Positions 1 to 32,974 of a DNA stretch of 32,974 nucleotides are shown piece after piece (within the stretch, counting starts at the first letter, position 1; the number at the start of each line of letters is the position of its first letter). The stretch is taken from the NCBI GenBank assembly GCA_024644015.1, contig JAHELV010000032.1, forward strand, positions 10,713 through 43,686. The letters run 5' to 3'. A program made the position numbers and the translations under genes. Origin of the DNA: Nitriliruptorales bacterium. GTDB lineage: Bacteria; Actinomycetota; Nitriliruptoria; Euzebyales; JAHELV01. The notes below the pieces were generated by a model. The model was not told the DNA's origin. It ran no database searches and was given only the letters and a program-made list of their open reading frames with translations.

Positions 1-55
1 CTTGGAGGGTGGGCGGGTGAGCGGTCCGAAGCACGGTGCCGTATCGCGACGTCAC
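1..55 (-). CDS. Possible 5' end of the next suf gene (sufD-like), cut by window edge
   Basis: After the sufB stop codon, a GTG at 55-53 on the minus strand opens a frame that stays open to the window edge (about 18 codons). The gap to the sufB stop is only one base, as expected for coupled genes in a suf operon. In actinobacteria sufB is normally followed by sufD, so the identity is inferred from gene order alone. The few visible residues (VTSRYGTVLRTAHPP) carry no diagnostic motif. A start codon further downstream, outside the window, is equally possible. Confidence 0.3.
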   Translation of the reverse strand, partial: MTSRYGTVLRTAHPPTLQ

Positions 56-56
56 A

Positions 57-1463
57 TCACCCGACGGCGCCGACCATGTTCAACGAGATCAGGCGGTTGA
101 GCTCGACCGAGTACTCCATGGGCAGCTCCTTGGCGATCGGCTCGATGAAGCCGCGCACGATCATCGCGTTGGCCTCGGCCTCGTCGATGCCGCGCTGCCT
201 CAGGTAGAACAGCTGCTCCTCGCCGACCTTGGACACGCTCGCCTCGTGCGCGATGGTCGCATCCTCCTCGCGGATGTTCATGTACGGGTAGGTGTCGCTG
301 CGCGACGTCTCGTCGAGCAGCAACGCGTCGCAGATCGTGGAGTTGCGTACGCGGTGCGCGCCCTCGGCGATCTCGACCTGCCCGCGGTAGCTCGTGCGCC
401 CCTGGCCCTGCGACACCGACTTCGACAGGATCGTCGACGTGGTGTCCGACGCGTGGTGGTGCATCTTGGCGCCGGCGTCCTGGTGTTGGCCGTCACCGGC
501 GAACGCGACCGACAGCACCTCACCGTGGGCGCCGCGACCCATGAGGTACACGCTGGGGTACTTCATCGTGAGCTTGGACCCGATGTTGCCGTCGATCCAC
601 TCGACGGTGGCGTCCTCGTACGCGGCGGCCCGCTTGGTCACCAGGTTGTAGACGTTGTTCGACCAGTTCTGGATGGTCGTGTAGCGCAGGCGGGCCCCAG
701 GCTTGGCGATCAGTTCGACGACCGCTGAGTGCAGCGAGTCAGACGAGTAGATCGGCGCGGTGCAGCCCTCGACGTAGTGCACGTAGCTGCCGGGCTCGGC
801 GATGATCAGGGTCCGCTCGAACTGGCCCATGTTCTGCTGGTTGATGCGGAAGTAGGCCTGCAGCGGGATGTCGACCTTGACGCCTTCGGGGACGATGATG
901 AACGAGCCACCTGACCACACCGCGGTGTTGAGCGCCGCGAACTTGTTGTCGTTGGGTGGGATGATCGTCCCGAAGTACTCGCGGAACACGTCCTCGTGCT
1001 CGCGCAGGCCGGTGTCGGTGTCGACGAAGATGACACCCTGCGCCTCGAGGTCCTCGCGCACCTTGTGGTACACGACCTCCGACTCGTACTGCGCGGCGAC
1101 GCCCGCGATCAGGCGTTGCTTCTCGGCCTCGGGGATGCCCAGCTTGTCGTAGGTGTTCTTGATGTCGTCCGGCAGGTCCTCCCAGGTGTTGGCCTGCTTC
1201 TCCGTCGACCGGACGAAGTAGAAGATGTTCTCGAAGTCGATCCCGTCGAGCGCACCCCCCCACGTCGGCATGGGACGCCGCTCGAAGTGGCGGAACGCCT
1301 TGAGCCGCATGTCGAGCATCCACTGCGGCTCATCTTTGAGCGCGGAGATCTCGCGCACGACATTCTCGGACAAACCGCGCTTGGGCTCGAATACCGGTTT
1401 GCCCTCGTCGTGCCAGCCGTACTTGTACGTCCCCAGCTGAAGATCTTCAGCCTTGGTCGCCAT
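57..1463 (-). CDS. sufB: Fe-S cluster assembly scaffold protein SufB
   Basis: SufB is the scaffold subunit of the cytosolic SufBCD complex, on which Fe-S clusters are built. The 468-residue product has the usual family length and is clear SufB throughout. The beta-helix core contains the segment [19 protein letters not shown] (from about residue 232), and near the C-terminus [12 protein letters not shown] holds Cys378, which corresponds to the functionally essential cysteine of the family. The ATG at 1463 was chosen because GAGGAG lies six bases upstream and residues [17 protein letters not shown] look like a normal N-terminus. The frame runs 50 codons further upstream, but that part lies inside sufR and has no SufB character. 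The start overlaps the end of sufR by 17 bases, so the two are co-transcribed and probably translationally coupled. Confidence 0.97.
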
Positions 1464-2163
1464 CAGGTGCTCCTCGGGTGGTGACGGGCGGTTCGGTCGC
1501 GTCGGGTTGCGGTCGTACATTGCAGACGCATGCAGCGGACCCGCCGGCGATCGTCTGCCGCCGCGTGACGTGTGCGCCGAGCAGGTCACGGAACAGCGCT
1601 GCCTCGAACGCACACAGCTGCGGGTGCGCCGCGGCCACGTCCTTGATCGCGCAGTGCTTCTGGGTCAGCGCGTAGCCGTTCGTGCCGGCCTGCGCCTCGG
1701 CGAGGAAGCCGTCCTCGCTGAGGAGCTCGGCGAGCCGCTCGATGCGATCGTCGAGTGACTCCATGCCTTCCAACGCATCAGCGTAGTGCTCCTGCTGCCG
1801 CTTCTGTCTCCAGCGCAGGAACGCGATCATCTCGCTCTTGCCACGTTCGTCGTGGAGGAACGTCAGCACGTCGTCGGCGAGATCGGACGAGCGGTCCGGG
1901 AACAGGCGCTCGCCGCGCGCGGTCAGGCTGTACTCCACCGCTGGGCGGCCCGGGCCGGGCGACCGCACCGTTCGGCCCTGCACCAGGTGATCGGCCACCA
2001 GCTCGCGAAGCTGCCTGCGGATGGCCACCTGCGACAACCCCGCAGCCGCCGCCAGCTCGGCCACCGTCGCGCCGCCATCATGCAGCAGGCCGATGATCTG
2101 CGCGCGTGTCGCGCCCAGCAGATCGATCAGCGGTGCGTTCGGAGTGGTGGATGACACAGCCAT
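1447..2163 (-). CDS. sufR: SufR-type Fe-S-sensing transcriptional repressor of the suf operon
   Basis: This 238-residue protein has an N-terminal winged helix-turn-helix (about residues 12-80, with [21 protein letters not shown] as the recognition region, then a wing [14 protein letters not shown]). The C-terminal half carries Cys171, Cys184, Cys212 and Cys214 in the context [15 protein letters not shown] and AACVC. Clustered C-terminal cysteines in this pattern are known from SufR proteins, which bind an Fe-S cluster and repress suf genes when the cluster is present. Its place as first gene, overlapping sufB by 17 bases, supports the call. The ATG at 2163 is preferred over an upstream in-frame ATG at 2217, which would add 18 basic residues ahead of the domain. 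A possible operator lies just upstream (2168-2181). Confidence 0.87.
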
Positions 2164-2167
2164 TACT

Positions 2168-2181
2168 CTACAGATTTGTTG
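2168..2181. promoter_or_regulatory. Candidate SufR operator in front of sufR
   Basis: Read on the minus strand the site is CAACAAATCTGTAG, which matches the cyanobacterial SufR operator CAAC-N6-GTTG with one mismatch. It ends four bases before the sufR ATG and overlaps a TAGAGT element that could be a -10 box. A repressor bound here would give autoregulation of sufR-sufB. Mycobacterial SufR uses a different-looking site, so the match is suggestive only. Confidence 0.35.
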
Positions 2182-2254
2182 CCTAATTGCACGGCCGGAG
2201 CAAGCGCGTCCAGCCATGAAAGCGCGCTGGGCGAGATCACACTGCGCGATCTCC

Positions 2255-2260
2255 TATGAT
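2255..2260 (+). promoter_or_regulatory. Putative -10 box for the PAS/GGDEF-like gene
   Basis: TATGAT matches the -10 consensus at five of six positions and lies 30 bases before the first ATG at 2291. An AAGGTGG ribosome-binding site follows at 2281. No good -35 hexamer is visible at 16-18 bases upstream. Confidence 0.4.
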
Positions 2261-2290
2261 CAGTTGGTCAACCCGTGCCCAAGGTGGCCG

Positions 2291-3148
2291 ATGATGAACA
2301 GTAGTGACCCCATCCATCTGTCTGCGATTGCCCCCGAGACGATCGTCATCGACGATCTCGTCGGCGTGGCGCTGCTCGACACCGCCGACGCCGGCTCGAA
2401 GATCCGGTGGGCCAACCCGGCTTTCGCCGCACTGCTCGGGCGGACGCCCGACGGCATCGCAGGCCGACCACTCGACCAGCTCCTTGACGACCCCGACCTC
2501 AGCGCTGCGATCACGGACCTCCCACGCGCTGCTGAACGCACGGTCCGCATCGCGGCACCGAGCGGCAGTGTCCTGCTCCAGCTGTCCCCCACCGACCGTC
2601 CCGGCCAGGTGGTCGTTGTCGTCAGCCCTGCTCACCGCACGCCGCGCGCGGCGATGTATGACGCCGTGACGGGACTTGCCTCGCTCGCGCTGTTCCGTGA
2701 GCACCTGCAACTCGGGCTGAACCGCCATGCCCGCGACGGCGACGAGCTCGCCGTCATCACCGTCGGTGCGCCGGGTTTCGCCGTCGCGTGGCAGCAGCAC
2801 ACGGGTGCGGCCTCGGTGCTGCAGACCCGCATGGGTGAGCGCATCGAGCAGGTCGTGCGCGACTCCGACGTCCTGGCCGCGCGGCGACCCGGCAGCTTCC
2901 TGCTGTTGGTGATCGACGCAACCGACGCCGTCGCCGCCGCGACGTTGGTCAGCGAACGGTTGATCGACGCATTCGGGATGCCGTTGGTGGTCGACGACGC
3001 GCTGCAGCCACTCGACGTGGCAATCGGAATCGGCGGGGCGGCCGCCGGCGACGAGCCCGACGGGGTCATCGCACGCGCCGATGCGGCGTACGCGCGGGCC
3101 GCCGCCGACGGCAGGAACCGCTACCGGATCGAACAGGACGCGCGCTGA
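2291..3148 (+). CDS. PAS-like plus degenerate GGDEF-domain protein
   Basis: Residues about 18-112 look like a PAS sensor domain (VALLDTADAGSKIRWANPAF, then LLGRTPDGIAGRPLDQLL). From residue 121 the sequence follows a GGDEF domain: MYDAVTGLASLALF corresponds to the conserved D-x-L-T-G-L-x-N-R entry helix, and ARADAAYARAAADGRNRY to the A-D-x-A-hydrophobic-Y...GRN-R-hydrophobic end. The catalytic turn is replaced by RRPGSF (residues 198-203), so diguanylate cyclase activity is not expected; the domain may bind nucleotide or act as a receiver. The start is one of two consecutive ATGs, 2291 or 2294, behind AAGGTGG. The frame is open further upstream but runs into the sufR regulatory region. The gene is divergent from sufR and converges on the nucleotidyltransferase with an 8-base gap. 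Confidence 0.78.
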   Translation: MMNSSDPIHLSAIAPETIVIDDLVGVALLDTADAGSKIRWANPAFAALLGRTPDGIAGRPLDQLLDDPDLSAAITDLPRAAERTVRIAAPSGSVLLQLSPTDRPGQVVVVVSPAHRTPRAAMYDAVTGLASLALFREHLQLGLNRHARDGDELAVITVGAPGFAVAWQQHTGAASVLQTRMGERIEQVVRDSDVLAARRPGSFLLLVIDATDAVAAATLVSERLIDAFGMPLVVDDALQPLDVAIGIGGAAAGDEPDGVIARADAAYARAAADGRNRYRIEQDAR

Positions 3149-3156
3149 CGCGGCCT

Positions 3157-4290
3157 TCAGCCGTCGACCATCACGGCCTGGTCACCGAGCACGACGCCGG
3201 GCCACAGGCGGGTGTTGCGCAGGACGTTGTGGCCGCCCAGACGGCCGCCCGCACCGACGATCGACAGGTCCATGCGGGTGCCCGACCCCACGCACGCGTT
3301 CGTGCACACGATCGAGTTGACGATCTCAGCGTCGTGGCCGATCTCCGCGCCCTCGAACAACACGCAGTCCTCCAGACGCGCGCCGCTGCGGACGACCGCG
3401 TTGCGACCGATGACGGTTCGCCCGAACAGCCGCGCGCCGGGCTCGATCACCGCGCCGCGCCCGATCGCCGCCGGTCGGATCACGTCCACGCGGTCGCAGA
3501 CGACCTCGGGCTCTACCCACAGGCTTTCCTCGATCTCGCGACCTGCCGGCGTCCACGACAGGCGGCGCTCCAGCACGTGGCGGTTCGCCTCCAGATACAG
3601 GGCCGGCCGGCCGGTGTCGAGCCAGTAGCCGCCGCGGAACTGTCCATAGACAGGCTCACGCTCGCGCACCATCGCCGGGACCAGCGAGCGTTCGAACGAA
3701 ACGAAGGTGTCCGGCGGAATGCGCCGCAGGACTGCCGGGTCGAGCATCACGATGCCCGAGTTGACCAGGTGTGACGCGGTCTCGTCGGGCGACGGTTTCT
3801 CGAGGAAGTTCTCGACGAAGCCGTCGGAGGTGACCTCGAGCACCCCGAACTGTGTGCGGTCGCGCACCGAGGTCAGCCAGAACGTGATCGCCGCACCGTG
3901 TTCGATGTGGAAGCTGTTCAGTCCCGAGACGTCCGGCGCCGCGATGATGTCGCCGTTCATCCACAGCAGCGGTCGCTCGTCGAACGCGCCCTCGTCGGCG
4001 CAGAAGCGCAACGCGCCGCCGGTACCCAGTGGCGCCGGCTCCACCACGATCCGCAGCGTGATGAGCAACTCGGACGCGAGCGCCTCGAGCACTTTGAACT
4101 TCTCGGCGCCGTAGCCCAACGCGAGCGTCACATCTCGGACTCCCCGCTCAGCCAGGTGGCGCAGCTGGTGCTCGATCAGCGGCCGGTTGGCTACCGGCAC
4201 GAGTGGTTTGGGGAGGTTGGTCGTGACCGGCCGGAGCCTGGTGCCCTGACCTCCGGCGAGGATGACAGCCTGGATGTCGACATCGCCCAC
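3157..4290 (-). CDS. Sugar-phosphate nucleotidyltransferase with left-handed beta-helix domain
   Basis: The enzyme should join a sugar 1-phosphate to a nucleoside triphosphate to give an NDP-sugar in the cytosol. The N-terminal domain has the signature LAGGQGTRLRP (residues 11-21) with the LPKPLVPVANRPLIEH extension, the metal-binding segment LLWMNGD (108-114), and FLEKP (162-166). From about residue 255 imperfect hexapeptide repeats (IGRGAVIEPGARLFGRTVIG and following) form a left-handed beta-helix. This architecture fits mannose-1-phosphate guanylyltransferase (GMPP-type) or glucose-1-phosphate thymidylyl/uridylyltransferase relatives; the substrate cannot be decided from sequence. The GTG at 4290 follows AAGGGGGAG. 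It stands alone, without a glycosylation cluster. Confidence 0.9.
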   Translation of the reverse strand: MGDVDIQAVILAGGQGTRLRPVTTNLPKPLVPVANRPLIEHQLRHLAERGVRDVTLALGYGAEKFKVLEALASELLITLRIVVEPAPLGTGGALRFCADEGAFDERPLLWMNGDIIAAPDVSGLNSFHIEHGAAITFWLTSVRDRTQFGVLEVTSDGFVENFLEKPSPDETASHLVNSGIVMLDPAVLRRIPPDTFVSFERSLVPAMVREREPVYGQFRGGYWLDTGRPALYLEANRHVLERRLSWTPAGREIEESLWVEPEVVCDRVDVIRPAAIGRGAVIEPGARLFGRTVIGRNAVVRSGARLEDCVLFEGAEIGHDAEIVNSIVCTNACVGSGTRMDLSIVGAGGRLGGHNVLRNTRLWPGVVLGDQAVMVDG

Positions 4291-4373
4291 GTGCTCCCCC
4301 TTGTTCAGACGTCATCGCCCACCGTACGCGCATGACCACCGACGTCCCCGGTGAGATGCGCGGACGCGGTGAA

Positions 4374-4396
4374 AGGACCGCCTGTGGGGCGGTCCT
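4374..4396 (-). terminator. Intrinsic-type terminator hairpin after the S1-domain gene
   Basis: A perfect nine-base stem AGGACCGCC / GGCGGTCCT encloses the loop TGTGG. On the minus strand it is followed by TTTC, a short U-tract as is common in high-GC genomes. It lies 33 bases past the stop of the S1-domain gene and before the nucleotidyltransferase, separating the two transcripts. Confidence 0.75.
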
Positions 4397-4428
4397 GTTT
4401 CGTTCGCGTCCGGCTGAGCGCGGGGGTG

Positions 4429-4791
4429 CTACTGGCGCGCGCGGCGGCGGCGGCGGACCTCGCCCTGGATCATGTCGGACTGGTGCATGAACTTGCGCAA
4501 CCGTTGGTTGAAGTCCTTGTCGACCCGGTTGGTGCGACGCGGCTCCTCCTGCCAGTCAGGGTCCGCACGTTTGATCGACAGGTCGATACGGCCGTCGTCT
4601 TTGATCTGCAGCACCTTGACGGAGACCTGCTGACCCTCCGTCAGGTACGCGTGGATGTTCTCTACGAAGTCGCGGTGCACCTCGGAGATGTGCACAAGAC
4701 CGGTGACGTCCGGGCCGATCTCGACGAACGCTCCGAAGTCCTGCAGTCGTACGACCTTGCCTTCAATGATGGATCCTGGCTGAACTGACAC
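4429..4791 (-). CDS. Small S1 RNA-binding domain protein
   Basis: The 120-residue product starts with a complete S1 OB-fold domain at residues 3-76 (PGSIIEGKVVRLQDFGAFVE, then GLVHISEV, then VKVLQIKDDGRIDLSIKRA), the form seen in ribosomal protein S1, PNPase and the stress proteins YugI/GSP13. A short acidic-to-basic tail ends in RRRRRARQ, likely to add RNA or ribosome affinity. The GTG at 4791 is chosen because GAGGAG lies four bases upstream and the S1 domain begins directly after it; the longer upstream frame has no domain character. The likely role is RNA or ribosome binding in translation control, but no specific target can be read from the sequence. It has its own terminator and diverges from the oxidoreductase. 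Confidence 0.88.
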   Translation of the reverse strand: MSVQPGSIIEGKVVRLQDFGAFVEIGPDVTGLVHISEVHRDFVENIHAYLTEGQQVSVKVLQIKDDGRIDLSIKRADPDWQEEPRRTNRVDKDFNQRLRKFMHQSDMIQGEVRRRRRARQ

Positions 4792-4939
4792 CTTGCTCCT
4801 CAAAAGCGGCGCATGGTCGAGCCGCTGCAGTCGGGTACGGGATCTGTACAGGGTAGCCAGTAACGCCGGAAGGCGCACCTGACGAGCGCCATCACTCGCG
4901 GTGCGAACCGGGATGCTCTGGCGCACCGCCGCCCCCCGG

Positions 4940-4945
4940 TAGGCT
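4940..4945 (+). promoter_or_regulatory. Putative -10 box for the quinone-oxidoreductase-like gene
   Basis: TAGGCT fits the actinobacterial TAnnnT -10 pattern and would give a leader of about 43 bases. The GAGAGG ribosome-binding site sits near the end of that leader. No convincing -35 hexamer is visible. Confidence 0.4.
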
Positions 4946-4994
4946 CCTGGCCGCGGAGGGGCACGCCACCGCAGACAAGACCGAGAGGATGCAC

Positions 4995-5981
4995 GTGCGC
5001 GCCGTCGTCGTCGAGCAGCCCGGTGGACCGGAGCAGCTGCGGATCGTCGAACGCCCCCGACCCCACGCGGGCGCCGGTGAGGTGGTCATCGCGGTGCGGG
5101 CGACGTCGGTCAACGGCGCGGATCTGCTGCAGCGCCGCGGTGGCTACCCGCCGCCCGACGGCGCGAGCGACATCCTCGGCCTGGAGGCGGCCGGTGATGT
5201 CATCGAGGTCGGTGACGACGTGTCGACGTGCGCCGTTGGGGACAGGGTGTGCGGCCTGCTGGCCGCCGGCGGTTACGCCGAGTACGCGGCGCTCCCCGAA
5301 CGCCTGGCGTTGCATTTGCCTGACGGCTTCCCATGGACGCAGGCCGGCGGCCTTGCCGAGGTCTTCTCGACAGCGTATGACAACATGATCACGCGGGGCC
5401 GTCTGCAGGAAGGCGAGACCGTGCTCGTCCACGGCGTCGCCAGCGGCGTCGGAACCGCCGCCACGCAGTTGGCGGTACGGGCCGGTGCCCGGGTCATCGG
5501 GACGGCGTCGACGGACATCAAGCGTCGTGCCGCCCGCGCTCTCGGAGCGACCGACACGATCGACTACACCGCCGAGGACTTCGTCGGTCGCGTGCGGGAC
5601 CTGACCGATGGCCGGGGTGTCGACGTCATCGTCGATGTCGTCGGCGGTCCGTACCTGCAGCGCAACCTCGACTGCCTGGCATTCGAGGGCCGTCTGGTCG
5701 TCGTGAGCGTGATCGGCGGCGCCGACACGCACCTGTCACTGCGGCAGCTGATGGCCCGGCGGCTCACGATCACGGCGTCGACCCTGCGCGCACGCTCGAT
5801 CGACGAGAAGGCGCTGGTCGCCGACCGGATGCGCCGCGACGTGCTGCCTGGCTTCGCCGACGGCTCACTGCGTGTCGTCGTCGACAGCGTCCACGAACTG
5901 TCCGACGTGGCCGCCGCTCACCAGCGCCTGGAGGCCGGCGAGCACGTGGGCAAAGTCGTGCTCCGTGTGAGCGAGCGTTGA
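4995..5981 (+). CDS. NAD(P)H:quinone oxidoreductase-like enzyme (zinc-free MDR family)
   Basis: This is a medium-chain dehydrogenase/reductase of the quinone oxidoreductase (QOR/zeta-crystallin, PIG3-like) branch. The N-terminal GroES-like domain includes VRATSVNGADLLQRRGGYPPP, typical of zinc-free members. The Rossmann domain carries VLVHGVASGVGTAATQLAV as nucleotide-binding loop (about residues 145-163), and downstream VIVDVVGGPYLQRNLDCL and VGKVVLRV are family-typical. No catalytic zinc ligands are present. The expected reaction is NADPH-dependent reduction of a quinone or enone. The GTG at 4995 is preferred because GAGAGG lies six bases upstream; the ATG at 4989 abuts that site directly and would add only two residues. 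It diverges from the S1 gene and converges with the IF-1 gene. Confidence 0.9.
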   Translation: MRAVVVEQPGGPEQLRIVERPRPHAGAGEVVIAVRATSVNGADLLQRRGGYPPPDGASDILGLEAAGDVIEVGDDVSTCAVGDRVCGLLAAGGYAEYAALPERLALHLPDGFPWTQAGGLAEVFSTAYDNMITRGRLQEGETVLVHGVASGVGTAATQLAVRAGARVIGTASTDIKRRAARALGATDTIDYTAEDFVGRVRDLTDGRGVDVIVDVVGGPYLQRNLDCLAFEGRLVVVSVIGGADTHLSLRQLMARRLTITASTLRARSIDEKALVADRMRRDVLPGFADGSLRVVVDSVHELSDVAAAHQRLEAGEHVGKVVLRVSER

Positions 5982-6045
5982 CGGCTTCGCGCCACCTCCG
6001 CTCGTGCGGCACTGTGGCCGCGCGGGCTGCGATCGCGAGACGCGG

Positions 6046-6357
6046 CTACTTGTACCGGTAGGTGATGCGGCCGCGGGTCAGGTCGTACGGCGACAGCTCG
6101 ACGGTGACACGGTCGCCGGGCAGGATCCGGATGTAGTGCTTGCGCATCTTGCCCGAGATGTGTCCCAGAACGGTGTGATCGTTGTCGAGTTTGATGCGGA
6201 ACATGGTGTTGGGCAGGGCTTCCTCGACGACGCCTTCGAGTTCCAGGGCGGCTTCCTTCTGCGTGCCCGCGCGCGCTTCACGCTTCGCCTTGGTCTCAGC
6301 GTCGACCTGCCCGGACCGTCGTCGTGACGGCGGGCGGCCACTGCGTCGTCGTGCCAT
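6046..6357 (-). CDS. infA: Translation initiation factor IF-1 with N-terminal extension
   Basis: Residues 38-103 are a complete IF-1 S1-like OB fold: [20 protein letters not shown], then [19 protein letters not shown], then [20 protein letters not shown]-1 binds the ribosomal A site of the small subunit during initiation. The usual protein has about 72 residues; this one has 103 because about 33 Arg-, Lys- and Ala-rich residues precede the domain. No start codon exists between the ATG at 6357 and the domain, so the extension appears genuine unless initiation uses a rare codon. The gene lies behind cobS rather than among ribosomal protein genes, which suggests a second or relocated copy. CAGGGG about ten bases before the ATG is a weak ribosome-binding site. 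Confidence 0.92.
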
Positions 6358-6443
6358 ACGGTGTGAACCCCTGTTGTGCTGCTCTCGATGTAATCCATGG
6401 CAAACCCTAGCAGCGATCACTGCAGACGGAGCCCAGCCCGGCC

Positions 6444-7187
6444 TCAACGGTCGACGGCGACGACTGTCGCGATGACCGCAAGCTCGATCAGGACCGTCGT
6501 GGCACCGATCGCGTCGCCGGTGACCCCGCCCAGGCGGCGACGATACACACCCGCGCATGCGACCGTGACCAGTAGCGCGACGATGATCAGCGGCAGCGCC
6601 AGCAGCCCGGCGGCGACAGCCACCGGCACGATCACCAGAGCCGCGGTGACCAGCCGGCCTGCCGGGCCGACCCGTCCGGCGATGTCCGCGCTCGAGCTGT
6701 CGGCCGGGACCGGAAGCAGGTGGACGAGCACCGGTCCGGCCGCACGGCCCAGCACGTGCCCGCACAGCAGCGCGACGGCGAACGTCGCCGGCGACGTCGG
6801 GATCAGCAGGGCGAAGCGCACCGCGAATGCCATGATCAGCGCGACCGTGCCGTAGGTGCCCAGCCGGCTGTCCCGCATGATGCGCAGCCGCCCGGCAGGC
6901 TCCCACCCGCCCCAGAGACCGTCGGCGGTGTCGGCGAGCCCGTCCTCGTGAAACGCGCCGGTCGCCAGGGTGATCGCGAACACACCGGCGACGGCACCCA
7001 CCACGGGGCCCCAGACCCAACCCGCCAGCAGGCGCGCGGCGACGCCGAGCGCCGCGACCGTCAGGCCGACGACGCCGAACAGCGTGCTGGACCGGGTCAG
7101 GTCCCCGTCCCGCACTTCGACGCGCGGCACCGGCAGCCGCGTCAGGAAACCGAACGCGACCGCCATAAGACGCAAACCGTCGCGCAC
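6444..7187 (-). CDS. cobS: Adenosylcobinamide-GDP ribazoletransferase (cobalamin synthase) CobS
   Basis: CobS is an integral membrane enzyme that joins adenosylcobinamide-GDP to alpha-ribazole (phosphate) at the end of cobalamin synthesis. The 247-residue product shows FLTRLPVP near the N-terminus and the family signature [18 protein letters not shown], whose acidic residues bind metal, followed by several hydrophobic segments. The GTG at 7187 gives the normal distance to FLTRLP; the ATG at 7166 would shorten the product by seven residues. No clear ribosome-binding site precedes either. No other cobalamin genes occur in the window, so cobS stands alone here. It diverges from the acyl-CoA dehydrogenase across 142 bases and is followed on the same strand by infA. 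Confidence 0.93.
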
Positions 7188-7276
7188 GACCGCACACCAC
7201 CCGATGAAGGACCGGACCGACCCTAGACCACACAGCCCCGCGGCGCCGTGCGGGCGGCATCCGCTGTGGCGCAGCA

Positions 7277-7310
7277 GGTTACCAGCGAGTAACATTACTC
7301 GTGAGTAACC
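7277..7310. promoter_or_regulatory. Tandem palindromic operator upstream of the acyl-CoA dehydrogenase
   Basis: Two 14-bp half-palindromic sites of the form TTAC-N6-GTAA stand in tandem, TTACCAGCGAGTAA (7279-7292) and TTACTCGTGAGTAA (7295-7308), two bases apart. The whole 34-bp block is itself an imperfect inverted repeat with a perfect inner core CGAGTAA-CA-TTACTCG. It spans a TAACAT element (7290-7295) that could be the -10 box and ends 19 bases before the GTG. Size and position suit a TetR-type repressor of fatty-acid degradation binding as two dimers. The regulator itself is not in the window, and the divergent cobS could also be affected. Confidence 0.65.
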
Positions 7311-7329
7311 ACGCCCACGGGAGGCTGCG

Positions 7330-9207
7330 GTGACCCACTACAAGAGCAACCTGCGCGACATCGAGTTCAACCTCTTCGAGGTGCTGCGGATCCAGGACCA
7401 CCTCGGCCTCGGGCCGTACGCACAGCTCGACGAGGACACCGCGCGCGACATCCTGCGTGAGGTCGAGCGCGTCGCCCGTGGACCGTTCGCGGACAGCTTC
7501 GTCGAGGGTGACCGCACACCCCTGCGACTCGACACCGACGGCGACGTCACGCTGCCGGCGGGCCTGCACGCCAGCCTCGACGCCTACTTCTCCGGCGAGT
7601 GGTACCGCCTGCAACTGCCCGAACATCTCGGCGGCTACGGCGCGACGCCGACGTTGAACTGGTCGGCGACCTCGATGCTGGCCGGCGCCAACCCGGCTGC
7701 CCTGCTCTACACCGCCGGGCCGTTCTTCGCTGCGATCGTCGATCCGCTGTTGACCGACGAGCAGCGGTCGCACTGGATCGCGCCGTGGATCGCTCACCAG
7801 TGGGGCGGGACGATGGTGCTGACCGAACCAGAGGCGGGTAGCGACGTCGGCGCCGCCCGCACGACGGCGCGACAGGCGGGCGACGGCACCTGGCACCTGC
7901 GCGGCACCAAGCGCTTCATCACGAACGGTGACTTCGACTGGCCGGACAACATCGTGCACCTGGTGCTGGCGCGCCCGGTCGACGCAGACGGGACGCCGCT
8001 CACCGGGCCGGGCACGAAGGGACTGTCGTTGTTCATCGTCCCCAAGTACTGGGTCGAGGCCGATGGCAGCCTGGGTCACCGCAACGGTGTCCGCGTGACC
8101 GCCCTCGAGGACAAGATGGGCATCAAAGCGTCGGCGACGTGCGAGCTGGTCCTCGGGGATGGTGACATTCCGGCGAGGGGCGTGCTCGTCGGCGAGCGCC
8201 ATGAGGGCATCGCACAGATGTTCAAGGTCATCGAGTACGCGCGGATGCTGGTCGGTGTCAAGGCGATCGAGACGTTGTCCACCGGCTATCTCAATGCGCT
8301 GCAGTACGCACGGGAGCGGATCCAGGGCCCGGATCTCGCGCGCGCTGCCGACAAGACGTCGCCGCGGGTCGCCATCATCAACCATCCCGACGTACGACGG
8401 AGTCTGCTGACCCAGAAGGCCCATGTGGAGGGCATGCGGGCGCTCGCCCTGTACACGGCGGCCGTCCAGGACGAGATCGCGCTGCTCGAGCACCGGCGCG
8501 CGAACGGCGAAGGCGACGCAGATGAACTCGAGCGGCTGCGCCGCCGCAACGACCTGCTGCTGCCCCTGGTCAAGGGCTACGGCTCGGAGAAGTCCTACGA
8601 GCTGCTGTCCGACAGCCTGCAGGTCTTCGGCGGCTCGGGCTACACGCGCGACTACCCGCTCGAGCAGTACATCAGAGACGCCAAGATCGACACCCTGTAC
8701 GAGGGCACGACCGCGATCCAGGCTCTCGACCTGTTCTTCCGCAAGATCGGCCGCGACCAGGGTGCCGCCATCACGGCCCTGCTCGGCGACGTGCACGCGA
8801 CCGTCAAGGGCGATGTCGGCAACGGCCAGCTGGAGTCCGAGCGTGCCATGCTGGGCGAGGCGCTCGAGCACACCGGTGCGATGCTGACCACGCTCGGCCG
8901 GTACTTCGCCGCGTCGCTGACCGCGTCCGACACCGAGGAGGCGGCCGGGCACATCTACCGGATCGGGCTGAACACCACGTCGCTGCTGTTCAGCGTCGCC
9001 GAGCTCGTGATCGCATGGCTGCTGCTGCGCCAGGCCGAGGTTGCGCTCGATGCCCAGGCGGCGGGCAACGCCGATCCCTTCTACACGGGCAAGATCGCCG
9101 CCGCCAAGTGGTTCGTCGCGCAGGTGCTGCCGACGTTCGCGACGCGGCGCGAAGCGATCGAGCGCACCGACCTCGGTGTGATGGAGCTCGACGACCGCGC
9201 CTGGTGA
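7330..9207 (+). CDS. fadE5: FadE5-like acyl-CoA dehydrogenase
   Basis: This flavoenzyme should oxidise an acyl-CoA to the trans-2-enoyl-CoA in beta-oxidation. The 625-residue length is that of the long acyl-CoA dehydrogenase branch, and the N-terminus HYKSNLRDIEFNLFEVL matches what I recall of mycobacterial FadE5. Further landmarks are MVLTEPEAGSDVGAARTTA (substrate/FAD region), the helical segment with SYELLSDSLQVFGGSGYTRD and the catalytic-region motif YEGTTAIQALDLF, whose glutamate is the usual base. The GTG at 7330 follows GGGAGG with five bases spacing. The tandem operator at 7277-7310 predicts tight control by a repressor, probably lifted by acyl-CoA. The gene is monocistronic or co-transcribed with the following Sua5 gene (19-base gap), although Sua5 appears to have its own promoter. 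Confidence 0.95.
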   Translation: MTHYKSNLRDIEFNLFEVLRIQDHLGLGPYAQLDEDTARDILREVERVARGPFADSFVEGDRTPLRLDTDGDVTLPAGLHASLDAYFSGEWYRLQLPEHLGGYGATPTLNWSATSMLAGANPAALLYTAGPFFAAIVDPLLTDEQRSHWIAPWIAHQWGGTMVLTEPEAGSDVGAARTTARQAGDGTWHLRGTKRFITNGDFDWPDNIVHLVLARPVDADGTPLTGPGTKGLSLFIVPKYWVEADGSLGHRNGVRVTALEDKMGIKASATCELVLGDGDIPARGVLVGERHEGIAQMFKVIEYARMLVGVKAIETLSTGYLNALQYARERIQGPDLARAADKTSPRVAIINHPDVRRSLLTQKAHVEGMRALALYTAAVQDEIALLEHRRANGEGDADELERLRRRNDLLLPLVKGYGSEKSYELLSDSLQVFGGSGYTRDYPLEQYIRDAKIDTLYEGTTAIQALDLFFRKIGRDQGAAITALLGDVHATVKGDVGNGQLESERAMLGEALEHTGAMLTTLGRYFAASLTASDTEEAAGHIYRIGLNTTSLLFSVAELVIAWLLLRQAEVALDAQAAGNADPFYTGKIAAAKWFVAQVLPTFATRREAIERTDLGVMELDDRAW

Positions 9208-9213
9208 CGGGTC

Positions 9214-9219
9214 TACGCT
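9214..9219 (+). promoter_or_regulatory. Putative -10 box giving a leaderless Sua5 transcript
   Basis: TACGCT (within GTCTACGCTG at 9211-9220) stands seven bases before the ATG at 9227, and no ribosome-binding site lies between. This is the geometry of leaderless actinobacterial promoters. The same ten bases precede the hydrolase start at 29590. Confidence 0.5.
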
Positions 9220-9226
9220 GGGTCGC

Positions 9227-10216
9227 ATGCACGCGATCGGCCGCAGGCCGCTGACGGTCCTGACCATCACCGACGTCGACGCCGACCGCCGGGCGGTCGA
9301 CCGCGCCGGCGCCATGCTGCGTGCCGGTCGCCTCGTGGCGCTGCCCACCGAGACCGTCTACGGGCTGGGCGCCAACGCGTACGACGACGAGGCGGTCAGG
9401 CGCATCTTCCTCGCCAAGGGCCGGCCTGCCGACAACCCGTTGATCGTCCACCTGGCGGCCGCGGATCATCTGGATCGGGTGGCGGCGACGATCAGCCCGC
9501 TGGCGCGGTCGCTGGCCGCGAGGTTCTGGCCCGGTCCCCTGACGATCGTGGTCGACGCCGCGCCGGGACTGCCCGATGTCACGATCGGCGGGCTCACGAC
9601 CGTCGCGGTTCGGGTCCCCGCGCACCCGGTCGCACGCGCCGTCATCGCGGCCGCCGGCGTACCCGTCGCGGCGCCGAGCGCCAACCGGTCGGGACGACCG
9701 AGCCCCACCACCGCCGACCATGTGGCCGCGGACCTCGCCGAGCACGTCGACCTGCTCATCGACGGTGGCCCGACCGGCCTCGGCGTGGAGTCGACGGTGG
9801 TCGACGCGCGCACGGAGCACCCGGTCATATACCGCGAAGGGGCGCTGACCCGCGAGCAGCTCGGGTTCGCAGTAACCGGCGACGCGACCCGAGCGCCGTC
9901 ACCGGGCACACGCTACCGCCACTACGCGCCGACGTGTGAGGTCGAGATCGTCGAGCCCGAACACCTCGCCGCGCGAGCAATCGCGCTGCAGGCCGAAGGT
10001 CTGCGCGCGGGCACGGTCGCGCCCTCGCAGCTGCACACGCCCGGTGCGGTGCCCATCGCCAGGTTCGGCGACGTCGACGAACTTGCGCGCGACCTGTACC
10101 GGGCGCTGCGCGACGCAGAGTCCGCCGACATCGACGTGCTGCTGTGCACAGCGGTACCCGAGACCGGCGTGGGCCGGGCGGTCATGGACCGCCTGCGTCG
10201 CGCGGCCGCGCGCTGA
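9227..10216 (+). CDS. L-threonylcarbamoyladenylate synthase (Sua5/YwlC/YrdC family)
   Basis: The enzyme makes threonylcarbamoyl-AMP from threonine, bicarbonate and ATP, the first step of t6A37 modification of ANN-decoding tRNAs. The YrdC domain is complete: LVALPTETVYGLGANAYDD, KGRPADNPLIVH, and VAAPSANRSGRPSPTTADHV. After the linker SPGTRYRHYAP a C-terminal Sua5 domain follows (about residues 235-329), so this is the two-domain Sua5/YwlC type rather than the short YrdC. The ATG at 9227 lacks a ribosome-binding site but sits seven bases from a -10 box, indicating a leaderless message. A few N-terminal residues could be trimmed to an internal start, since the family's conserved part begins near residue 14. 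The gene converges with the small gene ending at 10238. Confidence 0.95.
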   Translation: MHAIGRRPLTVLTITDVDADRRAVDRAGAMLRAGRLVALPTETVYGLGANAYDDEAVRRIFLAKGRPADNPLIVHLAAADHLDRVAATISPLARSLAARFWPGPLTIVVDAAPGLPDVTIGGLTTVAVRVPAHPVARAVIAAAGVPVAAPSANRSGRPSPTTADHVAADLAEHVDLLIDGGPTGLGVESTVVDARTEHPVIYREGALTREQLGFAVTGDATRAPSPGTRYRHYAPTCEVEIVEPEHLAARAIALQAEGLRAGTVAPSQLHTPGAVPIARFGDVDELARDLYRALRDAESADIDVLLCTAVPETGVGRAVMDRLRRAAAR

Positions 10217-10237
10217 ACCGGTCCTGGCCCGCCCCGC

Positions 10238-10663
10238 TCACCGCTCCGCCCAGACGGGCTGGCCGACGTACCGCGTCCGCGGCGGCAGGACACCCAGCAC
10301 GCGATCGTCGATGCTTGCCGCCGAGGCCGTCGACTCCAGGTCCTCCGGCTCGATCTCGCCGGCGACGAACCGCGGCAACAGCGACCGGAACGCCGGCATG
10401 AACAAGGGGAACGCGAGGTCGAGCACGACGTCGTCGACCGCGAGCCACACATGATCGACCTCGACTCCGTGCACTTCGAGCCCACCGCGGTACAGCCGCG
10501 CCGCCAGCCCGACCGCGGTCGCCAACGCGCCAACCCGCCGAGCTGTCGCCCGCGGACGGACCGGCGAGAACGGCTCGACCTCGTGCGCCCGCAGCACCAG
10601 TTCACGGAGCTCGTCGCCGACCGGCTGCGGCAGATCGCGCGACACGAAGCTCCGGGTCAGCAC
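10238..10663 (-). CDS. Uncharacterised protein resembling a cysteine-less transglutaminase fold
   Basis: The 141-residue product is not one I recognise by name. Its middle part follows the layout of transglutaminase-like (papain-fold) proteins: a helix ATARRVGALATAVGLAARLY in the place of the cysteine helix, then GVEVDHVWLAVDDVVLDLAF, which resembles the H-hydrophobic-W...hydrophobic-D strand pair carrying the catalytic His and Asp. There is no cysteine anywhere in the protein, so protease or transglutaminase chemistry is excluded even if the fold is right. The GTG at 10663 has GGGAGG eight bases upstream; the longer upstream frame is low-complexity and runs into the helicase gene. It follows the RecD2-like gene on the same strand by 67 bases and may share its transcript. 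Confidence 0.62.
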   Translation of the reverse strand: MLTRSFVSRDLPQPVGDELRELVLRAHEVEPFSPVRPRATARRVGALATAVGLAARLYRGGLEVHGVEVDHVWLAVDDVVLDLAFPLFMPAFRSLLPRFVAGEIEPEDLESTASAASIDDRVLGVLPPRTRYVGQPVWAER

Positions 10664-10730
10664 TACGGGCACCTCCCGCGTTCCAGGGTACTGCGGTGGC
10701 CCGGCCGCTGATGCGCATCCGGCGCCTCCC

Positions 10731-12890
10731 TCAGCCTGCGTCGACGCGATCGGCGGCACGCAACCTGGCCGCGAGCGACGTATCGCGGCGCGTGATGCCG
10801 CTGCCGGTACGTCGGGCGGCCGTGACCAGAAGCTGCGGGCTTCCCACCAGCAACAGGCCGGTGACCGCACGCGTCACGGCGGTGTAGACGAGTTCGCGCC
10901 ACAGCATCCGCCGGTGGCTGGCGTCGAGCACGAGCACGACCACGGGCCACTGGCCGCCCTGTGATTTGTGGACGGTCAGGCACCACGCCGGACGCAGATC
11001 CCGGGCCTCCCGGGCGGCGAACGTCACGGCACCGGCGTCGAAGACGACCTCCAGCTGCTGATCGCGCGCGTCGATCGCCGCGACTTCGCCGACCTCGCCG
11101 TTGACCACCGCCAGCTCGAGGTTGTTGCGCGTCTGCACGACGCGGTCGCCCTCGCAGAAGCCCGCGACCGCCGACCGCCCTCGACGGGGGTTGAGGCGGT
11201 CCCGCAAGACCTCGTTGAGGCGGTCGACACCAGCGGGCCCGCCGTACCGGGGCGCGAGCACCTGCACATCTGCGGGCGTGCAGTCGAAGAACGCGGGTGC
11301 ACGGACGGCAACGATCTCGGCGACGCGGTCGGCAACACCAGCCGTCGCCTCCGGCACGGCGAACACGTCGCCGTCGCGGCCGCGCGGCGCGGCGGCGGTC
11401 CCCGCCTTCAGCTCGTGCGCGAGGGTGATGATCCGGCTCGCCGCGGCCTGACGATGCACGGTCCGCAGCGTCGTCGACGCCACCGCGCTGCCGGGTCGCT
11501 GCGCGATCGCCAGCAGGTCGCGCAGCACCGCACCGGGGCCGACGGGAGGAAGCTGATCGACGTCGCCGACCAGTACCAGGTGGCTGCCGTCGGCAACGGC
11601 GCTGACCAGCGCGTACGCCAGCGGCACGTCGGCCATCGACCACTCGTCGGCGATGATGAGGTCGTGTGGGAGCCGTCGTCGGCGGTCATAGGCGAACGTG
11701 AAGCCGTCGTCGTCCTCAACCGCGGGTCGGGCCTCGAGGAGACGGTGAATGGTCGTCGCCCGATGCCCGGTCAGCTCCTCGAGGCGTTTTGCGGCACGAC
11801 CCGTGGGCGCGCACAACGCGACCTGCTCCCCGGCGGCGGTTGCACACGCCAGGATCGCCGAGACCGTCCTGGTCTTGCCCGTTCCCGGCCCGCCCGTGAG
11901 CACGGACACCGCCCGCTCGAAGGCCGTGCGGACCGCGGCCAGCTGCTCGGCGGTCAGCTCCTCGTCGACCGCGAGCATCTGGCGATCGTCCACCGCGCGC
12001 GGCCGATGCTCGGCATCGAGCCGCACGATCGCGTCGGCGATCTGCTGCTCCGCAGCCGCGTCGGTCGGCAACGCGTAGACGATGGTGGTCGGCTCCCCTG
12101 GCGGCGCCCATGCGTCGAGCACCCCGGCGTCCACCGCACGCCGGATCGCGCCGGCCGCATCCGCGGGCCCCCTGCCCAGCACCGCGGCGACGCCTTCGAC
12201 GAGATCGTCGGTGCCGACCGCTACGTGCCCCTGCGAGCGTCGCCCGCGCACCACCCACGTCGCTGCCGCGACATGCCGAACGGGATCGTCCGCAGCGATC
12301 CCCTGCGCCCTCGCGAGCCGCTCCACGGTCGCCCAGCGCATGCCGGGAGCAGCCAGCAGCGCGTAGGGGTCACGATCGAGCAGCGCCGTCGCCTCGTCAC
12401 CGAACCGTGCGACCAGCCAGCGTGCCGGACCGGCACCTATGCCGGCCTCGGCGAGCCTCGAGACGACGGCGCCGAGCAGCCCGGCCTTGCGCCAACCCTG
12501 CACGATGACGTCCCGCAGGCGCTCGGTGATGCCGGTGATGCCCGTCAACTCGTCGGGGTCAGTGGCAATGATGTCCGGCAGCGCCAACCCGTACGCGTCG
12601 ACGACCGCAGCCGCGAGTCGGCGACCGATGCCGGGGAAGTGGTCGCCGGCGAGGAACGCCTCGAGCCCGGCCGTCGTCCGCGGCATCGCCGGGGTGAAGT
12701 AGGTGGCGGCGAACGTCTCACCATGTGTCGGATGCACGGTCCACCGTCCGTGCAGCGCGACCGGCTGGCCGGGCGCGAGCTGCGCGAGTGGACCTGTTGC
12801 ACGGGCCCTGCGCCGGACGGTGTCGCGTAGGTTCGCGAGCTCGATCACACCGAAGCCGGTGCGGTCGTCGGTGTACAGCACGAAGGACAC
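10731..12890 (-). CDS. RecD2-like ATP-dependent 5'-3' DNA helicase
   Basis: This is a superfamily 1 helicase of the RecD/RecD2 type, expected to act in DNA repair or replication-fork maintenance. Residues 1-70 form the end of an N-terminal OB-fold, 85-200 contain helix-hairpin-helix segments (GITGITERLRDVIVQGW), and the motor follows: Walker A GGPGTGKT (333-340), motif II IIADEWSMAD (412-421), motif III VLVGDVDQLPPVG (439-451), and the motif V-VI region LTVHKSQGGQWPVV and VYTAVTRA. It has about the 720 residues usual for RecD2. The GTG at 12890 is the only usual start codon, but it has no ribosome-binding site. RecD2-like sequence (EILAGEV) seems to continue upstream of it within the same frame, which opens at the TAG of the BON gene. 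Confidence 0.93.
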   Translation of the reverse strand: MSFVLYTDDRTGFGVIELANLRDTVRRRARATGPLAQLAPGQPVALHGRWTVHPTHGETFAATYFTPAMPRTTAGLEAFLAGDHFPGIGRRLAAAVVDAYGLALPDIIATDPDELTGITGITERLRDVIVQGWRKAGLLGAVVSRLAEAGIGAGPARWLVARFGDEATALLDRDPYALLAAPGMRWATVERLARAQGIAADDPVRHVAAATWVVRGRRSQGHVAVGTDDLVEGVAAVLGRGPADAAGAIRRAVDAGVLDAWAPPGEPTTIVYALPTDAAAEQQIADAIVRLDAEHRPRAVDDRQMLAVDEELTAEQLAAVRTAFERAVSVLTGGPGTGKTRTVSAILACATAAGEQVALCAPTGRAAKRLEELTGHRATTIHRLLEARPAVEDDDGFTFAYDRRRRLPHDLIIADEWSMADVPLAYALVSAVADGSHLVLVGDVDQLPPVGPGAVLRDLLAIAQRPGSAVASTTLRTVHRQAAASRIITLAHELKAGTAAAPRGRDGDVFAVPEATAGVADRVAEIVAVRAPAFFDCTPADVQVLAPRYGGPAGVDRLNEVLRDRLNPRRGRSAVAGFCEGDRVVQTRNNLELAVVNGEVGEVAAIDARDQQLEVVFDAGAVTFAAREARDLRPAWCLTVHKSQGGQWPVVVLVLDASHRRMLWRELVYTAVTRAVTGLLLVGSPQLLVTAARRTGSGITRRDTSLAARLRAADRVDAG

Positions 12891-12947
12891 CTCGCCGGCG
12901 AGGATCTCGTCGGCGGGCGGAGAACTGGTCGCTATGTCGGTGCGCCC

Positions 12948-13724
12948 CTAGCGCGTCGCCGGCCCCAGCTCCATCTCGACGTCGCGAACACCGTCGACGC
13001 CGGCCACGACGTCGCGGATCGCGCTCTCGTCGGACTCGTCCGACTGCGGCCCGCGGACGACGACACGACCGTCGACGACGTTGATGTTGAGCGACGGCAG
13101 GTCCGCTGTACGCGGGTCCTCACCCAGCCGCGTCCGCACCTTGTCGGCGAGCTGTGGGTCGCCTGCAGGCGCCAGCACGCCGGCATCGCCGTCCGCGCGG
13201 TTACCCGGGCCGTCCCAGGTGTCGCCCGCGCCCCGGTTGGCGATCTGACTGCGGATCTCGCGGCCCTCCTTCGGCGCGGTGAGTATGCCGATCGCGTAGC
13301 CGATCCCGACACCGAGCAGGGCGAAGAACCACCCGGACCCGGCCCTGCCGCGCGCGCTGGAGATGCCAAGCGCCTCTCCGCGTCTGCCGGTCGCCAACCA
13401 TGTTCCCAGGCCCGCCGCCGCCGCGGCGGTCTTCTTCGCCGCGTTCTGCCTGCCGACCGCGATGCGCTCGGACTCGGCGAGGCGCTTGCTGAGGTCGCCC
13501 ACCGCCGCTTCCGCCCGGCCGTACGTCTCGGTCGAACGTATGCGCTCGACGGTCTCGGCCATCTTCTCGTCCAGACCGAGCTCTTCGATCTGGACGATCA
13601 GTGCCTGCGCGAGGTCACGCACCGCGGCGAGAGACTCCTGCGCGGCGCGACGCGCCTCGGCTGCGGCCGCCGCGGCCTCCAGCTGGGCCTTCTTTGCCTT
13701 CGCTTTCTTCCTGAGCGCTGCCAT
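12948..13724 (-). CDS. Membrane-anchored YtxH-like/BON-domain protein
   Basis: The 258-residue product has an Ala- and Lys-rich coiled-coil N-terminus (about 1-100), one transmembrane segment with GWFFALLGVGIGYAIGILTA (131-150) followed by PKEGREIRSQI, which is the hallmark of YtxH-type envelope proteins, and a BON domain at 190-254 (KVRTRLGEDPRTADLPSLNI, then VDGRVVVRGPQSD and GVDGVRDVEMEL). BON domains usually bind membranes or other envelope molecules, and the protein is probably a membrane-associated envelope or stress factor. The ATG at 13724 follows GGAGAG; the open frame upstream has no domain character. It is the gene between the VWA protein and the helicase on the same strand. Confidence 0.86.
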   Translation of the reverse strand: MAALRKKAKAKKAQLEAAAAAAEARRAAQESLAAVRDLAQALIVQIEELGLDEKMAETVERIRSTETYGRAEAAVGDLSKRLAESERIAVGRQNAAKKTAAAAAGLGTWLATGRRGEALGISSARGRAGSGWFFALLGVGIGYAIGILTAPKEGREIRSQIANRGAGDTWDGPGNRADGDAGVLAPAGDPQLADKVRTRLGEDPRTADLPSLNINVVDGRVVVRGPQSDESDESAIRDVVAGVDGVRDVEMELGPATR

Positions 13725-13870
13725 TGTCTCTCCAGTTGAAGATGTCGGAGTTGATGTGTCCGCGGGTCCTGGGTCGCCGCCATCGGTGGTCGCGCAACGC
13801 AGCCGGCGCGACTGCGGCAACGATGCCCCTCGCCGCAACGACGGAAACGCTGTCGCCGCTGACGACGACG

Positions 13871-15844
13871 TCACGCGCCCCGACGCGACAAGAAATCGCG
13901 GACCACGACGGACCCCAGGTCCCGCAGATCAGGATAGAGCAGGCGGCCCCCCACTTGTCGCACCAGCCGTTCGATGAACAGCCCGGCCCCCGGGTCATGG
14001 TCGAGCAGGAAGACGTTCAAGGTGGCGCCGCACCGGCGGAGCCGCCGACCCTCGCGCATCGTGCGTTCGAGCGTCCTCGGCGTCGGGGGCCACGAGAAGT
14101 GCGGCCTCGACCCCTCCAGGTGCGCGGTGGGCTCGCCATCGGTGATCATGATGACCTGCCGTTCGGCCGCCGGGTGGCGGCCGAACTCCCGCCGCGCGAG
14201 CGCGAAGGCGTGCTCCATGTTCGTCCCGTACACCCGCTCCCAGCCGGCGATGAGCAGGTCATGCGGCTGCAACCGGCGCGCCAGGTCGCTGAACCCGATC
14301 ATGACCAGCTCGTCCTGCGGGAACCGGCTGGCGATCAGGGCTTCCAGCGCCAGCGCGACACGTTTGGCGGGACCCCAGTTGCCGCGCAGCGGCATCGAGA
14401 ACGACATGTCGAGCAGGAGCGCCGTGACGACCCGGACCCGACGTTCGGCCTCGGCGAGTTCGAAGTCGTCGGCGCGTAGACGGACTTTGCCCCCGCGTGC
14501 GCCGCCGGCGGCGCGACGGCGCAGCGCGTTGCCAACTGTTCGGCTGACGTCCAGGCGGAACGGATCCCCGAACTGCAGCACGCGGGTGGTGCCGGCGAGC
14601 TCACTGTCCCCACCTGTCGACGTCGCCGCATGGTTGCCCGCCAGTCCCGGTTGCGCCGGCCGGTAGATCTGCGCGAGTGACGCCTCACCCAGCCGTCGGA
14701 TACCGCGGGGCGTCAGCTCGAGACGACCGCGTACGTGCCGGACCGCTCCGGCCTGCTCGAGCGCCCGCTCCATCTCACGCAACGCGCGGACGTCCTCGGC
14801 GGCCTCGGCGTCGAGCAGGTCCTCGACCGCGCCCGCATCGACGTCTTCCAGCCGTGCGCCCGGATAGCGCTGGCTCAGCGCGCGCTCGAGGTCCTCCATC
14901 TGCGCGATCCGGTCCATCCAGTCGACGGCACCGGCGATCGACGAGGCCTGCGGCCCGGCCTGTGGCGTCCCGGACGGGGGCTGTGCCCACCGCATCTGGG
15001 GAAACTGGCGGCGCAGGGTCGCGCGCAGCCGATCGGCCTGCGGCTGCAGGTCGATGTCGCCGAGGGCGTCGGCGGCCAGCTGTGCGAGCTGCTGTCGCTG
15101 GTCTGCGTCCATTCCGGCGAGCAGCGACGCCATGGCAGCCATGCGGCGCGCGAGCTCCGCGAGAAGGTCCTCGAGCCGCTCAGGCGGACGGCCGTCCGCG
15201 CTCATGGCCGACAGCTCCGCCTCGTACCGGCGCGCGAAGTCGGCGTAGTCGTCGGCGACGTCTTCGTCGCGTTCGTGGCGCTCGGCCAGGTCGTTCAGCT
15301 CGTCGAGCAGCTCGCGCATCCGCTCGACGTCCTGCTGCTGCATGTGTGCAAGTCCACTGGCGAGCTGTCCGAACGTGGCCTCGGCGACGTCGCGCCGGAA
15401 CCGTTCGAGGAGCCGGTCGAAGGCCGCTTCCGCCTCCGGATCGAACCACTGGCTGTCCCGCAACTCCGCAAGCTGCGCGAACGGGTCGTCGGGCAGGTCG
15501 TCGAGCTCGCCGGCGCGTGCCTGTGCGAAGGCGTCGTCGGGCGCAGCGGCCACGGCCGCGCGTTCCCGCTCGAGAATCGGAGCGAGCGCCTCGGCAAGCT
15601 GCTGCGCCGGCCCGTCGAGGCCCATGCGCTGCATCTCACGGGCGCGCGCGTCGGCGACCCGTCGCCGCAGGTCGTCCAGGCCGTTGCGCCCGTCCAGTCC
15701 CCTGCGCGCCAGCCGCTCGAGCGCCGCCGATACGTCCCCGCCCGCGAGCAGATCGTCGCTCAGCTCATCGATCACGTCCTGAGCCGACACACCGGCGGGA
15801 AACGGTTCGCGCGTACCTGTCCAGGCGGAGTAGCGGACCCGCAT
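13871..15844 (-). CDS. VWA-domain protein partnered with a MoxR ATPase
   Basis: The N-terminal 400 residues are highly charged and helical (many Asp, Glu and Arg, e.g. MQQQDVERMRELLDELNDL). Residues about 470-650 form a von Willebrand A domain with an intact MIDAS: LLLDMSFSM (Asp479, Ser481, Ser483), the Thr-containing YGTNMEHAF, and ITDGEPT (Asp569). A metal-dependent protein contact is therefore expected. Pairs of a MoxR-type AAA+ ATPase and a VWA protein act together as chaperone or metal-insertion machines, as in Mg-chelatase and CbbQO. The start ATG at 15844 lies eight bases after GGGAGG; the GTG at 15853 overlaps the upstream stop as GTGA and is the alternative. Either way translation is coupled to the ATPase. 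Confidence 0.93.
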   Translation of the reverse strand: MRVRYSAWTGTREPFPAGVSAQDVIDELSDDLLAGGDVSAALERLARRGLDGRNGLDDLRRRVADARAREMQRMGLDGPAQQLAEALAPILERERAAVAAAPDDAFAQARAGELDDLPDDPFAQLAELRDSQWFDPEAEAAFDRLLERFRRDVAEATFGQLASGLAHMQQQDVERMRELLDELNDLAERHERDEDVADDYADFARRYEAELSAMSADGRPPERLEDLLAELARRMAAMASLLAGMDADQRQQLAQLAADALGDIDLQPQADRLRATLRRQFPQMRWAQPPSGTPQAGPQASSIAGAVDWMDRIAQMEDLERALSQRYPGARLEDVDAGAVEDLLDAEAAEDVRALREMERALEQAGAVRHVRGRLELTPRGIRRLGEASLAQIYRPAQPGLAGNHAATSTGGDSELAGTTRVLQFGDPFRLDVSRTVGNALRRRAAGGARGGKVRLRADDFELAEAERRVRVVTALLLDMSFSMPLRGNWGPAKRVALALEALIASRFPQDELVMIGFSDLARRLQPHDLLIAGWERVYGTNMEHAFALARREFGRHPAAERQVIMITDGEPTAHLEGSRPHFSWPPTPRTLERTMREGRRLRRCGATLNVFLLDHDPGAGLFIERLVRQVGGRLLYPDLRDLGSVVVRDFLSRRGA

Positions 15845-15849
15845 GGACG

Positions 15850-17316
15850 TCACCTCCCGGAGTAGCGCACGCCACCCGAGTGCGCGTCCCGGTCCAGGCG
15901 GCGTGTCAGATGCAGGCCCTCGAGCACGAACTCCAGTGCCGACGCGGCGAGCTCGCGCGACTCGGAGTGCACGTCGAGCGCGGCGAGCATCGCCGCGAAC
16001 CCCGGGATGCGGTCGAACTGGCGCAGCAGCTCCGCCGACGGCATGACGTCGCTGGTCTCGACGACTGCACCCTCGTCGAAGGTCGACAGCAGTCCGCTGA
16101 CGTCGATGCCGGCCATGCGGGCCCGGAACACCTCCAGTTGCGACCGCTGCAGCAGCCTGGCGAGGATCTCGGCCTCCCTGCCCTCCTCGAACGTCTCGAA
16201 CTCGACCTTGCCGAGCCCGGCCGCGAGCACCTGGCCCAGATCCACCGGACGGGCGACGGCGCGAGCCTCGCCCGCGCGCAGTGCACGGCGCAACGCGGCG
16301 CCGACCAGCGTCTCGTAGTTGGCGACCGAGAACCGCACGCTGACACCGGACCGCTGGTCAACTTCGCTGGCCGCGCGCAGCGACCGAGTGAACGACGCGA
16401 GGACCTCGACCAGGAAGGCCGGCACCTCAACGGTCCGATCCACGGTGTCAGCGGTGGCCTCGGCGTGCATGACCGCCATCTCGTCGCTTGCGGTCCGCGG
16501 GTAGTGCGTCCGGATCTCGCTGCCGAAGCGATCCTTGAGCGGCGTGACGATGCGACCGCGGTTGGTGTAGTCCTCCGGGTTCGCGGACGCGACGACCAGC
16601 AGGTCCAGCGGTAGCCGCAGGCTGTAACCGCGCACCTGCACGTCTCGCTCCTCGAGCACGTTGAGCAGTGCGACCTGGATGCGCTCCGCCAGGTCCGGAA
16701 GCTCGTTGATCGCGACGATCCCACGGTTGTGGCGGGGCACGAGCCCGTAGTGCACCGTGAGATCGTCGGACAGGTACCGTCCCTCGGCGACCTTGATCGG
16801 GTCGACGTCACCGATCAGGTCGGCGACCGAGATGTCGGGGGTCGCCAGCTTCTCGGCGTAGCGGTCGCGACGCGCCACCCACGCGATCGGTGTGTCCCTA
16901 CCGTGCTCGGCGAGCACGGTGAGCGCCGCCGGCGAGAACGGCCGGTACGGGTGGTCGTTGACCTCGCTGCCCGCGACGATCGGCATGCGCTCGTCGAGCA
17001 GTTCGACGAGCGAGCGCAGGATCCGGCTCTTCGCTTGCCCTCGCTCCCCCAGCAGGATCATGTCGTGCCCGCACAACAACGCGGTCTCGAGGGCCGGCAG
17101 CACGGTCTCGTCGAAACCGACGAGACCGTCCACGACCGGCAGACCGTCGGCCAGGCGGCGCGCGGCGTTGGCGGCGATCTCCTGTTTGACGGTCCGATCG
17201 GCATAGCCCGAGGCGCGCAGTTCCCCAACGGTCGCGGGCAGCGACTCGCCACGTGGGTCCACCGATGGGGCGCGGTCACCACCTGATGCCTGGCCGGACG
17301 ACCCACCGCTGGTCAT
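15850..17316 (-). CDS. MoxR/Mg-chelatase-type AAA+ ATPase
   Basis: The 488-residue protein belongs to the MoxR/magnesium-chelatase I-like AAA+ group. The P-loop is ILLGERGQAKSR (87-98), the Walker B segment GIVAINELPDL (199-209), and sensor-1 VVASANPEDYTNRGRIVTPL (241-260) precedes KDRFGSEIRTHYP with the arginine finger region. GERGQAKS departs from the GxxGxGKS pattern but is shared with this subgroup as I know it. Hydrolysis should drive remodelling of a client together with the VWA protein that starts at its stop codon. The ATG at 17316 follows GGCGGGGGAC. Photosynthetic Mg-chelatase is unlikely, as no chlorophyll genes are nearby and the partner does not look like BchD. Confidence 0.93.
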   Translation of the reverse strand: MTSGGSSGQASGGDRAPSVDPRGESLPATVGELRASGYADRTVKQEIAANAARRLADGLPVVDGLVGFDETVLPALETALLCGHDMILLGERGQAKSRILRSLVELLDERMPIVAGSEVNDHPYRPFSPAALTVLAEHGRDTPIAWVARRDRYAEKLATPDISVADLIGDVDPIKVAEGRYLSDDLTVHYGLVPRHNRGIVAINELPDLAERIQVALLNVLEERDVQVRGYSLRLPLDLLVVASANPEDYTNRGRIVTPLKDRFGSEIRTHYPRTASDEMAVMHAEATADTVDRTVEVPAFLVEVLASFTRSLRAASEVDQRSGVSVRFSVANYETLVGAALRRALRAGEARAVARPVDLGQVLAAGLGKVEFETFEEGREAEILARLLQRSQLEVFRARMAGIDVSGLLSTFDEGAVVETSDVMPSAELLRQFDRIPGFAAMLAALDVHSESRELAASALEFVLEGLHLTRRLDRDAHSGGVRYSGR

Positions 17317-17515
17317 GTCCCCCGCCTTGCGTTTGACGGTCGCTCGCACTCCCTGTCTACCCGCCCGCCAGCGCTCCCGCAGCGTGTGGTCAACGCCGGA
17401 TGCGTGACCCGCGTCGTCGACCGGTGCACAATGCAGCGCTGTCCCGATGCGAGTCGCGCTGGCACGCTGTTGACAGCGCCGAGTGCACTGCCCTGACGAA
17501 AGGGGCCAACGCCCA

Positions 17516-17953
17516 ATGGTCACGAGCAACGATCTCGAGCTCAACCTGTGTGTCGAGGTCGCGATCGAGGACGGTGGCTGGGCTGAACGTCTCCCGCCGG
17601 CGCCGGGCAGCTCCGACACAGCGCCGGTGACCGTGTCGTTCGATGACCTGGAGCTGGCGGCACGCGACCGGACAGCCGTGACAGCGCTCGGGTATCAGGT
17701 GGTCGGCACCGGTGCCGTGCGCCACGTCAGCGACGTTGCGCACGTGATGGTCTCACTGTCAACGGTGGAGCGTCACCCGCGGTGGTGGCGAGGGCTGCTC
17801 GACATCGCCGTCCGCGTCTACGACCTGCGGTTCGGGCCGGTGCAGATGGCATTGAGCGACGTGCTCCGGGCACATCGGGAGCAGCGCCACAACGGCACCG
17901 CGCCTATGCACGATCAGCTCCGTTCGCGAACCCGACGGCCTCCCAACGTTTGA
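17516..17953 (+). CDS. Uncharacterised small protein
   Basis: The 145-residue product matches no family I recognise. Codons have the high G/C third positions of neighbouring genes, which supports coding. Visible features are an acidic N-terminus (NDLELNLCVEVAIEDGGWAE), a middle with alternating hydrophobics (VSFDDLELAARDRTAVTALGYQVVG) and a helix rich in Val and Leu near the end (GLLDIAVRVYDLRFGPVQMALSDVL). There is no signal peptide or membrane span. The ATG at 17516 is preferred to an ATG at 17483, since a weak AAAGGGG lies about ten bases upstream. It overlaps the convergent ATP-binding protein gene by 50 bases. It diverges from the moxR gene, with 199 bases between them that hold the promoters of both. 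Confidence 0.55.
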   Translation: MVTSNDLELNLCVEVAIEDGGWAERLPPAPGSSDTAPVTVSFDDLELAARDRTAVTALGYQVVGTGAVRHVSDVAHVMVSLSTVERHPRWWRGLLDIAVRVYDLRFGPVQMALSDVLRAHREQRHNGTAPMHDQLRSRTRRPPNV

Positions 17954-18347
17954 CCAGGCGGACCGTCGTGGTGTCGTCTTCGCGAACGAACTCCAGATCG
18001 TCCATCAACGCCTCCAGCAGACCCAGGCCGCGGCCGTCTTCCGCACCAGGGCCGCCGGTAAGCTCCACCGGCGGCTCGTCCAGCCCCTCGAGGTCGAACC
18101 CAGGGCCCAGATCGCGTACCTCGATCGAGCAGTGATCGGCGTCGACACTCAGTCGCACGCCATACTCGTGTGTACCGGTGGCGTGTCTGATGACGTTGCC
18201 GCACGCCTCGCTCAACGCGACAGCGACATCTTCGATCGACGGCTGCGGGACGTGCAGGCCCCGCAGCAGCGACTCTGAGACCCGTCGAAGGATGCCGACG
18301 TACCGGGCATCGCGGGGCAGGGTCAGCTGCAGTTCGATCTGGGCCAT
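17904..18347 (-). CDS. RsbW-like anti-sigma-factor/GHKL ATP-binding protein
   Basis: A stand-alone HATPase_c_2 domain of 147 residues: N-box ALSEACGNVIRHA (Asn51), G1 box VRDLGPGFD (Asp79, Gly81, Gly83), and G2 box GRGLGLLEALMDDLEF (106-121). Proteins of this size with these boxes are anti-sigma-factor serine kinases of the RsbW/SpoIIAB type in Gram-positive bacteria. They bind a sigma factor or phosphorylate an anti-sigma antagonist. Neither a sigma factor nor an antagonist (STAS) gene is adjacent, so the partner is unknown. The ATG at 18347 follows GAGGCGAGC. The 3' end overlaps the convergent small gene by 50 bases. Confidence 0.88.
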   Translation of the reverse strand: MAQIELQLTLPRDARYVGILRRVSESLLRGLHVPQPSIEDVAVALSEACGNVIRHATGTHEYGVRLSVDADHCSIEVRDLGPGFDLEGLDEPPVELTGGPGAEDGRGLGLLEALMDDLEFVREDDTTTVRLVKRWEAVGFANGADRA

Positions 18348-18511
18348 GCTCGCCTCGTGCCCGAAAGGAGTCGGTCGGTGAACCCAACGCGAACGCGGTC
18401 AATGTCACCGCATCGTCAGCGCCGAGTTGTTCCCGTCGCCGCCGCACGCAAACCGCGTCGCTTCGGCCCACCGGGGTCGGGGGTGGCGCGGCCCCTTCGT
18501 GGGTCACGACG

Positions 18512-19276
18512 ATGACGGCAGGGCTGCGCGTCGCGTCCTACAACCTCCTGCACGGCCGGGATCTGTCGCAACGCGGCGCCATCGATCTGGCGGCTGCCGC
18601 GGCCGCCATCGCCGAGCTCGACGCCGACGTCGTCGCCCTGCAGGAGGTCGATCGCGGCCAGGACCGCAGCGGCAGTGTCGACCAGGTCGCCGACCTTGCG
18701 GAGGCGCTCGGCATGTACGGCGTGTTCTGTCCCGCGCTGCAGGGCGACCCGGACCGGTCGTGGGAACCCGCCGACGACGACCGCGGTGGCGCGGCGTACG
18801 GTGTCGGGCTGCTGACACGACTCGAGCTCGCGGGGAGCGAGCGGGTCGACCTTCCGGGCGGCGGGGCCGGCGCCAGAAGTCCGAATGCCTCGCTGCGCAA
18901 CCCCGGGTGGGATCACGAACCTCGGGTGGCCATGTGCGCCACGGTCCGCGCGGGCGACTGGACACTGGCCGTGATCGTGACCCACCTGTCGTACATGCCG
19001 TGGCGGGCGATCCGCCAGCTACGCAGGGCCGTCGGCACGGCCGCCAGCCCACGGGTGCTCGTCGGCGACCTGAACCTGCCGGCGTGGGCGGTCCGCGCGG
19101 CGGTTCCCGCGTGGCGGCATGCGGGCGGCCAGGCCACGTTCCCCGCCTGGAGACCACGGCTGCAGATGCATCATGTGCTGATCGACGGCGCCGTGGACGT
19201 CGACCAGGCCGTCGCACACCCAAGGACGACGAGCGACCACCGGCCCCTGGTCGTGGACCTGCGCCGCCGCCCGTGA
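18512..19276 (+). CDS. Endonuclease/exonuclease/phosphatase (EEP) family protein
   Basis: The 254-residue protein has the metal-dependent phosphoesterase motifs of the EEP family in order: RVASYNLLHG (Asn11), DVVALQEVD (Glu45), VTHLSYMPW (His158), VLVGDLNLP (Asp186, Asn188), and TSDHRPLVVDL (Asp242, His243). These form the usual catalytic set. No signal peptide is seen, so it acts in the cytosol on a phosphodiester substrate that cannot be told from sequence (DNA, phospholipid or nucleotide). The ATG at 18512 lacks a clear ribosome-binding site. It diverges from the anti-sigma-like gene across 164 bases, where no strong promoter stands out. Confidence 0.88.
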   Translation: MTAGLRVASYNLLHGRDLSQRGAIDLAAAAAAIAELDADVVALQEVDRGQDRSGSVDQVADLAEALGMYGVFCPALQGDPDRSWEPADDDRGGAAYGVGLLTRLELAGSERVDLPGGGAGARSPNASLRNPGWDHEPRVAMCATVRAGDWTLAVIVTHLSYMPWRAIRQLRRAVGTAASPRVLVGDLNLPAWAVRAAVPAWRHAGGQATFPAWRPRLQMHHVLIDGAVDVDQAVAHPRTTSDHRPLVVDLRRRP

Positions 19277-19295
19277 GTAGCGGCACCCGTTGTTC

Positions 19296-19315
19296 CGGTT
19301 TCCACTACGGTTTCC
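19296..19315 (+). repeat. Direct repeat of CGGTTTCC upstream of the sulfurtransferase promoter
   Basis: CGGTTTCC occurs at 19296-19303 and 19308-19315, a 12-base spacing that puts both copies roughly on one face of the helix. They end 16 bases before the TAGCAT -10 element, across the position of the -35 box. This layout would suit an activator binding in tandem, but it may be chance. Confidence 0.4.
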
Positions 19316-19331
19316 GGTCTCGCACGTCCGC

Positions 19332-19337
19332 TAGCAT
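19332..19337 (+). promoter_or_regulatory. Putative -10 box for the sulfurtransferase
   Basis: TAGCAT fits the TAnnnT pattern. It would give a leader of about 140 bases before the ATG at 19482. No conserved riboswitch or attenuator could be recognised in that leader. Confidence 0.35.
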
Positions 19338-19481
19338 CGGCACACCCTGCGGCTGTGAACGCAGGGCGACATCGGTTGCGTGGTTCGGGGAGCGACGGGG
19401 CGCCTTCTCGTGACGTCGAGCGCCGGCGGGCCCGCGATCCAACGAGTTGCGTACGAGACGATGCGAGCAAAGGGTCCACAC

Positions 19482-20330
19482 ATGGCCAGCACCCCTCCAC
19501 TGGTGTCCCCGGACTGGGTCAGCGATCGACTGGAGTCCGACGAGATCCGTCTCGTCGAGGTCGACGAGGACACGACCTTGTACGACGTGTCGCACCTGCC
19601 GGGCGCGGTCGCGCTGCACTGGCGGGACGATCTGCAGGATGGTGTCCGCCGGGCGTTCATCTCCCAGCAGGCGTTCGGCGAACTCATGGACGCCAAGGGG
19701 ATCGCCAATGACACGCATGTCGTGCTCTACGGCGGCAACAACAACTGGTTCGCCGCGTACGCCTACTGGTACTTCGCGCTGTACGGCCACGACAACGTCA
19801 GCCTGATGGACGGCGGTCGCAAGCGTTGGGAGCTCGAGGATCGGCCAATGACCTCCGACGCCGTCAGCGTCACCCCGACCTCTGGATACAAGGCGGCCGA
19901 GCCCGACAACGACATCCGTGCAGTGCGTGATCAGGTGCTCAGCAGCTACGTGGGCGCGCCGGCAGGCCGGGCGTTGATCGACGTCCGGTCGCCGGCCGAG
20001 TTCAGCGGCGACGCCTCGGCGCCACCGCACCTTCCTCAGGAGAACGCGCAGGTGCGTGGCCACATCCCGGGCGCCGCGAACATCCCGTGGTCCACGGCCG
20101 TCGATCCGGAGACCGGGTCGTTTCTCGGCCTCGATCGGTTGCGCAGCGTCTACGGCGACGCGGTGGGCGGACCCGACACCGACGTCGTCGCCTACTGCCG
20201 GATCGGCGAGCGCAGCGCCCACACGTGGTTCGTGCTCCACGAGCTGCTCGGATACGACAACGTGCGCAACTACGACGGCTCCTGGACGGAGTACGGATCG
20301 CTGGTCGACGTCCCCGTCGAACGCGGCTGA
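19482..20330 (+). CDS. Thiosulfate/3-mercaptopyruvate sulfurtransferase (two-domain rhodanese)
   Basis: Two rhodanese domains lie at about residues 8-125 and 150-280. The N-terminal one lacks a catalytic cysteine (VVLYGGNNNWFAAYAYWYF), as usual. The C-terminal domain carries AYCRIGERSAHTWFVLHELL with the nucleophile Cys239; the CRIGERS loop is typical of actinobacterial thiosulfate sulfurtransferases (CysA/SseA type). It should transfer sulfane sulfur from thiosulfate to cyanide or a thiol acceptor. The ATG at 19482 follows AAAGGG by seven bases; the long frame upstream lacks domain character. The suf genes are 17 kb away, and no direct link to them is shown. Confidence 0.95.
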   Translation: MASTPPLVSPDWVSDRLESDEIRLVEVDEDTTLYDVSHLPGAVALHWRDDLQDGVRRAFISQQAFGELMDAKGIANDTHVVLYGGNNNWFAAYAYWYFALYGHDNVSLMDGGRKRWELEDRPMTSDAVSVTPTSGYKAAEPDNDIRAVRDQVLSSYVGAPAGRALIDVRSPAEFSGDASAPPHLPQENAQVRGHIPGAANIPWSTAVDPETGSFLGLDRLRSVYGDAVGGPDTDVVAYCRIGERSAHTWFVLHELLGYDNVRNYDGSWTEYGSLVDVPVERG

Positions 20331-20415
20331 CGCCACCGCGGCGCGGGCGCGGGGCGCGTACCGCGCCAGGCTGCGGGCGGCGTGGTTCCACCGCGGAATC
20401 CAGCGGCCGGCAGGT

Positions 20416-20421
20416 TAGCCT
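20416..20421 (+). promoter_or_regulatory. Putative -10 box, possibly leaderless start
   Basis: TAGCCT lies nine bases before the ATG at 20431, and no ribosome-binding site is seen between them. A leaderless or very short leader is likely. A good -35 hexamer is absent. Confidence 0.4.
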
Positions 20422-20430
20422 GTTGACCAC

Positions 20431-21663
20431 ATGACCGTCGACTACGAACCGGCGTCCAAGCCGGCGCCGCTGTGGCTGCTGCCGCTGACGATTGCGCTGC
20501 TCGCGCTCGCACTGCTGTGGGTCGCACAGCAGTTCACCGACCGCGACGTCGGTGGGTTCGGGGGGCCCGCCCAGCCCGACACGCCGAAACCGACGGCCCT
20601 GGTGGACGGCCGACCACTGCCCGACCCACCCGAACAGCTGATGGACCGCTTCGGCGAGGACGTCGTGATCGCCGAACGGCTCACCGCGCTGCCGGACGAG
20701 CTGGACGACGCGTGCCGTGGCGCCTACCGCGACGAGAACGACCCGGCACGGCAGCGGCTGACCAGGCTCATCGAGGCCGGCGGTCTCAGCGCGGCCCATC
20801 TCGGTCCAGACGCGCTGACGGCCCTGCTGATCGCCGTCGACGACGCGCCTCCGGGATATCCGCGAGAGGTCGAGATCGCCTGCGTCGCGGCGCCGGCGTC
20901 CGACGGGTGGCGGTCGCCCAAACGACCGCTGCTGGACTTCGCACTGGATGGTCGCCCGGGGGCGACCCTGCCCGCCGAAGGCGAGTCGCCGGCCGTGCGG
21001 ACGCGCCTCGTCCAGGTGCCCGTCGGCGCGCAGTGGGCGGTCCAGCCGCGCGGCGGATGGTGGCTGGCGTACGACGTCGCCGAGGCCAGCTGGGTGCTGG
21101 TCACCCTGAACGACGCGGTCACCAACCAGGACCCGCTGCGCGTGGTGTTCGTCGACGGGACCGGCGAGCTCGTCGGGGATCGCGCTGCCGGCCCGACGCG
21201 CCCCGCCGCCCAGCAGGATCACTCGGCCGATTTCGAACTCGTCGCGGGCGACGTCCGCGAGATGCTCGACAAGCTCGGACGTGCACCGGTGCGCGTGTGT
21301 GAGCCTGGCAACCGGAACCTGTGTGTGTGGTTGGCGCTCAATGACCTGGGTGAGGTGCAGGCGTTTGCCGCGTTCGGCCCGCATCCGCTCGACACGCCAC
21401 CGATGGGCTACGTCGGGTACTGCGCGAAGGCCAAGGAGTTGCAGGGGTCGGTGACCGCCGCCCGGTTCGGGATCGACGGCATGCGGCTCGGCGGACCCGT
21501 CGACCGCGGGCTGGACCAGTACGCCGTCCGCTTCGAAGCGGGCAAGGTCGTCATCGATCTCTCCGAGCACGTCGTGGGGGATCGCGCCACCGACGAGGTC
21601 GTCGATCGCACCGTGAGCTGTGAGTTCTCCGGCAATCGTGCGAGGGGAAAGCCGGCGCGGTGA
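20431..21663 (+). CDS. Membrane-anchored protein with a ligand-less Rieske-like C-terminus
   Basis: The 410-residue product has a short cytosolic N-terminus, one transmembrane anchor at about 13-33 (PLWLLPLTIALLALALLWVA), a Pro-rich linker, and a large extracytoplasmic part of unknown type. Residues about 295-378 run parallel to a Rieske domain: CVWLALNDLGEVQAFAAFG, then MGYVGYCAKAKELQG, then ARFGIDGMRLGGPVDRGLDQ followed by YAVRFEAGKVVID. The last segment resembles the SRFD-x-DG...GPA-x-x-L...Y-x-V...G-hydrophobic-V end of Rieske proteins. The Cys-X-His and Cys-X2-His cluster ligands are missing, so no [2Fe-2S] cluster is expected. The stop overlaps the hydrolase start as GTGA. Function is unknown. 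Confidence 0.8.
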   Translation: MTVDYEPASKPAPLWLLPLTIALLALALLWVAQQFTDRDVGGFGGPAQPDTPKPTALVDGRPLPDPPEQLMDRFGEDVVIAERLTALPDELDDACRGAYRDENDPARQRLTRLIEAGGLSAAHLGPDALTALLIAVDDAPPGYPREVEIACVAAPASDGWRSPKRPLLDFALDGRPGATLPAEGESPAVRTRLVQVPVGAQWAVQPRGGWWLAYDVAEASWVLVTLNDAVTNQDPLRVVFVDGTGELVGDRAAGPTRPAAQQDHSADFELVAGDVREMLDKLGRAPVRVCEPGNRNLCVWLALNDLGEVQAFAAFGPHPLDTPPMGYVGYCAKAKELQGSVTAARFGIDGMRLGGPVDRGLDQYAVRFEAGKVVIDLSEHVVGDRATDEVVDRTVSCEFSGNRARGKPAR

Positions 21664-22454
21664 CACACGTGGAACTCGTCGCTCCCAGCGCGGACAGCTG
21701 GACCAGCGTCGGCGACGGACCGGGCGTGCTCGTGTTGCACGGCTTCACCGGCAACCCCACTGCGGTGCGCCCGCTGGCCCGACGCCTTGCGGCCGAAGGC
21801 CACGCCGTGGACGTGCCGCGGCTGCCGGGTCACGGCACGACCTGGCGTGATCTGGCGACCACGACGTGGCACGACTGGCTGCGCGAGGCCGATGCCGCGC
21901 TCGACCGTCTCGGGGACCTGCCGTGCGCCGTGGTCGGGTTGTCGATGGGCGGAACGCTGGCGTTGCGGCTGGCGCAGCAGCGACCGGCAGACGTGACGTC
22001 AATGGTGCTGATCAACCCGTTCCTGACCTTCCACCATCCGCTCAAGCCGGCGCTGGGGCTGCTCAAACGCATCGTCCCGGTGTTTCCCGGAGTGGGCAAC
22101 GACATCGCCAGACCAGGCTCCGACGAGTTGGCGTACGACCGCGTGCCCCTCCGGGCGGCCGCCTCCGTGTTCGAGCTGCAGGACGCCGTCCGCGACCGGC
22201 TGCACGAGATCACGGCCCCGACGCTGATCTTCACGTCCCGCAACGACCACATCGCACGGCCCAGCGACAGCGGCCTGGTGCTCGACCGCATCGCGTCACC
22301 GCGACGGGAGCAGACCTGGCTCGAACGCAGCTTCCATGTCGCGACCCTCGACTACGACGCCGACATGATCGCCGAACGCACGATCGCGTGGCTGGCAGAG
22401 ACGACCGGATGGGCGAGCGGCAGCGGCGGCGGTGGCGGCGAAGACGTCACGTGA
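21660..22454 (+). CDS. Alpha/beta-hydrolase, carboxylesterase/monoacylglycerol-lipase type
   Basis: A compact alpha/beta-hydrolase of 264 residues. The oxyanion region is LVLHGFTGNP (24-33), the nucleophile elbow VVGLSMGGTLAL places Ser95, the acid is Asp196 in FTSRNDHIARP, and the base is His226 in ERSFHVATLDYD. This pattern is that of Est30-type carboxylesterases and bacterial monoacylglycerol lipases. Expected substrates are short acyl esters or monoglycerides, in the cytosol. It ends with a Gly-rich tail (ASGSGGGGGED). The GTG start shares GTGA with the stop of the membrane protein, so the two are translationally coupled. Confidence 0.93.
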   Translation: MTHVELVAPSADSWTSVGDGPGVLVLHGFTGNPTAVRPLARRLAAEGHAVDVPRLPGHGTTWRDLATTTWHDWLREADAALDRLGDLPCAVVGLSMGGTLALRLAQQRPADVTSMVLINPFLTFHHPLKPALGLLKRIVPVFPGVGNDIARPGSDELAYDRVPLRAAASVFELQDAVRDRLHEITAPTLIFTSRNDHIARPSDSGLVLDRIASPRREQTWLERSFHVATLDYDADMIAERTIAWLAETTGWASGSGGGGGEDVT

Positions 22455-22534
22455 GTGACTGCGCTGGCCTGCGCGGCCTCGCCGGCACGGTAGGTTGAGA
22501 GCGATCGAGCGCCGTCGTGACACATGACACCTCC

Positions 22535-23026
22535 ATGAGCAACGAACCCACCCTGGATGAAGACGAGCCACGCGGCACCCAGATCCTGTGGGGTCGGGTT
22601 CTGGTGCTGCTGCTCGCGCTCGCGCTCGCGTTCTGGCTGGGGACGACGTTCGGTGGGGACGAGGCATCCCAACGGCAGATCGGCGAGCAGCGCGACGAGA
22701 TCGCCCGGCTCGAAGCGCAGATCGCATCCTTGCAGGCCGAGATCGCGGCGGTCGATGCGGGCGGTGACGACAGTCGGCCGCCGCCGAGCGAGGACCCATC
22801 CGAGGTCGCCGCAGCAGAGGCGTCAAGTCAGGAAACACCCACCGAGCAGCCACAGCGCGACCGCGGTCGCAGCTATGTGATCCAGTCTGGCGACAGCCTG
22901 GCAGCCATCGCCCAGGACGTGTACGGCGACCCCACGAAATGGCGGGACATTGCGCGCGCCAACGATTTGAGCGAGCCGTACAGCTTGACGGTCGGTGAGT
23001 CTCTCCGGATACCCGCCGCTCCCTGA
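22535..23026 (+). CDS. Membrane-anchored LysM-domain protein
   Basis: The product has a short charged N-terminus, one transmembrane segment (VLVLLLALALAFWLG), a coiled coil (GEQRDEIARLEAQIASLQAE), a Ser/Pro/Glu-rich linker, and a C-terminal LysM domain with YVIQSGDSLAAIAQDVYGD and ANDLSEPYSLTVGESLRIP. LysM binds peptidoglycan, so the protein probably spans from membrane to cell wall, with the C-terminus outside. The domain fills the last 50 residues and no enzyme domain accompanies it. The start is uncertain: ATG at 22535 (163 residues) or GTG at 22517 (169 residues); neither has a good ribosome-binding site. TAGGTT at 22491 may be its -10 box. Confidence 0.86.
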   Translation: MSNEPTLDEDEPRGTQILWGRVLVLLLALALAFWLGTTFGGDEASQRQIGEQRDEIARLEAQIASLQAEIAAVDAGGDDSRPPPSEDPSEVAAAEASSQETPTEQPQRDRGRSYVIQSGDSLAAIAQDVYGDPTKWRDIARANDLSEPYSLTVGESLRIPAAP

Positions 23027-23191
23027 GCCGCACCGTAGACGGTATCCTCGCCTGGCATCGCCGGGCGGGAGTGCTGCTCGCCGCCACGTCGACGGTGGCT
23101 TGGCGGCCGCCGGACGGCACCACGCCCGGGCCGTGTGTGCACAACCGTTTCAGCGAGGGCCGACACCGCGGTCGGCGTTTGAGGAGGAGCG

Positions 23192-24412
23192 ATGGCTTCG
23201 TCCGCCGCTGCAGGGACCATCACGGCCGCTGATCTCACACGACGGATCGGTGTCACCAACGAGGCGGCGCTGGCGTACGTCCAACATCCGGACCCCGCGT
23301 TCAGCCGGCTGTCGGCGCGCGTCCGTGAGGAGCTCATCGCCGAGGTGCCGGCCGTGACCGCCGGCGCGCTGCTCGGCACGGCCGCGCTCGCCCGCCACTT
23401 CGTCGCGTCGGCCGCGACGGGGCGGTACCGCGACCTGTTCGGACTGTGGGAGTTGTTCAGCACCGACCCTGACACGTGCAGGCCGGTGCTTCAGGAGCGT
23501 CCGGAGGCACTCGAGCGGGCGCGTGCCGCGCTGCGATCAGCGACGGTGCTGGGCTTGCGGGGCCACGCCGACCGCGTTGCCGAAGACGTCGGGTGGGCCC
23601 GTGGACTGATCTGGCAATGGCTGCGTGAGGTACTCGACGAGCACCTCGACCTCGTGGCGGCACGCCCGCAGGTGGCTTCTGCGTTGCTGCAGCGCGACGA
23701 CACCGTCGTGCTCGCGCTTCCCGACGAGCCCGACGAGCAGTGGCTGCGCGAGGCCGCACAGGCGCGGGCTAGCGCGGGGCTGGCACCTGCGGTCGAAGCA
23801 CGCCTGCGGCAACACGCGCACCGGTTGCCGCCGACGATCGGCAATCTGGACTTCGTACGGGACCAGCTACCGGCCGCCCTCGACAGCGTTCTCGCCAGCA
23901 TCGACCTGGAGCGCCCCGACATCGCGGCGGTCCTGGCGTGGGCACGTGACCACGGCGTCGCCGAGCAGCTCGTCACACGGATCAACGCGCAGGTCGAGGC
24001 GGCCGCCGGCGCCGACCCACCGACCGGACTGGCCCTGTGGTGGCACTGGCGTGAGCTCAACGTGGACGTCGCGTTGCCGGATCCACTGGTCAGCGCGCCG
24101 GTCGACTCGTTCGACCTGACCCGGCCGGAGACGGCGGTGCTCCTGGCCCGGCGTCTCGCACACGGCGACGACCTCGACGTCGGCGGGCGGCTGACGAACC
24201 TGGCGGCCACGAACCGCCAGCTGGCGGAGAAGGCCTACGAGGCTCTGGTGTGCGGCGGGCTCGACGTGACGCTGCCGGCGGCTCTGAACGACAACCCGAT
24301 GGTCCGTGACGGCGCACGCTGTCCGGCGTGTCGCGCGTGGACCTGGGTCCGACCCGGCCACGAGGAACGCTGCCCGCGACTCGCCACTCAGGGCGCCGCG
24401 GCGATCACGTGA
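23192..24412 (+). CDS. Uncharacterised helical protein with C-terminal zinc-ribbon-like motif
   Basis: The 406-residue protein is not one I recognise. It is mostly helical and Ala-, Leu- and Arg-rich, with no signal peptide or membrane segment, so it is probably cytosolic. Near the C-terminus CPACRAWTWVRPGHEERCP gives a Cys-x2-Cys...His-x3-Cys set that could bind zinc. The start is firm: GAGGAGGAG lies just before ATG 23192. The 165-base gap before it contains TATCCT (23043-23048), a possible -10 box. The stop shares GTGA with the next gene, a DPP-IV-like peptidase, so the two are translated in a coupled way and may act together. Confidence 0.82.
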   Translation: MASSAAAGTITAADLTRRIGVTNEAALAYVQHPDPAFSRLSARVREELIAEVPAVTAGALLGTAALARHFVASAATGRYRDLFGLWELFSTDPDTCRPVLQERPEALERARAALRSATVLGLRGHADRVAEDVGWARGLIWQWLREVLDEHLDLVAARPQVASALLQRDDTVVLALPDEPDEQWLREAAQARASAGLAPAVEARLRQHAHRLPPTIGNLDFVRDQLPAALDSVLASIDLERPDIAAVLAWARDHGVAEQLVTRINAQVEAAAGADPPTGLALWWHWRELNVDVALPDPLVSAPVDSFDLTRPETAVLLARRLAHGDDLDVGGRLTNLAATNRQLAEKAYEALVCGGLDVTLPAALNDNPMVRDGARCPACRAWTWVRPGHEERCPRLATQGAAAIT

Positions 24413-26553
24413 GCCACGGCCCCGCCCGGGGCGCCGGTGGCTCCGACCATGCGCTGATCGCACGCGCGCGGACGCTCGCCATCGGCCTCCACGACACCCT
24501 TGGTCACCCACGGGCGTTCGCAGTGAGCGCCGACGGCACACGGCTGTGTTATCTGCGGGCGCTGAGCCGTTCGGACCGCAGGCAGGCACTGTGGATGTGC
24601 GCTGCCGCAGGACCCCCGGTGCTGCTCGTCGACCCCGATGACCTCGGCGACGAGATGACCGTACCCGACGCCGAGCGTGCCCGGCGGGAACGCACGCGCG
24701 AGCACGCCAGTGGCATCACCGCCTATGCGACGACGCCACAACTCGACACGATCACGTTCGTCCACAACGCTCGTCTGCACGTGCTGTCGACCGACGATGG
24801 CACGATCCACGCCCTGGACCTGCCGGGTCCTGTCGTCGACCCGCGCCCGTCGCCCACCGGCACGCACGTCGCATGGGTCGCGAGCGGTGGACTGCACGTG
24901 GCCCGCATCGACGGCGGCGGCGCGCGGACGCTGGCCAACGACGCTGACCCTGAGATCACCTGGGGCCTGGCGGAGTTCGTCGCCGCCGAAGAGATGGGCC
25001 GGCTGCGGGGCTTCTGGTGGGCGCCCGACGGCTCGGCGATCGCGGCGTGCCGGGTCGACACCACCGGCGTGGCGTGCTGGTGGCTGCACGAGCCGGTCAA
25101 CCCCGACGCGCTGCCTCGTCGGCTGCGCTACCCCGCGGCCGGCACGGCCAACGCGTCGGTCGCCCTTGCCGTGCTGCGACTGGACGGCACACGCGCCGAC
25201 GTGCCGTGGGACGGCGATGCACTGCCGTACCTGGCGGCGGTGCGCTGGGATCCGGGCACACCTCTGACCCTGGCTGTGCAGAGCCGTGACCAACGTCGCG
25301 TCGAGATCCTCACCGCGTCCGGCGACGGCGCCGACGTCACACTGCGGCGTTCGGTCACCGCAGAGCCGTGGGTCGAGCTCGTACCGGGTACGCCGCGCTG
25401 GACGGCGGACGGGCGCATCTCCACGGTCGAGGACGACGTGCAGACCGATACCCGACGGCTGATGGTCGACGGCGTGCCGTGCTCACCCACCGGCATGCAC
25501 ATCGCTGCGGTCCTCGGTGCCGACGCCGACGGGCTGCTGGTGTCGGCGAGCGGAGCCGACCCCACCGCGACCGGAGTCTGGCGCCTGCCATGCGACGAGG
25601 GCGAGCCCGAGCCCCTGACGCCCGCGACCGGCGTGCACAGTGCCCATGCGGCGGGACGCACAGTGGTCGTCCACAGCGAGCAGGCTGACGACGCCGCGGT
25701 CCAGACCACTGTCGTGCGCGACGGTGCGGTCGTGACGCACCTGCCTCAGGCCCCCGTTGACCTGCCCGTACGGCCGCGACCGGTGTTCGCCACGCTCGGC
25801 CCGGCGGAACTGCGTGCCGCGCTGCTGCTGCCGAGCTGGTACGCCGAGGGCCAGCTGCCGGTGCTGCTCACCCCGTACGGTGGCCCGCACGCTCGCCGCG
25901 TCCGCCAGGCCGCCCGCAGCTATCTGATCGATCAGTGGTTCGCCGAGACGGGGATGGCCGTGCTGGTCGTCGACGGGCGCGGGACTCCCGGTCGCGGTCT
26001 GCGGTGGGAGCACTCCGTCCACGGCGATCTTGCGGTTCCGGCGCTCCAGGATCAGGCACGCGGACTGGACGCCGCCGCGCGGCGGTGGCCCATGCTCGAC
26101 CTCGACCGGGTGGCGATCCGCGGCTGGTCGTTCGGTGGCTATCTCGCGGCGCTGGCGGTGCTGCGCCGTCCGGACATCTTTCACGCAGCGATCGCCGGCG
26201 CGCCCGTGGCGGACTGGCGTCTGTACGACACGCACTACACGGAGCGCTATCTCGGGCACCCCGACGGACAGCCGCAGGCCTATGACGGCAGTTCGCTGCT
26301 CCGCGACGCCGCGGGCCTCTCACGCCCCCTGCTGCTGCTACACGGCATGGGCGACGACAACGTGGTCGCCGCGCACAGCTTGCGGCTGTCGCGCGCGTTG
26401 CTGGCGGCCGGTCGGCCGCACGCCGTGTTGCCGCTGTCGGCGACCACCCACGTGAGCCGCGATCCTGTCCAGCAGTCCAGCCTGCTCGAGATTCAGCTGC
26501 GGTTCATCCGTGATGCGCTCGGTCTCACGTCACCTGCACGGCAGCCGCAGTAG
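24409..26553 (+). CDS. Dipeptidyl-peptidase IV-like serine peptidase (S9 family)
   Basis: The 714-residue protein is a prolyl-oligopeptidase-family enzyme. The N-terminal beta-propeller ends near residue 460 and includes WGLAEFVAAEEMGR (185-198), the double-glutamate segment by which DPP-IV recognises the substrate N-terminus (Glu194, Glu195). The C-terminal hydrolase domain has RGWSFGGYLAALAVL (Ser574), LLLLHGMGDDNV (Asp649) and ATTHVS (His681). It should release dipeptides with Pro or Ala in second position. No signal peptide is seen, so peptide turnover in the cytosol is likely. The GTG at 24409 overlaps the stop of the upstream gene (GTGA); the frame continues upstream, but that stretch is inside the neighbouring gene. 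Confidence 0.94.
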   Translation: MSHGPARGAGGSDHALIARARTLAIGLHDTLGHPRAFAVSADGTRLCYLRALSRSDRRQALWMCAAAGPPVLLVDPDDLGDEMTVPDAERARRERTREHASGITAYATTPQLDTITFVHNARLHVLSTDDGTIHALDLPGPVVDPRPSPTGTHVAWVASGGLHVARIDGGGARTLANDADPEITWGLAEFVAAEEMGRLRGFWWAPDGSAIAACRVDTTGVACWWLHEPVNPDALPRRLRYPAAGTANASVALAVLRLDGTRADVPWDGDALPYLAAVRWDPGTPLTLAVQSRDQRRVEILTASGDGADVTLRRSVTAEPWVELVPGTPRWTADGRISTVEDDVQTDTRRLMVDGVPCSPTGMHIAAVLGADADGLLVSASGADPTATGVWRLPCDEGEPEPLTPATGVHSAHAAGRTVVVHSEQADDAAVQTTVVRDGAVVTHLPQAPVDLPVRPRPVFATLGPAELRAALLLPSWYAEGQLPVLLTPYGGPHARRVRQAARSYLIDQWFAETGMAVLVVDGRGTPGRGLRWEHSVHGDLAVPALQDQARGLDAAARRWPMLDLDRVAIRGWSFGGYLAALAVLRRPDIFHAAIAGAPVADWRLYDTHYTERYLGHPDGQPQAYDGSSLLRDAAGLSRPLLLLHGMGDDNVVAAHSLRLSRALLAAGRPHAVLPLSATTHVSRDPVQQSSLLEIQLRFIRDALGLTSPARQPQ

Positions 26554-26556
26554 GGT
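26551..26556 (+). promoter_or_regulatory. Putative -10 box giving a leaderless transcript
   Basis: TAGGGT overlaps the TAG stop of the peptidase gene and lies eight bases before the GTG at 26565. No ribosome-binding site lies between them. The element could give a leaderless message for the small zinc-binding protein. Confidence 0.4.
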
Positions 26557-26564
26557 TTCGTCTG

Positions 26565-26990
26565 GTGTATCGAGACGACGAATGCGCGGTGTGCGGGGTG
26601 TCCCTGCCGCCCGACCATGCCTACTGTCGCGAGCACGCCGCGGAAGTCGACGAGCGGCTCCACCAGATCGGGATCCTGCTCGAGCGGATGCTCGACGATC
26701 TGCCCCGCCTGGCCCACCTGCTCAGTGAGATCGCCCCACAGACCTGGGAGTGGCTGTCGGACGCCACGGGTGACGCCGGCGACTGGCCACCACCGCTCGC
26801 GCTGCGGCTGCGGCTGCATGCCGACCAGCTCGACGTCGACGTCGACAGCGAACCCGGTCGGGTGCGCATCGACATCGAATCGGACGTAGAGCCGTGGTGC
26901 AGGGCGACCGCGTCCGCGATGGACGATGCGCGGCTGCTGACGGTCGCGCGCGCGTGCGCGAGCGCGACGGGTGCCGATGCCGCATACTGA
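26565..26990 (+). CDS. Small uncharacterised protein with N-terminal zinc-binding motif
   Basis: The 141-residue product begins with CAVCGVSLPPDHAYCREH, a Cys7-x2-Cys10...Cys21-x2-His24 set that fits a small zinc knuckle. A helical middle (VDERLHQIGILLERMLDDL) and an acidic strand-rich part (QLDVDVDSEPGRVRIDIESD) follow. I recognise no family. The frame starts at a GTG at 26565, behind the -10-like TAGGGT. It lies 11 bases after the peptidase gene and 25 bases before the gtrA-type gene, all on the plus strand, so they may form one operon. Confidence 0.7.
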   Translation: MYRDDECAVCGVSLPPDHAYCREHAAEVDERLHQIGILLERMLDDLPRLAHLLSEIAPQTWEWLSDATGDAGDWPPPLALRLRLHADQLDVDVDSEPGRVRIDIESDVEPWCRATASAMDDARLLTVARACASATGADAAY

Positions 26991-27015
26991 CGGTTCCGCC
27001 GAGGAGACCCACCCA

Positions 27016-27507
27016 GTGTTCAACCAGACCGACCGTACGCAGCGCCGCCAGGCTCGCACAGCAGCGCGGGCTGTCGACGCCGTCGCGTCGATCTCCGCAG
27101 CGTCGAGAGGCGCCCGTGCCGGTCAGCTGATGCGGTTCGGGGCCGTGGGCGTGCTGGGAACGATCGTCAACGTGACGATCCTCCATCTGCTCCACAACGA
27201 GCTGGGATGGGGCTTCACCGGGTCTTCCGCGATCGCGACCGAGCTCGCGATCGTCCACAACTACATGTGGAACGAGCTGTGGACCTTTCACGTCCGCCGG
27301 CTCAACGTCGGACGCCTGGTGCGGTACAACATGTCGTCGCTGCTGGCCTTCTGTGTCACGGTCGGCGTTGCGACCGTCGTCAAGGAGTTGACCGATCCGC
27401 GGCTGGCGCAGCTGGTCGGCATCCTGTCGGGCGCCGGTCTGAACTACATCGTGAACGTTCGCTGGACGTGGGGTCCCGCCGCCGCCCTCAACGAGGACTC
27501 GGAGTGA
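27016..27507 (+). CDS. GtrA-family membrane protein
   Basis: The 163-residue protein has four hydrophobic segments in the GtrA (polyprenyl-phosphate sugar flippase-like) pattern: MRFGAVGVLGTIVNVTILHLL, then the signature AIVHNYMWNELWTF, then MSSLLAFCVTVGVATVV and LVGILSGAGLNYIVNVRWTW. GtrA proteins are thought to move polyprenyl-linked sugars across the membrane for wall polysaccharide or glycosylation. No glycosyltransferase lies next to it here. The GTG at 27016 has GAGGAG nine bases upstream; an in-frame start at 26971 overlaps the previous gene and would add only a hydrophilic tail. Confidence 0.9.
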   Translation: MFNQTDRTQRRQARTAARAVDAVASISAASRGARAGQLMRFGAVGVLGTIVNVTILHLLHNELGWGFTGSSAIATELAIVHNYMWNELWTFHVRRLNVGRLVRYNMSSLLAFCVTVGVATVVKELTDPRLAQLVGILSGAGLNYIVNVRWTWGPAAALNEDSE

Positions 27508-27513
27508 CCGCCG

Positions 27514-27966
27514 ATGCTCGCGGATCAGATACAGACCGACATGCACACCGCAATGAAGGCCCGCGACACGCGTGCCGTCGCCGCGCTGCGAATGGTCCTG
27601 GCGAGGATCAAGGAGACGCGCACCTCCACCGGCCACGGCGCCGACGTCACTGACGAGGAGGTCCGCACGCTGATCCAGCGCGAAGCCAAGCGCCGCGAAG
27701 AGGCCGCAGCGACCTTCGACGACGCGGGCCGCGATGAGCTCGCCGCCACCGAGCGCGCCGAGCTCGAGGTGCTGCGCCGCTACCTGCCGGCCGAGCTGTC
27801 CGACGAACAGCTCGCGACGATCGTCGACGGCACGATCGCCGAGCTGGGCGCGACCGCTCCGGGCGATCACGGCCGGGTCATGGGGGCCGTCATGCCAAAG
27901 CTGAAGGGGCAGGCGTCGGGTAGCCGCGTCAACGCCCTGGTACGGCAGCGCTTGACGACGTCCTAG
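27514..27966 (+). CDS. GatB/YqeY-family protein
   Basis: The 150-residue YqeY domain is complete: MHTAMKARDTRAVAALRMVL, then the RREEAAATFDDAGRDELAAT helix, LRRYLPAELSDEQL, and DHGRVMGAVMPKLKGQASG. The fold is that of the C-terminal tRNA-binding domain of GatB, suggesting a tRNA- or aminoacyl-tRNA-related role; the precise function of YqeY is not settled. Start ATG 27514 lies after a GGAG. The stop shares the palindrome CCTAGG with the convergent PAC2 gene, each stop codon being TAG in the shared CTAG. Confidence 0.93.
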   Translation: MLADQIQTDMHTAMKARDTRAVAALRMVLARIKETRTSTGHGADVTDEEVRTLIQREAKRREEAAATFDDAGRDELAATERAELEVLRRYLPAELSDEQLATIVDGTIAELGATAPGDHGRVMGAVMPKLKGQASGSRVNALVRQRLTTS

Positions 27967-28862
27967 GACTCGCCGGCGCGCTCGTCACGGTCCTTCAGGT
28001 ACCGTTCGAACGCAGCGGCCAGCTCGTCCCCGGTCACGCTCTCGGCGTGCAGCTCATCGATCCGGCCGGGCTCTTCGTCCTCCGCGTCGACGCGTTCCTC
28101 GAGCTCCGCGACATACGTCGACAGGTCTTCGTCGTCGGCGACTACCTCGGTGATCTCCCGCTGCTGCTTGTTCGCCGCCTCCGACAGCGGTTCGAGGTCG
28201 ATCTCGACCTCCAACGACCGGGTCACCGCCAACGCCAGCGAGTGGGCGGCCGCCGCATAGGTGGTGCCCGCCAGGTAGTGCGGTACGCCGGCCCAGATGC
28301 TCCAAGCGTCGAACCCGCGTTCCATGGCCATGTGGGTCAGCACGCCGGTGATGCCGGTGGGACCCTCGTAGTCGCTGCGCCGCACACCGGGTGCACGCGC
28401 TGCCTGCAGGTTCGAGCCTCGGCCCGTGAGCGGCACGGGCCGTGTGTGTGGCGCATCGACCTGCAGCGCGCCGACGCACACGACGCTGTGGATGTCGAGC
28501 GCGGCGGCGTATGTCAGGACGGCGTCGGTGAACGTCCGCCAGCGCAGGTTCGGTTCGGTTCCCGACAGCAGGACGATGTCGCGCTCGCCGACCTCCGCGA
28601 GTTGGAAGCGGTTGTGCGGCCACTCCAACACGCGGCCGACGCCGGGATCCAGATGGGTGGTCGGCCTGTTGGCCTGGAAGTCGAAGAAGTCCTCCGGATC
28701 GATCTGCGCGGACAGCTCGGCGTCGATCAGGTGCGCGATCGCATCGACGGCGCCGGTCGCCGCCTCGCCGGCGTCGTTCCACCCCGCGAATGCCGTCACG
28801 AGGACACCACCCCGTAGCGGGCGGTCGGCCATCAGCCGCTGTACAAGGCCGTTGTCCACCAT
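27963..28862 (-). CDS. PAC2-family protein (proteasome-assembly chaperone-like)
   Basis: The 299-residue protein has the PAC2 pattern: VLVTAFAGWNDAGEAATGAV, then the DFFDFQANRPTTHL segment, then VVCVGALQVDAPHTRPVPLTG and GPTGITGVLTHMAMERG with GVPHYL. In actinobacteria PAC2 proteins are widespread and of unsettled function; the eukaryotic relatives assist 20S proteasome assembly. No proteasome gene lies nearby. The ATG at 28862 shares a base with the TGA of the upstream hydrolase (TGATG), so the two are coupled. The C-terminus is acidic and helical (DDEDLSTYVAELEERVDAED). Confidence 0.92.
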   Translation of the reverse strand: MVDNGLVQRLMADRPLRGGVLVTAFAGWNDAGEAATGAVDAIAHLIDAELSAQIDPEDFFDFQANRPTTHLDPGVGRVLEWPHNRFQLAEVGERDIVLLSGTEPNLRWRTFTDAVLTYAAALDIHSVVCVGALQVDAPHTRPVPLTGRGSNLQAARAPGVRRSDYEGPTGITGVLTHMAMERGFDAWSIWAGVPHYLAGTTYAAAAHSLALAVTRSLEVEIDLEPLSEAANKQQREITEVVADDEDLSTYVAELEERVDAEDEEPGRIDELHAESVTGDELAAAFERYLKDRDERAGES

Positions 28863-29590
28863 CAGCGCTTCATCATCCGCTCGTAGAAGTCCCGCAGGAG
28901 CGGCTTGACCACCTGGGCTCGGGTGAGCTGCACGTCGTGGCCTCCGGCGGGGATCACCGCTTCCTCGCTGTCGGCGAAGCGGTCGCGCAGCGCAGCGTAC
29001 TGGGCGGGGTCGACGGTCGTGTCGCGATCGCCCCGCATGAGCAGGACGGGCGCCTCGAGCGCCGACAGCCTGTCCTCGTCGACGTCGATCCGCAGTCCCT
29101 TCGAGTCACGCAGGCACACGTCCCGCCACGCGTCGTCGCCACCCAGTGGTTTGTGGAGTTTGGACAGCTGCTTGGCCCAGAACGGATAGTCGTCGGCGAG
29201 TCGGTCGGGGTGGAAGACCTTCCGCCACGCCGCCAGTCCGTCGTGCTCGCGGATGCTCACACCGATCAACACGAGCGACGCCAGTAGGTCGGGATGACGT
29301 TCGACCAGCGCAAGTGCCGTGTGCCCGCCCATGCTGAACCCCGCCAGGTGCACCGGCGGTCCGACCTGCGTTATGTAGTCGATGACGGCATCGACGAGGA
29401 TGTCCCGCGAGTACTCCGACGGGTCGTCGAGGGGACTGTTGCCATGCCCGGGCAGGTCGGGCAGGTGCACGTGGAACATGTCGGTCAGCGCTTCAGCCTG
29501 CCTGCCCCAGTGGTATTCGCCCGTGCCGATGCCACCGTGCAGCATGACGAGGTCCGGAGCGTCGTCGGCTCCACGGGTGGTGACGTGCAT
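28862..29590 (-). CDS. Alpha/beta-hydrolase
   Basis: A 242-residue alpha/beta-hydrolase fold: MLHGGIGTGEYHWGRQ (oxyanion region), LPGHGNS, the nucleophile elbow LAGFSMGGHTAL, the acid in LMRGDRDTTVDP and the base in PAGGHDVQL. This is the general pattern of esterases, lactonases and haloperoxidase-like enzymes, and the substrate is not evident. The ATG at 29590 is preceded by TACGCT (29602-29597) with six bases between, so a leaderless transcript is likely. Translation is coupled to the PAC2 gene through TGATG. Confidence 0.93.
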   Translation of the reverse strand: MHVTTRGADDAPDLVMLHGGIGTGEYHWGRQAEALTDMFHVHLPDLPGHGNSPLDDPSEYSRDILVDAVIDYITQVGPPVHLAGFSMGGHTALALVERHPDLLASLVLIGVSIREHDGLAAWRKVFHPDRLADDYPFWAKQLSKLHKPLGGDDAWRDVCLRDSKGLRIDVDEDRLSALEAPVLLMRGDRDTTVDPAQYAALRDRFADSEEAVIPAGGHDVQLTRAQVVKPLLRDFYERMMKR

Positions 29591-29596
29591 GTCGAC

Positions 29597-29602
29597 AGCG
29601 TA
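29597..29602 (-). promoter_or_regulatory. Putative -10 box giving a leaderless hydrolase transcript
   Basis: On the minus strand TACGCT (within GTCTACGCTG, 29605-29596) stands six bases before the ATG. The same ten bases occur before the Sua5 gene. The rest of the 199-base gap up to the HNH gene shows only partial repeats of a CCAGCGTCxAGCG element and no gene. Confidence 0.5.
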
Positions 29603-29789
29603 GACGCAGGCGGCACCCTGACAGCTCGGCCGTCACGGACCGGACATCGCACGGTATGCGGCGGTGTCCCGCGTTCCGTTGCGGAAGGCCGCGCGGAAGT
29701 ACAGCCAGCGTCAAGCGCTGCCGTCAAGAGAACACTCGACACGGCTGCCCAGGGCGCTGCCGCCGCGGAGCCAGCGTCGAGCGTGGTCG

Positions 29790-31349
29790 TCAGAAGGGCA
29801 GGTCGGTACTGCCTGCCGCTGGCCCGTGCCGTGTCGCGGGTCGCCGCCGGTTGCGTCCCGCCGGGGGCGCGTGATCCGATCGGGCGACCTGCCCAGCGCG
29901 CGGAAGGCTGCGAAGTGTCACGCCTCGTCGGACGAACGTCATCGATCCGTCCTTGTGCAACGTGGCGTGCCAGCGACCTTCGTGGACGGCGTGGTGGTGC
30001 GCCGCACACATCAGGGCCAGGTTGTCGAGCACCGTCGGCCCGCCTCGGAGCCTCGGAATGACGTGGTGCGCTTCGCAGACATCGACCGGCCGGTGGCATG
30101 ACGCGAAACGGCAGTGTCCGTCGCGGGCGATCAGCGCCGCGCGGAGTGGTGCGGAGATTCGCGCATACGGCTCGGCGGTGCCGAGCACCTTGGCGCCGTC
30201 GGTCAGGACCGGCCGCAGCGTCGCGTCGCACGCCAGACGCTGCACGGCTTCGGGAGTCAGCGACGGAGACGGTCGGTCCTGCCGCCACAGCAGTTGCGCA
30301 ATGTCTCGGGGTCGAAACGTGCCGCTCGCTGTCGCCTGATCGACACGTCGACGGCCGACGTCGTGAACCGGATCGGCCAGCAGCGAGACATCGGTGATGA
30401 CGATCATCTCGGGCCGCGCCGCCGAGGGCGCGCCGCCGACGTCCGGCGCCGTCACTTTGTCGTCGGTCACATTGCCGGGCCCATCTGGCGCGTCACCGCG
30501 GTCGCCGTGCGCCGCCGTCGCGTCACGGTCGCCGTGCGCCGCCGTCGCGTCACGGTCGCGTCGGGCGAGGCGCTGCCGTGCGAGTGCCCGCAACGCCTCG
30601 ATGTTCGACGCCACCCGCCGACCGGCCGCATCATGGGTGAGCGTCTCGATCGCCGTCTGAACCGCGGTGAAGGTCTCGGAGTCCATAGCGGCGAACGCCT
30701 CCCCCGAGCCGTCCATGCCGGGTTGCAGGACCAGCCGCTGACCGGCGGAGGCCCGCTGCGCGCGCTGATCCCGCAGATCGGGGCGGGCCTGTTCGACCAG
30801 CCGGTCCGCGGCGGCCACGACAGCGTCCCCATCCAGGCACCGCAGACGGGCTCGGTCGCCGGCCAGCGTCCCGTCGAGCCAGCGACGTTGCTCAGCGGTC
30901 AGGACCCTTACCGATATCACGATGCCACGAACCGTGCCCCACGACAGCACGCCGTCACGAAACGCACGCAGAGTCGCGGGCATGTCCGCCAGCCGTTCTG
31001 CGGCGACGATGAGCATGCCGGCGTCCGCGCCTGTACGCCGCGCGACGGCCCGCAGCCACGATTCGATCGTCAGCCCCTCCGCAATGACGACGCTGGGCCG
31101 GTCGCAACGCATCAGCACGACGACGACGGCGGCCAGCAGCCGGTCGATCGCTCCGAGTAGGCCGGCCACGCCCCCCAGCGCCTCGGAATCATGTGCCGAG
31201 GTCGCCGTCCCGTCCAGTACATCAAGGCTGCGCGCGGCCTGCCGCGCCAGATCTTCGGCCACCTCGGCAACCAGCGCCAGCGGGCCTGGCCTCGACTGCG
31301 ACTCCAGTCCGCTGGCCGGTCGGTCCGGGTACTCCGTAGTTGTTGACAT
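29790..31349 (-). CDS. DUF222/13E12-type HNH endonuclease-domain protein under a LexA-type site
   Basis: The 519-residue protein has the DUF222 layout of the 13E12 family: a helical N-terminal part (about 25-260) and a C-terminal HNH domain at about 400-460. The HNH set is complete: Cys413 and Cys418 in GHCRFASC, Cys425 and His428/429 in CEAHHVIPRLRGG, Asn443, Cys448 and the HHH at 451-453, plus His456. Metal-dependent DNA cleavage is therefore plausible, although the targets of this family are not known. A hydrophilic linker (264-300) contains two copies of a nine-residue unit. The ATG at 31349 is predicted to be the transcript start itself (see the promoter at 31356-31384), so no ribosome-binding site is needed. 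An open frame runs upstream through the 55-bp repeats but is not coding. Confidence 0.93.
   Translation of the reverse strand: MSTTTEYPDRPASGLESQSRPGPLALVAEVAEDLARQAARSLDVLDGTATSAHDSEALGGVAGLLGAIDRLLAAVVVVLMRCDRPSVVIAEGLTIESWLRAVARRTGADAGMLIVAAERLADMPATLRAFRDGVLSWGTVRGIVISVRVLTAEQRRWLDGTLAGDRARLRCLDGDAVVAAADRLVEQARPDLRDQRAQRASAGQRLVLQPGMDGSGEAFAAMDSETFTAVQTAIETLTHDAAGRRVASNIEALRALARQRLARRDRDATAAHGDRDATAAHGDRGDAPDGPGNVTDDKVTAPDVGGAPSAARPEMIVITDVSLLADPVHDVGRRRVDQATASGTFRPRDIAQLLWRQDRPSPSLTPEAVQRLACDATLRPVLTDGAKVLGTAEPYARISAPLRAALIARDGHCRFASCHRPVDVCEAHHVIPRLRGGPTVLDNLALMCAAHHHAVHEGRWHATLHKDGSMTFVRRGVTLRSLPRAGQVARSDHAPPAGRNRRRPATRHGPAAGSTDLPF
30501..30554 (+). repeat. Two exact 27-bp tandem copies inside the HNH gene
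   Basis: The 27-bp unit at 30501-30527 is repeated exactly at 30528-30554. Because 27 is a multiple of three, the protein simply gains a second DRDATAAHG unit in its hydrophilic linker. A perfect copy indicates recent slippage, and copy number probably varies between strains without breaking the frame. Confidence 0.95.
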
Positions 31350-31352
31350 GAC

Positions 31353-31368
31353 TAGAACATATGTTCGA
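31353..31368. promoter_or_regulatory. LexA (SOS) box covering the -10 of the HNH gene
   Basis: Minus strand TCGAACATATGTTCTA matches the Gram-positive/actinobacterial SOS box TCGAAC-N4-GTTCGA at all but one of the twelve fixed positions. The core GAACATATGTTC is a perfect 12-bp palindrome. The box ends three bases before the start codon and covers the predicted -10, so LexA binding would block transcription until DNA damage. LexA control of some 13E12-family genes has been reported in mycobacteria, as I recall. Confidence 0.72.
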
Positions 31369-31384
31369 GTACTTGTGACGTCAA
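31356..31384 (-). promoter_or_regulatory. Near-consensus promoter of the HNH gene, leaderless
   Basis: On the minus strand TTGACG (31384-31379, -35) is followed by exactly 17 bases and TATGTT (31361-31356, -10). Six bases then separate the -10 from the ATG at 31349, which would be close to the transcript start. This is the best -35/-10 pair seen in the window. Confidence 0.65.
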
Positions 31385-31413
31385 CTGCTGTTTCGGTGGC
31401 TGTGGACAAACTT

Positions 31414-31633
31414 CGTGGAGCCTGGTTCCACGAAGCACGTGCAGGACCGGCGCCGCCGGACAGAACCTCGTGGAGCCTGGTTCCACGAAGCACGTGCAGG
31501 ACCGGCGCCGCCGGACAGAACCTCGTGGAGCCTGGTTCCACGAAACACGTGCAGGACCGGCGCCGCCGGACAGAACCTCGTGGAGCCTGGTTCCACGAAA
31601 CACGTGCAGGACCGGCGCCGCCGGACAGAACCT
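31414..31633 (+). repeat. Four 55-bp tandem repeats upstream of the HNH gene
   Basis: The 55-bp unit occurs four times without spacers at 31414-31468, 31469-31523, 31524-31578 and 31579-31633. All copies are identical except one base (G in units 1-2, A in units 3-4, next to CACGTG). Each unit holds a hairpin CGTGGA-GCCTGGT-TCCACG (in unit 1 extended to nine base pairs by CTT/AAG), the palindrome CACGTG, and CCGGC-GCC-GCCGG. The array fills most of the 407-base gene-free stretch between the HNH promoter and ychF. Since 55 is not a multiple of three, it is not a protein repeat, and the lack of spacers excludes CRISPR. Confidence 0.97.
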
Positions 31634-31756
31634 CGCAGAGATGCGCAGGCCGGCGAAGGTGTCCGGATCGTGGCGGGCCACAGCCGCCGGCGGCATGCTG
31701 GCCGCTGCCTTGCACACGGCATCGTCACGCCGTTCGCCACAGGACCATCGCACATC

Positions 31757-32851
31757 ATGAGCCTCACCGTCGGGATCGTCGGACTTCCGAACGTCGGCAA
31801 GTCGACGTTGTTCAACGCCGTCAGCGCAGCGCGCGCCGAGGCGGCGAACTACCCATTCGCGACCATCGAGCCCAACGTCGGGATCGTCAGCGTGCCCGAT
31901 GAACGAGTCGCGGTGCTGGCACGGCTGGTGTCAGCGGCCCGCACGGTGCCAGCCACGGTCGAGTTTCGCGACATCGCGGGCCTGGTCAAGGGCGCGAGTG
32001 TAGGCGAGGGTCTCGGCAACCAGTTCCTGTCGCACATCCGTGAGGTCGACGCGATCGTGCACGTCGTGCGGTGCTTCGACGATCCCGATGTCGTCCACGT
32101 CGAGGGCCTCGTCGATCCTGTGCGCGACATCGAGATCACCGAGACCGAGCTGCTGCTCAAGGACCTCGAAACACTCGAGCGCGCGGCCGACCGGGCAGCC
32201 CGGACGGCCAAGTCGGGCGGCGCGGCGGCCCGACGGCGCGCCGACACGCTGCTGAGCCTACGCGATCAGGTCCGCGCAGGCATCGGCGCACGAACCGCGA
32301 CCGATCCCGGCGCTGCCACCGTCGCGCGCGAACTCGGACTGTTGACAGCCAAGCCCGTCCTCTACGTGGGAAACGTCGCCGAGGACGAGTTGCCGGATCC
32401 CAGCTCGGAGGCTGTGCGGGCGCTCCGCCGTGTCGCCGAGGAACGCGACGCCGAGGTGGTGATCATCTGTGCCGAGGTCGAGGCCCAGATCGCCGAACTC
32501 GACGCCGGTGACCGGGCGACGTTCCTCACCGAGCTCGGGCTCACGACATCGGGGCTCGACCGCGTCGTGACGGCCGCGTACCGGCTGCTCGGCCTGCTCA
32601 CGTTCTTCACCGCAGGACCGAAGGAGGCACGGGCGTGGACCATTCGCACCGGGGCCCACGCACCAGATGCCGCCGGCGTGATCCACAGCGACATGCAGCG
32701 CGGATTCATCCGGGCCGAGGTGATCAGCTACGACGACTTCGCGACGCTCGGCAGCGAGCAGGCTGCACGCGACGCCGGCCGCATGCGCATCGAGGGCAAG
32801 GACTACGTCGTCCGCGACGGCGACGTGCTGCACGTCCGATTCAACGTGTGA
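31757..32851 (+). CDS. ychF: Redox-regulated ATPase/GTPase YchF (OBG family)
   Basis: The 364-residue product has the family's usual length and motifs: P-loop GLPNVGKST (9-17), switch region ATIEPNVGIVSVPDERV, G3 segment DIAGLVKGASVGEGLGNQFL, and a C-terminal TGS-like domain ending DYVVRDGDVLHVRFNV. YchF prefers ATP over GTP and associates with ribosomes and stress responses. The ATG at 31757 begins the conserved MSLTVGIVGL; AGGA about 12 bases before it is a poor ribosome-binding site. No promoter is obvious between the repeat array and the gene, so the array might lie in its 5' region. Confidence 0.97.
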   Translation: MSLTVGIVGLPNVGKSTLFNAVSAARAEAANYPFATIEPNVGIVSVPDERVAVLARLVSAARTVPATVEFRDIAGLVKGASVGEGLGNQFLSHIREVDAIVHVVRCFDDPDVVHVEGLVDPVRDIEITETELLLKDLETLERAADRAARTAKSGGAAARRRADTLLSLRDQVRAGIGARTATDPGAATVARELGLLTAKPVLYVGNVAEDELPDPSSEAVRALRRVAEERDAEVVIICAEVEAQIAELDAGDRATFLTELGLTTSGLDRVVTAAYRLLGLLTFFTAGPKEARAWTIRTGAHAPDAAGVIHSDMQRGFIRAEVISYDDFATLGSEQAARDAGRMRIEGKDYVVRDGDVLHVRFNV

Positions 32852-32884
32852 CCCGGCCAGTCCGCACACGCAACTCACGTTCGC

Positions 32885-32890
32885 TATGCT
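32885..32890 (+). promoter_or_regulatory. Putative -10 box of the tRNA-Val gene
   Basis: TATGCT lies ten bases before the mature tRNA 5' end. It is a good TAnnnT match and suggests transcription independent of ychF. No clear -35 hexamer is seen. Confidence 0.45.
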
Positions 32891-32900
32891 GTTCGGGCAC

Positions 32901-32974
32901 GGGCGATTAGCTCAGGGGGAGAGCGCTTCCTTGACGCGGAAGAGGTCAGAGGTTCAAATCCTCTATCGCCCACC
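32901..32974 (+). tRNA. tRNA-Val (GAC), 3' end at window edge
   Basis: The sequence folds as a full cloverleaf: acceptor stem GGGCGAT/ATCGCCC, D arm GCTC-AGGGGGA-GAGC, anticodon arm CTTCC-TTGACGC-GGAAG with anticodon GAC, variable loop AGGTC and T arm AGAGG-TTCAAAT-CCTCT. GAC reads GUC and GUU valine codons. Discriminator A at 32972 is followed by CC at the edge, so an encoded CCA is likely to be complete just outside the window. Confidence 0.97.

Follow-up and report, generated by a model that had tools for sequence, protein, structure and literature searches.

How a gene is controlled when its start codon, its promoter and a repressor site all fall within a few dozen base pairs, and what that control says about the role of its product, is the question raised by a putative nuclease gene on the minus strand of the window, a stretch of 32,974 nucleotides from a Nitriliruptorales bacterium whose positions are numbered from its first letter. 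The features concerned are as follows.

31379 to 31384, minus strand: -35 hexamer TTGACG.
Between TTGACG and TATGTT, minus strand: spacer TCACAAGTACTCGAACA, 17 nt.
31356 to 31361, minus strand: -10 hexamer TATGTT, inside the LexA-type box.
31353 to 31368, minus strand: LexA/SOS-type box TCGAACATATGTTCTA, found by pattern scans of the window and the genome.
31355 to 31366, minus strand: core of the box, GAACATATGTTC, within TCGAACATATGTTCTA.
31347 to 31349, minus strand: ATG start codon, separated from the -10 by the six bases CTAGTC.
29790 to 31349, minus strand: gene of the DUF222 and HNH protein, 519 aa, stop codon included, from the open reading frame, Pfam and paralog comparison.
30639 to 31145, minus strand: DUF222 region, best Pfam stretch (PF02720, marginal at 26.4 bits against a cut-off of 24.4).
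29970 to 30122, minus strand: HNH nuclease domain (PF01844, above the Pfam cut-off).
29793 to 29801, minus strand: C-terminal Leu-Pro-Phe, from a comparison of 94 related tails.

The preliminary description of this locus had read promoter, box and ATG as three overlapping signals, with the -10 lying inside the box and the ATG six bases past it, and the signals match base for base on the minus strand (TATGTT at 31361-31356 within the box at 31368-31353, ATG at 31349-31347). Its view of the promoter as near consensus holds for the -35, with five of six positions, and fits the -10 less well, with four of six. Scanning both strands of 31250-31800 for promoters returned TTGACG/TATGTT as the sole promoter-like site (9/12, against a shuffle mean of 0.0). 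No second copy of the box occurs in the window even with one mismatch allowed, the chance expectation being 0. The box departs by one outer base from the mycobacterial operator TCGAAC-N4-GTTCGA, its outer flank reading GTTCTA rather than GTTCGA around an exact core; it also covers the -10, in the operator-over-promoter arrangement of the LexA regulon. With the -10 ending 6 nt before the ATG, the transcript is predicted to start at or next to this codon.

We looked for the remainder of such a regulon in the genome that carries the window (a 4.0-Mb assembly of 161 contigs, numbered with the prefix C, the window being C45). A lexA gene at C48:23666-24283 (TIGR00498, 219 bits) encodes both the DNA-binding and the self-cleaving domain, and its product aligns over both to solved full-length LexA chains. 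Two GAACN4GTTC sites are found upstream of it, GAACGTCTGTTC at C48:24465 and GAACACAAGTTC at C48:24497, of which the latter departs from the RNNY form, and the box upstream of recA reads GAACGTTCGTTC. Genome-wide, the pattern GAACRNNYGTTC occurs at 41 sites, compared with 0 for the reversed pattern. A search for SOS boxes over other DUF222 genes, as the preliminary description had suggested, showed that each DUF222 gene detected has a box at its start or beside it, namely those on C45, C50, C144, C151 and C51 and a fragment on C10. The closest paralogs, C50 and C144, are 47% identical and share the register of the window gene, in which 5 nt separate box and ATG (box-to-start sequences GAACGTATGTTCTATTCATG and GAACGTACGTTCTATTCATG in the paralogs and GAACATATGTTCTAGTCATG in the window). 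At the two DUF222 genes at C51:106974 and C10:95606, whose starts are uncertain, the ATG lies within the SOS box or overlaps its first base (GAACACATGTTC and ATGAACACATGTTC), so that the start codon itself may belong to the operator.

Matches to the window protein are present in 53 of the 61 genomes of the class. The upstream regions of 90 class homologs, picked by similarity to the window protein (their loci carry L numbers below), were scanned for the motif at an in-frame start; start codons were scanned in-frame candidates, and shuffled controls were given the same freedom. At 22 of the 90, GAACN4GTTC was present with no more than one mismatch and with its last base 4-8 nt ahead of the start codon (shuffled mean 0.5, maximum 3), and the exact motif was found at 16 of the 90, against 0 after shuffling. 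Sixteen promoters from several genera keep the register of the window: TAYGTT is present in every one, ending 6-7 nt before the ATG, and 13 also carry TTG at the exact 17-base spacing. Among background open reading frames of at least 200 aa without HNH, the box was found at 5 of 814, and a second motif, described below, at 3 of 814; Fisher tests of homologs against this background give 3e-13 for the box and 1e-39 for the second motif, but the 90 genes share ancestry, so that neither these values nor the counts represent independent trials. A search of 397 genomes from the phylum for the exact 20-mer GAACRNNYGTTCTANNCATG showed it to be genus-specific, with four matches at DUF222 genes and one further match in G351 (L093) without DUF222 homology, while control matches were found in three genomes; wider searches consequently treated box and spacing separately. 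Together with the lexA and recA genes and their boxes, and the boxes at the DUF222 paralogs, the conserved register supports the earlier proposal of LexA control, and the shared geometry suggests that LexA binds the box.

Many of the homologs without a box carry another element in its place, TGTCACA-N9-NANNNT (equivalently TGTCA-N11-NANNNT), whose -10 ends 5-8 nt before the start. With up to one mismatch in TGTCA it was found at 43 of the 90 homologs (shuffled mean 0.3) and in exact form at 29 of the 90 (shuffled 0.02), whereas 29 of the 90 have neither motif at a start. This element matches the published form of PafBC-dependent promoters in M. tuberculosis, TGTCAC-10N-TA-3N-T (PMC8151990), and would thus connect these homologs to a damage pathway that is independent of RecA (PMC8223512). 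As in mycobacteria, the PafBC-type motif is also found next to the SOS box upstream of recA in relatives, and WYL/WCX proteins adjoin pafA in G034, G042 and G040. The recA matches in G003, G030, G034, G040 and G058 are broken into two or three segments of a single long open frame (720-1330 aa), a pattern that would be expected for inteins in recA. In six genomes, the leaderless PafBC-type pattern gave 41 matches and 0 in controls; about half of the 30 loci read are DUF222-HNH genes, and the others, judged by eye, presumably encode uvrB-, sbcD-, lhr-, herA- and topoisomerase-like proteins. Both complete motifs share one common -10 at L092, as do a LexA box and a PafBC element with one mismatch at L075 and L142, and these three promoters are likely to act as gates requiring activation plus derepression.

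At the window gene itself the PafBC promoter TGTC(A/G)-N11-TANNNT is absent; leaderless sites of the TGTCACA form number 0 in its genome, and all DUF222 genes there are of the LexA type only. No WCX-domain (PafBC-type) protein was matched in this genome, in which pafA and dop-like genes are present and whose relatives have WCX, and the species may have lost the PafBC pathway.

Among named genomes, a single-protein query gave no confirmed relative, and homologs were obtained through an alignment query, the nearest being Actinomycetota bins and Nitriliruptoraceae. Within 40 nt of the start, 10 of 67 usable named homologs have an SOS box and 12 a PafBC motif, with 0 and 0 in the mirror-image control. 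The PafBC-type -10 lies 6-8 nt before the ATG in Kribbella, Antrihabitans, Actinomycetospora, Phytoactinopolyspora and Acidimicrobiales. The SOS box of the Rhodococcus, Acidimicrobiia and Lentzea homologs is placed 15-16 nt before the ATG and is followed, by eye, by a NANNNT -10 located 6 nt before the ATG. The leaderless -10 thus appears constant whatever the position of the box, with the operator fitted around it. In a quickly built tree of 85 DUF222 regions, with rows labelled LexA, PafBC or none, starred branches force 6 of the at least 8 changes required for the LexA label and 8 of the 12 required for the PafBC label; 5 LexA/PafBC switches are needed when unlabelled rows are ignored. These numbers are rough, since rows without a label may reflect missed motifs or wrong starts and since the SOS label is doubtful for L105, where a PafBC-like promoter precedes a box that falls barely within the coding sequence. 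In one starred clade, a sub-clade of six LexA members is the sister group of a sub-clade of eight that includes PafBC members, in a group with further PafBC members. Within these limits, the two operators seem to interchange on the tree; as promoters switched sensor repeatedly while damage control stayed, selection would keep damage control rather than a particular regulator.

The encoded protein has the features of the DUF222-HNH family, which we take to be the 13E12 family: PF02720 is above its cut-off (Pfam search with the frame taken from 31346), as it is in the C144 paralog at 67.7 bits, and a C-terminal HNH domain retains its catalytic and metal residues. D410, C413, C418, H428, H429, N443, C448, H451 and H452 are invariant in 46 aligned relatives, so that the nuclease site looks intact and the 519-aa protein is predicted to have nuclease activity. 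A fold search of the protein gave no significant match (best E 0.15 in the PDB and 0.0066 in viral models); its HNH part matches known nucleases with probabilities of 0.77-0.95 for the best chains at non-significant E, the helical part shows a weak resemblance to ParB/Noc-like domains, and defence-system and other protein libraries returned weak HNH matches only. EcoKMcrA and Gme HNH nucleases have in common with the window protein the HNH fold of about 50-75 residues, whereas the rest of the protein is unrelated, and modification dependence is not implied. An exact Leu-Pro-Phe end after a variable linker is found in 10 of 94 related HNH proteins, the window protein included. It resembles the DDDIPF tip of SSB, the single-stranded DNA-binding protein, and is possibly a docking tail for repair machinery, though the likeness is one of resemblance only.

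The region between the HNH promoter and the neighbouring ychF-like gene (31758-32851) contains a 55-bp unit repeated four times in tandem (31409-31683), and every copy includes the palindrome TTCGTGGAGCCTGGTTCCACGAA. This palindrome is found at 17 forward places in the genome (up to 2 mismatches, 0 in controls), some of them in small arrays, and is a dispersed REP-like element. YchF is reported to act as a regulator of the translation of leaderless mRNA under stress (PMC8138138), and the position of a ychF-like gene beside a predicted leaderless gene may be a coincidence.

Taken as a whole, these sequence comparisons make it highly probable that the DUF222-HNH nuclease gene is driven by a leaderless promoter which LexA represses and DNA damage induces. 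As long as the cell is undamaged, a LexA dimer on 31353-31368 would cover the -10, and RNA polymerase should thereby be blocked; upon damage, RecA would trigger LexA self-cleavage and free the box, polymerase would then bind TTGACG/TATGTT and begin transcription at the A of the ATG or beside it, and the leaderless message would be translated without a Shine-Dalgarno sequence into an HNH nuclease that probably cuts or processes DNA after damage. The whole family would be kept under damage control in the same manner, through a LexA box, a PafBC promoter instead or, in a few cases, both. That the box is instead a chance palindrome over a constitutive promoter is hardly credible: the GAACN4GTTC core by itself has a chance expectation of about 0.3 per window, but that of the full box is 0, the genome-wide count is 41 against 0 and the register is conserved in relatives. 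LexA could also control the gene from a box located in leader or coding sequence, with transcript or translation starting further upstream, for example at GTG 31715, to which the frame is open, giving 641 aa. We consider this improbable, as the stretch upstream of the ATG is the 55-bp tandem repeat, the nearest paralog, C144, has 513 aa from its ATG in an open frame of only 542, the spacing of 5 nt from box to ATG is kept across genera, and the sole promoter-like site of the region sits at the ATG.

What the nuclease would do under such control is a separate matter, on which the alternatives carry more weight. DUF222-HNH genes might be selfish, homing-like or phage-derived elements for which damage is a signal to spread; the 13E12 family has been described with mobile-element features (PMC5005354), its copies are numerous and patchy, and homing nucleases often have the HNH fold. 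This origin nonetheless seems unlikely, given that 50,697 phage and 72,556 plasmid records contain HNH-domain matches only and no full-length relative, that the window gene is in chromosomal surroundings, flanked by PAC2-like and ychF-like genes, and that operators changed repeatedly while damage control was retained. Somewhat less unlikely, though still doubtful, is a death effector, which would break down the chromosome of severely damaged cells instead of repairing it: MSMEG_1275 of M. smegmatis, compared here as an HNH nuclease only, cleaves DNA and kills on over-expression (PMC9416677), but four of the five HNH genes in the same study were non-toxic, and regulation in common with uvrB-, sbcD- and helicase-like genes also suits repair. 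With low confidence, we therefore favour DNA processing after damage over suicide as the function of the LexA-controlled nuclease.

Several elements of this reading are already known from M. tuberculosis, whose LexA-regulated 13E12 genes (PMC5005354, PMC4181829, PMC8151990) are among the closest known systems. LexA control of these genes goes back to Davis et al. 2002, as cited in PMC5005354 and PMC4181829, RecA-dependent damage induction has been reported for five HNH genes, and a mismatch-repair role has been proposed for 13E12 HNH proteins (PMC4181829). These are the same kind of gene with the same SOS box as the window gene, which differs in belonging to another actinobacterial class and in having a box that overlies the -10 and keeps a constant distance of 5-6 nt to the ATG. 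The lexA mRNA of M. tuberculosis is leaderless (PMC2897130), as are about a quarter of the genes with a primary start in this organism (PMC3898074). A LexA-pathway gene whose mRNA begins at the start codon thus parallels what is predicted for the window gene, although here the start is predicted from conserved spacing and in a nuclease family. PafBC or RecA-NDp promoters (PMC8151990, PMC8223512) have the same TGTCAC-10N-TA-3N-T form as those of many homologs, in contrast to the window gene with its LexA box only and its genome without a WCX-domain match; dual LexA and PafBC control is known for recA. In the main texts searched, few of them from subscription journals, we found no description of the leaderless register with the box on the -10, of its class-wide recurrence, of the PafBC swap or of the dual promoters.

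DUF222-HNH proteins, including 13E12 of M. tuberculosis, are numerous in actinobacteria and without settled function. With related actinobacterial genes carrying the same or a second damage switch at the same place, this nuclease family looks wired to damage, and on balance we lean towards regarding DUF222-HNH proteins as phylum-wide damage effectors with a fixed leaderless register, repeated LexA/PafBC switching and, in some cases, dual control. That many lineages combine a fixed leaderless promoter with one of two damage switches suggests a testable role in the damage response; pairs of homologs offer a natural comparison of LexA repression with PafBC activation at a shared start site, and the family could further serve as a natural experiment on whether translation stress favours leaderless messages.
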